The notes under the pieces are model-generated. The model had not been told where the DNA came from. It did not search any database and saw only the letters and a program-made list of their open reading frames with translations. A stretch of 64,000 bases of DNA from Terriglobia bacterium (GTDB lineage: Bacteria > Acidobacteriota > Terriglobia > Bryobacterales > UBA6623). Shown here in pieces: positions 1 to 64,000 of this stretch. Location: positions 1-64,000 of the forward strand of contig VXRL01000065.1 in assembly GCA_009838515.1 (NCBI GenBank), written 5' to 3'. Numbering within the stretch: position 1 is the stretch's first letter; the number at the start of each line of letters is the position of its first letter. The translations under genes were made by a program, and so were the position numbers.

Positions 1-332
1 ACAAATTTGCGGGGTTGTGGGGGGGGCTGCCCTAAATCGCCTACCACAATGCCCCGGGGTGAGTGCTGGGCCCCGGCGGCGGGCGAGGGTCGCGCGAGGT
101 GGCGCGCGACCCAACTGGTGTGCCCCACGCCGAACGTGCCGCGAACCGGCTCGAGCCGGACCGCAGTCTCCAAGTTGCGCAGCGTGCCGGTCGTGTGGCG
201 CGACTGCACACCCTTGGCGGATCCCACGGCGAGCCCCGCCGAGTCGTAGCCGCCGTATTCGAGCCTCCGGAGACCGTCGAGTATGACTGAGGCCGCCTGC
301 TTGCGCCCCGCGTATCCGACGATTCCGGCCAT
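1..332 (-). pseudogene. Degenerate GlmS-like glutamine amidotransferase domain, partial at window edge
   Basis: The reading frame from ATG 332 is open to the window edge and begins MAGIVGYAGRKQAAS, followed by RLEYGGYDSAGLAV and GTFGVGHTSW. These match the start of glucosamine-6-phosphate synthase (normally MCGIVGY..., RRLEYRGYDSAG, GIGHTRWATHG). The nucleophile Cys right after the start Met, which hydrolyses glutamine in this class II amidotransferase, is Ala here. The Arg of EYRGYDS is Gly, and the HTRWATHGRPSEENAHPH stretch is only faintly kept. After about residue 75 the similarity fades into a Gly/Pro-rich tail near a poly-G tract. It lies just downstream of purS on the same strand. I read it as a decaying paralogue or an amidotransferase-dead protein. 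The rest lies outside the window, so a full-length inactive variant cannot be excluded. Confidence 0.55.
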
Positions 333-346
333 AGCGCTTGTTCGGG

Positions 347-598
347 CTACGGCGCGTCCAGCACGGTCACTTCGTAGTCTTCGATCACGGGGTTGGCGAG
401 CACTTCCGCTGCTAGGCGCTCAAGGCGTTCCCGGACTCCTTCGGGACTGTCCCCCTGAGCGAGTTCAATTTCGAAGAACTTGCCCTGCCGTACGTCGACA
501 ATGTCCTCGTGTCCGTGGCCTCGGAGCGCCTTGGTGATGGCGCGTCCCTGCGGGTCCAGCACGGTTTTCTTGGGAGCGACTTGGATGATGGCCTTCAA
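347..598 (-). CDS. purS: Phosphoribosylformylglycinamidine synthase subunit PurS
   Basis: This 83-residue protein has the usual PurS length and pattern: an N-terminal beta strand (MKAIIQVAPKKTVLDPQG), a helix beginning AITKALRGHG, and the strand DIVDVRQGKFFEIEL. PurS bridges the PurL synthase and the PurQ glutaminase in the fourth step of purine synthesis, in bacteria that use the three-subunit enzyme. purQ and purL are not adjacent here; the next gene downstream is a degenerate GlmS-like frame. The start is TTG 598, because a stop codon lies in frame just upstream and the protein begins at the usual PurS position. No Shine-Dalgarno sequence is visible, and a -10-like TATAAT ends only five bases before the TTG. 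Confidence 0.85.
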   Translation of the reverse strand: MKAIIQVAPKKTVLDPQGRAITKALRGHGHEDIVDVRQGKFFEIELAQGDSPEGVRERLERLAAEVLANPVIEDYEVTVLDAP

Positions 599-603
599 GT
601 CCC

Positions 604-609
604 ATTATA
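604..609 (-). promoter_or_regulatory. Putative -10 box (TATAAT) immediately before purS
   Basis: On the minus strand TATAAT ends five bases before the TTG start of purS. Initiation six to seven bases downstream of it would fall on or next to the start codon, giving a leaderless or near-leaderless mRNA. No convincing -35 element is seen. Confidence 0.35.
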
Positions 610-760
610 TTGGGCTGTTCCAGTCCGAGCGGGGTCGCGCCGACCGATCGAACGAAGAGATTCTCACGCTTGGATCCGCCGCCACAAAGCCACTGCCGAG
701 CACGCTTCTAATGATGGGCACCGGCAGTCGGGGATGCACCAGCTCGCCGCCCGCCGGCAT

Positions 761-2131
761 CTATTTGCCGATGCAAAACGTGGAGAAGATCTGGTCCAAG
801 ATGTCATCCACCGAAGTCGCTCCGGTGATCGCATCGAGAGGTCCCAGAGCCTCGTACAGATCAAGCAACAGCATTTCATGCGGGACCTTCGCCTGGACAC
901 CGGCCGATGCCCTTTTAAGCGCCCGCAGCGCTTCGCGCAGCAGTTGTTCCTGGCGGATGTTGGTAACGAGCGAGCCCTCATGCAGAGTGTCCAATCCGGG
1001 CACGGTGCGCTGGCGGATCCGTTCGCGCAAATCCGCGATGCCCTCGCCGGTCTTGGCCGACACGGCTATCAGCCCTTCGACTTCGCCGCGCTGGCGCGGC
1101 AGGTCCAGCTTGTTGCCCACCAGCAGCGCCGGGCAGTCCGAGCTCGCCCGCCGCCACAATTCGTCGTCCTCGGCAGTGTCGGGTTGCGAGAGGTCCACCA
1201 CGACCAAGGCGCAATCGGCGTCGTGCAAGCTCTGCCACGACCGCTGGACACCTTCTGATTCGATTGCATCTCCGGTCGCCCGGATGCCCGCGGTGTCCAC
1301 TAGGTCCACCGGTAGCCCGTCGAATGAGGCCGTCTCGCTGATCGAATCCCGGGTTGTGCCCGCGGCGGGGTTGACGATCGCCCGCTCGCGCTCCAAGAGA
1401 CGGTTGAACAGACTGGACTTGCCGACGTTCGGGCGGCCCACGATGGCGAGTCGCAGGCCGCTGCGCACTACCTTGCCGACAGCGAACCCTTCAGCCAAAG
1501 TGCCGATCTGCTGCCGCGTCGGCGCCAGCGCCGCCGCGATCGCGGCGCTGTCTTCCACCTCGATATCGTCTTCTGCAAAGTCGATCCCCGCCTCCAGCCG
1601 TGCGATCAGAGTTAGCAGTGAGTTCTTGACGGCTTGCAGCCGCTTGGAGAGCGTCCCGGTCGTTTGCCGCGCGGCGATTCGGGCTTGATAAAGCGTGACA
1701 GAATCGATCAGATCGCGTACCGCCTCGGCTTGGACCAGATCCATGCGGCCGTTGCGCCAGGCTCGCCGCGTGAATTCTCCCGGTTCGGCCAGGCGGGCGC
1801 CCAGCTCCGCCGCTCGCTCGACCGCGTACCGCAATACCGGGGGGGAGCCGTGACAGCAGATCTCGACCACGTCCTCGCCTGTGTAGCTGGCGGGCGCTTG
1901 GAACAGCGTTACCAATACTTGGTCGACCAGTGCCCCTTCGGCATCGACGAGATGGTCTAGGACTGCCTCGCGCGGACGCCAGTGCCGTCGCTGCAATAGG
2001 CCGCGGGCGATCTCAACCGCCTGCCCGCCCGACAGCCTGACCACTCCCACGGCCGAGCGCCCGGCCGGCGTGGCGGTCGCGACGATGGTATCCGCCGCCA
2101 GTGCGGACAGATGCGGATCAAGCGGGGGCAC
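761..2131 (-). CDS. mnmE: tRNA uridine-5-carboxymethylaminomethyl(34) synthesis GTPase MnmE
   Basis: With MnmG, MnmE modifies the wobble uridine of several tRNAs in the cytoplasm. The 456-residue protein has the N-terminal tetrahydrofolate-binding domain starting DTIVATATPAGRSAVGVVRLSG, then a helical domain holding the GTPase. The GTPase motifs are GRPNVGKS (about residue 227), DTAG and NKLD. The C-terminus FCIGK carries the conserved Cys of the family. Length is normal. It is the last gene of the rpmH-rnpA-yidD-yidC-khpB-mnmE block, an order widely conserved in bacteria, and starts 45 bases after khpB ends, so co-transcription is likely. Confidence 0.96.
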   Translation of the reverse strand: MPPLDPHLSALAADTIVATATPAGRSAVGVVRLSGGQAVEIARGLLQRRHWRPREAVLDHLVDAEGALVDQVLVTLFQAPASYTGEDVVEICCHGSPPVLRYAVERAAELGARLAEPGEFTRRAWRNGRMDLVQAEAVRDLIDSVTLYQARIAARQTTGTLSKRLQAVKNSLLTLIARLEAGIDFAEDDIEVEDSAAIAAALAPTRQQIGTLAEGFAVGKVVRSGLRLAIVGRPNVGKSSLFNRLLERERAIVNPAAGTTRDSISETASFDGLPVDLVDTAGIRATGDAIESEGVQRSWQSLHDADCALVVVDLSQPDTAEDDELWRRASSDCPALLVGNKLDLPRQRGEVEGLIAVSAKTGEGIADLRERIRQRTVPGLDTLHEGSLVTNIRQEQLLREALRALKRASAGVQAKVPHEMLLLDLYEALGPLDAITGATSVDDILDQIFSTFCIGK

Positions 2132-2176
2132 GGCCGATTCAAGGGGCTGTCCGGGGCAGCCGATCGCTGGCCGCCG

Positions 2177-2683
2177 CTAGCTGTCTTCGCTGGCGCGTGG
2201 CTCGACCACCGTGTAGCGGTTGGGCGGGGTGCCCTCGGAGAGGGTCGTGATCTCATCGTCGCTGCTGAGCGTGACATGTACGATGCGCCGCTCGCGGGAA
2301 GTCATCGGGCGAAACCTGTACGGCTTGCCGGTCTGCTTGACTTGCTCCGCAGCGGCTTTGGCCTTCAAGCACAGCTCTTCGATGCGGTGCATGCGATAGT
2401 CGTTCACATCGAAGATCAGCCGGTAGCGGTCTTGGTGCGGGATGCGCAGGGCCTCGAGGGTCAGTTGCTCCAGGGCCAGAAGCAGCTCCGCCCGGCGGTG
2501 CAGGAGCATGCGCGCGTCGTTTCCCTCGAAATCGACCATCAGCTCAGGGCCGATCACCGCGAGCTTGCCCTTCACCTCGAATATGTCGTAGTCGATGTCG
2601 AAGTCGGCCGCATCCAGCACAGGGTTGAGAAAGTCATCGATCAGCGGGCCGAGGGATTCAATGGTCCATTCGATGTCTGCCAT
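2177..2683 (-). CDS. khpB: KH-R3H RNA-binding protein KhpB (Jag)
   Basis: The 168-residue protein sits directly after yidC, the usual place of jag/khpB (SpoIIIJ-associated protein). Residues about 35-100 form a type II KH-like domain (VIGPELMVDFEGNDARMLLHRR, where GNDA stands in place of the usual GKDG-type loop). Residues about 125-150 form the R3H domain (YRFRPMTSRERRIVHVTL, with the R-x-x-x-H signature). Family members bind many RNAs in the cytoplasm and affect cell division and elongation. The N-terminal Jag-N domain of firmicute homologues is missing, so this is the short form typical of Gram-negative phyla. Confidence 0.85.
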   Translation of the reverse strand: MADIEWTIESLGPLIDDFLNPVLDAADFDIDYDIFEVKGKLAVIGPELMVDFEGNDARMLLHRRAELLLALEQLTLEALRIPHQDRYRLIFDVNDYRMHRIEELCLKAKAAAEQVKQTGKPYRFRPMTSRERRIVHVTLSSDDEITTLSEGTPPNRYTVVEPRASEDS

Positions 2684-2719
2684 GGTCGTTTCGCCGCGCC
2701 GCTGGGGAACTGCGGCGCA

Positions 2720-4435
2720 CTACTTGCCGCGCTTTTTCCGCTTGCCCCGCTGCGGCTTGCGGTCCAATTCCAGTTGCTCCTGCGGTAGCCGGTTCAGCAC
2801 GAGTTGCTGCGCTATGCCCACACAATTGCTGGTCAGCCAGTATAGCACCAGGCCGGCTTGGAACTGGTAGAAGATGAATCCGAACACTAGCGGCATGAAC
2901 TTCATCATCCGGGCCTGCATGGCGTCCGTGGTTGGCGTTGGCGTGAGCGATTGCGACCAGAACTGGGTGGCCACCATGGCCAACGGCAGCACGCGGATTG
3001 CTAGGGTCTCTGGATTGGACAGGTCCGACACCCACAGCCATTCCGCCTGCCGCATCTCGATCGCTACCGTGAGCAGCTTGTAGAAGGCGAAGAAGAAAGG
3101 CATCTGCAGCACGATCGGAAGGCAGCCACCCATGGGGTTCGCGTTGTGCTTCTTGTACAGGGCCTGCAACTCTTCGTTTTGCTTGGCCTTGCGCGGATCG
3201 CGCATACCCACGCCCTTGTAGCGGTTGTTGATCTCCTTCACGAGCGGCTGCAGCTGCTGCATCTTGCGCATCGACTTGGTGCTCTTGTACTTGAGCGGGA
3301 ATAGGATCGTATTGATGATGATCGTGACGATCACGATGCTCCAGCCCCAGTTGGCGACGATGTTGGAGTGTACCCAGCGCAGCATGAAGACCAGCGGCTC
3401 GGCGATGAAGGCGAAGAAGCCGTAGTCAACGATGCCGCGAAACGCGTTGCCGACCTCTCCCACCTCGGCCAGGGCCGAGCGGCTCTTCGGGCCCACGTAC
3501 AGCCGGAAGCGGTTGTCCGTAGAGCCGCCGAATGCGCCGGCCACGTAGGTCTGCTGCTCGCCGGGCTCCGCTCCCGCCGGCACAATCTCGATAGCGCTGG
3601 TCTCGATCCGCATGTCTTGTCCGGCCTCGGGGATGGCGGCTGCGGTGAAGAACAGGTCGGTGATGCCCACGAAAGGGAAGGGGCCCGAATGGGTAATGCG
3701 CTCGTCCTCGGCATCGTCGGCGGGTACGTACTCGATATCGCCGTCCGTGTAGTAATAGGTCTGGCTATGCACCGAATTGCCGGCTTGGGCCGTGTCGCCG
3801 AAGCCGCCCCCCCAGGACAGCAGGTGGCGCTGCGGACGGCCCGCTTCCACGACTTGGGTCTCGACCTGCACGACGTGGCCGGAGCCCTCGAACGCGAAGC
3901 GCTTCAGAATCCGTAGCCCAGACTTCGCGTATTCGAAGGTCAGGGTCTCCGGCGCGTTGCGCACGCGTCGGCCGGGGCTGACTGCGAACAGCGCTTCGTC
4001 GGCGCCCTCGATCGGGTCGCCGCCGGGCCGCACGAGCCGGAACGGCATGCCGTAGCGCTTGGCCCCGTCAGCGTGGACCAGGTCGAGCGGATTGCCGAGC
4101 GAGTCGTTGAATTGCTTGAGTTGCCAACTGGTCACCACGGCCCCGCGGTTGGTGAACTCTACGCGGTAGTTCTCGTTCTCGACCACCACCGTTTGCTCCG
4201 CATCGGCTTCGACATCAGCGTCGTCGGCCTCCTCGGCGGCGGTCGCTCGCCGCTGTTCCGGCTCGGCTTGGTCGCCCGCCTCGGCAGGCTCTGCGATGGT
4301 TTCCTCGAGCGCGTCCTGTGCGGGTTGCGGCGGAGGTTCGGGGCGCGGAGCCAGATAGATGTACAGGCCCATCACCACGGCCGACAGGACCGCCGCCATG
4401 AGCATTCGGCGTTGGATAAATTGTTCGTCGTTCAC
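2720..4435 (-). CDS. yidC: Membrane protein insertase YidC
   Basis: YidC inserts and folds inner-membrane proteins, alone or with SecYEG. The 571-residue protein has the Gram-negative architecture: an N-terminal membrane anchor (residues about 10-28), an acidic low-complexity linker (about 35-85), the large periplasmic beta-sandwich domain (about 90-335), then the conserved five-helix core. The core is recognised by NWGWSIVIVTIIINTILFPLKY, the cytoplasmic KMQQLQP hairpin, NPMGGCLPIVLQMPFFFAFY and a final helix before a basic tail (RKPQRGKRKKRGK) of the kind that contacts ribosomes. It starts four bases after yidD ends and is followed by khpB. Confidence 0.96.
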   Translation of the reverse strand: MNDEQFIQRRMLMAAVLSAVVMGLYIYLAPRPEPPPQPAQDALEETIAEPAEAGDQAEPEQRRATAAEEADDADVEADAEQTVVVENENYRVEFTNRGAVVTSWQLKQFNDSLGNPLDLVHADGAKRYGMPFRLVRPGGDPIEGADEALFAVSPGRRVRNAPETLTFEYAKSGLRILKRFAFEGSGHVVQVETQVVEAGRPQRHLLSWGGGFGDTAQAGNSVHSQTYYYTDGDIEYVPADDAEDERITHSGPFPFVGITDLFFTAAAIPEAGQDMRIETSAIEIVPAGAEPGEQQTYVAGAFGGSTDNRFRLYVGPKSRSALAEVGEVGNAFRGIVDYGFFAFIAEPLVFMLRWVHSNIVANWGWSIVIVTIIINTILFPLKYKSTKSMRKMQQLQPLVKEINNRYKGVGMRDPRKAKQNEELQALYKKHNANPMGGCLPIVLQMPFFFAFYKLLTVAIEMRQAEWLWVSDLSNPETLAIRVLPLAMVATQFWSQSLTPTPTTDAMQARMMKFMPLVFGFIFYQFQAGLVLYWLTSNCVGIAQQLVLNRLPQEQLELDRKPQRGKRKKRGK

Positions 4436-4439
4436 GGGC

Positions 4440-4742
4440 TTAGTGATCCACTCGCCGGACGGCCTTTGGGACTAGGTCGATTCCGCCGGGCGAGAACGGA
4501 TGGCAGCGGATCAGCCGCTTGGCCGCCAACAGAGCGCCGCGGGCAATCCCATGATGCTCGATGGCTTCGTGTGCATAGTCCGAGCAGGTCGGATGGAATC
4601 TGCAGGCGGGCGGCACCAGCGGCGAAACGGCCACCTTGTAGACCCGCAGGATCGCCAGCGCGACGGCTTGCGGGACACTGCGCCGGCACCGCCGCGACGG
4701 CTCAGCCGAGCCTCTGCGCGGCCTTGGGCAGCATTCGGGCAA
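4440..4742 (-). CDS. yidD: Membrane protein insertion efficiency factor YidD
   Basis: This small 100-residue protein carries the family signature [15 protein letters not shown], then [29 protein letters not shown]. YidD is a peripheral inner-membrane protein with an amphipathic N-terminal helix that helps YidC-dependent insertion. The frame overlaps the end of rnpA by 41 bases when the start at 4742 is used. No later ATG, GTG or TTG in frame leaves the amphipathic helix ([17 protein letters not shown]) intact, so the overlapping start is preferred. Close coupling with rnpA and yidC is typical. Confidence 0.9.
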
Positions 4743-5139
4743 TCTCTTTCTCCACCTCTCGGGCCTGCGCCGTGGCGAGCCCGTAACGGGCGTGCAGCAC
4801 CACGTCCATGCCAGTCGGCAGCAAGCGCCACTGCTGGCGAACGGCCTCGCGCAGCAAGCGCTTGCAGCGGTTTCTGACTACGGAGTTGCCGATCTTGCGG
4901 GTGACTGTCAGGCCGACGCGGGCGGGACGGTCCGCACCCGTTGCCATCGCGAAGATCGTGACTAGCCGGGCTCCGACCCGAACACCTCCATCATAGACTG
5001 CTTGGAAGTCGGCGCGCTTGAGGATCCGCCGCTGCCTCGGAAACCCCCTGCCGACGGTCAGATCAGGTGCGAATTCCGCGTTTCTCGTCGCTGACGGTGA
5101 GGCGCTTGCGCCCCTTGGCGCGGCGAGCTTTGAGCACAC
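4702..5139 (-). CDS. rnpA: Ribonuclease P protein component
   Basis: RnpA is the protein cofactor that helps RNase P RNA bind pre-tRNA. The core is unmistakable: [16 protein letters not shown], then [29 protein letters not shown] with the RNR signature. The only ATG/GTG/TTG start in frame is GTG 5139, inside rpmH; between it and the core there is only a CTG (next to the rpmH stop). The gene therefore either overlaps rpmH by 77 bases, adding about 35 residues, or starts at a rare CTG. Overlap of rnpA with rpmH is known in Thermus. The extra N-terminus is not similar to other RnpA proteins. Confidence 0.93.
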
Positions 5140-5227
5140 GTCGGCCTCCCGCTGTCCTCATCCGAATGCGGAACCCGTGCGTCTTCGCTCTCTTGCGCCG
5201 GTTCGGCTGGTATGTTCTCTTCGGCAT
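5063..5227 (-). CDS. rpmH: 50S ribosomal protein L34
   Basis: The 54-residue basic protein begins [20 protein letters not shown] and continues with [21 protein letters not shown], the L34 signature; the tail is a little longer than usual. L34 is part of the large ribosomal subunit. ATG 5227 was chosen because it matches the universal start of the family and has AAGGGG at good spacing; the longer frame upstream does not resemble L34. It is the first gene of the rnpA-yidD-yidC-khpB-mnmE block. dnaA, often divergent to rpmH, is absent, and a secreted BNR-type gene stands there instead. Confidence 0.97.
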
Positions 5228-5528
5228 TGGCTGCCCCTTCCGTCGGGTGTCTCTTGGGCCAAGGGGTCCCGAAGAGCCTGAAACCACAGTCTAGCATAGC
5301 GTCGGCGGAGAGATCCTCCGCCAAGCTGGCCCTGTCGAGGGCTCTTGGGCAAATCGGGCTGCCTCCTTCCAAAGGGATCTCGGAAGACCGACACAGACCC
5401 GCGGTGCCCGCGCGCGCACCGCGCCCGAGGCCGTGGGAACAGACATGACGCGGCATGCGCTCGCGATTCCGGTCGCGCTGCCGTTGGATTTGCTTGATTC
5501 CAGGCACCGGGCTATGCTGGATGCTCTC

Positions 5529-6869
5529 ATGAGGCAGCTACTGTTCACGTTGCTACTGGCTAGCTGCCCATTGGCAGCCCAGGTTGTGCGGTTCGCGGGA
5601 GATGGGGCATTGAAGATGCTCTATGACAACCGCATGTATCCTCAAGCGGTTATCAGCCGGGACCAGCTTCACATGGTCTGGCGCGGCGACGAGGGGCTGC
5701 CTTGGATTCGCTCCTATGACCTCGCCGAGCGCAAGTTCTCCGAGCCCCACATGCTGCTGTCCGGAACTGGCATCGAAATCGATGCCCAGCGCTTCGAGCG
5801 GGACCAACACTACGCACCGGTTGTGTGGGCCGAGTCGGACGGCCGCGTGCACGTCGCTTTCGGCTTCCATCGCACTCCGGGATACCACCTAGCGACGAAG
5901 CAGCCCGGCGCCACGGACGCATGGGAGCGGCTTGCCGAGATTTCGCAGTCGGTATCCTACCCGCAAGTCCACGATCTCGCCGATGGCAGGACGCTTGTCT
6001 ATTTCCGCGAGAGCGGCCACCTGGGCTTTTGGACCTATCGCACCTCCGCCGACGGGGGCCGCACCTGGGACAAGCCGAACAGCCCTGTGATCGACATGGA
6101 CGCGCCTCCGCACGAGTCGCCGCTGGCGTCCCACGCGGGCTCGTATCAGACGACACAGGTCAGCTCAGACGGCGGCACGCTGCACATCGCGTTCATTTGG
6201 AAGGTCGAAGAGCCCATTGCGAGCCGGCGCTACGGATCGGTGCTGCACGACTACACCAGGCGCCACAACCTCTACTATGTCCGGGCCGACCTCGCAAGCG
6301 GGAAGGTCTTCAACGCGCACGGCAAGGAACTCGCCAGGCCTGTGAACTTCGCGAGCGCCCAACGCGACTGCTTGGTCCTTGACACGGAAGGCGGCAGTGC
6401 GTCTGTGGGCCCGTCGATCGCGCTCGGGCCGGACGGCGAGCCGAACTTCCTGCTGCCGGTATCGGGCCAGACGCCCTATGCTTCGACGTTCTATTTCGTG
6501 CGCCTGCGCGCAGGCAAGTGGGAGAAGACGCCCCTGACGGGAACCGGGCATCCGTTCAACTCGACTCACTTGGTGGCGCGCCCGGACGGGTCCTTCCAAG
6601 CCTTCTTGATCGCCGGCGACGGCGAGACAAACGAGGACACGCTCATGAACAGCTACGGCTGGGGCGACCGCGTCGAGGAATGGGTGTCTGACGCTTCAGG
6701 CAGCCACTGGAAGCGCTCCCGCGACCTGACCCCCAAGACCGGATTGCGCTACCAAAGCGTCAAGTTCGTGCGCGGCGAGGATGGGCAGAGCGTCGACGAC
6801 CTGCTGCTGTTCTACGCTTGGCAGGGGACCGGCAAGGGCTCGGCGTACCTGCTGGACGAGCGCGACTAG
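5529..6869 (+). CDS. Secreted BNR-repeat family protein
   Basis: The predicted 446-residue protein starts with a Sec signal peptide (MRQLLFTLLLASCPLAAQ), which is why ATG 5529 is preferred over the longer frame beginning at 5433. The mature part resembles the BNR_4 family of putative glycan-active beta-propellers: repeats such as YFRESGHLGFWTYRTSADGGRTWDKPNSPV, with an S-x-D-G-G-x-T-W Asp-box, and GPSIALGPDGEPNFLLPVSG. Several relatives are linked to polysaccharide breakdown, but no catalytic residues can be assigned from sequence alone. It is transcribed away from rpmH. The nearby sulfatase at 7.4 kb fits a role in sulfated glycan use, which is inference. Confidence 0.7.
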   Translation: MRQLLFTLLLASCPLAAQVVRFAGDGALKMLYDNRMYPQAVISRDQLHMVWRGDEGLPWIRSYDLAERKFSEPHMLLSGTGIEIDAQRFERDQHYAPVVWAESDGRVHVAFGFHRTPGYHLATKQPGATDAWERLAEISQSVSYPQVHDLADGRTLVYFRESGHLGFWTYRTSADGGRTWDKPNSPVIDMDAPPHESPLASHAGSYQTTQVSSDGGTLHIAFIWKVEEPIASRRYGSVLHDYTRRHNLYYVRADLASGKVFNAHGKELARPVNFASAQRDCLVLDTEGGSASVGPSIALGPDGEPNFLLPVSGQTPYASTFYFVRLRAGKWEKTPLTGTGHPFNSTHLVARPDGSFQAFLIAGDGETNEDTLMNSYGWGDRVEEWVSDASGSHWKRSRDLTPKTGLRYQSVKFVRGEDGQSVDDLLLFYAWQGTGKGSAYLLDERD

Positions 6870-6893
6870 CCCGGAGAGGGAAAGCGCCGCCCA

Positions 6894-7349
6894 CTACGGC
6901 TCCAGCTGGAGCGAGTGGATCTCTTTCACGAATTGATGCTCGTCTTGGAAGTCTCGATACACCGACGCGAAACGGACGTAGGCGACGCGGTCGACCCGCT
7001 TGAGTTCCTGCATGAGCAACTCACCGATCCTGCTTGTGGGGCACTCGCCTTCGGGCGATCCCATCACTTCGGACTCGGCGGCGCTGACCATCGCTTCGAT
7101 GGCCGCCATCGGAACGGGCCGCTTCTCGCAAGCTCGCATCAGCCCTTGTAGCACCTTCTTGCGGTCGAAGCGCTCGCGGTGGAGGTCCTTCTTCACGACC
7201 ATGACGGGAAGTTCCTCGACCCGCTCGTAGGTGGTGAAGCGGCGCTTGCAGGACAAGCAATCGCGGCGGCGCCGGATTACCTCCTCCCCCTTGGTCGTGC
7301 GGGAGTCGATCACCTTGTTCTTCATGTGGCCGCAGTACGGGCAGAGCAC
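6894..7349 (-). CDS. nrdR: Transcriptional repressor NrdR
   Basis: The 151-residue protein has the NrdR layout: an N-terminal zinc ribbon (CPYCGH and CLSCKRRFTTYER) and an ATP-cone domain beginning VMVVKKDLHRERFDRKKVLQGLMRACEKRPV and ending YVRFASVYRDFQDEHQFVKEI. NrdR senses dATP/ATP and represses ribonucleotide reductase genes by binding NrdR boxes. The start is GTG 7349, placing the first zinc Cys at residue 3 as in the family. No ribonucleotide reductase gene is nearby. It is divergent from the sulfatase gene at 7416. Confidence 0.95.
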   Translation of the reverse strand: MLCPYCGHMKNKVIDSRTTKGEEVIRRRRDCLSCKRRFTTYERVEELPVMVVKKDLHRERFDRKKVLQGLMRACEKRPVPMAAIEAMVSAAESEVMGSPEGECPTSRIGELLMQELKRVDRVAYVRFASVYRDFQDEHQFVKEIHSLQLEP

Positions 7350-7415
7350 GGTGAGGTCGGCGGCTTGCGCCGGACCTACGATTCTAACCGTTAGCGCCTC
7401 GCTATACTCTGGGGC

Positions 7416-9257
7416 ATGCTTGCCAGGATCGCGATGCTGGTCGCCCTAGTTGCGACGGCTGCCGGCGCCGACAGCCCCAACATCTTGTGGATCAGCTCTG
7501 AGGACAACGGCCCGCACCTCGGAGCTTACGGCGACTCCTACGCGGATACGCCCAATCTCGACGCCCTAGGCGCGAAGGGCATGATCTACCGCCGCGCTTG
7601 GTCGACCGCGCCGGTCTGCGCTCCGGCGCGAACCACCATCATCAGCGGGATGTACCCGCCATCGACCGGCGCTCAGCACATGCGCTCGCTGACACGGCTG
7701 CCCTCTTCGATGCGCATGTTTCCCCAATACCTCAAGGATGCCGGCTACTATGTCTCGAACAACGCCAAGGAGGACTACAACCTTGAGAAGCCCGGCCAGG
7801 TCTGGGACGAGTCGAGCCGCCAGGCGCACTGGCGCAAGCGGGCGCCGGGCCAGCCGTTCTTCGCGGTTTTCAATTTCACCGTCACCCACGAATCCCAGAT
7901 CCGCCGTCGGCCGCACACTCCGATCCACGATTCCGCCAAGGTACGCGTGCCGGCCTACCATCCCGACACCGAAGAAAGCCGCACCGACTGGGCTCAGTAT
8001 CACGACAAGGTCAGCGAGATGGACGCGATGGCGGGCAAGGTGCTGGCCGAACTGCGCGAGGACGGGCTCGAAGGGGACACGATCGTCTTCTACTGGGCCG
8101 ACCACGGGCCGGGCATGCCGCGCGGCAAGCGCTGGACGTACAATTCCGGTCTCCACGTCCCTCTGATCCTGCACATCCCGGAAAAGTTCAAGCACCTGCG
8201 CCCCGCCAAGTACGCGGTCGGCGGCGAGAGCGAGCGCTTGGTCGGCTTCATCGACCTCGCGCCGACTGTCCTGAGCTTGGCGGGTGTCGAGCCGCCCGAC
8301 CACTTCCAGGGCTACGCCTTCGCCGGTGAGTTCGAAGCACCGCCCCAGCCGTATATCTACGGCTTTCGGGGCAGGATGGACGAGCGCTACGACATGGTTC
8401 GCAGCGTGACCGACGGTCGATTCATCTACATCCGCAACTTCATGCCCCACCGCATCTACGGGCAGTACATCCAGTACATGTTCCAGACCCCGACCACCGC
8501 CGTGTGGCATCGGCTGTACCACGCGGGCAAGCTCCAGCGACCCCGGACACACTTCTGGGAAACCAAGCCGGCCGAGGAGCTCTACGACTTGGAGCGGGAT
8601 CCCGACGAGACGCAGAACCTAGCTTCTAGTCCCGAGCATCGCAAGGACCTCGAGCGCTTGCGGGCCGCGCGCCGCGAGTGGTCGCTGTCGATCCGTGACC
8701 TCGGCTTTCTGCCCGAGAGTGCGATTCACGGCCGCGCCGGAGATGACGCGCCGCACTCGATGGGTGCCAATCCCATGCGCTTTCCAATCGGGCGCATCAT
8801 GCGCATGGCGGAGTTGGCATCCTCGATGGAGGCCGGGGCGGAGGCCGGCTTGCGCCAGGGCTTCGACGATCCCGACAGCGCGGTGCGCTATTGGGCGGCG
8901 CTAGGCGCCCTCATGCGTGGCCGTGACGGCGTTCGAGCGCTGGCCGGCCCTTTGCAGACGGCGCTGGGCGACGCGGATCCGGCTGTGCGGATTGCCGCGG
9001 GCGAAGCGCTGGGACGCTATGGCAGCGATGCCGAGGCCGGGCGTGCGCTTGAGGTGCTGGTGCAGCATGCCGATACGAACGAGAACGGCTTGTTCGTTGC
9101 CATGGCCGCGCTCAACGCGCTGGATTACATGGACGAGCGAGCCAGGCCTGCCCTTGAGAAGATCTTGGCGGTGCCGCAGGAAGATCCGCGCTACGACCGC
9201 CGCTTCCGAGCCTATCTTCCGAACTTGGTCGGCAAGATCCGGGCTGATGCAGAATAG
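7416..9257 (+). CDS. Secreted type I sulfatase with HEAT-like C-terminal repeats
   Basis: The 613-residue protein has a signal peptide (residues 1-18) and a type I sulfatase domain similar to N-sulfoglucosamine sulfohydrolases: NILWISSEDNGPHLGAYGD, then APVCAPARTTIISGMYP. Cys68 of C-x-P-x-R would be converted to formylglycine, the catalytic residue. YWADHGPGMPRGKRW supplies further active-site residues. After the sulfatase C-terminal subdomain (ELYDLERDPDETQNLA, about residue 390), residues about 470-600 form helical HEAT-like repeats (DPDSAVRYWAALGAL, DADPAVRIAAGEALG), seen in some environmental sulfatases. It probably removes sulfate from a glycan outside the cytoplasm. No formylglycine-generating enzyme is encoded in the window. 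Confidence 0.85.
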   Translation: MLARIAMLVALVATAAGADSPNILWISSEDNGPHLGAYGDSYADTPNLDALGAKGMIYRRAWSTAPVCAPARTTIISGMYPPSTGAQHMRSLTRLPSSMRMFPQYLKDAGYYVSNNAKEDYNLEKPGQVWDESSRQAHWRKRAPGQPFFAVFNFTVTHESQIRRRPHTPIHDSAKVRVPAYHPDTEESRTDWAQYHDKVSEMDAMAGKVLAELREDGLEGDTIVFYWADHGPGMPRGKRWTYNSGLHVPLILHIPEKFKHLRPAKYAVGGESERLVGFIDLAPTVLSLAGVEPPDHFQGYAFAGEFEAPPQPYIYGFRGRMDERYDMVRSVTDGRFIYIRNFMPHRIYGQYIQYMFQTPTTAVWHRLYHAGKLQRPRTHFWETKPAEELYDLERDPDETQNLASSPEHRKDLERLRAARREWSLSIRDLGFLPESAIHGRAGDDAPHSMGANPMRFPIGRIMRMAELASSMEAGAEAGLRQGFDDPDSAVRYWAALGALMRGRDGVRALAGPLQTALGDADPAVRIAAGEALGRYGSDAEAGRALEVLVQHADTNENGLFVAMAALNALDYMDERARPALEKILAVPQEDPRYDRRFRAYLPNLVGKIRADAE

Positions 9258-9299
9258 GCCGCTCCAAAGACTTGGAGCGCCTGCTAGGATTCTCCACGG

Positions 9300-10388
9300 A
9301 TGAGGCGCAGGACTTTCTTGACTACGGCATTGGCGTGCTCGGTCGCGCACGCCGCTCGCAGTGACGATCTCGAGGCGGCCGCAGACTTGGTCGGCGCCCA
9401 GGTTGCTGGCGGCGCGGTAAAAGGCGCCGTGCTCGAAGTCCGACGCGACCACGACGTGTACCAACGCTGCTACGGCAGTGCCTTGACAGTCGACGCGATA
9501 TTCTTGCTGGCTTCGATTACCAAGCCGATGACTGCAGCTGGCGCGATGCTGCTGGCCGACCGCGGGGAGTTGAAGCTGGCCGATCCGGTCAGGCGCTTCA
9601 TTCCGGAGTTCAGCACAGGGGCGCGCTCCCGCATTACCGTCAAGCACTTGCTGACGCACACCTCAGGCTTGCCCGACCAGCTCCCCGAGAACGTCGAGTT
9701 GCGCAAGCGAAACGCGCCCTTGAGCGAATTCGTCGAGCGGACGATCCGGACACCACTGCTGTTCGAGCCGGGCACGCGCTACTCCTACCAGAGCATGGGC
9801 ATCCTGTTGCTGGCCGAGATGTGCGAGCGCATCACGGGCACGGCTTTTCCCGACTACTTGGAGCAGAGCCTGTTCCGGCCGCTCGGGATGGAGCGCACCG
9901 CCCTTGGCCTGGGCCGAATCCGCTTGGAGGACACCCAGCGCAGCCAAGTCGAGCAGGGCCCGCCGCACGGCGGGCAGGGCAGGCCCGAGGCGGCGCACTG
10001 GGATTGGAACAGCCGTTACTGGCGCGAGCTGGCGTCCCCGTGGGGCGGGGCCCATTCCAGCGCGGCGGACGTGTCGAGGTTCTTCCTCGAGTTCCTGGCA
10101 CCGGACCGAGCCGAGGTGCTGCGTCCGGCGACCGCGGCGCTGATGGTGCGCGACCACACGCCCAAGCTGGGCCGGCCGCGAGGCCTGGGCTTCGCTCTCG
10201 GCGATGGAGCGGGGGTCGGCTGCTCGGAGCGGACTGCGTGGCACGGCGGGGCCACCGGGACGCTCGCTTGGGCGGATCCGCAGTCCGGGGTGCGCTTCGT
10301 GCTGTTGACCACATTGCCCAACACGGTGGCGAACAAGCTGCTGATCCGTCCCGTATCGGACGTGGTGTCTCAGGCAAGCCAGGCCTGA
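9300..10388 (+). CDS. Secreted beta-lactamase-fold serine hydrolase (class C-like / esterase)
   Basis: The 362-residue protein has an N-terminal export signal beginning MRRRTFLTTALA. The nucleophile motif S-x-x-K is SITK (Ser72, Lys75). The Tyr-x-Asn region reads YSYQSMG (Tyr163), so the Asn is not conserved, and the third motif is WHGGATGT. HLLTHTSGLP is typical of the beta-lactamase/penicillin-binding-protein superfamily (PF00144), which includes esterases, D-peptidases and class C beta-lactamases. The non-canonical second motif argues for an esterase or peptidase rather than a true beta-lactamase. It follows the sulfatase by 42 bases on the same strand and may share its transcript. Confidence 0.8.
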   Translation: MRRRTFLTTALACSVAHAARSDDLEAAADLVGAQVAGGAVKGAVLEVRRDHDVYQRCYGSALTVDAIFLLASITKPMTAAGAMLLADRGELKLADPVRRFIPEFSTGARSRITVKHLLTHTSGLPDQLPENVELRKRNAPLSEFVERTIRTPLLFEPGTRYSYQSMGILLLAEMCERITGTAFPDYLEQSLFRPLGMERTALGLGRIRLEDTQRSQVEQGPPHGGQGRPEAAHWDWNSRYWRELASPWGGAHSSAADVSRFFLEFLAPDRAEVLRPATAALMVRDHTPKLGRPRGLGFALGDGAGVGCSERTAWHGGATGTLAWADPQSGVRFVLLTTLPNTVANKLLIRPVSDVVSQASQA

Positions 10389-10545
10389 AGGCCGGGTCAA
10401 TGCCCGGGACTCACAGTTCGCCGTCCGGGGCTCAGTCGTCTCGGGCCTAGCGCTTGGCGTCAGGCCGACGCTCATGCGGCTGCGGGCTGTCGCGAGGCGT
10501 TTCGCTCCCAGCCGTCCTGCTGGCTCCGCGCTAGCCTAGACGCAG

Positions 10546-11265
10546 ATGCCTCTCTCTCGGAATGCGGTCCCCTTGCGCGAACGGCTCATCTTCGCGATGG
10601 ACGTGCCTGACACGTCCTCGGCGCTAGCATTGGCGGATCGACTAGGCGACTCGGTCTGCTTCTTCAAGCTGGGGCTGGAACTGTTCATGGACGGCGGCTA
10701 TTTCCAGCTCGTCGACCGGCTCACGTCCCAGGGCAAGAAGGTGTTCATAGACCTGAAGTTCTTCGACGTGCCCGAAACCGTCGGGCGAGCCGTCCGTCGC
10801 CTCGGCGGCCGGGGCGTCACTTTTTGCACGGTCCACGGCAACGATGCGATGCTGGCTGCGGCCTGTTCCAATCGCGGCGACGTAAAGATCTTGGCCGTGA
10901 CGGCGTTGACGAGTCTGGACCGGGGCGACTTGGACGATCTCGGCTTCGCCTGCGACCCTCGGGAACTCGTCCTCTCGCGGGCGCGGCGCGCGTTCGAGAT
11001 CGGCTGTGACGGGGTAATATCGTCCGGCTTGGAAGCGCCGGCGCTGCGCCAGCAGGTGGATAGCCGCCTGTTAGTCGTCACTCCCGGCATTCGACCCGTG
11101 GAGAACCGGCCCGCAGACGACCAAAAGCGCACCGTGGATGTGCGCCAGGCCTTCTTGAACGGAGCCGATCACATCGTGGTGGGTCGGCCGATCCGGAACG
11201 CCGCCGACCCTTGTGCGGCCGCCGAGTCGATCCAGCGCACGATCGCCGATGTCTTTGCCGGCTGA
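10546..11265 (+). CDS. pyrF: Orotidine 5'-phosphate decarboxylase
   Basis: PyrF converts OMP to UMP in the last step of pyrimidine synthesis. The 239-residue protein shows the (beta/alpha)8 landmarks: LIFAMDVPD (substrate Asp), FFKLGLELF (Lys), the catalytic array DLKFFDVPETV (Asp-x-Lys-x-x-Asp), TVHGNDAML, VTPGIRP and DHIVVGRPI (phosphate-binding Gly-Arg). Length is normal for the bacterial type. It stands alone, away from other pyr genes, and converges with the acyl-CoA ligase gene that follows. Confidence 0.95.
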   Translation: MPLSRNAVPLRERLIFAMDVPDTSSALALADRLGDSVCFFKLGLELFMDGGYFQLVDRLTSQGKKVFIDLKFFDVPETVGRAVRRLGGRGVTFCTVHGNDAMLAAACSNRGDVKILAVTALTSLDRGDLDDLGFACDPRELVLSRARRAFEIGCDGVISSGLEAPALRQQVDSRLLVVTPGIRPVENRPADDQKRTVDVRQAFLNGADHIVVGRPIRNAADPCAAAESIQRTIADVFAG

Positions 11266-11281
11266 CGGCACCTCCATAGAT

Positions 11282-11297
11282 CCGGCCCATGAGCCGG
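11282..11297. terminator. Hairpin between convergent pyrF and CoA-ligase genes
   Basis: CCGGC and GCCGG form a 5-bp stem with a 6-base loop in the 33-base gap between two convergent genes, where a bidirectional terminator is expected. There is no U tract. Confidence 0.35.
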
Positions 11298-11298
11298 G

Positions 11299-12828
11299 CT
11301 AGCCGAGGCCGAGGTCCTTGGCCAGTCCCACTCGCTTCAGCTTGCCGCTGGGACCCTTGGGAATGGCCTCTACGAAGCGCACCACTCGGGGCACCTTGTG
11401 CGCAGCCAGCCGCTCGGAGGCGAACTGGCCGAGCGCGCGCTGGGTCAGATCTGAGCCCTCTTCGAGCACTACGGCGGCTGCGATTTCCTCGCCAAGCTTC
11501 GCGTGGGGTACCGCGAAGGCCACGGCTTGCGCGACAGCGGGATGTTCCAGGAGTGCTTCGTCGATCTCGCGCGGGGAGATCTTCTCGCCGCCCCGGTTAA
11601 TGAGCTCCTTGAGCCTGCCCGTGATCGTGAAGTAGCCATCGCTGTCGCAAAGGCCTTGATCCCCCGTGCGGAACCACTGCCCGTGGAAAGCGCTTGCATT
11701 AGCCTGCGGATTTTCCACGTAGCCAGCCATCACGTTCGCGCCCCGAATCACGACTTCGCCTGTGGCGCCGGCGGGCAGCAGGCTGCCCGCGTCGTCCATG
11801 ATCGCCACTTCCGGGCCGGCCGCCAGCCCGACCGTGCCGGGCTTCCGGGCGGCGGGGGGCAGGGGATTGCTCGCCATTTGGTGCGATGCCTCTGTCATGC
11901 CGTAGGATTCGACTACCGGGCAGCCAAAGGCTTCCTCCAGGGCTGCGAGGACGGACGGCGGCAGGGCGGCTGACGACGAGCGGATCAGGCGCAGCCGACT
12001 CTGGGCAAGCCTGGACGGGTTCCTTGCCGAGCGTTGCAAGATCGCTTGGTGCATGGTCGGCACGGCGCTGTACCACGTGGGCCGCAACTCGTCCAGCCAC
12101 TTGAAGAAGCGCATTGGCGCGAAGCCGGGTGTGGCTGCCACCGAAGCGCCGGCGCAAAGCGACGACAGCAGCGCTCCGATCAAGCCGTGGATGTGAAACA
12201 GCGGCATGATGTTCAGGCACGTATCTTCAGGCCCGAGCCGCAGGGTCGATGCGATGTTGCCCGCCGACGCAGCCAGATTCCCCTGCGTTAGCGGCACCAG
12301 CTTCGGCTTGGCCGTCGTCCCGGAGGTATGCAGCAGCAGCGCGGTATCTTCCGGCCTCGCCGCGTCCGGCAGATCTCCGCCTGAAGCGGGGCCGCCCACG
12401 AGCCTGAAGCCGCCGCCGGGATCGATCGCCTCCAGCTGCAGAGTAGGAATCGACAGTTGCTGCGCCACCGCGGCTGCCGGAGTGTCGCTGCCTGCGGCCA
12501 CGATCAGGGCCCGCGCCCGCAGGCTCTCCAAGCTGTCCCTGAACTCTCGCTCGCGCAGCCCCGGGTGGAGCGGCGCCGCAGCTGCTGTGGCCGCCACCGC
12601 CACGAATGCTGCCGCCATGTGGGGTCCGTTCTCAAGGACCATCGCGACGGGATCGCCCGGGCCGATGCCGCTTGCGCTGAGCGCAGCGGCGGTGCGCTCC
12701 GCTTGGTGGCGGAGTTCCCCGTAGGACATCCGTGCGCCAGACTCGCTGTGCAGAGCTGGCCGGGACCCGTCTTGTCCCGCCAATAGTCCAGCGATCGTGG
12801 AGGCTGGGGCACGCAGCGGGTACGACAT
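11299..12828 (-). CDS. AMP-forming acyl-CoA synthetase, oxalate--CoA ligase-like
   Basis: The 509-residue protein belongs to the ANL adenylating superfamily. It has the ATP-binding loop LLHTSGTTAKPKLVPLTQGN (about residues 170-189), the A5 motif ESYGMTEASHQMASNPLPP, the hinge region WFRTGDQGLCDSDGYFTITGRLKELINRGGEKISP, and the C-terminal catalytic Lys in PKGPSGKLKR. MPLFHIHGLIGALLSSLCAGAS and SYGMTEASHQMASNPLP resemble the yeast Pcs60 and plant AAE3 oxalyl-CoA synthetases more than fatty-acyl ligases, but substrate assignment from sequence is uncertain. It lies just downstream of the broken speA gene on the same strand. Confidence 0.8.
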   Translation of the reverse strand: MSYPLRAPASTIAGLLAGQDGSRPALHSESGARMSYGELRHQAERTAAALSASGIGPGDPVAMVLENGPHMAAAFVAVAATAAAAPLHPGLREREFRDSLESLRARALIVAAGSDTPAAAVAQQLSIPTLQLEAIDPGGGFRLVGGPASGGDLPDAARPEDTALLLHTSGTTAKPKLVPLTQGNLAASAGNIASTLRLGPEDTCLNIMPLFHIHGLIGALLSSLCAGASVAATPGFAPMRFFKWLDELRPTWYSAVPTMHQAILQRSARNPSRLAQSRLRLIRSSSAALPPSVLAALEEAFGCPVVESYGMTEASHQMASNPLPPAARKPGTVGLAAGPEVAIMDDAGSLLPAGATGEVVIRGANVMAGYVENPQANASAFHGQWFRTGDQGLCDSDGYFTITGRLKELINRGGEKISPREIDEALLEHPAVAQAVAFAVPHAKLGEEIAAAVVLEEGSDLTQRALGQFASERLAAHKVPRVVRFVEAIPKGPSGKLKRVGLAKDLGLG

Positions 12829-12849
12829 CGGAGAACGAACGGACTGGCT

Positions 12850-14962
12850 CTAGACCAGGTAAGTATAGTCGTCCAAGACCCTTGACGAAGTGGCCAGCAC
12901 CTCGTGCTCGTCTTCGTCGCCGATGAGCCCTGCTTGCTTGCGCTCGGCCAGCCGGCGCGCCAGCGCTTCGCGCAGGGCCTCGGGCTCGTAGCCGAAATCG
13001 CTGAGCACGTCCCGCACGTTGTCGCCCCGGATCGGCTGGCTGACAACGCGCCGCCCGTCCGTCCCGACCGCCACGTTCAGTTCCGTGACCGTTCCGAACA
13101 GGTTGTGAATGTCTCCTAGCGTTTCCTGGTAAGCACCCAATAGCAAGATGCCCAGATAGTACGGTTCGTCAGGCAGCGGGGCGTGCAACTCGAGCGATTC
13201 CTTGAAGTGCTTGGTATCGACGAAGCGGTCGACCGTGCCGTCGGAGTCGCAGGTGATATCGCACAGCACGCCGCGTTCGGTAGGGATCTCGTTCAGGCGG
13301 TGTATGGGGACGATTGGAAACAGTTGGTCGAACGCCCAAAAATCTGGGATCGACTGGAACATCGAGAAGTTGCATACGAATCTCGACGCCAGCATCTGAT
13401 CGAGATCCTGCAGTTCCTTGGGGCGGTGCTTCATCTGGCGTGACAGGCGCGCGACCCGGCGGCAGATCTTCCAGAACAGAGCCTCGCCCTTGGCCTTGTC
13501 GCGCAGGCCCAGATAGCCGAGGTCGAACAGTGAGTTCATGTCGCCGCGCTGTTGCACGGCGTCGTGATAGCGCTCGCGAAAGTTCTTGGCGTTGATGCCT
13601 TCGGCGATGTCGACCAGTTCCAGCACCGGTTGGGCGTCCGATTCGACTTCGCTGAAATCACCGTCGGCGACCAGGCCTGGCGCGACCACCTTCCGCACGT
13701 CAGTGACCAGCATCGAGTGGTAGGCCACCATCGCCCGCCCGTGCTCGGTAACGATGGTGGGCGCGGACACATCCTCGCTGGCGCAAACCTCTCCCAGCGT
13801 GTAGACGATGTCGTTGGCGAATTCCTGCACCGAGTAATTCATCGAGAACTCGCTGGCCGTGCGCGAGCCGTCGTAATCGACGCCTAGGCCGCCCCCCACG
13901 TTCAGGTACGCGATGTCGAAGCCCGGTAACGATGGTGGGCGCGGACACATCCTCGCTGGCGCAAACCTCTCCCAGCGTGTAGACGATGTCGTTGGCGAAT
14001 TCCTGCACCGAGTAATTCATCGAGAACTCGCTGGCCGTGCGCGAGCCGTCGTAATCGACGCCTAGGCCGCCCCCCACGTTCAGGTACGCGATGTCGAAGC
14101 CCGCCTTGCGCGCCTTGGCATAGACGCGCGCGGCTTCCTTGAACGCCTGCTTGGCCCGGCGGATGTCGTTGACCTGAGAGCCGATGTGGAAGTGCAGCAT
14201 CGTGAGCTGGCTCGCTGCGCCCGATTCCTTGATCAGGTCCAAGGCACGCACCAGGGCTATCGTGCTCATGCCGAACTTGGCGAACTCGCCGCAAGAGTCC
14301 TCCCACTTGCCGCTGCCCCGAGCGCCTAGCTTGACTCGCAGTCCGATCGGCGGCAGCAGGCCTTGGGCGCCGGCTAGCTTGAGCGTCATGTGCAAGTCCT
14401 GAAGGTCTTCCACGACAATCACGGCCCTGCGTCCGAGCTTGGCCGCAGCCATCGCCAAGCGAAGGTACAGATCGTCCTTGAGACCGTTGCAAGTGATCAG
14501 AGACCCTTCCGCCAGCGGCATGGACAGGGCAGCGACCAATTCCGCTTTGCTGCCCACTTCGAGGCCGTAGTCGTAGCGCTGGCCCGATTTCACCAAGCGG
14601 CGCAGCACTTCAGGTCGCTGGTTGACCTTGACCGGGTACGCGCCGATGTGGCGGCCGCCGTAGTCGAACTCTGCGATGGCGGTGGCAAAGGCTTGGTGCA
14701 GCGATGCCAGCCTCTCGTCCAAGATCTGCGGGAACCGCAGCAGGAAGGGCGGCGACAGCTGATCGCGCACTTGGTCCCGCACAGCCTCGTAGACATCTAC
14801 GGCGAGGCCGGGAATCTTGTGCGGCGTAACGCTGAGATGGCCAGACTCGTTCACGCCGAAGTAGCCGAATCCCCAGTTGTCCAAGCCATAGATCCGCGAG
14901 ACGCGCTCGATGGTCGAAGGCTCGGCGGTGGAGTCGACAGAGGGCTGCGGTGCTATGGCCAT
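12850..14962 (-). pseudogene. speA: Biosynthetic arginine decarboxylase SpeA, interrupted by a 178-bp tandem duplication
   Basis: SpeA converts arginine to agmatine for polyamine synthesis, using PLP. The N-terminal part (from 14962) has DNWGFGYFGVNESGHLSV and the PLP-lysine region HIGAYPVKVNQRPEV, then HFHIGSQV and YLNVGGGLGVDYDG. The C-terminal part ends LATSSRVLDDYTYLV near 12850. The two parts lie in different frames because 178 bases are duplicated in tandem (13746-13923 and 13924-14101), and 178 is not a multiple of three. Removing one copy restores a continuous protein of 644 residues, close to the 658 of E. coli SpeA. As written, translation from 14962 shifts frame after SAPTIVT. The copies match without a difference, so the change is very recent or an assembly artefact. 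Confidence 0.9.
13746..14101. repeat. Perfect 178-bp tandem duplication inside speA
   Basis: Bases 13746-13923 are repeated exactly at 13924-14101. Identity continues two more bases at the junction (a CG microhomology at 13924-13925 and 14102-14103). The unit covers the coding region for the GGGLGVDYDG-to-PTIVT segment of SpeA and shifts the frame by one base. Confidence 0.97.
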
Positions 14963-15429
14963 GCCGGGAGTCCTCGAACGGGTTCAGGCTCTTGCGCTTG
15001 GCGCTGTTCGAGCGCGATTTTCACCCTTTGGGATGAGTTGCTGCTGTAGCTTGCTGGATTCATCTCGGGGCCGGGCCTGTCCAAGAGCCTGCTGGGTCGC
15101 CTCCACAACCTTAACAATCACCGCAGCGATTGCCACGACCGGCTTTCTTCCGGCGTGCGCGCGGTGCCTGCGAAGGTCGGCAGATCCCGCAATTGCGAAT
15201 GCAGAATCCCGTCTCCGCGCCCTAGAAGCTGACTACTCCCCCTATACAACACTTGCGCTACGCCCTTTCGCGACAGAGATTCCAGGCGTGCTGTGCTGGA
15301 CAGGCCCGGACGTTACGCAGTGCTTGCTACTGGCGACTAGCAATATTCACTCCACGATACTGTTCGGTGCCGCTTGGAGAGCGGACCGAGCGGGCCCTGG
15401 CGTCGGGTACAGCGATCTGACCGAGAATC
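14963..15429. other. Intergenic stretch upstream of speA, no gene recognised
   Basis: About 470 bases between the speA start and a sulfatase relic. Short frames exist on both strands but none shows protein-family similarity, a good ribosome-binding site or a signal peptide. It probably holds the speA promoter and decayed sequence. Confidence 0.4.
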
Positions 15430-15582
15430 CGCGCCCTGGTGATTCCGGAGCCGGACCTGGTTACCGAGGTTGCGTTCGAGGTCGAGCTCTCGGCCGGTCC
15501 GGCGCAACTCCAGACGTGGCTCACCGAACCGTGCGGCCGAACGCGCGGGGCCCACTTCGTTAGCTTAGAGCGACTGGAATAG
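15430..15582 (+). pseudogene. Relic of an arylsulfatase C-terminal domain
   Basis: The frame reads RALVIPEPDLVTEVAFEV, then ELSAGPAQLQTWLTEPCGRT and RGAHFVSLERLE before a stop. This matches the C-terminal strand pair of one group of arylsulfatases, where a region like VTFEVELPAGPTRLQTWF is followed by GxxRGAYYVYVERL. There is an in-frame stop (TGA 15418) just upstream and no sulfatase body. In a neighbouring frame YSDLTENPR upstream recalls the ELYDLxxDPxE motif, which would suggest an internal deletion. I read it as the remains of a sulfatase gene next to the MFS-creatininase pair. Confidence 0.5.
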
Positions 15583-15644
15583 GAAGGCCTGTTGAGCTGA
15601 GCCGGTCCCGGCTGGGATGGCAGTGATAGAATCCGTCAGCCTCC

Positions 15645-16895
15645 GTGAGGACTGACACCAACGCCCGCCGCCTCACACTGGTATTCGCGGTCACGGTGGC
15701 GTTCGTCACCTACCTCGACCGGGTCTGCATTTCCGTTGCCGCGCCGTTCATGGTCGAGGACCTTGGACTGAGCAGCGTCCGCATGGGCTATGTCTTCAGC
15801 GCATTCGCCCTGGCCTACGGTCTGTTCGAGATTCCTACGGGATGGATCGGCGACCGCTTTGGCCAAAAGCGGCTGATGGCCCCGATCGTTGCCGCATGGT
15901 CGCTGCTCACGATCCTGACCGGGGCAGTGCGGGGATTCGCAACCCTGGCCGGAATTCGCTTCTTGTTTGGCGCCTCACAGGCCGGGGCGTTTCCGACCCT
16001 GACCCGGGCCCTCGCCCGGTGGTTCCCGGCCAGCGAGCGAGGCCGAACCACGGGTCTCATGTGGATGGGAGCCCGCTTGGGCGGGTCTGCGGCTCCTCCC
16101 ATCGCGGCGCTTCTCATTGCCCTGATTGGATGGCGTCCCACCTTTGCGGCGCTCGGGACGATCGGGTTGTTCTGGTGTTGGATCTTCTGGCGATGGTACA
16201 CGGACGATCCGGCCGACCACCCCGAAGTCGGGGAGTCTGAACTGGCGTACATCCGCTCGGAGGGCATTCCGCCGGCCGAGGCCTCGTCGGTCCCGTGGCG
16301 GCGCATGCTCGCCGACGGCAACCTCTGGGCCCTGTTCGGCATGTACTTCTGCTCCGCATACGGGTTCTATTTCTTCGTCACCTGGCTCCCGACGTACCTC
16401 ATGGACGAGCACGGCCTGACTCTGGAGCGCTCCGGCCTCTACTCCGCGATCCCGTTGCTGGTGGGCGCGGCTGCCTGCGTGTGCGGCGGCACCTTCTCCG
16501 ACTGGCTGGTCCGGCGGACGGGCCTGCGCTGGGGGCGCAGGGCGGTCGGGATCGGGGGGTTCGCCTTGGCCGCCGTGGGCTTTGCCATGGCGGCAGTCGC
16601 CGGAGAGCCCTTGTCAGCGGTGCTGTGGATGGCCTTCGCGCAAGGAGCGCAGGACCTCACGCTGCCCGTGGCGTGGGCGGTTTGCGTGGATGTCGGCCAC
16701 CGCTATGGCGGGACGGCAACCGGATTCATGAATACGGCGTCGAGCGCCTCCGCGGTCATCTCGCCGATTTCCGCCGCGTGGCTCGCTTCGCGGTTCGGCT
16801 CGTTCGAGTCAATGTTCTGGGCCGCTACCGTTGTGTATGGTATGGGTGCGTTGCTGTGGCTCTTGATCGATCCGGAGCGGCGCGTCCAGGACTGA
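15645..16895 (+). CDS. MFS transporter, anion:cation symporter (ACS) type
   Basis: The 416-residue protein is predicted to span the inner membrane 12 times. It has the MFS loop motif between helices 2 and 3 (GWIGDRFGQKRLM) and the ACS-family features YLDRVCISVAAPFMVEDLGLS at helix 1, and RFLFGASQAGAFPTLTRALARWFPASERGR before helices 5 and 6. ACS members import organic anions such as hexuronates, galactonate or tartrate with protons. GTG 15645 is used as start. The stop is four bases from the creatininase-family gene, so the two are almost certainly co-transcribed and probably act on the same compound, whose identity is unknown. Confidence 0.85.
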   Translation: MRTDTNARRLTLVFAVTVAFVTYLDRVCISVAAPFMVEDLGLSSVRMGYVFSAFALAYGLFEIPTGWIGDRFGQKRLMAPIVAAWSLLTILTGAVRGFATLAGIRFLFGASQAGAFPTLTRALARWFPASERGRTTGLMWMGARLGGSAAPPIAALLIALIGWRPTFAALGTIGLFWCWIFWRWYTDDPADHPEVGESELAYIRSEGIPPAEASSVPWRRMLADGNLWALFGMYFCSAYGFYFFVTWLPTYLMDEHGLTLERSGLYSAIPLLVGAAACVCGGTFSDWLVRRTGLRWGRRAVGIGGFALAAVGFAMAAVAGEPLSAVLWMAFAQGAQDLTLPVAWAVCVDVGHRYGGTATGFMNTASSASAVISPISAAWLASRFGSFESMFWAATVVYGMGALLWLLIDPERRVQD

Positions 16896-16899
16896 ATCG

Positions 16900-17703
16900 A
16901 TGCCGAAGATCTCGTATCTCTACCACCACCACACGTGGCAGGAACTCGGCGGTAGGGTCAGCGACCAACCTGTCGTCGTGCTGCCGATCGGTTCCGTGGA
17001 GGACCACGGGCACCACTTGCCTCTCGACACGGACAACTTCCTCATTTGGAGCATTTGCGAGGAGGCGGCGAAACGAGCGGATGGCGACATCCTGTTGCTG
17101 CCGTTGATCCCGTACGGATTCGAGACCCACCACATGGACTTCACCGGCACGATTGACATCCAGCAGGAGCATCTCCTCCACTTCGTTCTGGACGTGACCA
17201 AGAGCGTTGCGCACCACGGCTTCCGGCGAATTCTGATCGCCGATGGGCACGGGTCGAACATGCCCATCCTGGATCTCGTCGCGCGGCGCACGATCCTGGA
17301 GACCGACGCGCTTTGCGGAACGTTCATCTGGCCCAGCCTGGCCCGCGAAGAGATCCGCATGCAGCGGGAGTCCGGGCGCGGCGGAATGTCGCACGCAGGG
17401 GAACTCGAGACTTCTGTCTATCTCCATCTGGCCCCGGACAAAGTGCAGATGGAAAAGGCGGTTAAGGATATCGGGATGCCTGAGTCCGAGTTCATCTGGA
17501 TGGACCTGATGGACGGGTCGCCCGTGCACCTGATGGATGAATGGACGCGATTCAGCAAGACCGGAACATACGGGGATCCGACGATCGCCTCCGCTGCCAA
17601 GGGCGGTCCGATCTTCGAAGCCGTGGTCGACGCTTTCGTGCGGCTTGCCCGGGAGTTCAAGAACCGCCCCCGTGGCGAGCGCACCGATTATCACGACCGC
17701 TAG
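16900..17703 (+). CDS. Creatininase-family metal-dependent amidohydrolase
   Basis: The 267-residue protein has the metal ligands of the creatininase fold: LPIGSVEDHGHHLPLDTD (Glu34, His36, Asp45), ADGHGSN (His117) and SHAGELETS (Glu at about 169). The family contains creatinine amidohydrolase, formamide hydrolases of flavin and F420 biosynthesis, and MftE-type peptidases, so the reaction cannot be assigned. Coupling to an ACS-type importer four bases upstream suggests it hydrolyses an amide of an imported acid. It is probably cytoplasmic, with no signal peptide. A hairpin just after the stop may terminate the pair. Confidence 0.85.
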   Translation: MPKISYLYHHHTWQELGGRVSDQPVVVLPIGSVEDHGHHLPLDTDNFLIWSICEEAAKRADGDILLLPLIPYGFETHHMDFTGTIDIQQEHLLHFVLDVTKSVAHHGFRRILIADGHGSNMPILDLVARRTILETDALCGTFIWPSLAREEIRMQRESGRGGMSHAGELETSVYLHLAPDKVQMEKAVKDIGMPESEFIWMDLMDGSPVHLMDEWTRFSKTGTYGDPTIASAAKGGPIFEAVVDAFVRLAREFKNRPRGERTDYHDR

Positions 17704-17711
17704 CCCCCTTG

Positions 17712-17728
17712 CCGCAGGTCCTCTGCGG
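17712..17728 (+). terminator. Hairpin after the MFS-creatininase operon
   Basis: CCGCAG and CTGCGG form a 6-bp stem with a 5-base loop, eight bases after the creatininase stop. No U tract follows. Confidence 0.4.
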
Positions 17729-18248
17729 GGCCCTTCGAAGACTGCCTGAAGTTCGGGCCGTTGCCGGCGTGCCTGCTTGCGGAGACAGGGTCAGCAGTGC
17801 GGACCCGACTTGGAGGGCGAACCCTATCGCAGGCCCGCATTCTGCCGCGCCTGCTCCCGACCCTCTCCCCCCGCCTTCGATGTTCGGGCAGCATGAGTCC
17901 GTGTTAAAGAGTGGGGCCGGGCGGATCATGACGATGGCCGAGCAGCAACAATGCCGTCGGATCCATTGGGAGACGACTTCCTTGATTGCTTCAACTTGCG
18001 ATGCGACTCGCGGCCAATAGTTGGGTTTCGATGTCTCGGTCGTTTCGCGGAAGGGCGATCGTCGGCAAAGTCGAAGTCCGATGCCAGAAAACGTCTGTCG
18101 AAGTAGGTCCAAGACCTAGTGCGACATTCTCCGACTCGCGTCGGTCCGGAGCTATGTGCTGAGCTGCATTCGCGTTAGGCGCGATTCTCGTACACCACTT
18201 GCGTGTGATGCGTGGCCACGGTCGCCCACGGCCGGGACGTGACCAACA
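17729..18248. other. Intergenic stretch, no gene recognised
   Basis: About 520 bases between the creatininase operon and the convergent zinc-ribbon gene. Frames on both strands are short and show no recognisable family, and no RNA gene or repeat was seen. Confidence 0.4.
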
Positions 18249-18560
18249 CTACTTCTTGAACAAGTTGTGGAATGCCTCTCGCGCGTCAGCGGCGGGGTTC
18301 CGGCCGCCGCGGGCGGTGAGGTCGACCGACGAACGAGGCTCGAAATAGCCGCAGAAGTTGGAGCGCTCCTTGTCTCGGACCCACTCCGCCTGCGGCTCCG
18401 AGCATTGGTTGTTGCGGCCCGGATCGAAGAATCTGCAATGGACGCAGGAATGCAGGTCCGCGCCGCACGACGAACAGGTCGCATTGCGCTCAATCCTTTC
18501 GCGCGGCATCAAGCGTCGGGCGTGCCCGCAGCGATAACAGGAAAGGGATAAATCCGTCAT
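18249..18560 (-). CDS. Small zinc-ribbon protein of unknown function
   Basis: The 103-residue protein has an N-terminal zinc ribbon formed by CYRCG and CSSCG, and a second Cys cluster, LHSCVHCRFFDPGRNNQC followed by RDKERSNFCGYFEP. The C-terminal 30 residues (ARGGRNPAADAREAFHNLFKK) end in a basic patch. This arrangement occurs in conserved hypothetical proteins of several Gram-negative phyla; no function is known to me. It is divergent from the lipoprotein gene starting 24 bases away, so the two share a very small promoter region. It is probably cytoplasmic. Confidence 0.7.
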   Translation of the reverse strand: MTDLSLSCYRCGHARRLMPRERIERNATCSSCGADLHSCVHCRFFDPGRNNQCSEPQAEWVRDKERSNFCGYFEPRSSVDLTARGGRNPAADAREAFHNLFKK

Positions 18561-18584
18561 AATAACGGCCTGGATCAGATTAGC

Positions 18585-19193
18585 ATGGAACTTGCCCTCC
18601 AGCGGCGGCGGTTGGGCCTAGCCTGCCTCGCCGTGGCGTGCTTGGCATGTGGCGGCGCCGTGCCGCCTACCAACTACTACGTGCTCGACCTGCCGGCCGC
18701 GGCCCCGGCTCCTGCACCGTTAGAGCACACAGCCATCCTGATGCCCGTTCGGGTGGGCGGCGTGATTCGCCAAGGCCGTATCGTCTACCGCGAGTCCCCG
18801 GTAGAAGTCGGCTACTACGAATACCACCGCTGGGGAGAAGATCCGCAGGAGAGCATCTCGCGAGCCCTGCGCGAGCAGGTCCTGGCATTGGGCACGTTCG
18901 CCCGCCTAGACCGCTTCGACGGTCGCACAGCGGCGGACTACGTGCTGCGCGGGGAGTTGTTGCGACTCGAGGAGGTGGATCACGGTGGCGGCGTGCGAGC
19001 GGCTGTGGAAATCTCGCTCGAGCTAGTTGAATCTGCGACCGCGCGCGTGGTTTGGGTCGGTACGGTCGAAAAGAGCGAGCAGGTGTCCGCTAGCGAGGTG
19101 CGCTCCGTGGTGGCTGGTCTCAGCGCCGCCGCCGAGCAAGCGATCCGGCAGCTCTCCGGCGAATTGGACCGTCATCTGCGTCCTCCCGGCTAG
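18585..19193 (+). CDS. ABC-transport auxiliary lipoprotein (PqiC/MlaE-accessory type)
   Basis: The 202-residue protein begins with a hydrophobic export signal ending LACLAVACLACGG, which offers weak lipobox cysteines. The mature part starts with PPTNYYVLDLP, typical of the ABC_trans_aux family (PF03886, which includes PqiC). Members are outer-membrane lipoproteins working with MCE-type lipid transporters. Other features are the IVYRESPVEVGYYEYHRWGEDP strand and an amphipathic C-terminal helix (AAAEQAIRQLSGELDRHL). MCE, permease and ATPase partners are not next to it, so its partner complex is unknown. Confidence 0.65.
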   Translation: MELALQRRRLGLACLAVACLACGGAVPPTNYYVLDLPAAAPAPAPLEHTAILMPVRVGGVIRQGRIVYRESPVEVGYYEYHRWGEDPQESISRALREQVLALGTFARLDRFDGRTAADYVLRGELLRLEEVDHGGGVRAAVEISLELVESATARVVWVGTVEKSEQVSASEVRSVVAGLSAAAEQAIRQLSGELDRHLRPPG

Positions 19194-19373
19194 AGGTCTC
19201 GTAGCGTTGCGCTGCGGCTGCGGGGTGAGGGCGCCGTGCTGGGGGATTCGGCACTCCACGGAGGACGGTCGGAGTAGCCGCGCTGTGCGCTGGCGCAATC
19301 CGATAACTAGAACGAAGAGTCGATCGGATGCCTGTCACTGGAGTGAGGGCCGCCGGCAGGACTGCAGTCGCGC

Positions 19374-20933
19374 CTACCGGCGATGTTGGTTTGTGCCGAA
19401 CCGCGACGATTTCGACCACCGGACGCGCTCGGCTACGAATCGTGCGAAGGGGCCAATGTCTTGATCGATACTGGCCCTGTCTAGTGCCGTCAGGTATAGT
19501 TCTCGGTCGCTAATCCGAATTACTGTCCACGGATAGCCGCCGGACGCAAGCATAGCGTTCATCAAGAAGCGGGCGATGCGTCCGTTCCCGTCGGGGTACG
19601 GATGAATATAGCCTAGGAGCCAATGCCCCAGTACAGCCTTTACGCTTGGTTCCGACTCCCCACTCAGCAACTCAAACACCGTTGCCATAGCGTCAATGAC
19701 CGCTTCCCAGCGGGGCGGCACATACCTTGAGGTGCGCAGATAGACCGCATCGTTGCGATAGCCCGAGAGCGCGGGTGCGTCGACTAACCCTGCCGCCACA
19801 CACGGCTCGAACAGTTCCCTGTACCATTCGCGGTGGCTCCGTCGCACAACATCCGCGGGCTCCGCTCCGTCGAGAATCTTCGCGATGTCGCGTCTCACGC
19901 GCTGGAACGCCAGCCAGTACCCGCGTGCTGATAGTGCGTCGCGGCTCGCTCGATCCGCCGCGCTGTCTTCTGGGTTCCAGTCCCCGGAAGCGACGCGTTC
20001 TATGAGGTCTGGCGAAACGTCGTAGCCCTCGATCGATAGCGAGTGATAGGCATCGCTCTGGTAGCTGTCGTCAACGGCTCTGAGATAGGATTCACGATCA
20101 GCAGGCGGTCCCGGGGGATCTGGGAAGGACTCGATGACCTGTCCTCGCATCGCCTGCCACATCGCCCTCAGGCGCCCGACAAGCGGCTGTGGTGAAGCAG
20201 CAAGCTTAGTGATTGGCTGGTCCGGGGTGAACGGGTCCTTCTCGCGGACCTGGTATCCGGCCGCTCTCATGACGCTCAGGATTTCGTCGGCATCGTCGTT
20301 GTGGCCGACCCTCCGGAACGCACCGGCCAGCCGGCCAGCGACTACGGACTGCCCGCCCAGCAGCAGGAGTCGCAAGATTTCACCAACGTCGGCGACGTTC
20401 GCGAGAACGACGCGTGTCTCGACCGGGTTACGGCTGATGAACCTCTCCGAAACTCTGACCAGAGCGGCTGCCCGCGAATACAGGCGCAGACTATCTCGCA
20501 TGGTCATATCCGAGGCGAGCGGCACTTCCTTTTCCTTCAGGTCGTAAAGTGATGTTCCAAACGGCAGATCAATCTTGTTGTTCGCACCCCTCGGGCTGTG
20601 CACCACAACCTGGGTGGGAATAACCGTGCTGTCAGAGTGAAGCAGCAGGGATTGCGCGGGCGAGAGATGCCATGCCGTGTCGAATCGCTCTTCGCAGTAG
20701 CGAGCGCAGAATTCCCAGAACGACGCGTGCCATGGCGTACTGTCGCCATCCTGCGTTCCTGGATCGGACGAGATCAGCCAGCCCTTTATCACCTCTCGCA
20801 AGAAGCCGAATCGCAAGAGACGCTCCCGGTGCACTCGGCTGAACTCTCGCGACTCGAAAACACGCCGGCCGTCGTGCTGAAGCCTCTTGAGGACGTTTAG
20901 CGAGGCGGCGAGCTTTTCGTTTGGCGCGGGCAT
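19374..20933 (-). CDS. Fic-domain AMP-transferase with N-terminal AbiEi-like domain
   Basis: The 519-residue protein carries the Fic motif HPYPDGNGRIAR (His444 to Arg455) with the catalytic His. It also has an upstream inhibitory motif of the [ST]-x-x-x-E-[GN] type, Ser298 to Gly303 (SLSIEG), so it is a class II, self-inhibited Fic protein. The first 130 residues (RHRERLLRF-like segment, GFLREVIKGWLISSDPG) resemble the winged-helix N-terminus of AbiEi-type antitoxins and regulators. Fic enzymes add AMP or related groups to target proteins; the target is unknown. ATG 20933 has GAGG nine bases upstream. Four 24-bp-spaced repeats lie immediately upstream, suggesting control by its own DNA-binding domain (inference). 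G+C is lower than in neighbouring genes, compatible with transfer. Confidence 0.88.
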   Translation of the reverse strand: MPAPNEKLAASLNVLKRLQHDGRRVFESREFSRVHRERLLRFGFLREVIKGWLISSDPGTQDGDSTPWHASFWEFCARYCEERFDTAWHLSPAQSLLLHSDSTVIPTQVVVHSPRGANNKIDLPFGTSLYDLKEKEVPLASDMTMRDSLRLYSRAAALVRVSERFISRNPVETRVVLANVADVGEILRLLLLGGQSVVAGRLAGAFRRVGHNDDADEILSVMRAAGYQVREKDPFTPDQPITKLAASPQPLVGRLRAMWQAMRGQVIESFPDPPGPPADRESYLRAVDDSYQSDAYHSLSIEGYDVSPDLIERVASGDWNPEDSAADRASRDALSARGYWLAFQRVRRDIAKILDGAEPADVVRRSHREWYRELFEPCVAAGLVDAPALSGYRNDAVYLRTSRYVPPRWEAVIDAMATVFELLSGESEPSVKAVLGHWLLGYIHPYPDGNGRIARFLMNAMLASGGYPWTVIRISDRELYLTALDRASIDQDIGPFARFVAERVRWSKSSRFGTNQHRR

Positions 20934-20954
20934 TCCGGGAAACCTCTGGATTGC

Positions 20955-21050
20955 GTACTTGCAAGTGCTTAGTGTTGTACTATATCAAGTTTTTCCTGCT
21001 GCACGGTTGCAAGTTAATTGCGCTGGACGATAGCAAGTAAATTCTGCCGG
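20955..21050 (-). promoter_or_regulatory. Four direct repeats with 24-bp period upstream of the fic gene
   Basis: CAAGT recurs at exactly 24-base spacing (20962, 20986, 21010, 21034) inside a looser unit of the form AC-n-n-T-W-K-CAAGT followed by a T/A-rich run. Units are 20955-20978, 20979-21002, 21003-21026 and 21027-21050. The array lies 22-117 bases before the fic start in an A+T-rich island that also contains a -10-like TATAGT on the minus strand. It looks like an operator bound by an oligomeric regulator on two-turn phasing. Confidence 0.65.
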
Positions 21051-21445
21051 AAGCCCCTGCTGAGGCTCTCTATTGAACTCGCCTCGGGTCTCGCAGCAGC
21101 AAATCCGGCCAACAGAGCCGTGCGTCAGGTTGGTGCTAGGTCGCGCGAAGCTCGTCACGCACTGCTCCGCCGGTCCCGATCCGTCAATCGCGGCACATGG
21201 CGATCGGGAGTCTCCCGCGATTTCGGCTCGCGCCGACCGCCTCACCCCGCAGGGAGCTGCGCCGGGGGAAGCCACCGACCCGCCGGCCGGCGGTTCCCGG
21301 CTCGCTCGACAGACGCGATTCTCGAGCCTGGGGAGGGCCCGCTAGTGAGGCAGTCCGTTCCGTTAGGGAGCGAAATGCACCTCTCTGCGGGAAATTCCTC
21401 GGAATTCGAATGCGACCTTCCTAGCGTTAAGAGCTTGGGCGTGTT
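21051..21445. other. Intergenic leader of the hmu-like operon, no gene recognised
   Basis: About 395 bases between the fic operator array and the first gene of the six-gene operon. No convincing gene was seen. No cobalamin riboswitch landmarks could be matched. A G+C-rich nested inverted repeat at 21261-21301 is the only clear structure. Confidence 0.4.
21261..21301 (+). promoter_or_regulatory. Nested inverted repeat in the operon leader
   Basis: A 14-bp perfect palindrome, CCGCCGGCCGGCGG (21280-21293), is enclosed by GCCGGG(gg)AA (21261-21270) and TTCCCGGC (21294-21301), which pair with a two-base bulge. The RNA could fold into a two-tier hairpin about 145 bases before the operon's first start codon. 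Its role is unknown. Confidence 0.35.
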
Positions 21446-22105
21446 GTGGATTGGTTGCTGGCGATTTTCTTTGGATTAGGACTGTTCGCCGCAAGAGACT
21501 CTCTGGGGTTGGCCGCGTTTCGAAGTCGCGGCCTGCGCTTGGTTTATGCGACGTCGTTGCTTGCTGCTGGCGCGGTTCTTGGTCTCGTAGCCGAGAGACT
21601 GTCGCAAGCCGAAGCGAGGGCGCTGGTGGACGAGCCTGCCGCATGGGCCACCGCGATCGCCGTACACGGCCTCTTGTGGATCCTATTCGAGCGAGCGAGG
21701 CGATCGAGCCCTCCTCGCTCGTGGTCTGCGTGGCTGTTCGCGATCCCGTCGCCGCTGTTGCTTTATGCAGCAGGAGCTGCTACCTGGCAGGCCCTTCGGT
21801 GGTCCAACCTGCCGGGGTACTTGGCCGGCGTTTCCGTCATGTTCGTCTATGGCGCCGTCGTTCTTGCGGCTGCGTTCGCAGGCCGCCGCCGGGCTAGGCT
21901 CGACGCCGGCGTTGGTGCCGCGCTGGGGTTTGCCGCGGTGTCGAATATGAGCGCCCTGCTGCTGGTCTTGCTTCCGCACGAGGCGCAGACCCAACGGATT
22001 CTGGCCCAGCAGATCGACTGGGTCGAGTCACTGTCCGTTCTCGGCATTGTTGCGTTGATGGTTGGCATCTCCTTTTGGGTCGCCCGTCATAGAAGGTCCT
22101 ACTAG
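21446..22105 (+). CDS. Polytopic membrane protein, HmuT-position component
   Basis: The 219-residue protein is almost entirely hydrophobic, with about seven predicted membrane helices (for example residues 3-20, 30-50, 66-82, 93-113, 124-146, 153-176 and 193-211). The last segment ends in a basic tail, VARHRRSY. I do not recognise a named domain. It starts at GTG 21446 and is followed after 21 bases by the TolQ/ExbB-like gene. In the Porphyromonas/Bacteroides hmuYRSTUV locus a small membrane protein (HmuT) accompanies the CobN-like HmuS, the ExbB-like HmuU and the DUF2149 protein HmuV. By position this gene may be the counterpart, but sequence similarity could not be checked. Confidence 0.6.
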   Translation: MDWLLAIFFGLGLFAARDSLGLAAFRSRGLRLVYATSLLAAGAVLGLVAERLSQAEARALVDEPAAWATAIAVHGLLWILFERARRSSPPRSWSAWLFAIPSPLLLYAAGAATWQALRWSNLPGYLAGVSVMFVYGAVVLAAAFAGRRRARLDAGVGAALGFAAVSNMSALLLVLLPHEAQTQRILAQQIDWVESLSVLGIVALMVGISFWVARHRRSY

Positions 22106-22126
22106 GCCTACCAGCCCTAACTAGCG

Positions 22127-22768
22127 ATGGAAGTCCTGTCGGGAATTCTCTACTCCCTCTCCAGCGCGTTCCTCGTGCCCACGCTGGTTGCTGTTCTCGC
22201 ACTGTTCGTCGGCACGACCTACCTCGTCGGGCAGTTGCTCTCCGAAGGTCTCGACCGGCGCGCCAATCGGGCTAGCCTGGCCGCCTGCCAGGCGGAGGGG
22301 CTGTCCCTAAACGGGTTCCTGCTGCAGCCGTGGCGAGGCCGGTTCGCGGCCGTCCAAAGCGCACTGAGCGCCAATGGACTCCATAGCGTTTTCGTCGACA
22401 GACGAGTTACCGACGTCGAGACGGCCCTGCGAGCCCGGATCGAAAGACTCGGAATCGTGTCCCGGGCGGGCCCGATGCTGGGCTTGATCGGAACGCTGAT
22501 TCCCTTGCAGCCCGCTCTTGCCGGGCTTGCCGAGGGCAACATGCAGCAAATGGCCTCCAACCTGCTGCTGGGATTTACCACGACCGTCATCGGCCTGGTG
22601 ATCGGCGGAGTTGCGTTCGCGCTTGGAACCATCACGAGGATCTGGGGACGCGCGGACTTGATCGAGATCCGGTTCCTGCTCGAGCGTTGGCGTGAAGAAG
22701 AGGAGCAAGCGTATGAACAGCAATCAACCGCAGCGCTCGCGTCTGCGGGACTGGAACTCGACCGCTGA
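22127..22768 (+). CDS. MotA/TolQ/ExbB-family proton channel (HmuU-like)
   Basis: The 213-residue protein has three membrane helices (about 15-37, 110-132 and 147-170) separated by a cytoplasmic loop. The family core reads RAGPMLGLIGTLIPLQPAL followed by MASNLLLGFTTTVIGLVIGG, close to the TolQ/ExbB motifs LGLLGTVxGI and ALxTTxxGLxxAIPA. Such proteins form pentameric channels that use the proton motive force to drive a periplasmic partner. Here the partner is expected to be the overlapping DUF2149 gene. It is the second gene of the six-gene operon and would supply energy for the CobN-like protein (inference from the hmu locus). Confidence 0.85.
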   Translation: MEVLSGILYSLSSAFLVPTLVAVLALFVGTTYLVGQLLSEGLDRRANRASLAACQAEGLSLNGFLLQPWRGRFAAVQSALSANGLHSVFVDRRVTDVETALRARIERLGIVSRAGPMLGLIGTLIPLQPALAGLAEGNMQQMASNLLLGFTTTVIGLVIGGVAFALGTITRIWGRADLIEIRFLLERWREEEEQAYEQQSTAALASAGLELDR

Positions 22769-23111
22769 CCCGCTAGATGGCACAGGAGGAAGTGGCGACC
22801 CGCTCGTCGGCGTGGTCAACCTCTTCGATGCATCGATGGTTCTCGTGGTTGCTCTCCTTCTAGCTCTTGCTGGCGCGGACAGCCTCGCCGAGATCGCGGC
22901 GCGTATGAGCCAGAAGGACATCACGATCGTGACGAATCCCGGGAAGCCGGACATGGAAATGATCGTCAAGCGCGGCGAGCGCATGGAGAAGCTCGAGGCT
23001 TCCGAGCTTCGAGGTGCAGGGAAGGGGACGCGACTCGGCGTGGCCTACCGGCTGGAGAGCGGGGAAGTCGTGTACGTGCCGGAGGGTGCACCCTCCGCGA
23101 CGGAGGAGTGA
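22713..23111 (+). CDS. DUF2149 protein, ExbD-like partner (HmuV-like)
   Basis: The 132-residue protein has one membrane helix (about residues 45-62: VLVVALLLALAGADSL) after GSGDPLVGVVNLFDAS, the typical DUF2149 entry sequence. It then has a periplasmic domain with ITIVTNPGKPDMEMIVKRGE and ends in GVAYRLESGEVVYVPEG. This single-span topology parallels ExbD/TolR, and DUF2149 genes usually neighbour ExbB-like and CobN-like genes. ATG 22713 was chosen over the in-frame GTG 22692 because GAGGAG lies eight bases before the ATG. It overlaps the preceding gene by 56 bases, and its stop overlaps the next start (ATGA), indicating translational coupling. Confidence 0.82.
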   Translation: MNSNQPQRSRLRDWNSTADPLDGTGGSGDPLVGVVNLFDASMVLVVALLLALAGADSLAEIAARMSQKDITIVTNPGKPDMEMIVKRGERMEKLEASELRGAGKGTRLGVAYRLESGEVVYVPEGAPSATEE

Positions 23112-26100
23112 TGACGCTTCGCCACAGGAAACTCATCAAATGGCTCGCCGCCGTGGCGGCCGCGCTGTTCTTGGCAGGTGGCGTTGCCTACCACGTGCTG
23201 ATGCCGAGGATGTTGTTCCTCGGCGTGCCTCCGCAGCAACTGTTCTTGCTGGCCGATGCCGCCGATGCGACAGGTGTCCGCTTTTGGTTCTGGTCGCGCG
23301 AAAAGATGGACGACCCGGACCTTGAGACGGCCGACTTCTCGCGCTACGACGTGATCTTCATCTCGAGTCGCCGCATGGAGCCGCTGACGCGGCCTGTCCA
23401 GGACGGGTTGACCGCAGCTGCCGCGCGAGGTGCCGGAGTGTTTTTCGTCCCGGCCGACCGGAACAACCGCCTCCGAGCGAGCCACGGGGATCCTGCCCAC
23501 GCCGAGCAGATCAGCGCGTATTGGGAGCACAGCGGGCCGCGCAACATGGCCAACCTTTTCCGGTACGCGGCCAGCCACTATCTCGGCAGCGGCGAGCCCT
23601 ACGAGGATCCGCAGTCGACGCCAGAGGACGGCTACTACCACCCCGAGGCGCCCGACCTGATGCTGTCGACGGACGAATACCTCCAATGGATGCGCGAGTC
23701 GGGCCGGTACCACGAGGCAGCGCCCCGCATTCTGCTGGACTTCGCCGATGGCTGGCGGCTCGGGATGACGACCGGAACAGGCGCTTTGCTGGAAGCCTTC
23801 GAGGCCCGAGGCGTCAACGTCGCCGCGATCTTCGGGAACGCGAAGCTGCCGCAGTTCGTGCGGGAGTTCCGGCCCGATCTGGTGATCTCGCGGCGCCATG
23901 GCCGCTGGTTCCAGGGGGCGCGCGGCGTCGAGCTGCTGGAATCGGAGTTCGACTTCCCCGTGATGCGCGGGGCGTCGCTGATGTTCACCGGTGAGACGTT
24001 CGAGCAGTACCGCCAGACCAAGAACGGGATCCGCGGGGTCGGCCTCGCCATGGGAGCGATCGTGCCCGAGATCGACGGGGCGATCGAGCCCACGCTCATC
24101 GAGGGGATGCGCGCTGAATGGACCGGCCGCCGCTTCGAGGCTGTGGAGCGGGAACGTATCGGCCGCCTGGCCGACCGCGCCCTGCGCTGGGTCCGGCTGC
24201 GGGCCAAGCCCAATTCCGAAAAGAAGGTCGCAATCATCTATGTCTCGGGTATCGGGAAGGGCAAGATCACCGCGGCCAGCCTGAACGTTCCGAGGAGCCT
24301 GATCCGCTTCCTCAAGGGCATGCAGGATGCCGGCTACCGGGTGGAGGGCCTTGCGTCGGACGCGGACGCGCTGCTGGCCGAGATGCTGCACAAGGGGCGC
24401 AACATCAGCGAGAGCCAGCGCGGGGAACTCGAGGAGCTGGCGTCCCTGGAAGGAGTCTCCCTGATCGACGAATCGGACTATCTGGAGTGGTTCGGGTCCC
24501 TGCCCGAGCCGTTGCGCGAGGAGGTGATCGCCGCGTTCGGCCCGCCCCCGGGCCAATTCATGACGGTCGAGCGAGACGGCCGCCGCCAGTTCGTCTTGCC
24601 GAAGCTCGAGTTCGGGAACGTGATCCTGATGCCGCAGCCGGCCCGCGGCGCCAACATGGACGCCCGACTCCAGCACAACGACCGGGTGCCTCCGAACCAC
24701 CAGTATTTGGCCGCGTACTGGTGGCTGCAACGCGAGTTCGAAGCTGACGCAATCGTCAACTACGGCACGCACGGAACCCACGAGTTCCTGCCCGGCCGGC
24801 CGCTCGGGCAGCTCGCTGACGACTGGTCCGACATCACGCTGGGGCGCATGCCGAACGTTTACGTGTACATCATGGACAACGTCGGCGAGGCCCTGATCGC
24901 CAAGCGCAGGGGCTCAGCCGTGACGGTCGACCACCAAGTCCCGCCCATCGGCGCGGCTTCGCTGTCCGAGGCCGATCCCGAAATCGGCGAGCTGTACCGT
25001 GCGGCGGAGCAGTTCGTCGGCCAAGAGGAGGGAAGCCTCAAGGAGCGCTTGCGCGAGCAGATCGCCCGCTCGGGCAGCGCGCGCGGGCTGGACGAGGATC
25101 TGGGCTTGGATTGGACCGAGAGGCTGCCGACGGACGAGGAGGTCGCCGAGCTGAAGCTCCATATCCACCTGATCAACGAGGACCGGATTCCGCTCGGATT
25201 GCACGTTCATTCGCAGAACAACCCCACCAGCGAGGCGGCTCCGCTGGTGACATCGATGGTCGGCAGCGACTACGTCCGACGCGTGGCCTTCGACGAGATG
25301 GGGTTGCGCGAGGAGGGCGGTACGAGGTGGGAGGCTGCCAAGCAGAGAGCCGTCCGCCATGTCGAGGCGGCCTTGGAAGGCCGGGGGGTCGCTCCCGCGT
25401 TGCGTGCGGACGAGGACCGGGTCAGGAGCATCTTCGCATCGCTCCGGCTCACCGCCCGGGAGATTCCCCAGACGTTGCACGCCCTCGAAGGCGGATACAT
25501 TCCTCCGGGAGGGGGCGGCGACCCGGTCCGGAACCCCTCAGCGCTCCCGACCGCCCGGAACCTGTACGGCATCAACCCGCAGGAAGTGCCCACGCGGGCC
25601 GCTTGGGAAGTCGGCGTTGCGCTGGCGGACGAGCTCCTCGATGCCGAGCGCGAGCGGCTCGGGCGCTACCCGAAAAAGATAGGTTTCACGCTCTGGAACA
25701 CCGAACTGATCCGGCATTACGGCACGGACTTGGCGCAGATCCTACATCTGATCGGCGTGCGCCCGGTATGGGATCACAACGGGATCGTCGCCGACTTGGA
25801 ACTTGTGCCCGTCGCGAAGCTGGGCCGGCCCCGGATCGACGTGATCATCCAGGCGGCCTCGCTGTTCCGGGACACCTTCCCGGACCGCATGGAATTTCTG
25901 GACAAGGCAGTACGGCTGGCTGCCGGAGCCGCCGATGGCGACAACTTCATCGCGGATCACGTCGAGGAGTCGCAGATCGCGTTGAAGCGCGCCGGCATGT
26001 CGGCCGAGGATGCCCGGCTCTATGCCGGCGCTCGAGTCTTCAGCAACAACGTCGGGGGCTACGGCACGGGCGTTATCGATAACACCATCCGCAGCGGCGA

Positions 26101-27055
26101 GTTCGAGGACACCGCCAAACTGACCGAGGAGTACTTGGCGCGCGTCGGAGCGGTCTATACCGAGGGTGCTGAGTGGGGCGCGAACATAGACGGACTCTAC
26201 AAGCAGGCGCTGGCTGGCACCGAGGCCGTCTCCCTGAGCCGCTCCACCAACGTGATCAGCCCGCTGACGCTCGACCACTATTTCGAGTATCTCGGCGGTA
26301 TGACCATGGCGGTGCGCGACACCACCGGCACGTCGCCGGAAACCTATGTCTCCGACGTGCGCGATGTCGAGCGCGGCCGCTTGGAGACCGTTCGGGAGAC
26401 GCTGACTCGCGACCTGCGGGGCAAGTACTGGAACCCGCGCTGGATCCAGGAGCAGCAGGAGGAGGGGTTCTCCGGAACGGTCGAGATCTCGCAAACCGCC
26501 ACAAACCTGTTCGGCTGGCAGGTGACGAAGCCAGAGGCGATCGACGACTACGTCTGGGACGAGGTCGAGCGGGTTTATGTGGAGGATTCCTTGGAACTGG
26601 GTCTTCCCGAGTGGTTCGATCGGGAAAACCCGTACGCGCTGCAGAACGTGACGGCCGTGCTGATCGAGGCCGCCCGCAAGGATTACTGGGACGCTGACGA
26701 GGAGACCCTTCGCCGAGTCGCGAATCGGTATGCGCGCTCCGTCGCGGACCACGGGCCAGCCGGGGACTCCCGGACCGTCGACAACGCCGCGTTCCAGGAA
26801 TTCCTGGGCCAGGCGCTAGCGGCTCCGGGCAATGTCGAAGGTGCCACGCTGCTGACCTCCTACCAGAGCTCCCTGGACCGGAGCGCAGGCTTGGCCGGGT
26901 CCGAGATCGTCCAAGGCCGCAGGCTCGTTCGCACCAGCGAGGAGAGCTCCGCGCCCGAATCCGACACGACAGGTCTTGACAGTTGGCTGCTGCTGGGGTT
27001 GGCGGTCTTGGGAACTGCGCTTCTCATCGGCGTGAAACTCCGCAAGCAGCCCTAG
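23108..27055 (+). CDS. Membrane-anchored CobN/ChlH-family chelatase (HmuS-like)
   Basis: This 1315-residue protein belongs to the CobN/magnesium-chelatase H family. The signature region, NYGTHGTHEFLPGRPLGQ (about residue 550), corresponds to HxGTHGxLEFLPGK of ChlH/CobN. HLINEDRIPLGLHVHS, ARVFSNNVGGYGTGV (about residue 975) and WNPRWIQEQQEEGFSG are also family blocks. Unlike cytoplasmic CobN it has a membrane helix at each end (about residues 9-27 and 1290-1308, then KLRKQP), so the body should lie in the periplasm. No CobS/CobT or ChlI/ChlD partners are nearby; an ExbB-like channel and a TonB receptor are. This matches HmuS, which removes iron from heme in Bacteroidetes. The substrate here (heme or another metal tetrapyrrole) is inferred. 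Confidence 0.88.
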   Translation: MMTLRHRKLIKWLAAVAAALFLAGGVAYHVLMPRMLFLGVPPQQLFLLADAADATGVRFWFWSREKMDDPDLETADFSRYDVIFISSRRMEPLTRPVQDGLTAAAARGAGVFFVPADRNNRLRASHGDPAHAEQISAYWEHSGPRNMANLFRYAASHYLGSGEPYEDPQSTPEDGYYHPEAPDLMLSTDEYLQWMRESGRYHEAAPRILLDFADGWRLGMTTGTGALLEAFEARGVNVAAIFGNAKLPQFVREFRPDLVISRRHGRWFQGARGVELLESEFDFPVMRGASLMFTGETFEQYRQTKNGIRGVGLAMGAIVPEIDGAIEPTLIEGMRAEWTGRRFEAVERERIGRLADRALRWVRLRAKPNSEKKVAIIYVSGIGKGKITAASLNVPRSLIRFLKGMQDAGYRVEGLASDADALLAEMLHKGRNISESQRGELEELASLEGVSLIDESDYLEWFGSLPEPLREEVIAAFGPPPGQFMTVERDGRRQFVLPKLEFGNVILMPQPARGANMDARLQHNDRVPPNHQYLAAYWWLQREFEADAIVNYGTHGTHEFLPGRPLGQLADDWSDITLGRMPNVYVYIMDNVGEALIAKRRGSAVTVDHQVPPIGAASLSEADPEIGELYRAAEQFVGQEEGSLKERLREQIARSGSARGLDEDLGLDWTERLPTDEEVAELKLHIHLINEDRIPLGLHVHSQNNPTSEAAPLVTSMVGSDYVRRVAFDEMGLREEGGTRWEAAKQRAVRHVEAALEGRGVAPALRADEDRVRSIFASLRLTAREIPQTLHALEGGYIPPGGGGDPVRNPSALPTARNLYGINPQEVPTRAAWEVGVALADELLDAERERLGRYPKKIGFTLWNTELIRHYGTDLAQILHLIGVRPVWDHNGIVADLELVPVAKLGRPRIDVIIQAASLFRDTFPDRMEFLDKAVRLAAGAADGDNFIADHVEESQIALKRAGMSAEDARLYAGARVFSNNVGGYGTGVIDNTIRSGEFEDTAKLTEEYLARVGAVYTEGAEWGANIDGLYKQALAGTEAVSLSRSTNVISPLTLDHYFEYLGGMTMAVRDTTGTSPETYVSDVRDVERGRLETVRETLTRDLRGKYWNPRWIQEQQEEGFSGTVEISQTATNLFGWQVTKPEAIDDYVWDEVERVYVEDSLELGLPEWFDRENPYALQNVTAVLIEAARKDYWDADEETLRRVANRYARSVADHGPAGDSRTVDNAAFQEFLGQALAAPGNVEGATLLTSYQSSLDRSAGLAGSEIVQGRRLVRTSEESSAPESDTTGLDSWLLLGLAVLGTALLIGVKLRKQP

Positions 27056-27101
27056 CCACGCGGAACCATCCGGGTGGCATCGCAATTGAAAGGAAGAAAC
27101 C

Positions 27102-29990
27102 ATGAAAACGATAATTCACACAGCAATCCTCATTTCCACGTGCCTGTTCGGCACTGGCCAGCTAAGCGCCCAAGTCGGTTCTGCGACGCTGACCGGAACG
27201 GTTCTGGATCCGTCAGGAGCGCCAGTCGCCGACGCGACCGTCACGCTGGAATCCCTGCGGACGGGAGCGGTCACGGAGTCCCTAAGCTCTGGCGCTGGAC
27301 TGTATCGACTGGCCGGCCTCGACACCGGCGCCTACCGGCTGGTAGCTGAGAGGGACAGCTTCCGCGCCTACCGAGCCGAAGACATCGACCTGGTCGCGGG
27401 CCAAGAGGTCACGCACAACATCCGCCTCGAACTCGGCCTTGTCTCCGAGGAAATCACGGTGGTCGGCTCGTTCGCCGAGATCGAGCGGGTCGCCTCCAGC
27501 GGGGTGCGCGGATCCAGCTATGAGCCGTCGGAGGTCGCCAGCATCCCGATGGTGACCAACAACGTGGGTCGGAACTATCGGGCGATCAGCTACCAGACTC
27601 CCGGCGTGGGCTTCGCGCGTTCGAGCCACGCGCCGTTCACGGTCAACGGCAACCGGCCGCTCGGCGCCGTGAACACGATGGTCGATTCTGCCGAGTACAA
27701 CGATCCGGTCGCCGGCAACCTAATGGGGCGCGGGCTGACGGAGCAGCCCGTCTCGATGGAGACCGTCGAGGCGTTCGAGCTGCAGACGTCGAACTTCAAG
27801 GCCGAGTTCGGACGGGCTTCCGGCGCAGTCGTCAATCTCGTGACCAAGCGTGGCGGGAACGAGTGGCACGGATCTGCCTATCACTTCTTCCAGAACGAAA
27901 AACTGAACGCACGGGGGGCGTTGCTCTCCCAGCGCCCGGAGCGACGGCTCAACATGCCCGGCGTCACGCTGGGCGGGCCCGTCGTTCGCAACAAGCTGTT
28001 CTTTTTCGGCGGATACGAGTTGGGCGTGCGCAACCAGTACCGCGCCTCGTCGACGATCCAAACCCTGACCGCCGAACAGCGCGCGAGGGCTGCCCCGAGC
28101 GTCCGCGCCTTGCTGCCGCTCTACCCGGAGCCGAACGTTCCGGGCACGAACCTTCACAGCGCGGCCGTGCCGAGTCCGCAGACCAGCCAGACAGGGCTGC
28201 TCCGGCTCGATTGGCAGCCCGGCGACCGGCACCGACTCAGCGCCAGGGGTAACTGGGTCAACGCGATCGGCCCGACCCGGTCCCGCCTCGCCGCCGGCAA
28301 CGCGGAAACCGACAACTACTCCCGCTCCGGGGTCGTCAGCTTGGAATCGTCCCTTTCCCTAAGGGCGTTCAACCAGTTCCGCGGGACGTACTCAACCTAC
28401 AACGCGCAAGTCAGCCCCGGCACTCCCTCTCTCGGTGATCCGGCGCTCAACGGGCAGGCGGGAGTCATTCTGGTGACCGGCCTGCCCCGTCTGGGCACGT
28501 TCATTCCGCTGACCCAGACCCGTTTCCATAACTACACGTACTCCAACGACTTCACCTTGGTAAAGGGCGGACACTCGCTGAAGGCTGGAGTGATCGGACG
28601 ACACATCCAGTACAACTCCGTCAGCGACCGCAACTTCAACGGGTTCATGATCTTCCCTTCGATCGGGGCGTTCCTGGGCGGCCAGCCTCTTGTCTACTCC
28701 CGCGCATTCGGCGACTCGCGCATCGACCAGCGCAACCACGAATTCAGCCTCTATGCGCAGGACGACTGGCGGATCACCCCCAGCCTGACGCTCAACCTGG
28801 GCCTCCGCTACGAGTACTACGGTGTCCCCAGCGAGAAGTACGGCCGGCTCGAGCAGGACTACCGCTCCGATCCGAACAACATCGCGCCCCGGGCCGGCTT
28901 CGCGTGGAACCTCGGCGGGGCCGACACGACTGTCCTGCGGGGCGGCTACGGTTTCTTCTTCAGTCCCCTGCAGATGGGCTTCATCGCGCAGTCGCGGTTC
29001 GCGCCGCCACGAATCACTACCTACTCCCGGTTCCGCCCAAGGCTGCCAGACCCCCTAGAGGGTGCCCGGGTCGGTTCCGACGAGTACGTTTTGGACCGCG
29101 GGTTGGTCAACCCTTACGTGCAGAACTGGAACCTCACTCTCGAACGCCAGTTGTGGGGCATCGGTTCCGTCGGGAGTATTGCCTACGTTGGGAACCGGGC
29201 GCTCAAGCTGACCAGGACCTCGCTGCCGAACGGCGGGCCGAACCTGCGCGGGCCGTTTCGCCCTGACCCCAGCCGCGGGGTGGTGAGTTACCTGACCGGC
29301 GGCGCATACTCGGATTACGACTCCCTGCAGGCTTCGCTGCGGGCGCGCTTGGGGCGAGGCCTCTCGTACCGCTTGGCCTACACGTTCTCGCGGACCATCG
29401 ATGTGGCTTCGAGCTCCGGCACCGTGCCGACTGACCAGTCCGACTGGAACTTGGATCGCTCCTTCGCCGACTTCCACCAGCCGCATGTGCTGACCGCCTT
29501 CGGCACCTACCAGCTGCCATTCGCCCGGCGGCGGCGCCTGCTGGGCGGCTGGCAGGTTGGCACTCTCCTGTGGGCGCGCAGCGGCAGCCCGTTCTCGCTC
29601 CTGTCGAACACTGACAATCCGAACGGGTCGCGGATCAACCGGATCAACGATGTTGCGGGAGCAATTGATCGCTCGCCCATGGGCAGCCAGCAGTTCCGGC
29701 TGGCACAGGGGGTTGAGCCGGACCAGATCCTGCCGGCCCCCGGCATGGTGGGTTCGTTGGCCCGAAATTCCGAACTGGGCCCATCCTACTTCGACCTCCA
29801 CGTGACGTTGGAGAAGGAGATCCCCGTCCGGGACGCCGCGAGCGTGAGGTTCCGGGCGGAGGTCTTCAACATCCTGAACCGGGTGAACTACCACCAGCCG
29901 ATCAACAACATTGGTGACGGGCGGTTCGGCCAGGCCGTGAGGACTTACGAGCCGCGCCAGTTCCAGCTTTCGCTGCGGGTGACCTTCTAG
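27102..29990 (+). CDS. TonB-dependent receptor, Oar-like with N-terminal carboxypeptidase-regulatory domain
   Basis: The 962-residue outer-membrane protein has a signal peptide (about 1-23) and a carboxypeptidase-regulatory-like Ig domain (GTVLDPSGAPVADATVTLES, to about residue 110). A plug follows (PFTVNGNRPLGAVNTMVD; FKAEFGRASGAVVNLVTKRGGNEWHGSAYHF), then a large beta-barrel ending in LSLRVTF with the terminal Phe recognised by the Bam machinery. Acidobacteriota have many such receptors, usually thought to import glycans or other large substrates. ATG 27102 follows AAAGGAAG. It lies 46 bases after the CobN-like gene and directly abuts the next gene, so it is probably the capture component of the same system. 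Confidence 0.85.
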   Translation: MKTIIHTAILISTCLFGTGQLSAQVGSATLTGTVLDPSGAPVADATVTLESLRTGAVTESLSSGAGLYRLAGLDTGAYRLVAERDSFRAYRAEDIDLVAGQEVTHNIRLELGLVSEEITVVGSFAEIERVASSGVRGSSYEPSEVASIPMVTNNVGRNYRAISYQTPGVGFARSSHAPFTVNGNRPLGAVNTMVDSAEYNDPVAGNLMGRGLTEQPVSMETVEAFELQTSNFKAEFGRASGAVVNLVTKRGGNEWHGSAYHFFQNEKLNARGALLSQRPERRLNMPGVTLGGPVVRNKLFFFGGYELGVRNQYRASSTIQTLTAEQRARAAPSVRALLPLYPEPNVPGTNLHSAAVPSPQTSQTGLLRLDWQPGDRHRLSARGNWVNAIGPTRSRLAAGNAETDNYSRSGVVSLESSLSLRAFNQFRGTYSTYNAQVSPGTPSLGDPALNGQAGVILVTGLPRLGTFIPLTQTRFHNYTYSNDFTLVKGGHSLKAGVIGRHIQYNSVSDRNFNGFMIFPSIGAFLGGQPLVYSRAFGDSRIDQRNHEFSLYAQDDWRITPSLTLNLGLRYEYYGVPSEKYGRLEQDYRSDPNNIAPRAGFAWNLGGADTTVLRGGYGFFFSPLQMGFIAQSRFAPPRITTYSRFRPRLPDPLEGARVGSDEYVLDRGLVNPYVQNWNLTLERQLWGIGSVGSIAYVGNRALKLTRTSLPNGGPNLRGPFRPDPSRGVVSYLTGGAYSDYDSLQASLRARLGRGLSYRLAYTFSRTIDVASSSGTVPTDQSDWNLDRSFADFHQPHVLTAFGTYQLPFARRRRLLGGWQVGTLLWARSGSPFSLLSNTDNPNGSRINRINDVAGAIDRSPMGSQQFRLAQGVEPDQILPAPGMVGSLARNSELGPSYFDLHVTLEKEIPVRDAASVRFRAEVFNILNRVNYHQPINNIGDGRFGQAVRTYEPRQFQLSLRVTF

Positions 29991-31205
29991 ATGCCGACGA
30001 TAGGAAAGGCGATTCCCCTTGCCGCCCTCATGGCCGCGGCTCTGCTGGCGGGGGACAGCTGGCCCGGATTTCGCGGCGACGGATCGAGCCTTACCCCGGC
30101 TCGTGGATTGCCGGTAGCTTGGTCCGACCAGTCCAACGTGGCTTGGTCAGTCGGGATTGAGGGCTACGGGCAGTCGAGTCCGGTCATTCTGGGTGGCACA
30201 GTGTATGTCACGTCTACGGTGGGCAGCCGCAAGGAGACCTTGGTGACCGCGGCATACCGGCTCTCCGACGGTGAACTTGCGTGGATGGATCGAAGGCCTT
30301 CTTCTGCGCCGGCGGACGCGCACGAGCGGTTGTCGAACGCCGCGCCCACGCCCGTTGTGGACAAGCATGGCGTCTATGCGTTCTTCGAGAGCGGCGACCT
30401 GATCGGGCTGGACCACGCGGGGAAGCAGCGCTGGGCCCGCTTCCTACCCCGGAGCGGCGAAGACTGGAGCGGCAGGCACGGTCTCGGCAGCTCGCCCGTC
30501 CTCTTGGGGGACCGTCTCTTTTTGCATGTTGCACCGTTCGGAGCCGGGCGTGTGTACGCGATCGCCAACGAAGACGGCCGCGACGTTTGGGTGCGAGACC
30601 TGCCCCCGGCTCCGTCCTTCTCAACGCCTGTGATAGTTCAGCACGAGGGCCGCTCGCTGCTGCTGACCACCGCTGGGGGCGGGGTGGCGGCATTCGACAT
30701 GAACAACGGTGAGGAGGTCTTCCGCCGTCCGGCAAAAGGCGGTCGCGGCTACGCGGTTCCGTCGGCCGGCGTGGCGGGGAGCATGGTAGTGATTGCCTCG
30801 GGCGAAGCCCGCGGGACACACGCGTTCCGGCTGGACGCTCCGGACGCGACACTGTGGACGGCTGAAAAGGCCACGACCGAGTTCAGTTCGCCACTGATCG
30901 CCGGAGGCCGCGTCTGGATCGTGAATTCCGTCGGCGTGCTCTTCGAACTGGACCTGAAGACTGGGCAGCAAGTCTCCACGAGAAGGCTTCCGTCCGGATG
31001 CTGGGCGACAGGCATATCGGACGGGGAGCGGCTCTACTTCTTCGGAGTCGACGGAACGGCCGCGGTCCTGTCCCAGTCCAGTGGCGAAATGGTTGCGACG
31101 AACCGGCTCAGCATCGAGGGGCGGGTCTACGGCGTGGCAGCCGCGGACGGGTCATTCGTAGTCCGGACGGGGAATCAGCTGGTGCGAATCGAAAGCAAAC
31201 CATAG
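29991..31205 (+). CDS. Secreted PQQ-type beta-propeller protein
   Basis: The 404-residue protein has a short signal peptide (about 1-21) and begins SWPGFRGDGSSLTPARGLPVAW, the usual opening of the PQQ-like WD40 proteins found in Planctomycetes and Acidobacteria. Propeller strands recur, such as YGQSSPVILGGTVYVTS, GLGSSPVLLGDRLFLHV and EFSSPLIAGGRVWIV. No dehydrogenase catalytic residues are apparent, so it may be a binding or scaffold protein. Its ATG directly follows the TAG of the TonB receptor, so translation is coupled. This is not a known hmu component and could be an accessory factor of the transport system. Confidence 0.75.
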   Translation: MPTIGKAIPLAALMAAALLAGDSWPGFRGDGSSLTPARGLPVAWSDQSNVAWSVGIEGYGQSSPVILGGTVYVTSTVGSRKETLVTAAYRLSDGELAWMDRRPSSAPADAHERLSNAAPTPVVDKHGVYAFFESGDLIGLDHAGKQRWARFLPRSGEDWSGRHGLGSSPVLLGDRLFLHVAPFGAGRVYAIANEDGRDVWVRDLPPAPSFSTPVIVQHEGRSLLLTTAGGGVAAFDMNNGEEVFRRPAKGGRGYAVPSAGVAGSMVVIASGEARGTHAFRLDAPDATLWTAEKATTEFSSPLIAGGRVWIVNSVGVLFELDLKTGQQVSTRRLPSGCWATGISDGERLYFFGVDGTAAVLSQSSGEMVATNRLSIEGRVYGVAAADGSFVVRTGNQLVRIESKP

Positions 31206-31210
31206 CGCGG

Positions 31211-31242
31211 CTCCGCCATCCGTCGTCGCACGACTGGCGGAG
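31211..31242 (+). terminator. Hairpin ending the hmu-like operon
   Basis: CTCCGCCA pairs with TGGCGGAG (8 bp), and the inner GTCGT-CGC-ACGAC extends the stem above a 3-base bulge. It begins five bases after the last stop codon of the operon. There is no U tract. Confidence 0.55.
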
Positions 31243-31380
31243 ACAACGATGGCTGCCCCTGCTGCGGACCGAGCGTGCCTCGCGCTCCGTGCCCGTCCCT
31301 GGGCTTGGCCTGCCGGAGCAGCCATTCCTCAGCCGCGTGAACGGTAGCGGGAATAACGTCCGAGTTGCAAATGGGATGAT

Positions 31381-31422
31381 GGATTGCAGTGCGCCAAGGG
31401 AAGCCCCGGCGCACTGCAATCC
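31381..31422 (+). promoter_or_regulatory. Perfect 15-bp inverted repeat before a sulfatase gene
   Basis: GGATTGCAGTGCGCC (31381-31395) and its exact complement (31408-31422) flank a 12-base spacer. The repeat ends 21 bases before the sulfatase start codon, just upstream of its GAGGA ribosome-binding site. It could be a two-site operator, an RNA hairpin controlling translation, or a terminator. No U tract follows. Confidence 0.6.
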
Positions 31423-31443
31423 CCCAACAACAGAGGACGAGCT

Positions 31444-32922
31444 ATGACACGCGCACCCCGATTGCCAATTGCGCTCGCTGGGCTTGCTATGGCTGTACAG
31501 ACGCCAGCGGCAGCTGTCGACCTGCCCAATTTCGTGGTCATCATGACCGACGACCAAGGCTACGGCGACTTGGGAGTGCAGGGCCACCCTTCGATCCGCA
31601 CGCCCCGCATCGACCGCATGGCAGCCGAGGGCCTGCGCCTGACAGACTACTATGCGCAGCCGTTTTGCGGCCCGGCCCGGGCAGCCCTGATGACCGGAAC
31701 CTATCCGCCGCGCAACAGCCTGATGTTCAACCACATCCCGAGGGCGCGAACGGGCATCCACCCGAACGAGGTGACCATCGCCGAGCTGCTGGGTGATCGG
31801 GGCTACGCCACCGCCATGCTGGGTAAGTGGCATCTGGGTGACGCGCCTGAATTCCTGCCGACGCGCAACGGCTTCGACACCTACTATGGCCTGCCTTACT
31901 CCAACGACATGTGGCCCTTCCACCCCAAGATCGAGCGCCGTCCCGATGAAAACGAGCGCATGCGCTACACCCGCGAGCGCACGGCCTACACGGGCTACGC
32001 ACAGTCCGACGAAACATATCCGCTCGATTGGTTTCCGCCCCTGCCGCTGATCGAGAACGGGAGCGTTATCGAGCGCAACCCGCTCCAGGAACTGTTGACT
32101 GCGGCCTACACGGACAGGGCCATCGAGTTCATCCGCGCGAACCGCGAAGGGCCGTTCTTCGTCTACATCGCGCACTCCATGCCACACGTTCCGCTGTTCC
32201 GCGGCCGGGCGTTCCGCGACAAGTCGCTGCGCGGTCTCTATGGCGACGTGATCGAGGAGATCGACCACCACACCGGCCGCTTGCTCGACACGCTGGACGA
32301 GCTGGGTCTTGACGAGCGAACCCTGGTGATCTTTACCTCCGACAACGGACCGTGGTCCGGCTACGGTATCGATTCGGGTTCGGCGGGCCTGCTGCGCGGC
32401 AGCAAGGGCACGGTATACGAGGGCGGCATCCGGGTTCCGGCGATCCTGCGCTGGCCGGGCCGCATCCCGGCCGGACTGGTCTCGTCCACGGTCGCTTCGG
32501 TGATGGACATCCTGCCGACCCTGGCGCAGCTGGCTGGCGGCGAGCCACCTCGGGATCGCACGATCGATGGCCGCGATCTAGAACCGTTATGGTCTTCTCC
32601 GGACAAGGCGACCGGGCACGAAGTGCTGTACTTCTTCGAGGGCGGCTATCGCTACCGGGCCGAAGACGGGCCTCCGGAAAACGATCCGCTCTTGCGCGCC
32701 GTGCGGGCCGGCCAGTGGAAGCTGCACCTTGGCACCGAGCCCGACGGCGAGGGCGTCAAGATCGTGCCCGGCGAGCTGTACCAGCTCTACTGGGATCCGA
32801 GCGAATCGCGCGACGTTGCGGACAAGCATCCGGACGTGGTCGCAAGGCTTACCAGGCAGGCGCAGTCCTTCAGCGACGGCCTGCGTGGCGACACCCGCCC
32901 CTTGGGCCGCCTGGCCGACTGA
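31444..32922 (+). CDS. Secreted type I sulfatase (arylsulfatase A-like)
   Basis: The 492-residue protein has a signal peptide (to about residue 24). The catalytic domain opens with NFVVIMTDDQGYGDLGVQGHP, holding the calcium-binding Asp pair. The formylglycine site is QPFCGPARAALMTG (Cys75 in C-x-P-x-R). Active-site segments AMLGKWHLGD and IFTSDNGPWSG follow, then EGGIRVPAILRWPGRI. It would hydrolyse sulfate esters in the periplasm or outside the cell. ATG 31444 was chosen because it has a ribosome-binding site and starts a signal peptide. A long inverted repeat lies just upstream. It converges with the GH2 gene. Confidence 0.9.
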   Translation: MTRAPRLPIALAGLAMAVQTPAAAVDLPNFVVIMTDDQGYGDLGVQGHPSIRTPRIDRMAAEGLRLTDYYAQPFCGPARAALMTGTYPPRNSLMFNHIPRARTGIHPNEVTIAELLGDRGYATAMLGKWHLGDAPEFLPTRNGFDTYYGLPYSNDMWPFHPKIERRPDENERMRYTRERTAYTGYAQSDETYPLDWFPPLPLIENGSVIERNPLQELLTAAYTDRAIEFIRANREGPFFVYIAHSMPHVPLFRGRAFRDKSLRGLYGDVIEEIDHHTGRLLDTLDELGLDERTLVIFTSDNGPWSGYGIDSGSAGLLRGSKGTVYEGGIRVPAILRWPGRIPAGLVSSTVASVMDILPTLAQLAGGEPPRDRTIDGRDLEPLWSSPDKATGHEVLYFFEGGYRYRAEDGPPENDPLLRAVRAGQWKLHLGTEPDGEGVKIVPGELYQLYWDPSESRDVADKHPDVVARLTRQAQSFSDGLRGDTRPLGRLAD

Positions 32923-32939
32923 GCCTTCGACCGGCCGCC

Positions 32940-35234
32940 TTATTCGACGGCGTACAGGCCGAAATCCAAGCCTCGCAGGTCGCCGGCGAAGTCGCCGGTG
33001 GCGGCCAGCACGTTTCGGCCGGGTTGCAGCGCGGCCGCGTGAGCGCTGAGATCCATGTGGTGATAGTGCCTCCCGCCGGACCGCGTGCCCGCGAAATCGA
33101 GCACCAGCTGGCCGTTGAGGTAAACCTCGCCCTGATCGATCGCATGGTATGCCTCGATCCACAGACTCTCCGGCACCTCGTCCAGATCAAACGATTTCCG
33201 CAACCAGATCTGGCCACCCGACCAGACGGTGCCGGTCGGGAAGTTGGCATTGTCGCCGGACTGGAACGGCGCCGTCCCATCCTGCCAGCCGGCGCTGTCC
33301 TCGCCACCCGTCCAATCGTCGGGCGGAGCGTCCAGCCGGAATTCCCATTCTTGGGCCGCATGCTCCGAAGTGGGGAGCAGCGAGCGCGCCACGCCTTCGG
33401 CCGCGTAGATGCGATCGTGCAGCGCATTGACGCTTTCTTCGTCGAACTTCACCAGATCGCGGTCATACGTCATCAGGCCGTTGACTTCGCCCTCCACGTC
33501 ACTCGTCTGGGTATAGATCGCGGCGGCTAGTCCCAATGCGCGCGGCCCGACGAGGTTGCCTACGACTTCTTGGTACTTGGCGTTGAGGTCCTCCCGGCTG
33601 AAATAGGTGCGGTAGCCCCAGTTGCGTTTGTCCGTCCACCACAGGTGGCCGTCGACCGGCCAGCCCAGGCCGCCGAACTCTCCCAGCAGCGTGGCCCTTT
33701 CGGCCGGCACGCGCTCCATGCCCGGTCCCGGGTACATGTGCGCGTCGAACACGTCGCCGATGCCGCGGTCGGTCCAGCCGCTTGTCGCGTTCACGAGCCG
33801 CGTCGGGTCGCGCTCGCGAATGAACGAGTCGATGCGCTCCACGTCGTACTGGCCCCAGCCCTCGTTGAAGGGAACCCACATGACGATCGACGGGAAGAAC
33901 TTGAACGCGTCGACGAGCTCCGCCAGCTCGGTCTCGAACTGTTCTGCGGAGTCGGGCGGGCGTTGCGCGTCCTCGGCATCGGTGGAGCCTACCAGCAGGC
34001 TGTTGGGAGAGCCGCGCCGCAGGTTGCCGTTGGGCATGTCCTGCCAGACCAGCAGGCCCAGCCGGTCGCAATGGTAGTACCAGCGGGCCGGCTCGACCTT
34101 GACATGCTTGCGGGCCATGTTGAACCCGAGCATCTTGGTCACTTCGATGTCGTATTGCAAGGCCTCGTCGGTCGGCGCGGTGTACAGGCCGTCGGGCCAC
34201 CAGCCTTGGTCTAGGGGACCGAACATGAAGAGCGGCTCCCCGTTGAGCAGCAAGCGGGTGAAGCCTCGCTCGTCCTTGCCCAGCGCGATGTCCCGCATGG
34301 CGAAGTAGCTGCTGGCCCTGTCCAAGGTTTGGTCGCCTTGCGACAGGACGATGTCGAGGTCGTAGAGGACCGGCGTGTCCGGTGTCCACAGCTGGACATC
34401 GCTCGGCTCCAGCTTGAGTGCTGTCGCGGCGTCTCCGGCGGCCTCGGCCACGGCGGTCTCGCCGAGATAGGCGGTCAGCCGGACCTTGCAATCGGCGCAG
34501 TCCCCGCGGGTCCGGACCGTCAGGGCCGCTGCGCCGGCCTCCCGGTCAGATTCGACATCCAGCCCTGCGATCGAGCCGGCGCCGGGCACGGGCTCCAGCC
34601 AAACGGTTTGCCAGATTCCCGTCACGGAGGTGTACCAGATTCCGCTCGGCTCGCGCACTTGCTTGCCGCGCGCCTGGGTCCAAGTGTCGGTGGGGTCCCA
34701 GACCGACACGGCCAGCTCCTGCTGTCCCGCTTCCGCCAGCAAGTCGGTGACGTCGAAGCTGAACGGCGTGTAGCCGCCCTTGTGCTCGCCGGCGAGCTCT
34801 CCGTTGACATACACGGAGGCATGAAAGTCGACCGCGCCGAAGTGCAGCAGAACCCGGTCGCCGCTCCATTCCGCGGGCACTTCGAACGAGCGCCTGTACC
34901 AGAGCGTCTGCTCGGCCGCGGGCGCTTGGCCGACACCGGACAGGGCGGACTCGACTGCGAACGGCACCAGGATCTGCCCGTCGAAGGTTTCCGGCTTGGC
35001 GGCCCCCCTATCGGTGAGGGCGTAGTCCCATTGGCCGTTGAGGTTGAGCCAGCGGCTGCGGACCAGTTGCGGACGCGGATATTGCGGCCAAGGGAGTTCC
35101 TGGTCCACGTCTGCCGCAAAGCGGCTCACCATCGAGGATTCGGGCGGCGGCGCTTGGCCGCACCCGGCCGCGACGGCGACCGCCGCGACGAGCATGGCAG
35201 CGGAAAGGAATCTCGGATGTAGGGACGCAAACAT
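32940..35234 (-). CDS. Glycoside hydrolase family 2 lipoprotein
   Basis: The 764-residue protein has a lipoprotein signal (VAVAAGC, Cys25). A GH2 sugar-binding domain (about 55-215: LNLNGQWDYAL, LWYRRSFEVPAEW, VDFHASVYVNGELAGEHKGG), an immunoglobulin-like domain (about 215-315) and a TIM barrel (about 320-620) follow. The acid/base Glu458 is in FNEGWGQYD, and Glu519 in LLGEFGG is the likely nucleophile. The C-terminal 130 residues form a second jelly-roll (WLRKSFDLDEVPE, VYLNGQLVLDF). Family members include beta-galactosidases, beta-glucuronidases and beta-mannosidases; the specificity is unknown. The neighbouring sulfatase suggests a sulfated polysaccharide substrate. Confidence 0.88.
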   Translation of the reverse strand: MFASLHPRFLSAAMLVAAVAVAAGCGQAPPPESSMVSRFAADVDQELPWPQYPRPQLVRSRWLNLNGQWDYALTDRGAAKPETFDGQILVPFAVESALSGVGQAPAAEQTLWYRRSFEVPAEWSGDRVLLHFGAVDFHASVYVNGELAGEHKGGYTPFSFDVTDLLAEAGQQELAVSVWDPTDTWTQARGKQVREPSGIWYTSVTGIWQTVWLEPVPGAGSIAGLDVESDREAGAAALTVRTRGDCADCKVRLTAYLGETAVAEAAGDAATALKLEPSDVQLWTPDTPVLYDLDIVLSQGDQTLDRASSYFAMRDIALGKDERGFTRLLLNGEPLFMFGPLDQGWWPDGLYTAPTDEALQYDIEVTKMLGFNMARKHVKVEPARWYYHCDRLGLLVWQDMPNGNLRRGSPNSLLVGSTDAEDAQRPPDSAEQFETELAELVDAFKFFPSIVMWVPFNEGWGQYDVERIDSFIRERDPTRLVNATSGWTDRGIGDVFDAHMYPGPGMERVPAERATLLGEFGGLGWPVDGHLWWTDKRNWGYRTYFSREDLNAKYQEVVGNLVGPRALGLAAAIYTQTSDVEGEVNGLMTYDRDLVKFDEESVNALHDRIYAAEGVARSLLPTSEHAAQEWEFRLDAPPDDWTGGEDSAGWQDGTAPFQSGDNANFPTGTVWSGGQIWLRKSFDLDEVPESLWIEAYHAIDQGEVYLNGQLVLDFAGTRSGGRHYHHMDLSAHAAALQPGRNVLAATGDFAGDLRGLDFGLYAVE

Positions 35235-35350
35235 TGGTCCCAGACTACCACCCGGTGCCGGGCTGCGGGCCCTCGCTGCCTGGAAGAAACGCTACGGGCG
35301 GCGTCCGCCTCGGCGCGGCGACATCGATGCGCGCAGTAGCCCGCGCGGCA

Positions 35351-36388
35351 CTACGGCGCCGCCTCATCCGTCTCGGCGGCTGCCGCGTCCAGCTGGCGCA
35401 GCGCATTCCTCGCCAATTCGGTGACGGGAGAGTCTGGGTGCAGGCGCAGCATCTCGTCCAATTCGCTCCGCGCCTCGTCCAGCTTGCCCTGCTTGCCGTA
35501 AATCTCAGCTAGGAACAGCTGCGGATAGCTGAAGTGCGAGGGGTCGGCTGCCTTGGCCCGCAGCAGGAACTCGCGCGCCTTTTGGAACTGGCTCTTGTAG
35601 AAGAAGTTGATGCCGAGCTGCGAGTTGGCCAGAGCACTGTCGGGGCGCATGCCTTGGGCTGCGAGATTGAAGTTCAACGCGTCTTCGAAACGGTTCTGCG
35701 ACAGCAGGGCGCCACCGAGGTTCACCAGCGGCTCGAACGCGAGCGGGTCGTGGCCCAGCGCCGTGCGGAAGTACTCCTCCGCCTCGACGTAGCGCCCCGC
35801 CTTGTAGGACACCGTGCCGAGTTCGTTCCAGGCTTGCGTGAACGATGGCGAGATCTCCACGGCCCTGTGCAGCAGGGCGATCGCGCCCTCTTGGTCGCCC
35901 TTGCCAAACCGCGCATGCGCTTTGCGCACGGCCTCCCGGGCCTTCGGCATGACCTTGAGCGCCGCGACCGAGACGGTGCCTTGGCCCTCCACGCGGCGCG
36001 CGCGGGTGACTGCGGAGCGGTCGAGGTCGACCTCGACATAGACGCGGCCCCGTTCGTCCGCAAAGGACTCCGTGACTTGGACTGTCTGCCGCGTCAGCCC
36101 CCAGCCGGGGTCCATCACGACAAGCGTGTAGCCGCCGGGCGCCAGCGAGCGGAACGCAAACCGGCTGCCGCGCACGGGGGACTCGACATAGAACGGGCTC
36201 TGCACAGCTGACAGCATGGCCCGGCCGCGCTCAAGAGCTGGACTGACCGTGCCGATCAAGGCGAGCGTTTCCGCCGCCGCCGAGCTGGCCGCCAGAGACC
36301 ACAGCGCGAACGCCGCGATCAGACCGGGAGGCACCAATGACCGGCGCCCGAGCGCCGGCGCACGCCTGAATGTACAGGGTCTGAGCAA
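35351..36388 (-). CDS. Secreted TPR-repeat protein
   Basis: The 345-residue protein has an export signal (about 1-39) and a beta-rich N-terminal domain (about 40-130) resembling carboxypeptidase-regulatory-like modules (FAFRSLAPGGYTLVVMDPGWG). Four to five TPR units run to the C-terminus (for example AWNELGTVSYKAGRYVEAEEYF, PLVNLGGALLSQNRFEDAL and YPQLFLAEIYGKQGKLDEAR). It is probably a periplasmic scaffold; its partner is unknown. TTG 36388 is the outermost start. A TATATT element lies only three bases before it, so the true start may be one of the TTG/GTG codons near residue 18. It is divergent from the methyltransferase gene. Confidence 0.7.
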   Translation of the reverse strand: MLRPCTFRRAPALGRRSLVPPGLIAAFALWSLAASSAAAETLALIGTVSPALERGRAMLSAVQSPFYVESPVRGSRFAFRSLAPGGYTLVVMDPGWGLTRQTVQVTESFADERGRVYVEVDLDRSAVTRARRVEGQGTVSVAALKVMPKAREAVRKAHARFGKGDQEGAIALLHRAVEISPSFTQAWNELGTVSYKAGRYVEAEEYFRTALGHDPLAFEPLVNLGGALLSQNRFEDALNFNLAAQGMRPDSALANSQLGINFFYKSQFQKAREFLLRAKAADPSHFSYPQLFLAEIYGKQGKLDEARSELDEMLRLHPDSPVTELARNALRQLDAAAAETDEAAP

Positions 36389-36450
36389 CGCAATATAATG
36401 TTAGCTCCAAGCCTCCGGCAGCCCGCGTCCGGGCTCGGAACCACCGGCAC

Positions 36451-37071
36451 ATGAGCCTAGTCAGATTCGCCACGGGTGCATTGGGGAACCTGAAGCAAAC
36501 CGCGGCGGTCGCGCCGAGTTCCAAGCACCTCGCCAAGGCGATGGTGGCGCCGCTGCGATCCACGGCCCGTCGCTGTGTGATCGAATTCGGGCCCGGCACG
36601 GGAGTCGTGACCCGCGAGATCCTGCAGTGCATGCCCGCCGACAGCATCCTGTTGGCATTCGAGATCAATCCCCAGTTCGTCGACTACCTGCGCTCGGAAA
36701 TCCCAGACGAACGCTTGCAGGTCGTGGCCGCCGGTGCCGAGACCGCGACCGCTGAACTAGATCGGCGCGGCATCGCCAACGTGGATGCGGTCGTTTCTTC
36801 GCTGGGCATCGCGAACATGGATGCCGCGGCTGTCGATGCGGTCTTCCGGCCGCTGCGGCCGTACTTGAGTCCGCAGGGCGCCATGACTCAGTTCCAGTAC
36901 TTCTACCGCATCAAACTCGACCAGGGGCGCGTCGAGTACTTCAACACGGGCAGTCTGATGCGGCGCTACTTTTCCAAGGTGCGCTCGACGCGGGTCTGGC
37001 TGAACTTCCCGCCCGCCTACGTGATCACTTGCCGGGGAGCATTGACCGATGGCTCTCCGGCGCATGGCTGA
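36451..37071 (+). CDS. SAM-dependent methyltransferase, phospholipid N-methyltransferase-like
   Basis: The 206-residue protein has a class I SAM-binding fold: motif I VIEFGPGTGVVTREIL (about residue 44), an acidic residue after strand 2 (LLAFEINPQFVDYL), and DAVVSSLGIANMD near motif IV. The N-terminal LKQTAAVAPSSKHLAKAMVAP matches the opening of the PmtA-type phosphatidylethanolamine N-methyltransferases and KsgA-related enzymes. In that family SSLP follows motif IV, where SSLG is found here. A role in phosphatidylcholine synthesis or another small-molecule methylation is possible. It is followed by cvpA on the same strand. Confidence 0.7.
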   Translation: MSLVRFATGALGNLKQTAAVAPSSKHLAKAMVAPLRSTARRCVIEFGPGTGVVTREILQCMPADSILLAFEINPQFVDYLRSEIPDERLQVVAAGAETATAELDRRGIANVDAVVSSLGIANMDAAAVDAVFRPLRPYLSPQGAMTQFQYFYRIKLDQGRVEYFNTGSLMRRYFSKVRSTRVWLNFPPAYVITCRGALTDGSPAHG

Positions 37072-37149
37072 TACGATGCTGGCAGCGTCGGGAATGCTCG
37101 CGCAGCCGAATCGAGTCAGATGCCTTCTTCGATTGCCGGAGGAAGCCTG

Positions 37150-37770
37150 ATGGTGCTCGATTTCGTGCTGGGAGCGATCCTGCTGGCCTCCGTAATCGGC
37201 GCGACCCTCAATGGATTGACCAAGGAATTGCTCAGGATCGCCTCGCTTGTCGTCGGCCTGCTTGTCGCGATGTGGGGCTACGGGGTCTTGGCCGGCTATC
37301 TGGCCCAGTGGATTTCCAATGCGAAGATCGCCTCTGCCGTGGCCTTCGCGCTGCTCTTCGTCGGGTGTCTGATCACGGGCGCGCTGCTGGCCCGCTTGCT
37401 GGCTGGGATCTGGTCCTTGGCGGGCCTGGGCCTGCTCGACAGGCTGCTGGGTGCCGCGTTCGGCGCCCTGCGCGGCCTGCTCTTGGCTGCGGCGCTGTTG
37501 CTGGCGCTGGTGGCCTTTCAACCCGTCGCCGACACTGCGGGCCTGGTCGCTGATTCGCGAATCGCCCCGTTGGTGCTCAATCTGGCCCGCACGGCTGCTG
37601 CCGTGGCCCCGGAAGCGCTGCGCGACGCCTACCAAGACGGCCTGGACCGCGTCCGGGACCTTGCCGGAGCCGACCTCGCGACGACGCTGTCGCATGCCAT
37701 CAGCCCCGCAACCGCCGTCCTGAGGGGAGAAACCGGATCGCAGGGCCCTCCGTCTCTCGATGTAGGATGA
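37150..37770 (+). CDS. CvpA family membrane protein
   Basis: The 206-residue protein begins MVLDFVLGAILLASVIGATLNGLTKELLRIAS, the characteristic first helix and loop of CvpA proteins. It has four predicted membrane helices in the first 130 residues and a C-terminal amphipathic region. CvpA proteins sit in the inner membrane; E. coli CvpA is linked to colicin V export and to envelope stress. ATG 37150 is chosen over ATG 37120 because GGAGGA lies six bases before it and because it fits family starts. The stop overlaps the start of the VWA gene by four bases. Confidence 0.85.
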   Translation: MVLDFVLGAILLASVIGATLNGLTKELLRIASLVVGLLVAMWGYGVLAGYLAQWISNAKIASAVAFALLFVGCLITGALLARLLAGIWSLAGLGLLDRLLGAAFGALRGLLLAAALLLALVAFQPVADTAGLVADSRIAPLVLNLARTAAAVAPEALRDAYQDGLDRVRDLAGADLATTLSHAISPATAVLRGETGSQGPPSLDVG

Positions 37771-38741
37771 GACCGCTCGCCGCCTTGCTGCTTCCGGCCC
37801 TGCTGGCGCTGTTGCCGGTTGTCGCGCAAGATGCTGAAACCGCCGACGGCGGGCCGACCTTCTCGCTCGATGTCAAGGTGGTCAACGTGCTGGCCACCGT
37901 CAGGGATCGCGGCGGGCGTCTGCTCAGCACCCTGACCAAGGACGACTTCATCCTTTCCGAAGACGGCGTCAGGCAGGAGATCCGCTATTTTTCGCACCAG
38001 ACGGACCTGCCGCTGACGATCGGCCTGCTGATCGACACCAGCGGCAGCCAGCGCGCGCTGATCGCCGACGAGCGCAGCGCGGGACTGATGTTCTTCCGCT
38101 CGATCCTGCGCAAGGACAAGGATCTGGCTTTCCTGATGAGCTTCGACCGCAACGTCGAGCTGCTGCAGGACTACACCGCGTCTCTGGGACTGCTCGAGCG
38201 CGGCCTGGACGACTTGCAGGTCGAGGTTCCCACCAGCGGATTGCATCCCGGTCCGGGCGGCAACAAGCAGCCGACCAGCACCGCCCTCAACGACGCGCTG
38301 TACCTGGCGGCCGACGAGATGTTCCGCAATCAAGTCGGGCGCAAGGCGGTGGTCGTAATCTCCGATGGCTACGACTACGGCAGCAAGATCAGCCTCAAGA
38401 GAGCCATCGAGGCAGCTCAGCGCGCCGATATCGTGGTGTACACCATCCAATACGTGGACCGGCACTTCGCCGGCCGGGCGTATTTCAACGTCGGTTCCGG
38501 GGCAGGGACGCTCAAGAGAATGTCAGAGCAAACCGGCGGCAGCACGTTCCGGGTCTCGCGGGGCATCCGTCTGGCAGGGATCTTCAAGCAGATCGAGGAT
38601 GAACTGCGCGGCCAGTACAGCATCGGCTACACCCCCAAGCGCGGGCTTGACAGCCCCGGATTTCGCAAGATCTCGCTCAAGGCGGCCGGCAAGGGCCTCA
38701 AGATCCAAGCGCGGAACGGCTACTACGCCGACGCGATCTAG
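37767..38741 (+). CDS. Secreted VWFA-related protein of the acidobacterial type
   Basis: The 324-residue protein has a signal peptide (to about residue 20). A strand-rich N-terminal region (VNVLATVRDRGGRLLSTLTKDDFILSEDGVRQEI) is followed by a von Willebrand A domain with the metal site D-x-S-x-S in LLIDTSGSQRA (Asp90, Ser92, Ser94). VVVISDGYDYGSKIS lies further on. The C-terminus reads GQYSIGYTP and ends KIQARNGYYA, a pattern repeated in many Acidobacteriota paralogues. It probably binds protein partners in the periplasm or at the surface; no specific function is known. It overlaps cvpA by four bases. Confidence 0.85.
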   Translation: MRPLAALLLPALLALLPVVAQDAETADGGPTFSLDVKVVNVLATVRDRGGRLLSTLTKDDFILSEDGVRQEIRYFSHQTDLPLTIGLLIDTSGSQRALIADERSAGLMFFRSILRKDKDLAFLMSFDRNVELLQDYTASLGLLERGLDDLQVEVPTSGLHPGPGGNKQPTSTALNDALYLAADEMFRNQVGRKAVVVISDGYDYGSKISLKRAIEAAQRADIVVYTIQYVDRHFAGRAYFNVGSGAGTLKRMSEQTGGSTFRVSRGIRLAGIFKQIEDELRGQYSIGYTPKRGLDSPGFRKISLKAAGKGLKIQARNGYYADAI

Positions 38742-38760
38742 CAGGTTCAAAGCGACGGAC

Positions 38761-38777
38761 GCCGCGCATTCAGCGGC
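38761..38777. terminator. Hairpin between convergent VWA and ABC genes
   Basis: GCCGC and GCGGC form a 5-bp stem with a 7-base loop overlapping the ABC stop codon, in the 28-base gap between convergent genes. No U tract. Confidence 0.3.
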
Positions 38778-39717
38778 GCTGGTCGCTCTCCGTGTGGAAC
38801 CCGTACCCGGCGTGGTGCAGGAAGACGTCTTCGAGGCTGGGCCGCGAGATCTTCACGGATTCGATCTGAGCTCCGAAGCGAGTCATCAGACGCGCTGCCC
38901 ACTTCGATCCCTCGGGATGTTCGAAGCGAATCTCCTCGCCGTTCACGCGGGCGTCCTGAACGGCGAACTCTTCGGCCAGCGCCGTCGCGACATCGCTCGT
39001 GCTGCTGGTAGCCACCGTGACAACTTCGCCGCCGATCTCGGCCTTGAGGTCGGAAGGCGCGCCTTGGCGGATCAGCTTGCCACGATCCAGGATCGCCAGC
39101 TCGTCGCAGGCGTCCGCCTCTTCCAGCAGGTGCGTCGTCAGCAGTACCGTAACGCCGGCAGCGGACCGCAGCTGCTCCAGATGGCGCCAAAAGGCGAGCC
39201 GGGCCACAGGATCGACTCCCGTGCTGGGCTCGTCGAGCAGCAGCAGTTTCGGGCCGTGCAGCAGCCCCTTGGCCAGATCGGCCCGGCGGCGCAGCCCGCC
39301 CGACAGGGTCTGCACGCGATCCTTGCGTCGCTCCGCTAGGCCGACCGTTTCCAGCACCTCCCCGATGCGCTTGGCCAGGCCGTGCCCGCGCAGGCCATAC
39401 ATGTGGCCTTGGTGCGCGAGATTCTCCTCGACGGTCAGCCGGGAGTCCAAGCTCTGGGACTGGAAAACGACGCCGACCTGGCGCCTGGCCTCGATCGGTC
39501 GCTCGGTGACATCGATGCCGAACAGCTTGGCGCTGCCGCTTGCGGGAGAGAGCAGGGTCGAGAGGATGCGGAACAGCGTGGTCTTGCCGCTGCCGTTCGG
39601 CCCAAGCAGGGCGAAGATAGACCGCGGCGCGACTTGGAAGCTGACACCGTCCAGCGCCCGAGTCTCGCCGTAGCTGTAGGTGCATTCCGAGACTTCGACT
39701 GCGGCGCGTACGGGCAT
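38770..39717 (-). CDS. ABC transporter ATP-binding protein, DrrA-like
   Basis: The 315-residue protein has the Walker A motif GPNGSGKTT (residues 39-47), the signature LSGGLRRR, Walker B LLLLDEPSTGVDP and the H-loop LLTTHLLEEADACD. The C-terminal extension ending PSLEDVFLHHAG is typical of the DrrA/NatA type, which pairs with ABC-2 permeases in drug, lipid or ion export. No permease gene lies on either side, so its partner is encoded elsewhere. ATG 39717 (MPVRAAVEVSE) is chosen over the longer frame because the family starts here and because this part is conserved in the truncated copy at 41.2 kb. Confidence 0.88.
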   Translation of the reverse strand: MPVRAAVEVSECTYSYGETRALDGVSFQVAPRSIFALLGPNGSGKTTLFRILSTLLSPASGSAKLFGIDVTERPIEARRQVGVVFQSQSLDSRLTVEENLAHQGHMYGLRGHGLAKRIGEVLETVGLAERRKDRVQTLSGGLRRRADLAKGLLHGPKLLLLDEPSTGVDPVARLAFWRHLEQLRSAAGVTVLLTTHLLEEADACDELAILDRGKLIRQGAPSDLKAEIGGEVVTVATSSTSDVATALAEEFAVQDARVNGEEIRFEHPEGSKWAARLMTRFGAQIESVKISRPSLEDVFLHHAGYGFHTESDQRR

Positions 39718-40017
39718 CCGGGCTACTATTGGTTTGACGGTAGCACAGCAGGTCGCCGCTCCTTGTGCCGCCGTTCGCACCGTTGTATAGTGCCGTCGGC
39801 ACGCTTGGAAAAGCGCGGGTGTCAGGGCCGCATGCAACGCGGCGGCGGGACACTTGACCTATGCCGCTCGGCGTGAGTACAGGAACGGCCATCGCCAGTC
39901 GCAAGCCGGGTCTGGTTGTTCTGCTGGGTGCAATCTTGCGTCACTGGGTATGAATTCCGGCCTAGCAGATCGCACGAACCGTCGAGAGCGTTCGCGTTTC
40001 CTCCATTGCTATTCATC
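39601..40017. repeat. Copy A of a duplicated ABC-start/divergent-promoter segment
   Basis: This segment covers the first 39 codons of the ABC gene and the roughly 300 noncoding bases upstream. It matches 41141-41562 at about four bases in five by eye, in the same orientation, with a constant offset of 1540 bases at the left end. Similarity stops just after a TGCTATTC element that could be the extended -10 of the rightward gene. Confidence 0.85.
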
Positions 40018-40095
40018 AGCACCCTTTGAAATGGAATATTCGCGACGAATCACGATCGTGTCGCCGCCGGTGCCGCTGCAGGGGGACGCGTACAC
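39718..40095. promoter_or_regulatory. Divergent control region between the ABC and alpha/beta-hydrolase genes
   Basis: The 378-base gap holds no gene. It contains the dyad GTGCCG-T-CGGCAC (39790-39802) with a TATA-rich stretch beside it (TATACA on the minus strand, 39784-39789). Near the right end is a TG-n-TATTCA extended -10-like element (40007-40015). All but the last 78 bases are shared with the region upstream of the DUF4437 gene, which supports a regulatory function. Confidence 0.5.
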
Positions 40096-41055
40096 GTGAC
40101 AGGCCCACCGCACTCCCCGATACCAGCCCAGCGGCAAACGGCTGGATTCGTCCTTCCCGACCATGTCGCAACCCTCGACATCGTGATGGACGATGGCGCG
40201 CCGATTCGCGTCGTGCGCCACGGCAACCCGTCGGGGCCGCGCGTCGTGCTGAGCCACGGCAATGGCTTCGCGAGCGATTCCTACTTCCCATTCTGGCGAC
40301 ATATGCTTGAGCGCTTCGACCTTGCGCTGTACGACGTCCGCAACTGTGGGCGCAACGCCTTTCACGCCGGCGAGGCTCACGGCTATCCCCGCTTCGTGCG
40401 TGACATTGCGCAGGTGCACGGGGCGATTGCGGAAGAATGGGGCGAGAAGACCACGATCGGAGTCTTTCATTCGATGACGGCGATCGCAGCCCTGCTAGCG
40501 ATCATCGACGGCGCCTGGCACTGGGACGCGCTGGTGTTGTTCGACCCGCCGGTGGTCCCGCCTGAGGATAGCCCGTGGCGCGGCCCGCTGGTGTCCGAGG
40601 GCGAGAGGCTGCGCGACGCCGCTCTCGGCCGCCAGAACCGGTTCCGGGACCCCGAGGAACTTGCCGACGTTTTCCGTTGGATGCACCGGTTCCGCCGCCT
40701 GCGGCCGGGCGTGGCGGAACTCAATGCACGCTCGGTGCTGCACTTCGATCGCGCCAGCGGAGAATGGCTGCTTCGTTGCCCTGGTGCAGTCGAGGCGGAT
40801 CTTTATACCGACGTCGCCGAACTGGAAATATGGCAGCAGCCCAACCCGGCGAGGCGCCCGCTCTTGATCGTCGGTTCCGACCCAGGGCCGGAGGACGCGC
40901 CGAAGACTGCGCCGTGTTGCAAGTTATTCTGCGAGACATTCGGCATCGAATACGCCTTTGTGCCCGATACCAGCCACCTCTTGCAACTCGAGGAGCCGGA
41001 GCAGTGCTTCGCTCTGTTCGACGCTTTCCTCGCCGACAACGAGTTCGCCACATGA
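40096..41055 (+). CDS. Alpha/beta hydrolase
   Basis: The 319-residue protein has the alpha/beta-hydrolase fold landmarks. The oxyanion region is VVLSHGNGFASDSYF, the nucleophile elbow is VFHSMTAIAAL (Ser in H-S-M-T in place of the usual G-x-S-x-G), and an acidic residue lies in LLIVGSDPGPEDAP. The final catalytic His is in PDTSHLLQLEEPEQC. It has no signal peptide and is probably cytoplasmic; the substrate is unknown. It starts at GTG 40096. It lies between the two copies of a duplicated promoter segment, which suggests that it and the DUF4437 gene once had equivalent, ABC-linked neighbourhoods. Confidence 0.82.
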   Translation: MTGPPHSPIPAQRQTAGFVLPDHVATLDIVMDDGAPIRVVRHGNPSGPRVVLSHGNGFASDSYFPFWRHMLERFDLALYDVRNCGRNAFHAGEAHGYPRFVRDIAQVHGAIAEEWGEKTTIGVFHSMTAIAALLAIIDGAWHWDALVLFDPPVVPPEDSPWRGPLVSEGERLRDAALGRQNRFRDPEELADVFRWMHRFRRLRPGVAELNARSVLHFDRASGEWLLRCPGAVEADLYTDVAELEIWQQPNPARRPLLIVGSDPGPEDAPKTAPCCKLFCETFGIEYAFVPDTSHLLQLEEPEQCFALFDAFLADNEFAT

Positions 41056-41119
41056 AATAGCTGCGCAAGTGCCTGACGCAAGAGACAATTCGTCTGGCGT
41101 CCGGCGCCGGAAAGTTCAT

Positions 41120-41257
41120 CTAGGCCGGCGGGCACCGCGGCCCGAGCAGGCCGCAGATAGAGCGCGGCGCGACTTGGAAGCTGACACCGTCAAGCGCCCG
41201 CGTTTCGCCGTAGCTGTAGGTGCAATCCGAGACTTCTACTGCGTCGGGTGCGGGCAT
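41120..41257 (-). pseudogene. Truncated ABC ATPase start (relic of the 38.8-kb gene)
   Basis: The 45-codon frame begins MPAPDAVEVSDCTYSYGETR and runs to SICGLLGPRCPPA, then stops. It matches the first 40 residues of the ABC protein at 38770-39717 with few substitutions. Similarity ends exactly before the Walker A core, where GPNGSGKTT is replaced by GPRCPPA and a stop codon. The rest of the gene is absent; the coding sequence of the alpha/beta hydrolase ends 65 bases away. Confidence 0.8.
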
Positions 41258-41562
41258 TTCAGAGCGGTATTGCCGCGACGGCAGCGCAGCGTGTCGCCGC
41301 TCCTTGCGCCACCGTTCGCAGCGCTGTGTGGTGCCGTCGGCACACTTGGAAAGGCCCAGCTGTCAGGGGCCACATGCAACGAGGCGTCGAGAGACTTGAC
41401 CTGTACGGTTCGGCGCGAGCACAGGTACGGCCGTCGCCAGTCACAAGCCGCGTCTGGTTGTTGCGCTGGGTGCCATCTTGCGTCACTGGGTGTGAACTTC
41501 GGCTTGGTAGATCGCAGCTACCGTCGCGAGGGTTCGCGTTTCCTCTGCTGCTATTCTTCGGA
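41141..41562. repeat. Copy B of the duplicated ABC-start/divergent-promoter segment
   Basis: Matches 39601-40017 in the same orientation. It retains the dyad GTGCCG-T-CGGCAC and the TG-n-TATTC element, but the TATA stretch beside the dyad has changed to TGTGTG. Confidence 0.85.
41331..41343. promoter_or_regulatory. Conserved 13-bp dyad upstream of the DUF4437 gene
   Basis: GTGCCG-T-CGGCAC, identical to the dyad at 39790-39802 although the flanks have diverged. Probable binding site of a dimeric regulator (inference). A TG-n-TATTCT element at 41549-41557 may be the extended -10 for the gene starting at 41616. Confidence 0.5.
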
Positions 41563-41615
41563 AGGGGCATGCCGATTCCTATGCGAGTAGGTATTGGCAG
41601 TCGGGGGGAGCTATC

Positions 41616-42461
41616 GTGAGGAGAAGCATAGTCACGCTGGTCGCAATCATGCTCGCCGCTGCTTTCTCGGGCACGGCGCAGGCAGCGGCTAGCGGACGTC
41701 CGGGAAATGAACTCGTCAAGAGATCGGACGTTGAATTCATCCCTCTGAATCCCGCGCGCGGCGACCTCGGCCCGAAGGCGGGAAAGCTTTGGGGTGACAT
41801 CCGGGCAGACGTGCCGTCTGGGATCCTTGTTACGTTTGTGGACGGCTTTCAGTCCCCGCCGCACATCCACAACATCACCTACCGTGCGGTCGTGATCAGC
41901 GGTGCCGTTCACAACGACGACCCTGCTGCCGAAAAGATGTGGATGGAGTCCGGCTCGTTCTGGACGCAGCCGCTGGGGGAAAACCACATCACCGCAGCCA
42001 AAGGCGAAGACTCCATGATCTTCTTGGAGATCTTGTCGGGCCCCTATCTCGTCAAGCCCGCGGATCAAGCGTTCGACAGCGGCGAGCGCCCGATCAACGT
42101 CGCAGCGCGAAACATCATGTGGCTGGAGGCGGAGGACGCAGAGTGGATTGGCCGCGAAGGCCCCAAGATGGCCTACCTCTGGGGCAGCGTCGAGGACAAC
42201 GAGAAAAACGGCACCTTCGTCAGACTGCCGTCCGGTTACGGCGGTGAACTCAGTACCAGCGCCCCGATGATGCGTGTTGTGACGATCCAGGGTCAGGCCA
42301 GCATCCAACTCTCAGGCGAATCCGACATTCACAGCCTTGACCCGGGCAGCTATTTCTGCTCGAAGGGAGAGGCGGCGCATCAGATCTCGTGCGATTCGGA
42401 TGAGGAGTGTGTCCTTTATCTGCACACTGAAGGCAAGTATCGACTCGGCGCCTCGCCGTAG
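41616..42461 (+). CDS. Secreted cupin-domain protein (DUF4437)
   Basis: The 281-residue protein has a signal peptide ([23 protein letters not shown]). Two cupin-type barrels follow: the first around [24 protein letters not shown], with [12 protein letters not shown]; the second around [16 protein letters not shown] and ending [27 protein letters not shown]. The arrangement matches DUF4437. His residues of a cupin metal site are present in the first half (PPHIHN, ENHIT). No substrate is known. It starts at GTG 41616 downstream of promoter copy B. Confidence 0.75.
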
Positions 42462-42824
42462 CCAGAGATGTGAAGTCACTCGAAGGGAGCATGCAAGACG
42501 GTCGAGCCGGGATATTCTGGTCTAACTGGCCACCGGCGCTATACCCATCGCTACCAGCACTCCGTCTCAATGTTCAAATGGTACTTTTCCCAAATCAGCT
42601 ACGGTCGCTCCCAATGCTTCGGACGGCTCCATGATCGAAGCCTTGGGATCGGATCGTCCATCGGCGCACCCCGCCCAAGCAGAGTCAGCTTCTTCGAACT
42701 CGACGGTCAAGAGCCGTCGGTGATTGCCGCGCACGTGAGCGGCTCACACGCGACTTCTTGTCTCGGTTGAACAGGCAAGTCTATACTGCGATGGGTCGTC
42801 TGCTTGAGGCGCGGTGACGGCTTC
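42462..42824. other. Intergenic stretch, no gene recognised
   Basis: About 360 bases before the toxin-antitoxin promoter. A 6-bp hairpin (CGACGG at 42701-42706 with CCGTCG at 42714-42719) is the only structure seen; it could terminate transcription from the DUF4437 gene. Short frames have no recognisable similarity. Confidence 0.4.
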
Positions 42825-42840
42825 CCATATATGGTATAAT
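42825..42840 (+). promoter_or_regulatory. Palindromic operator overlapping a -10 box, AbiE-like operon
   Basis: The perfect palindrome CCATATATGG (42825-42834) is joined directly to TATAAT (42835-42840), 20 bases before the antitoxin start, with AGGGAGG as ribosome-binding site. A regulator bound here would block RNA polymerase, as in self-repressed toxin-antitoxin operons. The -35 region is not clear. Confidence 0.5.
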
Positions 42841-42860
42841 TCCAGGCAGGGAGGCGAATA

Positions 42861-43553
42861 ATGGGTGAACAAACGTTTGACTTGACGATTCCCGAATCCG
42901 TCTCGAACGAGGATCTCAAGAAAATCGCGTGGGACTTCGCGAGAAAGGGAGGGAATCTCGCAAAGCTACCGAGGATCCTAGGCCTCTCGGATGATCGCTG
43001 GCAGGAATTCATCGCATGGCTTCGCCATCGAACCGATCCTCGGCAACCCGATCCCAAGTACCCGATCTTGATCCCCGAAACCAGCCCGACCTCCTACATC
43101 TCCTTTAAGCGCGCCCTCAATCTCCGTCTTCCGGACGAATGGACGGGGGACTGGCACTTCGACGTGAGCTTCTTCGGCTACCCCGAGCGCTCGTCCGCCC
43201 CGCTCGCTGGCCGACATGGCTTGGTCAACACCACGCCCACTTTAGGGTCTCGCGGAGTACGTGACATGGGCCATCTGATCGCGGACTACGGCATTAAGCC
43301 GTACGACGGCCCGGTATGGGTGGCCAACCATTACCGCGCGATTGCTGACATGGCAATGCACAGGCTGCAAGGCTCGTGGTGTGCCGCGAGTCTGCCGGCC
43401 CACCAGATCGGTGACTGGCTCTGGTCGGAAGAGGACTTCAAAATTCTGGTCGAGGAGTATTTGAAGCCGATGCGTGGCCAGATCCGAGGAAGTATGAGGG
43501 AGGCATACGACCGATGGTTGCCCACAGTCGTATACGGCGCGGACTACGACTAA
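42861..43553 (+). CDS. Putative antitoxin of an AbiEii-type toxin operon (unrecognised family)
   Basis: This 230-residue soluble protein lies directly upstream of, and overlaps by 40 bases, an AbiEii-family nucleotidyltransferase gene, the place normally held by an antitoxin. It does not show the winged-helix opening of AbiEi. It has an N-terminal helical segment (DLKKIAWDFARKGGNLAKLPRILGLSDDRWQEFIAWL), a central region with HFDVSFFGYPERSS, and a C-terminal helix pair rich in Trp and basic residues (DWLWSEEDFKILVEEYLKPMRGQIRG). No known domain was recognised. G+C is lower than in flanking genes, suggesting acquisition by transfer. The antitoxin role is inferred from position only. Confidence 0.55.
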   Translation: MGEQTFDLTIPESVSNEDLKKIAWDFARKGGNLAKLPRILGLSDDRWQEFIAWLRHRTDPRQPDPKYPILIPETSPTSYISFKRALNLRLPDEWTGDWHFDVSFFGYPERSSAPLAGRHGLVNTTPTLGSRGVRDMGHLIADYGIKPYDGPVWVANHYRAIADMAMHRLQGSWCAASLPAHQIGDWLWSEEDFKILVEEYLKPMRGQIRGSMREAYDRWLPTVVYGADYD

Positions 43554-44413
43554 CTCCGCAACAAGAGCTTCACGAGCGCTTGATGTGGGAGGTCATCGCA
43601 CAGTCCCGGGCCTTGGACTTGGTTCTGAAGGGTGGCACTGCGCTCGCATTTTGTCGCGGCCTCAACCGCCATTCGACCGATCTCGACTTCGATACGGACC
43701 GACCTGTTGATCTCAGGGATCACATCGATAGCGCCTCGCGTGCCATGGGAGTAAACCTTGAACCGTCATGGCGGCTGGATCGGCCCGGTCGTCAGGTGTT
43801 TCGTGCTCGCTACCCGGGATCCTCTGGAAGGAAGGCAAGGTTCTTCAAGGTCAACGTCCGGTACAAGGATCCGCTAAGACCTGAGGACATCGAATTCGTC
43901 GACGGTGTCCGAACCTATAAGGTGCCTGCCCTTTTCGATCAAAAGCTGGCCGCTACTGCGAGCCGAGTTGAAGCCCGCGACCTCTTCGATCTCGCCTTCG
44001 TCATGGAGCACTACGGCGACAGCCTACAAGACGACCAGATTCGCAGAGCAGACACCTTCACCAAAGATCTAGATCGGTTGGAACGGCGATACAAGGAGCC
44101 GTTTGAGGAGGATGAAGTCCTCAAGAGTGTTTCGGACGCTGCAGAGTCCGTCCTCCGGTTGCGATTCGCGACGACTAACCAGCGTGATCTCAGGTGGCCG
44201 CTGGTCCAAGAGCAGGGTATTCCGATTCCGAGGGACGTTATTGGAAGGGTCTTTGTGATCCGGAGCAGAGAGCGACTGAAGGCGGGGATCGGAGCCGACC
44301 TACAAGACACCAAACCGGGTGTCGATAGGGACTTCCTTCGTTCACTATGGGATTCAGGTCGCGAGCGCACTTCTGCGAGAGATATGGATCGCGACCCGTC
44401 GATTTCTCGTTGA
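43514..44413 (+). CDS. AbiEii/AbiGii-family nucleotidyltransferase toxin
   Basis: The 299-residue protein has the AbiEii core: LVLKGGTALAFCRGLNRHSTDLDFDTDR, with the nucleotidyltransferase G-G-T loop and D-x-D metal ligands. VPALFDQKLAATASRVEARDLFDLAFVM supplies the second conserved block (the DLFDL helix). Members are toxins of type IV toxin-antitoxin and phage-abortive systems; related MenT proteins add nucleotides to tRNA. ATG 43514 overlaps the upstream gene by 40 bases, and the helix before LVLKGG requires a start at least this early. Activity depends on the partner encoded upstream. Confidence 0.82.
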   Translation: MVAHSRIRRGLRLTPQQELHERLMWEVIAQSRALDLVLKGGTALAFCRGLNRHSTDLDFDTDRPVDLRDHIDSASRAMGVNLEPSWRLDRPGRQVFRARYPGSSGRKARFFKVNVRYKDPLRPEDIEFVDGVRTYKVPALFDQKLAATASRVEARDLFDLAFVMEHYGDSLQDDQIRRADTFTKDLDRLERRYKEPFEEDEVLKSVSDAAESVLRLRFATTNQRDLRWPLVQEQGIPIPRDVIGRVFVIRSRERLKAGIGADLQDTKPGVDRDFLRSLWDSGRERTSARDMDRDPSISR

Positions 44414-44693
44414 TTGTTCGCTCGAATACGGGCCGTCACATGTAGTCCATGAGAATGACCTCCACTGGTCCGCTGTGCGCCGCCCCCGAACGAGAGCGCA
44501 GGCACTACATCAACCCCGACGTATCGATAGATCTTGATCGATTCGCGAGATGTGTCGCGCGTACAGAAGTAGGCTTCTGTGGTTGCTGTCAGAGTGCGCC
44601 CAGCGGGATGCATCGTCTCGGTCGCCGTGACGGCGACGGACGACTGGTCCGGCCGGCAACAGATGCTGGGCATCGCGATCCGCAGGGGAGGAG

Positions 44694-45146
44694 TCAGGAT
44701 CGATCAGGCTTGCCCTCCACCTGCTTGCGCAAACACGCAAAGAACTTGTCCGCCACCATCTTGGCCGTTCCCACCAGCAGCCGTTGGCCGACACGGGCGA
44801 TTGGGCCGCCGACCTTGGCCGAAGACTGCACTGCGACCGTACTGCCGGTTCCGTTCGGCGCAATCTCGATGCTAGCCTCGCCCCTGGCGAATCCCGTGCT
44901 TCCCTTGCCGTCAACCTGCAGCGTGAACGAGTCCGGGCGCTGCATATCGCGCATGGCCACGGTCCCGCGAAACCTGCCCTTGATAGCAGCCACGCCGATC
45001 GTCATCGCTGCCTCGTAGCGGTCGTCCCCAAGGGGCTCGAGGGATTCGCATCCGGGCAGGCAGCCGGCCACTGTCTCCGGTGTGGTCAGGGAGTCGAAGA
45101 CGGCCTCAGGTGGCGCGTCGAATTCGTATTCGCTATTGAATTCCAT
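44694..45146 (-). CDS. coxG: CoxG-like SRPBCC protein
   Basis: The 150-residue protein has the CoxG opening EFNSEYEFDAPPEAVFDSLTTPETVAGCLPGCESLEPLG, followed by IKGRFRGTVAMRD and the AxVGGPIARVGQRLL helix that ends SRPBCC-type CoxG domains. CoxG recruits the CO dehydrogenase of Oligotropha-type bacteria to the inner membrane, and relatives bind quinones. The usual C-terminal membrane-anchoring helix is missing, so this is the short form. It is the last gene of the coxS-L-M-D-E-G operon, 37 bases after coxE. The about 280 bases beyond it hold no recognised gene. Confidence 0.85.
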   Translation of the reverse strand: MEFNSEYEFDAPPEAVFDSLTTPETVAGCLPGCESLEPLGDDRYEAAMTIGVAAIKGRFRGTVAMRDMQRPDSFTLQVDGKGSTGFARGEASIEIAPNGTGSTVAVQSSAKVGGPIARVGQRLLVGTAKMVADKFFACLRKQVEGKPDRS

Positions 45147-45183
45147 GCTTTAGCCGCTTCCGCAAGACTACCAAAGGCTGCCG

Positions 45184-46344
45184 TCAGCGTACCGGCGCGC
45201 GTCTTGAACTGGGCTCGAGGCTGTTCAAGTGCTCCGCCAGGTGCTCCAAGCTGGCCAGATTGTGGGCGGGAAGAAAGTCGTCCACGTAGGGCAGTGCCGC
45301 TTGCAAGCCGCGCGTGAGCGGCTCGTAGGCCGGATCCCCCAGGAGCGGGCTGAGCCAGACCAGCCGGTGGCAGGAGCGCTGCAGCCTGGAAATCTCGTGA
45401 CGCAGAGCCTCCGGCTCGCCCCTGTCCCAGCCGTCGGAGACCACCAGAACCACGGCTCCCCGTCCCAGGACGCGCCTGGCCCACTCGACATTGAAGGTGC
45501 GCAGGGCATCGCCGATGCGGGTGCCGCCGGACCAATCCGGCACCAGCCGCGCAACCTCCTGCAGCGGGTTGGAGCCGCGCCGCCCGCGCAGCTTCTTGGT
45601 GATCCGAGTCAAGCGCGTTGCGAACAGGAACGATTCGACGCGCTCCAGATTCCCGCTCAGGCAGCACGCGAACCACAGCAGCATCCGCGTGTAGCGCTCC
45701 ATCGATCCGCTGATGTCGCACAGCAGCACCAAGCGGCGCGGGGCGGGCTTCGGGCCGCGGGTCGGGATTTCGCCCGGATCGGTCTCCCGTCGCGCCAGCC
45801 GTCCCAGCAGGGCGCGGACATCGGGCGCTTCTCCAGTGCCGCGCTGCCAGCGCTTTGTCCGCCGCGGCGCCGGGCGCCAGCGCAGTTCGCGCAGCATGTC
45901 CACCGCTTGGGCGAGTTCCTCGGCGCTGAGCCGCTTGAAGTCCTTCTGGCGCAATACCTCCCGGTAGCTGTAGGTGCTGATTTGCACTCGTTCCAGAGTC
46001 GCGTCGCCAGCGAGGCTCTCAGACTGGGCGGTACCTGATAGCGATTCCATTTCGACCACTGGATCGCCGAACCGCCGCTCGCTGCCCAGCGGTCGCAGGT
46101 CGAGCTTGGTGCCGGCGCCCGAGGGCCCGCTCCAGAACAGGCGGAAGGCATGGTCGAACACCGGCAGGTCTTCTGCCCGGCTGACCAGAGTGGTCCGCAG
46201 CGCAAGGCGGAAGTCCTGCCTGTGGCCGATGTCGACGTGCTCCAGCGCGCGCGCCGCCGCGATGGTCGCCCCGGCCGGCACGGGCAGGCCGGCAGAGCGG
46301 AGCAGCCGGGCGAACAGGGTCAGGTTTTTTAGGAGGTGGCCCAT
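45184..46344 (-). CDS. coxE: CoxE-like VWA-domain protein
   Basis: The 386-residue protein has an N-terminal helical region (FARLLRSAGLPVPAGATIAAARALEHVDIG) typical of CoxE. A von Willebrand A domain follows with the metal site D-x-S-x-S in LLCDISGSMERYTRMLLWF, then SGGTRIGDALRTF (MIDAS Thr) and VLVVSDGWDRGEPEAL. With the MoxR-type ATPase CoxD it helps assemble the [CuSMoO2] or related molybdenum centre of the hydroxylase. Its start overlaps the end of coxD by 16 bases. Confidence 0.9.
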   Translation of the reverse strand: MGHLLKNLTLFARLLRSAGLPVPAGATIAAARALEHVDIGHRQDFRLALRTTLVSRAEDLPVFDHAFRLFWSGPSGAGTKLDLRPLGSERRFGDPVVEMESLSGTAQSESLAGDATLERVQISTYSYREVLRQKDFKRLSAEELAQAVDMLRELRWRPAPRRTKRWQRGTGEAPDVRALLGRLARRETDPGEIPTRGPKPAPRRLVLLCDISGSMERYTRMLLWFACCLSGNLERVESFLFATRLTRITKKLRGRRGSNPLQEVARLVPDWSGGTRIGDALRTFNVEWARRVLGRGAVVLVVSDGWDRGEPEALRHEISRLQRSCHRLVWLSPLLGDPAYEPLTRGLQAALPYVDDFLPAHNLASLEHLAEHLNSLEPSSRRAPVR

Positions 46345-47288
46345 GGCGAGTCGGCAGCCTGTCCCGCCCGGCTGTCACGAATCCCTCGGTGCGCGGCCCG
46401 GTCAAGCATTGCCTTGACCGGCTCGCCGCGCACGGCGGCGATGTCCTCCTGGTTCTTCAGCAGGATGCCCAGGGTCTCGTCCACACTCCGCTCGTCCAAG
46501 CGTTCGCGGTCCAAGGCGACTAGCGCGGCTACCCAATCGAGCGTCTCGGACACTCCCGAGGTCTTGTACAGCTCAGCGTCGCGCAGTTCCTGCACGAAGG
46601 CAGTGGCGCTCTCGCTCAGCGCTTGCGACGCGCCGGGAACTTTCAGATTGACGATGCGCAACTCCTTGTCGAAATCGGGGTAGTCGATCCAGCAGTACAG
46701 GCACCGTCGCTTCAGAGCATCGTGCAGTTCCCGCGTGCGGTTCGATGTGATCAGCACGATCGGCGGCTGGGCCGCCCGAATCGTGCCCAGCTCCGGGATC
46801 GTGACTTGGAAGTCTGAGAGCATTTCCAGCAGGTAGCCCTCGAATTCGTCGTCGGCCCGGTCCAGCTCGTCGATCAGCAGCACGGGCGGAGGGCCGCGGT
46901 GCTCGAGCGCCTGCAGCAGCGGGCGCTCGAGCAGGAATTCCCGCCGAAACAGCTCCTTGGCCGCCGCGCGCCGATCCAGGCCACTGCCATTTCGCATCAG
47001 CTGGATCTCGAGGATCTGTCGCGTGTAGTTCCACTCGTAGACCGCGTGGCTGATGTCGAGCCCCTCGTAGCACTGCATGCGGATGAGATCGCGCCCTAGG
47101 GCGGCGGCGAGGGCCTTGGCGACCTCGGTCTTGCCGACACCGGCCTCGCCTTCGAGCAGTACGGGGCGCTGGAGCTTGAGCGCCAAGTAGACAGAGGTTG
47201 CCAGAGCGCGATCGCAGACGTAGTCCTGCCGGGCCAGCGTCGCCTGCAACTCGTCGATCGAGTCCGGTATCGGCCTTTGGGCGGACAT
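46329..47288 (-). CDS. coxD: CoxD-like MoxR-family AAA+ ATPase
   Basis: The 319-residue protein is a MoxR AAA+ ATPase: Walker A GEAGVGKTEVAKALA (about residue 46), LIRMQCYEGLDISHAVYEWNYTRQIL, Walker B VLLIDELDRAD, sensor 1 LITSNRTREL and an Arg finger in ALKRRCLYCWIDYP. CoxD is needed to insert sulfur and copper into the molybdenum cofactor of CO dehydrogenase; relatives act similarly for other hydroxylases. It works with CoxE, whose start it overlaps. It lies 16 bases after coxM. Confidence 0.92.
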   Translation of the reverse strand: MSAQRPIPDSIDELQATLARQDYVCDRALATSVYLALKLQRPVLLEGEAGVGKTEVAKALAAALGRDLIRMQCYEGLDISHAVYEWNYTRQILEIQLMRNGSGLDRRAAAKELFRREFLLERPLLQALEHRGPPPVLLIDELDRADDEFEGYLLEMLSDFQVTIPELGTIRAAQPPIVLITSNRTRELHDALKRRCLYCWIDYPDFDKELRIVNLKVPGASQALSESATAFVQELRDAELYKTSGVSETLDWVAALVALDRERLDERSVDETLGILLKNQEDIAAVRGEPVKAMLDRAAHRGIRDSRAGQAADSPWATS

Positions 47289-47304
47289 GCCTGCGGGTCG
47301 CTCG

Positions 47305-48174
47305 TCAGCCGCAGCGCGCGGCGGCGGCTGTCAGCGCCCGGCTCACCCACACATGGGCCACGGCGCTGCGGTATTCGGCCGAGGCGTACACATCCCCGAG
47401 CACCTCGTCATCGGCCAGCGAATCGCCTACGCAGCGCGCGGCGTCAGCGATTGCGTCAGCGCTGAGGGCCTTGCCCGCCAAAGCGTCTTCGACAGCTGTC
47501 GCTCGAACCGGGGCGGGCACCAGACCGCCCAGTGCCACGCTCGCGGCGCTGCACACGCCGTCCGCGACCGTCACCGAAGCGGCCGCTCCAATGACCGCGT
47601 AGCGCGATGCCGGGTGCGAGAACTTGGCGTATGCCGAGCCCTGCCCGCCACTGCCAGAGGGAATGCTGATCGCCGTCAGAATCTCGTGTTCCTCCACGGC
47701 GGTCGTCATCAGTCCCTCGAAGAAGTCTGCGGCGCCGACGGTTCGCGTCCCGGAGGAGCCCGCGATCGCAAATTCCGCACCCAGGCAGCGCAGGACAGCT
47801 GGCAGATCCGACGCCGGATCAGCGTGCGCCACGTTGCCGCCGATGGTCCCGCGGTTGCGGACGGCTGGATCGCCGATCATGCCAGCCGCTTCTGACAAAG
47901 CGGTCGCGCCGGACTGGAGCGTCGCCGACGCCGCCAGCTCCGAATGAGTGGTGAGGGCGCCGATCACGATTTGGCCGGCCTCTTCGCGGATGCCGCGCAT
48001 CCCGTCGATTCGGCCGATGTCGATTAGCGCCGACGGAGCGGCCAGGCGCAGCTTCAGCACGGGGATCAGGCTATGGCCCCCCGCCAGCACCTTTGCGTCG
48101 GGATGCTGCTCCAGCAAGGCTGCAGCTTCGGCAACTGAACTCGCCCGGTAGTAGTCGAACTGTGGTGCAAACAT
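47305..48174 (-). CDS. coxM: FAD-binding medium subunit of molybdenum hydroxylase (CoxM type)
   Basis: The 289-residue protein has the two FAD motifs of CoxM: VLAGGHSLIPVLKLRLA (AGGHSLLP-type, residues about 31-37) and NRGTIGGNVAHADPASDLPAVL (TIGGN, about 110). The C-terminal CO_deh_flav_C domain follows (SAYAKFSHPASRYAVIGAAASV). It carries electrons from the Fe-S subunit to FAD and on to a quinone or other acceptor. Its start is three bases after the coxL stop codon. Confidence 0.93.
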   Translation of the reverse strand: MFAPQFDYYRASSVAEAAALLEQHPDAKVLAGGHSLIPVLKLRLAAPSALIDIGRIDGMRGIREEAGQIVIGALTTHSELAASATLQSGATALSEAAGMIGDPAVRNRGTIGGNVAHADPASDLPAVLRCLGAEFAIAGSSGTRTVGAADFFEGLMTTAVEEHEILTAISIPSGSGGQGSAYAKFSHPASRYAVIGAAASVTVADGVCSAASVALGGLVPAPVRATAVEDALAGKALSADAIADAARCVGDSLADDEVLGDVYASAEYRSAVAHVWVSRALTAAAARCG

Positions 48175-48177
48175 GGT

Positions 48178-50535
48178 TCAGTTCCTCCCCTGTGCCGCTT
48201 GGATGGAACGCCACACGCGCTCGGGCGTCAGCGGCATGTTGACAGCCTCGACACCGAGCGGCGCCAAGGCGTCGATGACAGCGTTGTAGACGGCCGCGGT
48301 GGATGCAATGGTGCCGGCCTCGCCGATACCCTTGACCCCCAGCGGGTGGTGCGGCGAGGGCGTGACGGTCGAGTGGACCTCGATATCCGGCAGCCGGTCC
48401 GCGCGTGGCAGGGCGTAGTCGAGCATCGTGCCGGTGAGCAGCTGGCCGTCATCGTCGTAGACGCCCTCCTCCCACAGGGCCTGTCCGATACCTTGGACAA
48501 TGCCGCCGTGGACCTGCCCCTCGACGATCACGGGATTGATCTGCGGGCCGCAGTCGTCGACCGCCACGTAACGCTTCAAGTCCACGTTTCCGCTATCCGG
48601 GTCGACCTCGACCACCGCTAGGTGCGCTCCGTACGGAAAGACGAAGTTCGGGGGGTCGTAGAAGGTGGTGGCCTCGAGCCCGGCCTCCACGCCCTCCGGC
48701 ATGTTCCAGGCCACGTTGGCCATCAGCGCGATGTCCTGGATCGTCTTGCTGGAGTCAGGCGAGCCCTTGACGAAGAACTTGCCGTCGTCGTAGTCCATGT
48801 CCTCCACCGCCGCTTCCAGCAGGTGGGCGGCGATGACCTTGGCCTTGTCGCGGATCTTGCGCGCCGCCAGCGCGAGGGCCGCCCCCCCAACCGCCGTGGT
48901 CCGGCTGCCGTAGGTGCCCCAGCCCATGGGCGTGTTGTCCGTGTCTCCGTGGATCACCTTCACGTCGTCCGGCGAGACGCCGAGTTCGCCTGCGATGATC
49001 TGGGCGAAGGTCGTCTCCTCCCCTTGGCCGTGCGGCGATGTTCCGATCATGACGTGGACCTTGCCGCTGGGGTGGAAGCGCACGATGGCGCTCTCCCACA
49101 GGCCGCCTTGGAAACCGATCGCGCCGGCCACTTGCGAGGGGCCCAGACCGCAGATTTCGACGTACGTCGACAGGCCTAGCCCGATATAGCGCCCGTTCTT
49201 GCGTGCCTCCGCCTGCTCGGCGCGCAGCTGCTCGTAGTTGGACTCCCCGAGTAGCTTGTTCAAGGCGCCGTCGTAGTTGCCGCTGTCGTAGGTCAGGCCG
49301 GTCACCACGTCATGGCCGTTGTCGAACTTCGGGATGAAGTTCCGCCGGCGGACTTCCACCGGGTCCAAGCCCAGCTTGGCGGCCAGCAGATCCACAAGCC
49401 GCTCGACCATGAAGGTCGCCTCCGGCCGGCCGGCTCCGCGATAGGCCTCTACCGGGGTCGTGTTGGTGTACAGGCCGTAGACGTCCTCGTGAATCGCCGG
49501 GATGTCGTACACGCCCGACAGCATCAGCCCATGCAGGATCGTGGGTATGCCTGGCGCCGCCGTGGACAGGTACGCGCCCATGCCGGCCCAGACCGTGGCG
49601 CGGAGGCCGGTGATCTTGCCGTCAGCGGTAGCGGCGAGTTCGATCTCTTGGACATGGTCACGACCGTGCGTGGTGGCTTGGTAGTTCTCGCTGCGCGACT
49701 CCACCCATTTCACCGGGACGCCCAGCTTCTTGGAGCAGAAGATCGTGATGAAGTCGGCGGGATAGACTGCGATCTTGCTGCCGAAACCACCCCCGACCTC
49801 CGGAGCGATCACCCGCAGCCGATCCTCGGGGACTCCGATGACGAGCGAGCACAGGAACCGCACGATGTGGGGGTTCTGAGTCGTGTTCCATACGGTCAGC
49901 TCGCCCGTGGCCGGGATGTAGCTGGCCAGAGTGGCGCGCGGCTCCATCGCGTTCGGGATCAAGCGTTGCTGGACGATCGTCTCCTTGACCACGACTTCGG
50001 CTTGAGAGAACGCCTCGCCGATGTCGCCGCCCCCGGTGACCGTCCAGTGGAAGGCTTGGTTGCCCTCGATTTCCCCGTGGAGCTGGGGGGTGCCGTCCGC
50101 TGCCGCCTTCTTAGGCTCAACGACCGCATCCAGCGGCTCATAGTCGACGTCGATCAGATCCAAGGCGTCATAGGCCTGGTAGCGGCTCTCGGCGACGACG
50201 ACCGCGACGATGTCGCCAACATAGCGAACCGTGTCCTTGGCGACGCAGTGATATTCGGCGATCTTCAGGTCCGAATCCGGGAGCAGCCAGGCGCACGGTG
50301 CCGGGGCGATATCTCCCTCGGTGTCGGCGCCGGTGTATACCGCAACCACACCCGGCGCTTCGCTGGCCTGCGCCGTGTCGATGCCGTTAATGCGGGCGTG
50401 CGCGTAAGGACTGCGTAGCAGCGCCGCGTGCAGCATGCCCGGCAGCGTGATGTCGTCGGTGTAGCTGGCGTTGCCAGTAATCAGCCGCGGGTCCTCTCGA
50501 CGCCGAATGCCCGAGCCGAAAGTCGTTGCGCTCAT
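48178..50535 (-). CDS. coxL: Molybdenum hydroxylase large subunit, form II CoxL-like
   Basis: The 785-residue protein has the xanthine-dehydrogenase-family large-subunit layout: [22 protein letters not shown], the cofactor regions EVGGGFGSK and [14 protein letters not shown], and the catalytic base in [13 protein letters not shown]. The active-site loop reads [12 protein letters not shown] (about residue 365). Form I CO dehydrogenases have AYxCSFR there, with the Cys that carries copper; AYRGAGR marks form II (BMS) enzymes, whose ability to oxidise CO is doubtful. The substrate may be an aldehyde or heterocycle. ATG 50535 overlaps the coxS stop by four bases, which fixes the start; the longer frame upstream is only the coxS region read in another frame. 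Confidence 0.92.
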
Positions 50536-51011
50536 GACGTCCCCCCTTGCATCGTTTCCGCTGCGTCTCGAACGGAACGGACGATGTTCTGGTAGCCGGT
50601 GCAGCGGCACATGTTGCCCTCGAGGCCGTGGCGGATTTCCTCGGCGGAGGGATCCGAATTGCAGCGCAGCAATTCGTGCGACGCCATGATCATGCCGGGC
50701 GTGCAGTAGCCGCACTGCAGGCCGTGCTTGTTCCAGAAGGACTCTTGCAGCGGGTGCAGCTCGGAGTCGTCGGCCAAGCCCTCGATCGTGGTAACCGAGG
50801 CACCGTCGGCCTGCACCGCCAGACAGGTGCAGGCTTTTGCCGAGACGCCGTCCAGCAAGACCGTACATGAACCGCACTGGCTCGTGTCGCAGCCGACCTT
50901 GGTGCCGGTGAGCCCGATCACGTCGCGAATGAAGTGGACTAGCAACAGCCGGGGCTCGACTTCTCTGTCGTAGCGTCGGCCGTTAACCGTGATACTGACT
51001 GGTATTGTCAC
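50532..51011 (-). CDS. coxS: 2x[2Fe-2S] small subunit of molybdenum hydroxylase (CoxS type)
   Basis: The 159-residue protein has the plant-ferredoxin-like cluster [16 protein letters not shown] and the second cluster [10 protein letters not shown]...[12 protein letters not shown], as in all CoxS/XdhC-type small subunits. It passes electrons from the molybdenum centre in CoxL to FAD in CoxM. GTG 51011 has GGGGAGG about eight bases upstream. It is the first gene of the operon; the S-L-M order with D, E and G following is a compact version of the cox cluster. Confidence 0.94.
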
Positions 51012-51105
51012 CCTCTATGCCTCCCCTCGCGTCCGATGCGGAGGGTGCCGCGGCGGACGCGTTGAGAGATTGTAGCGCAACGCGATGTGGGGTGAGAACG
51101 GCGCG

Positions 51106-51912
51106 TCAGATTGATCCGGAGGAAAGATCCACGATCACGGGAGCTGATTGGGGCCACGTACAGCCGTGAAGCCCTTGGACTGCTTTCCGGTACTCCAAGT
51201 CGGCCCAGGCGTCGCGGAGCTGATCCTTGACGACTCTCGTTCCAAGGATGCGGTGCAGTCTCGAAGTTGCGGGCTGGCGAGGGTTGAATCCGTAGTTGAA
51301 ACCCGTCCCGATGTCAGGGTGGCGATGGCGGTGCAAGTCGTACAAGTCAAATAGACCTAGGCCTAGCAACGCATCCAGCGCATCTCTTTCTCTCGACGTA
51401 TGGTTCAACGTTCTCGGCAGAGCAGGTCCCTCTGAGACGACGTTAAAATCACCCGCCAGTACGCAGGCTCCACAGAGGTTGGATCGCTTGCCGACATGTT
51501 CATGCAATTGCTCCATCCACGCAATCTTGCGTTTCAGGGCTCCCTCGAACTTGTTTACAGCCGGATTTCCGTAAACCGCATAGACCGAGGAGAATTCTAG
51601 ATCGCCCACGGTCACGGTGACGAACCGCGCTCCTGGGTCCCGCTGCCCGGGCAGGCCCATCTGCAAGATCTTCGGCTTGGGAAGTGTCTTTCGAACCAGT
51701 ACCGCGACTCCCCAGCCGTTGCGGAACTCTCCGTCCCGGGCGTGGACGACGGATTCATAGCCGGCTTCCCGCAGCGCGTCCTCTGGGAAGTGATCTGTCG
51801 CCGCAAACGTCTTCTGGAGAGCCACGACATCTGGATTCCGACTGTCCAGCCAGTGGCGGAGATAGCGCAGCTTGGAACTGATGCCACCGATACACCACGT
51901 GGCAAGGCGCAT
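51106..51912 (-). CDS. Exonuclease III-fold protein lacking most catalytic residues
   Basis: The 268-residue protein follows the ExoIII/endonuclease-exonuclease-phosphatase fold from end to end: MRLATWCIGGISSKLRYLRHWLD, NPDVVALQKT, GWGVAVLVRK, ARFVTVTVGD, SVYAVYG, AGDFNVVSEGP, ERDALDALLGLGLFDLYDL and SRLHRILGT. Active-site positions, in E. coli numbering, differ at Asn7 (Cys7 here), Glu34 (Lys34), Asp229 (His220 here), Asp258 (Gln255 here) and His259 (Ser256 here). Only the GDFN pair (Asp155, Asn157) is kept. The frame is intact with no stops, so this looks like a pseudoenzyme rather than a decayed gene. It may bind DNA without cutting. ATG 51912 is chosen over GTG 51933 because it places the residues at ExoIII positions. 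Confidence 0.82.
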   Translation of the reverse strand: MRLATWCIGGISSKLRYLRHWLDSRNPDVVALQKTFAATDHFPEDALREAGYESVVHARDGEFRNGWGVAVLVRKTLPKPKILQMGLPGQRDPGARFVTVTVGDLEFSSVYAVYGNPAVNKFEGALKRKIAWMEQLHEHVGKRSNLCGACVLAGDFNVVSEGPALPRTLNHTSRERDALDALLGLGLFDLYDLHRHRHPDIGTGFNYGFNPRQPATSRLHRILGTRVVKDQLRDAWADLEYRKAVQGLHGCTWPQSAPVIVDLSSGSI

Positions 51913-52115
51913 GGCCGGGATTCTACCAGCCACCCGCCGGCCTGAGATTCTGGCTGGACCGGTCGATAAAGACCAACAGGGCTTACTCCAAGCCGCAGTA
52001 ATGCGAGCGATGACGCGGTAGTCGCCTACCTGCTACTCCCAGAACTCGCCGAGTTTGCATCCCTTGAGGCCCTCGCTGACGCAGACGAGCGTGCTCGGCC
52101 CGACTTGGCGTCAGT

Positions 52116-53498
52116 CTACGGAGGCTGCACCAGCGGAAACTGATCGTCCGTTCTGGCGGCCCATTCGAGCAAGATCTTGCGGTGTCGGTTCAACTCGGAC
52201 TGATACTCCGCAGCCGCCACTAGGGTGTTAATCTCGCCTGGATCGGCTTCGAGATCGAACAATTGCTCGCGGCGGCTGCCCGTGTCGTATACGACGTACT
52301 TGTAACGCTCAGTTCTCGCCATGCGACCCGACACCCCGCCATTTCGCCCGCGCGCGAAGGTCGTTTCGGCGATCACGTAAGGCCGATCCCAAGTTAGCGC
52401 TGCTCCCCGTGCGAGCGGGTGCAGCGACCGGCCGTGGGCCGGTCCCGGAGCGCCGGGGAGCCCGGCGGCATCCAATATGGTCGGCATCAGGTCGATGCCC
52501 GTCGAAACCAGTGCATTCGACGTGCTTCCCGGATTGCTCGCTTGCGGGTCGGCGATGAGGAGCGGGACGCGCACAGCCTGTTCGTACAGGACCTGCTTCT
52601 GGTTCCAGTGGTGACTGGCGACGCCCTCTCCATGGTCGCTGGTGAAGATGATGACCGTGTTGTCCTCGTGACCGGAATCGTGGAGAGCGTCAAGCACCCT
52701 GCCGATTTCCCGGTCCGCCTTCTCGACCAGTCGGTAGTAGCCCCAAAGGTACTGCCGCCATTCCAAGGCAGTCCAGTTGCCCGTGGGGTAGTGGAAGTCC
52801 CTATTCCTCTCTTGGCTCATGCGAATGGCTGCCGGCTCGTTTTCGGGAATGGCGAAGTTTGCGGGCAGCCGAGGAAGCTGGGCTGCGTCGTCTGGCAACT
52901 GCGGGATCGGGCCTTGCGGCAGGTCCTGTCCACGCGCGAGCTGGCACACGTCGTGAGGGTTGCGCACAGATACCGTCAGGAAAAACGGCTTGTCGCGAGG
53001 AGTTTGCAAGTATTCGATCGCCTTGTCGGCAGCGGCGCTATCGCTGCGGGTTTCTTCGGCGGCGGAGGAGTAGCCTGCTGCTTCGAACGACGTCCCGACA
53101 TGCCACTTGCCGAAATAGGCCGTGTCGTAGCCGCCCGCCTGCATCAGTTTCCCGAGCATCGGATACTCGCCGTTGAGCTTGACGGAGTTCGTGGGCGTGC
53201 CGATCTCGTGGGGATAGCGCCCCGTCTGGATGCTGGAGCGGCAAGGCAAGCACAGAGGCTGGGTGACATAGCTCCGCGTGAACCGGACTCCTCGTGCGGC
53301 GATTCGATCCATCGCCGGTGTGCTGACGTGCGGGTTGCCCGTACAGCTCATCGCCTCGTCGGTCTGCTGGTCGGTCATCACCAGCAGCACGTTCGGACGC
53401 TCCGGAGCGGATCCGTGACGACAGCCGAGCAAGCTCACGCCTGCCAGTCCGGCGGTCCGTAAGAGTGAGCGCCTGTCTAGGTTTGTCAATCCAATCAT
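52116..53498 (-). CDS. Exported type I sulfatase
   Basis: The 460-residue protein has a twin-arginine-like signal with a lipobox-like end (LDRRSLLRTAGLAGVSLLGC). The sulfatase core follows: NVLLVMTDQQTDEAMSCTG, the formylglycine motif PLCLPCRSSIQTGRYP (Cys83 of C-x-P-x-R), AYFGKWHVG, and IIFTSDHGEGVASHHW. The C-terminal part has QLFDLEADPGEINTLV. It resembles bacterial choline-sulfatase and glycan-sulfatase branches; the substrate is unknown. It is the third complete sulfatase in the window and lies next to a DUF5916 outer-membrane protein. Confidence 0.9.
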   Translation of the reverse strand: MIGLTNLDRRSLLRTAGLAGVSLLGCRHGSAPERPNVLLVMTDQQTDEAMSCTGNPHVSTPAMDRIAARGVRFTRSYVTQPLCLPCRSSIQTGRYPHEIGTPTNSVKLNGEYPMLGKLMQAGGYDTAYFGKWHVGTSFEAAGYSSAAEETRSDSAAADKAIEYLQTPRDKPFFLTVSVRNPHDVCQLARGQDLPQGPIPQLPDDAAQLPRLPANFAIPENEPAAIRMSQERNRDFHYPTGNWTALEWRQYLWGYYRLVEKADREIGRVLDALHDSGHEDNTVIIFTSDHGEGVASHHWNQKQVLYEQAVRVPLLIADPQASNPGSTSNALVSTGIDLMPTILDAAGLPGAPGPAHGRSLHPLARGAALTWDRPYVIAETTFARGRNGGVSGRMARTERYKYVVYDTGSRREQLFDLEADPGEINTLVAAAEYQSELNRHRKILLEWAARTDDQFPLVQPP

Positions 53499-53695
53499 GG
53501 CCGCTATCCAATCTGGCCGATTCCATCCCCGTTCGCAATGGCGCGGTAGTGAACGCGATCCGTAGGATCGGAGCGACTCACCCTGCCCGAGCAGGCCCCT
53601 CCGGCAAGTGCGCTGGAGACCATGCGGGAGGCGGTGCGCTCAATGCCACGCTCACCGGACTGCTGCCTCGTGCGTGCGATCAACCCTATGTTCGA

Positions 53696-55966
53696 TCAGA
53701 ACCGGAATGTGTACTGCAGCTTGGTTGCCAGCCGCGAGTCCTGCTGGCGGAAATCGTAGAAGCCCCCCAGTTCTTGGATCCATCCTTGGCCGAATATGAA
53801 GAACAGGTCGTTGCCTGGCTCCAGCGTCCAGCGCACGCGGCTCTGGAGTCCGAGGTTGCCTGACCGATTGTCGAATTGGATCAGGTTGGCGAACGACAGG
53901 AAGGGCGAGACGGCGTAGTTGATCTGCGTGCTGAAGATCCGGGCGACAAAGTTCCCTTCTGGCAGCTGTGCGAACGTCTGGTTGGAATTGAGACTGATCA
54001 CGAACTTCGGCGGCATCTGGTAGCGCAGCCCCGTCTGCACGGTCTTGGCCGTCCCCGACCAGAAGTTTCCGAATGTCAGCCCGATACTTCCCTGCAGCTT
54101 GCGCTTCTGGGCCGATGTGAAGAAGATGCGCATCGGCGTGAACCGATACTCGCCAGGGGGAAGCACGACGCCCGGGGAAATCTCAAACGGCTCGAACAGG
54201 CGTTCGTAGGTCGGATTGAGGTCGAACAAGCTGTGCAAGGAGTCTCCAGACATGAAGTGCCAGTCAACGAGCGTGAAATAGAGCTTCCAAGTCTCGACGA
54301 GGCCGTTGTCAAGCCGCGTGAAGCGCGTGTAGAAGACGTCATGGAAGATCTGCTGAATGCCCGACGCCGGATTTGGTCGCGGGTTGTAGCTGGCTCCCAG
54401 CCGCATCATCCTCACGTTCGAACGCTGCACGAACCCCAGTTCGGGATCGAAATTCTCCTGGATCTCCCGCCACTGGAACTGCCCTTCGAATCTGTCGTTG
54501 TTGTAGTGAGCGCCGAATCCGTAGGATGCGTTCTTGTCTTCGACGCCCTCTTTGTTGGTCTTCAGCCCCCAGGCGTTGAAGAGCATGTTGCGGTTGGTCC
54601 CCAAGAAATTCGAGGTGGCAAGGCGAATGTCCATGCCGGCCGTGCTGCTCATCGACGTGCTCGCCGGGGCGAAGGGATCGTCGCTGGAGGCCGGCCTGGC
54701 AGGATCCCCGCCGGTGAAGATCGCGCCGACGTACGACTGTTCGAGGAAGTTCTGCCGCACGCGCCCGACAAACATGTTGCTGTCGAAGACGCCCGGTGTC
54801 TCGCGGGTGCGCACGTTCAAGACGCCGATCTCGGTGCGTCCGGCCCTGCCGGTGAGCTTGAGACCGTAGTCGATGGGCACCTCCTGCCCGCGCAGCAACC
54901 CGACACGGCGGCTAAAGAAGGGGAAGATCTCAGCCCCGGGGCTGGGTATGCCCCCGGGCTGATCGATGCCGGTCGTGGCGAAATTGAACACGCCGGCGTC
55001 TTGCAGGAAGAACGACCTCTTCTCGGGGAAGAAGATCGAGAACCGCGTCAGGTTGATCTGGCGATCATCGACTTCGGTCTCGCCGAAGTCGGTGTTGACC
55101 GTCGTGGACAGGCGCAGGCTCGGCGTCAGGTTGTAGAAAAGGTCCAGCCCCGGCTTGCCGCGGACGACATCGTTGCCCGTGACGCCGGAATGGAACCAGC
55201 GCTGCGCGATGAACGGGCGGACGTCGAGGCCGATGCCCTGCTCGATGTTTTCCAGGTTCGTGATCTCGCCCGCCTCCGAGACTTGGAAGAACTGCGTCTG
55301 GAAGCGCGCTCCGGTCCAGCGCACTTCTTCCAGCTTCCGCTGGATGATGCGGCTGATGTTGAAGCCCCACACGCTCTGGCCGGACGGAAAGCTCAGGCTC
55401 TTGAAGGGGATCGCGAACTCGGCACTCCAGCCATCGGAGGAGCGCTTGGTCTTGACGATCCAGATCGCGTCCCAGTCGTCGTTGGTCTCGCCGTTGGCGA
55501 ACACCAGCCCATCCACCAGCGCCCCGTTGGGATTCGTGGAGAAGTGGAACGCGTTGCTCTGGTCGCGAAACGTGTCCAGGATGATGCTGAGGCGGTCGTC
55601 GGGGTTCAGGCTGGCGTCGCGCGCCATCTGCGAAGCCAGCACGCGCCGCGGCTCTGAGTCGTAGCACATCACGCCGATATAGAGGTTGTTCTTGTCGTAG
55701 AGCAACGTGACGTCGGTCCGCTCGGTCGGCCTCGCACCGGCCCGCGGGATCCTCTGGACCAGCTCGCCGATCTTCGGCGAGCGTCGCCAGGGCGCCTCGT
55801 CGAGGGTCCCGTCAATGACGATCGGGGAAGTGATCTCGGTCACCACGGCCGAGCGCGAAGCTGGAGGCGTTCCGGGCTGCTGGGCGGAGGCCACACACCA
55901 GAGCCCGGCTGCGAGCATCTGGCATACGCAGGTCGCGACCCGCGACAGACCTGCTCGGTAGTCCAT
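53696..55966 (-). CDS. DUF5916 outer-membrane protein with N-terminal CBM9-like domain
   Basis: The 756-residue protein has a signal peptide (about residues 1-30 from ATG 55966). A carbohydrate-binding-family-9-like domain follows (VIDGTLDEAPWRRSPKIGEL to about 200; LYIGVMCYDSEP, DRLSIILDTFRDQSNAFHFSTNPNG). The DUF5916 region then forms a predicted outer-membrane barrel (RFSIFFPEKRSFFLQDAGVFNF, many alternating aromatic strands) ending LQYTFRF. Family members are common in Acidobacteriota and Bacteroidetes; the function is unknown, and glycan handling is inferred from the CBM9-like part. The longer frame from 56035 adds no export signal at its start, so ATG 55966 is preferred. Confidence 0.8.
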   Translation of the reverse strand: MDYRAGLSRVATCVCQMLAAGLWCVASAQQPGTPPASRSAVVTEITSPIVIDGTLDEAPWRRSPKIGELVQRIPRAGARPTERTDVTLLYDKNNLYIGVMCYDSEPRRVLASQMARDASLNPDDRLSIILDTFRDQSNAFHFSTNPNGALVDGLVFANGETNDDWDAIWIVKTKRSSDGWSAEFAIPFKSLSFPSGQSVWGFNISRIIQRKLEEVRWTGARFQTQFFQVSEAGEITNLENIEQGIGLDVRPFIAQRWFHSGVTGNDVVRGKPGLDLFYNLTPSLRLSTTVNTDFGETEVDDRQINLTRFSIFFPEKRSFFLQDAGVFNFATTGIDQPGGIPSPGAEIFPFFSRRVGLLRGQEVPIDYGLKLTGRAGRTEIGVLNVRTRETPGVFDSNMFVGRVRQNFLEQSYVGAIFTGGDPARPASSDDPFAPASTSMSSTAGMDIRLATSNFLGTNRNMLFNAWGLKTNKEGVEDKNASYGFGAHYNNDRFEGQFQWREIQENFDPELGFVQRSNVRMMRLGASYNPRPNPASGIQQIFHDVFYTRFTRLDNGLVETWKLYFTLVDWHFMSGDSLHSLFDLNPTYERLFEPFEISPGVVLPPGEYRFTPMRIFFTSAQKRKLQGSIGLTFGNFWSGTAKTVQTGLRYQMPPKFVISLNSNQTFAQLPEGNFVARIFSTQINYAVSPFLSFANLIQFDNRSGNLGLQSRVRWTLEPGNDLFFIFGQGWIQELGGFYDFRQQDSRLATKLQYTFRF

Positions 55967-56125
55967 GGGTGGGCGGGCCGTCTGCACGTTGCGGTTCCGA
56001 GCTTGGATTCGTTCGCGCGCCGGGGCGCGACACAAAGGGCATAGTCCGACTTCGGCGTCGGCCGGCTAGAGGCGATCCCTGACCCGACCGTTACTATAGC
56101 CCGTCGAGGACGATGCCTTTCCCCC

Positions 56126-56139
56126 GGCGCCTTCGCGCC
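56126..56139 (-). terminator. Hairpin downstream of the NHL-repeat gene
   Basis: GGCGC-GAAG-GCGCC on the minus strand, a 5-bp stem with a 4-base loop, about 60 bases after the NHL-repeat gene and before the DUF5916 gene. No U tract. Confidence 0.3.
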
Positions 56140-56199
56140 AGGCACATCGAAGAGCCGGCCAGATTGCCGCTGGGCGCAACCAGCGCGGGGGTCGGCCCG

Positions 56200-57246
56200 C
56201 TATGGCATCACTCGAACATATTTCTGCAATAGGCGGCGGAACGGCTCGCCGGCGTAGAGGTTGCCCTCGTCATCGGCCGCCACGAATTCTGCTCCGCTGC
56301 CGCGCGTGAAGCGCGGATCGCCCCAAGGAAAGCGCACGAAGTAGCGAACCCAGCCAGATCTGGCGTCGCCGATCCGCAGGCCCATCTCCCAGCCGGGGTT
56401 CTGAACGTCGTCGGATTCGGAATCGGCCACGTAGATGTTGTCATGGCCGTCGAAGTAGATCCCGCTGGGTCGCCCGAACTGGGTCCAGCTGGCCAGGTGC
56501 TTGCCCTCTTGGTCAAAGATCTGGATGCGGTTGTTCTCGCGATCCGCCACGAACAGACGCCCGCGCTGATCGATCGCCAGCGCGTGCAGGACGTGGAACT
56601 CGCCGGGGCCATAGCCGGTCTTGCCCCACGACTTGATGAAGGTGCCATCGCTGGCGAACTTCATGATGCGGTTGTTGCCGTCGCGGTAGTGGCCATCGGC
56701 CACGAAGATCGTGCCATCGTCGCCGACCACCACGTCAGCAGGGGAGATGAAATGCTTCGGGCTGTCTCCCGGCACCCCCGGGGTTCCCAGCGTCATCAGC
56801 ACTTCGCCGGTCGGGCTGAACTTGATCACGCGGTGCCCGCGCTCGCCTTTCGGCACGCGGCTGGAATTTGCCGCGTCAGTCACCCACACATTGCCGTCCG
56901 GATCCACATCGATGCCATGCGGCCAGATGAACATGCCGCCACCGAAGCTCTCCACCGCCTCGCCGGTCTCCAGATTGAACTTCACGACCGCGTCCAGATC
57001 CGACTCTAGGCATTCGTAGCCGAACTTGTCCGGCCCAGCGTCGCAGCGAATCACGGCCCACAGGTGCTTGCCGTCGGGATCAACGATGACGCCGCCGATG
57101 GCGCCGGGATTGCGTCCCTCGGGCAGCTTCGCCCAGCCCTCCACCATGCGGTAGGGGTCTGGATATGGTTGCGCTAGCAGCGGCGCGCCGGCCGCGACCA
57201 CCAACAGCAGCGCCTGCGCCAGTGCGCATCGACTTGATCGGAGCAT
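56200..57246 (-). CDS. Secreted NHL-repeat beta-propeller, peptidylglycine alpha-amidating-lyase-like
   Basis: The 348-residue protein has a signal peptide (to about residue 25) and six NHL-type blades: FIWPHGIDVDPDGNVWVTDAANS, HRVIKFSPTGEVLMTLGTPG, ISPADVVVGDDGTIFVADG, RIMKFASDGTFIKSWGKTG, VLHALAIDQRGRLFVADRENNRIQIFD and PSGIYFDGHDNIYVADSES. The blade sequences recall peptidyl-alpha-hydroxyglycine alpha-amidating lyase, a zinc enzyme, but bacterial members of this group are mostly uncharacterised. It is probably periplasmic. ATG 57246 has GAGGTG upstream; a promoter-like TTGACA and a small inverted repeat precede it. Confidence 0.75.
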   Translation of the reverse strand: MLRSSRCALAQALLLVVAAGAPLLAQPYPDPYRMVEGWAKLPEGRNPGAIGGVIVDPDGKHLWAVIRCDAGPDKFGYECLESDLDAVVKFNLETGEAVESFGGGMFIWPHGIDVDPDGNVWVTDAANSSRVPKGERGHRVIKFSPTGEVLMTLGTPGVPGDSPKHFISPADVVVGDDGTIFVADGHYRDGNNRIMKFASDGTFIKSWGKTGYGPGEFHVLHALAIDQRGRLFVADRENNRIQIFDQEGKHLASWTQFGRPSGIYFDGHDNIYVADSESDDVQNPGWEMGLRIGDARSGWVRYFVRFPWGDPRFTRGSGAEFVAADDEGNLYAGEPFRRLLQKYVRVMP

Positions 57247-57255
57247 GAATTCACC

Positions 57256-57314
57256 TCGTTCCGCCTAGACAGGCAGGTCTAACCCGATATTCTAGCTTCC
57301 GTGTTTTCTGTCAA
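57256..57314 (-). promoter_or_regulatory. Putative promoter and operator of the NHL-repeat gene
   Basis: On the minus strand TTGACA (57309-57314) is followed by TAGAAT (57289-57294) with a short 14-base gap. Between it and the ribosome-binding site is the inverted repeat TAGAC-n6-GTCTA (about 57265-57280). The spacing is not ideal, so this is tentative. Confidence 0.35.
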
Positions 57315-57505
57315 GGACATGCCCGGAAGCAGAAATTCCGGGCAGGCAAGGTCCGGGCCTGGCCGATGAGCCGGCCCGGCACTCGTGCAGTGCTGCGCTC
57401 GCGATCCCAAGCTGGAGCGACCGTTCCAAGCGGTTGAGGGCTTCCCGACACGGCTGACGAGGGCTACACTAGGGCTGAGTTCGGCCGTTCGCGCGATCGG
57501 CCGCA

Positions 57506-59914
57506 ATGCCCCGTCCCATGCGCCGAAATGCATTCGTCTGCGTGGTTGCAGTTGCGACTCTAACGGCTGCCGGAACTCTACGGGCCGTTGAAGTCGACGC
57601 ATCGGTAGCGGCGATTCTAGAGCGCCATTGCGTTGCCTGCCACGGTGCACAGCTGCAGAACGCCAATGTGCGGCTAGACAACCTCTCAGCGGAAACAACC
57701 GGGGATCGCCGGGCCACCGAGACTTGGCATGACGTGCGCAACGCGCTGAATCGGGGCGAAATGCCGCCCAAGGAAGCGCCACAGCTGTCATCTTCAGACC
57801 GAACGACCCTGCTTGGCTGGCTCGACGCAACGCTAGCCGATGACCTTGCTCCTGCCGCACCGGGACGGGTTGTCATGCGCCGCTTGAACCGCAGCGAGTA
57901 CCAGAACACAATGCGGGACCTGCTTGGCCTTGACATCGATTTCGTCAAGAACCTTCCGCCCGACGAGGTGAGCCCGGACGGATTCACGAACAACGGTGCG
58001 TCGCTGCGAATGTCCGCCCTGCAACTCGAGCACTACCTCGGCGCCGCGCAGAACGGGCTTGCCCGCGCGATCGTCGAGGGGCCGGCCCCGCCAGTCTTCG
58101 AACACCGCGCCGTCGAAACCGTGGTCGACAAGCTGAAGACGGTGTACTGGTCGAACCGGCTGGGCCGCACCGGCACGTTCGTGGCGCGCGTCCCGGAGTT
58201 CCCTGACGAGGGGGAGTTTGTCCTGCGGATTCGCGCACGAAGCGAAGCGCCGCCCGGTGCGCCGCATCCGCGCATGCACGTCAGGCTTGGCTACCGCGCC
58301 GATACACAAACGCCGTCTCGCGACGTAGCGGAGGTCGATGTTCCGGACGGCCCTGCCCGCACCTTCGAGTTCCGCGGGCGCATCGAAGAGTTCCCGATCC
58401 AGAGCCGAGCGCAGAGCAAGTATCCGGGCATGCTGGTCTGGGTGAGCAACACCTATTCAGACGGCAAGCCCGCTCCACTTGGCCAGAAGGTCGACTTCGA
58501 GGAGGACGGCAGGATCAAGCAGAAGCTGGTCTGGCCGGTCGATCCCGAGTTCCCCGCCGTCGTCATTGAAGCGCTGGACTTCAAAGCACCCGTATACGCG
58601 GCTTGGCCGCCCGAGCATCACCGCCAACTGGTTACGGAGGCACCGTCGGCGCGAGAGGACGAGGCCCCGATCGCTGCCTCGGCATTGCGCCGCTTCATGC
58701 GCCGCGCCTACCGCCGCCCGGTTGACGAGGCCGACGTCGCTCCGATGCTGCGGTTCTTCGGCAAGGTCCGGCCGCGAGTCGCGAGCTTCGAGCAGGCCTT
58801 GCGGGAAACGCTGGCCATGGTGCTCATCTCTCCGGACTTCCTGTACAGGATCGAACGGCAAGATGGCGAGAACCGCCACGTCGACAACCACGAGCTGGCG
58901 TCGAGGCTGTCGTACTTCCTTTGGGGCACGATGCCGGACCAGCGCTTGACGGAGCTCGCGGACCGAGGCGAGCTTGCAGACCGCGGCACCCTACAGGCCG
59001 AAGCGGAGCGCCTTCTCGGCGACCCCCGCTCGTGGGCGTTCGTCGAGCATTTCAGCGACCAGTGGCTGGACTTGGCAGGGGTGCATCGCGTGGCGATCAA
59101 CCCGAACTACTACCCGGACTTCGATCCCTCGCTCAAGCAGGACATGCGGCGCGAGACGCAGCACTTCTTCGCTTACCTGTTGCGAGAGAACCTCAGCGCG
59201 CTGAACTTCCTGCGGTCCGACTTCTCTGTCCTCAATCACAGGATGGCGCGCCATTACGGAATCGCGGGACCGCGCGGTGGGGCTTTCGAGCGCGTTTCCC
59301 TGGCCGGTGCCAAGCGTCCCGGCGGCGTGGCCGCCCACGCCAGCATCCTGCTGGCCAACTCCACGGGCGAGGATTCGCATCCTGTCGAGCGGGGCGTGTG
59401 GATTCGCACGGCCCTGCTGGGCGACCCGCCCGCTTCGCCGCCGCCGTCTGTGCCAAACCTCGCTAGCGGAGATGTCGACACCACGCTGCTGCCGCTGAAG
59501 CGGCAGCTCGAACTCCACCAGGACAGCGCGGCCTGCGCTCACTGCCACAGCGGGATCGACCCGTGGGGAGTCACGCTGGAGGAGTTCGACGCCGTCGGGC
59601 TCAAGCGCTCGAGCGTGCTGCGGCGCTCGGGCGACGAGGCGGTGGAGCACGCGGTGGACGCGTCCGCCATTCTGCCCGACGGGCAGCGCGTGGATGGTGC
59701 GGAGGCGCTCGCGGACTACATGCTGGCCAGTCAGCGCGGCGTGTTCGCCCGCGCCTTGACGGCGAAGCTGCTGGCCTATGCCCTGGGCCGCAGCCTGATC
59801 GCGGCGGACCAGTCCTCCGTGGACGAGATGACGAAGGCCTTCGAGAAAGCGGACTATCGCCTGCGCGAGCTTTGTACAATCGTTGTGACCAGCGACTCGT
59901 TTCTGAGCCGCTGA
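57506..59914 (+). CDS. Secreted c-type cytochrome DUF1587/DUF1592/DUF1588/DUF1585 protein
   Basis: The 802-residue protein has a signal peptide (to about residue 27) and a c-type heme site near the N-terminus (HCVACHGAQL, CxxCH). The domain series seen in planctomycete-type proteins follows: DUF1587 (RRLNRSEYQNTMRDLLGLD), a central beta-rich domain (about 190-370), DUF1595 (RRFMRRAYRRPVDEADV), DUF1592 (DFLYRIERQ, ELASRLSYFLWGTMPD), DUF1588 (HASILLANSTGEDSHPVERGVW, with a second CxxCH in CAHCHSGIDPWG) and DUF1585 (LTAKLLAYALGRSL). The function is unknown; an extracytoplasmic redox role is inferred from the hemes. It is followed by a DUF1552 gene after 14 bases, its usual partner. Confidence 0.85.
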   Translation: MPRPMRRNAFVCVVAVATLTAAGTLRAVEVDASVAAILERHCVACHGAQLQNANVRLDNLSAETTGDRRATETWHDVRNALNRGEMPPKEAPQLSSSDRTTLLGWLDATLADDLAPAAPGRVVMRRLNRSEYQNTMRDLLGLDIDFVKNLPPDEVSPDGFTNNGASLRMSALQLEHYLGAAQNGLARAIVEGPAPPVFEHRAVETVVDKLKTVYWSNRLGRTGTFVARVPEFPDEGEFVLRIRARSEAPPGAPHPRMHVRLGYRADTQTPSRDVAEVDVPDGPARTFEFRGRIEEFPIQSRAQSKYPGMLVWVSNTYSDGKPAPLGQKVDFEEDGRIKQKLVWPVDPEFPAVVIEALDFKAPVYAAWPPEHHRQLVTEAPSAREDEAPIAASALRRFMRRAYRRPVDEADVAPMLRFFGKVRPRVASFEQALRETLAMVLISPDFLYRIERQDGENRHVDNHELASRLSYFLWGTMPDQRLTELADRGELADRGTLQAEAERLLGDPRSWAFVEHFSDQWLDLAGVHRVAINPNYYPDFDPSLKQDMRRETQHFFAYLLRENLSALNFLRSDFSVLNHRMARHYGIAGPRGGAFERVSLAGAKRPGGVAAHASILLANSTGEDSHPVERGVWIRTALLGDPPASPPPSVPNLASGDVDTTLLPLKRQLELHQDSAACAHCHSGIDPWGVTLEEFDAVGLKRSSVLRRSGDEAVEHAVDASAILPDGQRVDGAEALADYMLASQRGVFARALTAKLLAYALGRSLIAADQSSVDEMTKAFEKADYRLRELCTIVVTSDSFLSR

Positions 59915-59928
59915 CCCGCAAGGCAACC

Positions 59929-61263
59929 ATGGCACGCAAGTCTTGGCACTTGGACCGGCGCACGTTCCTCCACGGCGCGGGAGTCTCGCTTGCGCTGCCC
60001 GTCTTGGAATGCATGGCCGCCGACGGCAGGCCCGCCGGACAGCCCAGGCGCTTCTTTGCGGGCTATTTCCCGTACGGAATCGTCGACCGCGCTCCTGACA
60101 GCGAGGCGGCTGAGTGGAATTGGTTTCCGACCGGAGACGGCAAAGATTTCCGCTTGAACAAGAGCTTGGCCCCGTTGGAGCCGCTTCGCTCCGAGCTGAC
60201 GATCTTGGGCGGCCTGTCGCACCCCAAGGGTCGCAACATGGGCGGCCACGACACCGCGGACACCTGGCTCACCGGGGCAGAGCTCAAAGAGGGCCATTTG
60301 GAGAACACGGTCTCGATCGATCAGATCGCGGCCATGCGGTACGGGGACCGCACGCGTTACCCGTCGATGGTGCTTTCCAGCGATGGCGGGGTTGGCGAGC
60401 CGACCCGGTCGAGCACGCTTTCTTTCAGTCGCACGGGCCAGCCGGTGCCTGCCGAGAACAAGCCGAAGCAGGTGTTCAATCGCCTCTTCGGAGTCGATCC
60501 TAGGTCGCTCGAGGCGCAGCGCCAGAGTCTGGACAGCTCGCGGAGCATGCTCGACCTCGTCATGGAGCATTCCGCTACCGTGCGGGGCAGGCTTGGCAGC
60601 CACGACCGCGTCAAGCTGGACGAGTACTTGGAATCGGTTCGCCAGATCGAGCGCCGCGTCGAGAAATCCCAGCAGTGGCTCGAAGTGCCGAAGCCTCGCG
60701 TTCCCGCCACGGGCTTGCATCTTGAGGCGGACGACACGACTCCGGGTGAGTTGATCAAGACGATGTACGACTTGGTCTACCTGGCGTTCCGCACGGATTC
60801 CACGCGCGTCGCAACCTACCAGATCGGCAACATGAACGGGGCCACCTCGATTGCCGGCAAGTTTCCGCAGCTATTGGGCCTTGCCGACAACATGCACAGC
60901 TTGGCGCATGGTGCCCGCAAGAACGACGCCGGTGCCGCGCCCCTCGGCCAGTGGGATCTGTTCCTGACCGAGCAACTCGCCTACTTCATTGAGAGGCTGC
61001 GCCAGACGCCTGAGGGGGACGGCACTCTGTTGGACAGCACCTTGGTGTTCTACGGCAGCAGCAACTGCCAGACGCACGTCAACCTGAACTACCCGCTGCT
61101 GCTCGCGGGCGGCAGCGACATGGGAATGTCACACGGCGGCTTCCGCAAGTTCGGGACGGAAGTCCCGCTTGCGAACCTGTACGTGACGCTGCTAGACCGG
61201 CTCGGCGCTCCAGTCGATTCGTTCGCTGACAGTACGGGCGCGCTGGACCAGATCTTGGCCTAG
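59929..61263 (+). CDS. Tat-exported DUF1552 protein
   Basis: The 444-residue protein has a twin-arginine signal (LDRRTFLHGAGVSLALPVLECM). The body is the DUF1552 domain: RRFFAGYFPYGIVDRA, ELTILGGLSHPKG, GGHDTADTWLTG, SIDQIAAMRYGDRTRYPSMVLSSDG and DSTLVFYGSSNCQTHVNLNYPLLLAGG. DUF1552 proteins are distantly related to DUF1501 and alkaline-phosphatase-like folds and almost always accompany a DUF1592 cytochrome. The pair is thought to act together in the periplasm; the substrate is not known. ATG 59929 is chosen because it starts the Tat signal; the longer frame upstream overlaps the preceding gene. Confidence 0.85.
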   Translation: MARKSWHLDRRTFLHGAGVSLALPVLECMAADGRPAGQPRRFFAGYFPYGIVDRAPDSEAAEWNWFPTGDGKDFRLNKSLAPLEPLRSELTILGGLSHPKGRNMGGHDTADTWLTGAELKEGHLENTVSIDQIAAMRYGDRTRYPSMVLSSDGGVGEPTRSSTLSFSRTGQPVPAENKPKQVFNRLFGVDPRSLEAQRQSLDSSRSMLDLVMEHSATVRGRLGSHDRVKLDEYLESVRQIERRVEKSQQWLEVPKPRVPATGLHLEADDTTPGELIKTMYDLVYLAFRTDSTRVATYQIGNMNGATSIAGKFPQLLGLADNMHSLAHGARKNDAGAAPLGQWDLFLTEQLAYFIERLRQTPEGDGTLLDSTLVFYGSSNCQTHVNLNYPLLLAGGSDMGMSHGGFRKFGTEVPLANLYVTLLDRLGAPVDSFADSTGALDQILA

Positions 61264-61444
61264 GCGAGCGGCTGGCAGCAATCCTTGCGCCGGTGCGCTG
61301 CTCGCGCTCGCGGCGTCGCTGCATTATCCGTGGCGTCCGATCGGAGCGCGGAGTTCTTGGGACTCGGGTGCTAGCCCGCAGCAAGCCTACGAGCAGTTTG
61401 CTCTGAGAGCCGTGCGGGCCCGCGGGGAGAGAATTCCCAGATAA

Positions 61445-61502
61445 TGCAAACTAGTTGCATCATTGCACTGTTTCCTTGCTATCGTTGCATCATTATGTTG
61501 CA
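61445..61502 (+). promoter_or_regulatory. Cluster of TTGCA motifs upstream of the EF-hand gene
   Basis: GTTGCATCATT occurs twice, 30 bases apart (61454-61464 and 61484-61494), with further TTGCAC copies at 61463 and 61497. ATGCAA at 61444 forms an inverted pair with TTGCAT across CTAG. The stretch is A+T-rich compared with its surroundings and looks like a multi-site operator. Confidence 0.5.
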
Positions 61503-62622
61503 CATCGATTTCTATAAAAATGGATTCGCGTTTTCGGGTCCGAGTGGTTGCACTCGCTTGGCGGCCATTGCTGCCACAACCCTGCGCCTCTCCGTCGCTG
61601 CTGTTTGCTTGACAGTCATCGGTGTCGGGCAGTTGGCGGGAACCCCCAAGGCGGACGGCGTCTCGAATCAGATTGTCGATGCCTTGGCAGAGGAGTTCAT
61701 GAAGGGCTTCCGCGCCATGGTCGACGACCAGGACGGCAACGTGGACGTGGTGGCCATGATTCAGACGTTGAAGGCAGTCGGCTACGGCCAGGCCGAGCCC
61801 ATCCGGCGCGGGCGTGGCGGCGGTGCCGATCCATTCGACGTGTTCGAGCGGGCCGATGCGGACGGGGACGGGATCTTGCGCGAAGACGAGGCGGGTCCGT
61901 TCGTGCGGGGCACAGAGTATTTCCAAGACGGCGAGGTGACCCTGGAGGAGTTCCAGAAGGCCTGGAGGGAACTGGCGGCTCGTCGCGGCGGCCGACGTGG
62001 CGGTGCCCGAGGTGGCGGCGCCCGTGGCGGCGGCGGTCGCGGTTCCGGCGGTAGCGGCGGAGGTGGTCGCGGCGGGGGAGGCCAGTCGAGTGATATCGAA
62101 TTCTTGGCTGCGCTCGATGCGAACGGTGACCGCGCGTTGACGGCCCACGAGGCCAGGGCTGCGATCGAGGCTGAAATCGAGGAAGCGATGGATACCCGCG
62201 TGAGTCTGGACGTGAATCAAGATGGGAAGGTCTCGGCGCGAGAGTACGGTCTGTCCCAACCCTCGACGGGACGCGAGGTCGACGCGGACGGCCTAGACGG
62301 GCACGCTCGCGGCCACTTTGAACGTGAAGACTACGACCGAGATGGAGTGATCACTCTGGACGAGATCGCCGAACGGGCGGCACGGGGTCCGATTCGGCGG
62401 CTGCGGGCCATGCAGCTCAGCGTGCGCATCGCGCGCGCCGATGCCAACGGCGACAGCAAGCTTGGTTGGAGCGAACTCCAAGCGTCGAGCGGAAAGGCGG
62501 ATTGGGCCGGGCTCGGCGTTTCCGAGCAGAGCCCTATGGAGCTGGTGCAGCTCTATCCGAGGATTTACGGCCTAGAACTTGAGCAGAGTGCGGAGCTGGA
62601 TCGGGAGCTGCCGTCACGGTAG
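61495..62622 (+). CDS. Exported EF-hand protein with Gly/Arg-rich linker
   Basis: From ATG 61495 the 375-residue protein has a hydrophobic export segment (about 22-48) and five canonical EF-hand loops: D-A-D-G-D-G (from residue 121), D-A-N-G-D (208), D-V-N-Q-D-G (239), D-Y-D-R-D-G (279) and D-A-N-G-D (316), each with Glu at position 12. A degenerate sixth lies near 140 (FQDGEVTLEEF). Between hands one and two is a low-complexity Gly/Arg linker of about 35 residues (from RRGGRRGGARGGG). It should bind calcium outside the cytoplasm. The start is uncertain: ATG 61444 and TTG 61558 are also in frame, and the TTGCA cluster lies across this region. Confidence 0.7.
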   Translation: MLHIDFYKNGFAFSGPSGCTRLAAIAATTLRLSVAAVCLTVIGVGQLAGTPKADGVSNQIVDALAEEFMKGFRAMVDDQDGNVDVVAMIQTLKAVGYGQAEPIRRGRGGGADPFDVFERADADGDGILREDEAGPFVRGTEYFQDGEVTLEEFQKAWRELAARRGGRRGGARGGGARGGGGRGSGGSGGGGRGGGGQSSDIEFLAALDANGDRALTAHEARAAIEAEIEEAMDTRVSLDVNQDGKVSAREYGLSQPSTGREVDADGLDGHARGHFEREDYDRDGVITLDEIAERAARGPIRRLRAMQLSVRIARADANGDSKLGWSELQASSGKADWAGLGVSEQSPMELVQLYPRIYGLELEQSAELDRELPSR

Positions 62623-62773
62623 GCGACGAGCGAAGCGCCGGACTCGACCAGCGGTCCAATCGCCTCGGGCCCGCAGCGCGGCGGGCGCGCCAAGGCCGTG
62701 CACACGGTGCTAACTGCAGCCGGCGTTTCGGGGCGAGCGCCAGTCTCGACAGGCGCGCCTCACGCGACCATTT

Positions 62774-62858
62774 TGGTGCGAACGGGGAGACTCGAACTCC
62801 CACGGGTTGCCCCACTAGAACCTAAATCTAGCGCGTCTACCAATTCCGCCACGTTCGC
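62774..62858 (-). tRNA. tRNA-Leu (anticodon UAG)
   Basis: The 85-base gene starts GCGAACG, which pairs with CGTTCGC before A and an encoded CCA end. The anticodon stem CTAGA/TCTAG closes the loop TTTAGGT with anticodon TAG (UAG, reading CUA and other CUN codons). A long variable arm and the GTTCGAGTC T-loop fit a class II leucine tRNA. Confidence 0.96.
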
Positions 62859-63145
62859 CAGTCGCGAGCAGCATGCCGCACACCCGTAGCATTGCGGCTA
62901 GTCCCGGCGCGGTTCGGTGCCTGCACACTTATCGTAGCCGACACATGGTCGCGACGAAGACGCGCACACTTGCTAAGCCCGTTGCGGTGCTACAGCACGT
63001 CGAGAATCGGCAGGGTAGGCGAGTGTGGCAGCGCAATCGCGTGTCTGACCAAGTCTCGGTTGGTGTCGTGCCAGGCTGATCGGGTGGGCTCAGCGCCCGA
63101 CCCTCGCGGCTGGGACTCGCCCGGCCAATCCGCAGGAGGCTGCGC

Positions 63146-64000
63146 TCAACGCGGCGGGCGCAGCTGCAGGTCGGGAACGCTGCCTAGGGGCAGGGCGGTG
63201 ATTTTCTCGCCCAGAGGGTACTCGAGGTTGCCAGGATAGACGACCCAGAGGTGCTCGAGGCCCAAGTCCGCAATGGCGATGTGCATCGACTTTGTCGTGC
63301 GCGGGGCATCGGTGCATTTGAACTCAAAGCCCCAACGGCGTCCCCGCCTGACTAGCATCAGATCCAGCTCAGCGCCGCGCTGAGTCCGGTAGAAGTAGGC
63401 CTCGCGCTGGCCGTGGGCGATGAGAGTCTGTTCCAGACAAAAGCCCTCCCAGCTTGCGCCGTAGCGCGGATGCATCGGGAGATCTTCCGATTCCTCCAAG
63501 CCCAGCAGGAAGTGCAACACGCCGCTGTCCCGCAAGAAGACCTTCGGCGACTTTACGAGGCGTTTGCCGAGGTTCTCAAACCAAGGCGGCAGCATCCGGA
63601 TCATGAACGCTCCAGACAGCAGGTCGCGATACTTGTTGACGGCGGTGACGCTGACGTCCATAGAGTGAACGAGCGCCGAAGCGTTCCAGATCTGCCCGTG
63701 AAAGTGGGCAAGCATGCGCCAGAAGCGGCCGACGGCCTCGGGCGACACCCGCGGGGACAGCATCGGGATGTCCCGCTCCAAGAAAGTGCGTGTGAATGAC
63801 TGCATCCAGCGAGTCCAGGCTGCCCCCGAATGGGCGAGAAAGGCGCGGGGAAAGCCGCCACGCATCCAGAGCGCGTCCTGATGGCTTGCCCCGACTTCGG
63901 ACAGAGCGAAACCAGCTACATCCAGCAATTGGACCCTGCCGGCGAGCGTTTCGGAGATATCCTTGACCAAATCCCAAGACGCGCTGCCTAGCAGGAGGAA
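63146..64000 (-). CDS. AAA ATPase with DUF4143 domain, N-terminus outside the window
   Basis: The frame is open to the window edge. It begins in the AAA_14 ATPase domain (FLLLGSASWDLVKDISETLAGRV, the sensor-1 region) and continues into DUF4143 (YRDLLSGAFMIRMLPPWFENLGKRLVKSPKVFLRDSGVLHFLLGL, then ASWEGFCLEQTL). A restriction-endonuclease-like core follows: AYFYRTQRGAELDLMLVRRGRRWGFEFKCTDAP, with D...E-x-K. Members are widespread predicted ATPases of unknown role, often mobile. The Walker motifs would lie beyond position 64000. The 287 bases between it and tRNA-Leu hold no recognised gene. Confidence 0.88.
   Translation of the reverse strand, partial: FLLLGSASWDLVKDISETLAGRVQLLDVAGFALSEVGASHQDALWMRGGFPRAFLAHSGAAWTRWMQSFTRTFLERDIPMLSPRVSPEAVGRFWRMLAHFHGQIWNASALVHSMDVSVTAVNKYRDLLSGAFMIRMLPPWFENLGKRLVKSPKVFLRDSGVLHFLLGLEESEDLPMHPRYGASWEGFCLEQTLIAHGQREAYFYRTQRGAELDLMLVRRGRRWGFEFKCTDAPRTTKSMHIAIADLGLEHLWVVYPGNLEYPLGEKITALPLGSVPDLQLRPPR

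Follow-up and report, generated by a model that had tools for sequence, protein, structure and literature searches.

The window considered here, the whole 64,000-nucleotide stretch of DNA that was analysed, carries six plus-strand genes between positions 21446 and 31205, designated T, U, V, S, R and P in the order in which they occur. Spacing between them is tight, with 21 bp separating T from U, overlaps of 77 bp between U and V and of 4 bp between V and S, 46 bp between S and R, and 0 bp between R and P; the first-pass annotation, which had described six plus-strand genes with overlaps or near-zero gaps, is borne out by these coordinates. T (21446-22105) occupies the HmuT position and encodes a polytopic membrane protein with five hydrophobic segments by hydropathy, distantly related to DUF2162 ('predicted transporter') through a full-length Pfam match (E 1.4e-5) whose 25.1 bits fall below the cut-off of 34.4. 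U (22127-22768) encodes a HmuU-like proton channel of the MotA/TolQ/ExbB family, identified from Pfam (MotA_ExbB, 33.4 bits) and its motifs. V (22692-23111) encodes a HmuV-like DUF2149 protein (96.1 bits) with one hydrophobic segment at residues 41-59, in keeping with the single membrane span ascribed to it earlier, and its true start is probably the ATG at 22713. S (23108-27055), for which the ATG at 23111 may be an alternative start, encodes a HmuS-like protein of the CobN/ChlH family, matched over nearly its whole length by CobN-Mg_chel (975.3 bits) and bearing a hydrophobic segment at each end (residues 9-27 and 1293-1311), as had been proposed. R (27102-29990) encodes an Oar-type TonB-dependent receptor (OMP_b-brl_4, 458 bits; CarboxypepD_reg, 65 bits), the receptor class named in the first reading, and P (29991-31205) a PQQ/BamB-type beta-propeller (PQQ_2, 84.5 bits) with a hydrophobic N-terminal segment. 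The identities originally given to U, V, S, R and P are upheld by Pfam, and that of T as a polytopic protein by hydropathy, its DUF2162 match being weak. No gene for HmuY is found in the operon, as was first observed, and none for TonB or for cofactor synthesis. A predicted sulfatase gene (31384-32922) sits after P; it was considered as a seventh member of the operon and dropped, its presence being inconsistent across related loci. Upstream, a minus-strand gene (window positions 19374-20933) encodes a protein in which a Fic-like motif, HPYPDGNGR, can be read by eye.

The host genome (5.84 Mb, 99% complete) belongs to the Bryobacterales. Its nearest named relatives are Bryobacterales metagenome-assembled genomes such as RHO3_bin_12 and RHO3_bin_40, which are 95-96% identical in S and which, from their isolate names, we take to be sponge-associated. 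The order T-U-V-S-R-P is present in every sufficiently complete locus of this type (S1) in the window's genus, and T-U-V-S-R is seen again in Bryobacterales outside it. Other members of the order have the variant arrangement U-S-R-V, with T and U joined in one open reading frame; such fusions, of 395-414 codons, occur in four loci (L033:416-1660, L119:2567-3775, L121:10527-11714 and L122:6586-7800). Because the order recurs across the genus and in other Bryobacterales, the arrangement is not due to chance, and the operon is real and conserved. The expectation that all six genes are kept together in relatives holds for T-U-V-S-R and fails for P, which the neighbourhood survey places next to S in the window's genus only. 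For T-U-V-S-R, the tree grouping, the hydrophobic ends and the gene neighbourhoods examined show neither a cytoplasmic type of S, nor a want of membrane segments, nor a scattering of the genes, the outcomes that had been named as telling against the original reading.

Among solved structures the best relative of S is the heme de-chelatase HmuS (611 bits), followed by CobN (430) and ChlH (412). In a tree of 64 sequences the Bryobacterales S proteins form one clade (14 rows, SH-aLRT 100) beside a HmuS clade with members from Bacteroidota, Gammaproteobacteria, Planctomycetota and others, and are split from soluble CobN, BchH and archaeal forms with support of 100; the tree was built by a fast search with no bootstrap, and the composition of many rows is unusual, such that its deeper order is less certain than this main split. 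HmuS has been defined by the motif HFG(T/A)HG with the catalytic His-538, by LSLDHxxEFMGG with His-1209 and Glu-1212, by a heme site 1 comprising His-254-Gly-Arg in the neck and Met-79-Gly-80 in the head, by a Met-rich insertion in domain IV, and by a complete hmuYRSTUV and at least 50% identity to HmuS of B. theta (PMC12583661). His-538 is required for conversion of heme to protoporphyrin IX and Fe(II) (PMC12583661). S retains the core of these features, namely GTHG (H555), LTLDH (H1057) and a neck HGR (H264). At the first motif it reads NYGTHG, the catalytic histidine being kept and the first two letters differing; at the second it reads LTLDHYFEYLGG, with His and Glu kept and conservative changes elsewhere; and the neck sequence RRHGRWF preserves the His-Gly-Arg of heme site 1. 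At the position of Met-79-Gly-80 S aligns with Arg-Arg, and the Met-rich insertion is absent, S residues 751-778 covering residues 728-927 of B. theta HmuS. HmuY is missing and identity to Bacteroidota homologs is about 30%. Methionine at the Met-79 site is found mainly in Bacteroidales rows, with Arg in Chitinophaga, Gammaproteobacteria and Cupriavidus and Gln in two of the three Planctomycetota. As S lacks both Met-79 and the Met-rich insertion, its sequence places it in a sister family of HmuS rather than in HmuS itself. The first-pass naming of the locus as hmu-like is therefore sound as to the position of S beside HmuS, and overstated where membership is implied.

Automatic annotation would assign S to cofactor biosynthesis, as a subunit of a cobaltochelatase or magnesium chelatase, given the 975-bit CobN-Mg_chel match and the CobN models of NCBIfam that also recognise it. 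These NCBIfam matches fall short of every equivalog cut-off, the S clade lies far from annotated CobN and BchH, and the protein is hydrophobic at both ends; the operon has no cofactor-synthesis genes, and in a search for the ChlI type the host genome shows no clear AAA+ partner. A cytoplasmic enzyme of either kind is rejected on the tree, the motifs, the hydrophobic ends and the missed cut-offs, and the biosynthetic role is hardly credible; the view of S as HmuS-type rather than cytoplasmic CobN-type agrees with its best solved relative, motifs and tree position. It might also be supposed that R and P lie beside the T-U-V-S unit by chance, since the genome holds 176 matches to R, a large set of Oar-type receptors, and 23 to P, making such neighbours common, and P is limited to one genus. 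Against this, every complete Bryobacterales T-U-V-S locus examined has an orthologous R as its neighbour, often overlapping by 4 bp, and no ortholog of R is found in genomes that carry only a second, solitary copy of S (described below). Operon receptors of relatives score 1068-1326 bits against R, compared with 223 for the highest-scoring other receptor of the host genome, indicating that R is inherited together with the operon, to which it appears dedicated, and association by chance is very improbable. For P, with a best paralog at 268 bits, a purely accessory role is credible. In one related locus (L017) S is followed by a PQQ/Kelch protein of larger size, whose 240 bits against P are so close to the paralog score that orthology to P is not clear.

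The pore-type motifs of U, LGL-GTLIP and TTV, are conserved among 57 relatives, and in 23 sequences of V the residues N43, F45 and D46 are invariant, Asn43 and Asp46 lying in the membrane span. On sequence grounds pore motifs in U and a membrane aspartate in V are as would be expected for a proton channel pair. A search of PDB sequences with U gave no match. Profile alignment of V with four ExbD sequences by hhalign gave no significant match (probability 1.6%), but what it aligned was the membrane span including its Asp; searching PDB sequences with a V profile found nothing useful, and a fold search from a low-confidence model, poor in its periplasmic part, found nothing. The AlphaFold model of T is all-helical and of moderate confidence (pLDDT 70). 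Foldseek returned no significant match to it, and VIA-align likened it to half of MFS-type transporters with a Z no higher than 8.5, which is insufficient for an assignment.

A second S gene in the host genome, S2, is 57% identical to S and solitary (contig C23:76941-80813; L004:924-4829), with a sulfatase gene and a miaB-like gene as neighbours, and it is kept solitary across the genus. A solitary U2-V2 pair lies on another contig, C74, flanked by an rpiB-like gene and an aminotransferase gene (L007:9812-10778). S2 and U2-V2 are unlinked yet co-occur: in a single-contig genome (G421) S2 and V2 are about 55 kb apart, and the numbers of S and V genes are equal in all seven genus genomes searched for both, at two of each in four genomes, one of each in two and none in one. 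Independent evidence from the unlinked S2 and V2 amounts essentially to one co-loss (G480) plus retention. Across the class, S is found in 25 of 25 V-positive genomes and in 41 of 274 V-negative ones (299 genomes; Fisher p 6e-19, a value that ignores shared ancestry and in which S matches include ordinary CobN). Genomes with S2 only keep U2-V2 and lack R. Retention of S2 with U2-V2 in these R-less genomes favours S-U-V as the core functional unit.

The nearest known systems are those of HmuS-type de-chelatases, including hmuYRSTUV of Bacteroidota (PMC12583661), HmuS of P. gingivalis (PMC13227078) and BtuS1/BtuS2 of Bacteroides (PMC6460266). The Bryobacterales operon shares with hmuYRSTUV a CobN-like S that is hydrophobic at both ends and has the catalytic His motifs and the neck His-Gly-Arg, together with T, U and V partners and a TonB-dependent receptor. 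It differs in having no HmuY, an Oar-type receptor, the order T-U-V-S-R and, in one genus, a propeller, and in the arginine in place of Met-79 and missing Met-rich insertion of S. The same order of DUF2162, MotA/ExbB, DUF2149 and CobN-like genes, with a TonB-dependent receptor just before it, is found on pGLOV01 of Trichlorobacter lovleyi; its S, however, belongs to another clade without His-Gly-Arg, and ExbB-ExbD-TonB and corrinoid genes adjoin the cluster. This pGLOV01 region (L152:3633-15042) lies on a mobilizable plasmid and, besides T-U-V-S and ExbB-ExbD-TonB, contains corrinoid genes and genes for two TonB receptors. PA1922-PA1925 of P. aeruginosa likewise combines co-transcribed genes for a TonB-dependent receptor, a CobN-like protein, an ExbB/ExbD-annotated protein and a DUF2149 protein; unlike the present operon it is Zur-regulated and strongly induced by zinc starvation, T is not reported, and its S, as judged from stand-ins, likely falls in another clade (PMC4542158, PMC11761036, PMC9431628). 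Several families of Acidobacteriota carry a separate U-V-S group (L018-L022) with a different type of S, in which the neck His-Gly-Arg is absent and LDNDD replaces LSLDH; it likely acts on another substrate. In a further locus (G528:C5:77498-81010; L132:7214-11197) the S homolog is split by an in-frame TAG and is possibly a pseudogene.

The locus is probably a heme-use-like operon whose de-chelatase comes from the sister family of HmuS. Computation supports the gene identities, the conserved T-U-V-S-R, the retention of S-U-V where R is missing, the clade of S and its catalytic motifs; what the operon acts on, which way the reaction runs, how energy is coupled to it and what T and P do we infer from the features above. 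R would bring a metallotetrapyrrole, most likely heme, across the outer membrane. Anchored in the inner membrane by each of its ends and facing the periplasm, S would hold the tetrapyrrole in the cleft flanked by its pair of catalytic histidines and remove the metal as HmuS does; the equivalent of H538, needed in HmuS, is kept in S. U and V would form a TolQ/ExbB-like channel with a one-span, Asp-bearing partner that draws on the proton gradient, likelier acting on S, in place of the AAA+ motor of ChlH and CobN, than on the receptor. T, in the membrane, would be a physical partner of U and may carry the released metal or porphyrin inward. We hold this scheme as a whole, import by R, demetallation by S and use of the proton gradient by U-V, to have about an even chance of being right. 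Somewhat below even stands the more specific proposal that U-V is a proton-driven motor for metal extraction by S, a periplasmic class I chelatase running in reverse with its AAA+ unit replaced; on this proposal T, R and P would be clade-specific additions to a core of S-U-V.

The published picture for HmuR, HmuU and HmuV (PMC12583661) and for PA1924 (PMC4542158) is instead one in which the channel proteins energise the receptor. Applied here, U-V would be a dedicated ExbB/ExbD-like pair serving R, and S would need no proton energy; U and R do share one operon, and V carries a membrane-embedded Asp like ExbD. The operon contains no TonB, however, and a canonical ExbD is encoded elsewhere in the genome; the genomes with S2 retain U2-V2 in the absence of R; and Trichlorobacter has a separate ExbB-ExbD-TonB beside T-U-V-S. 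DUF2149 also occurs in Methanosarcina, an archaeon with a single membrane and no outer membrane. On the strength of the R-less U-V pairs, the Trichlorobacter ExbB-ExbD-TonB, the Methanosarcina DUF2149 and the lack of an operon TonB, a proton-driven chelatase is preferred and the receptor-energising role is considered rather unlikely. The main doubt, that over the metal, attaches to the proposal that the same architecture handles another metal or ring, taking zinc or cobalt from a metalloporphyrin, corrinoid or metallophore. The zinc response of PA1922-1925 speaks for it, as do the loss of Met-79 from S, the host's possession of two ferrochelatases of its own and the corrinoid genes cobT and bzaF that adjoin T-U-V-S in Trichlorobacter, where corrinoid use is suggested by gene neighbours only. 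Against this, the zinc-type proteins of Luteimonas, Azospirillum and Pseudoalteromonas, which stand in for PA1923, and the Trichlorobacter S fall in other clades and have no His-Gly-Arg, and it is this placement, with PA1923 represented by its stand-ins, that favours heme here. No cobalamin riboswitch reaches the Rfam gathering score in the window or eleven related loci. Counting against the heme reading, a simple match for Fur-type or other iron or heme regulatory sites upstream of the operon gave nothing convincing or conserved. Together with FeoB candidates, the two ferrochelatases are consistent with iron salvage by a heme-making organism. Use of another metal or ring is regarded as rather unlikely, and the operon probably lets these bacteria take a metal, most likely iron, from imported heme-like molecules.

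What is new is a Bryobacterales variant of the HmuS-type operon that has its own dedicated class of receptor and, in a single genus, also a propeller. Work on HmuS-type de-chelation has so far dealt with Bacteroidota of the gut and mouth, to which the Bryobacterales would add a receptor-linked sister system. Should this sister family prove active, Met-79 and the Met-rich insertion would be suggested to be features of lineage rather than requirements of the chemistry. Genomes that naturally keep S-U-V and have no receptor allow the two views of U-V, as energising the receptor or the chelatase, to be told apart and make them testable.
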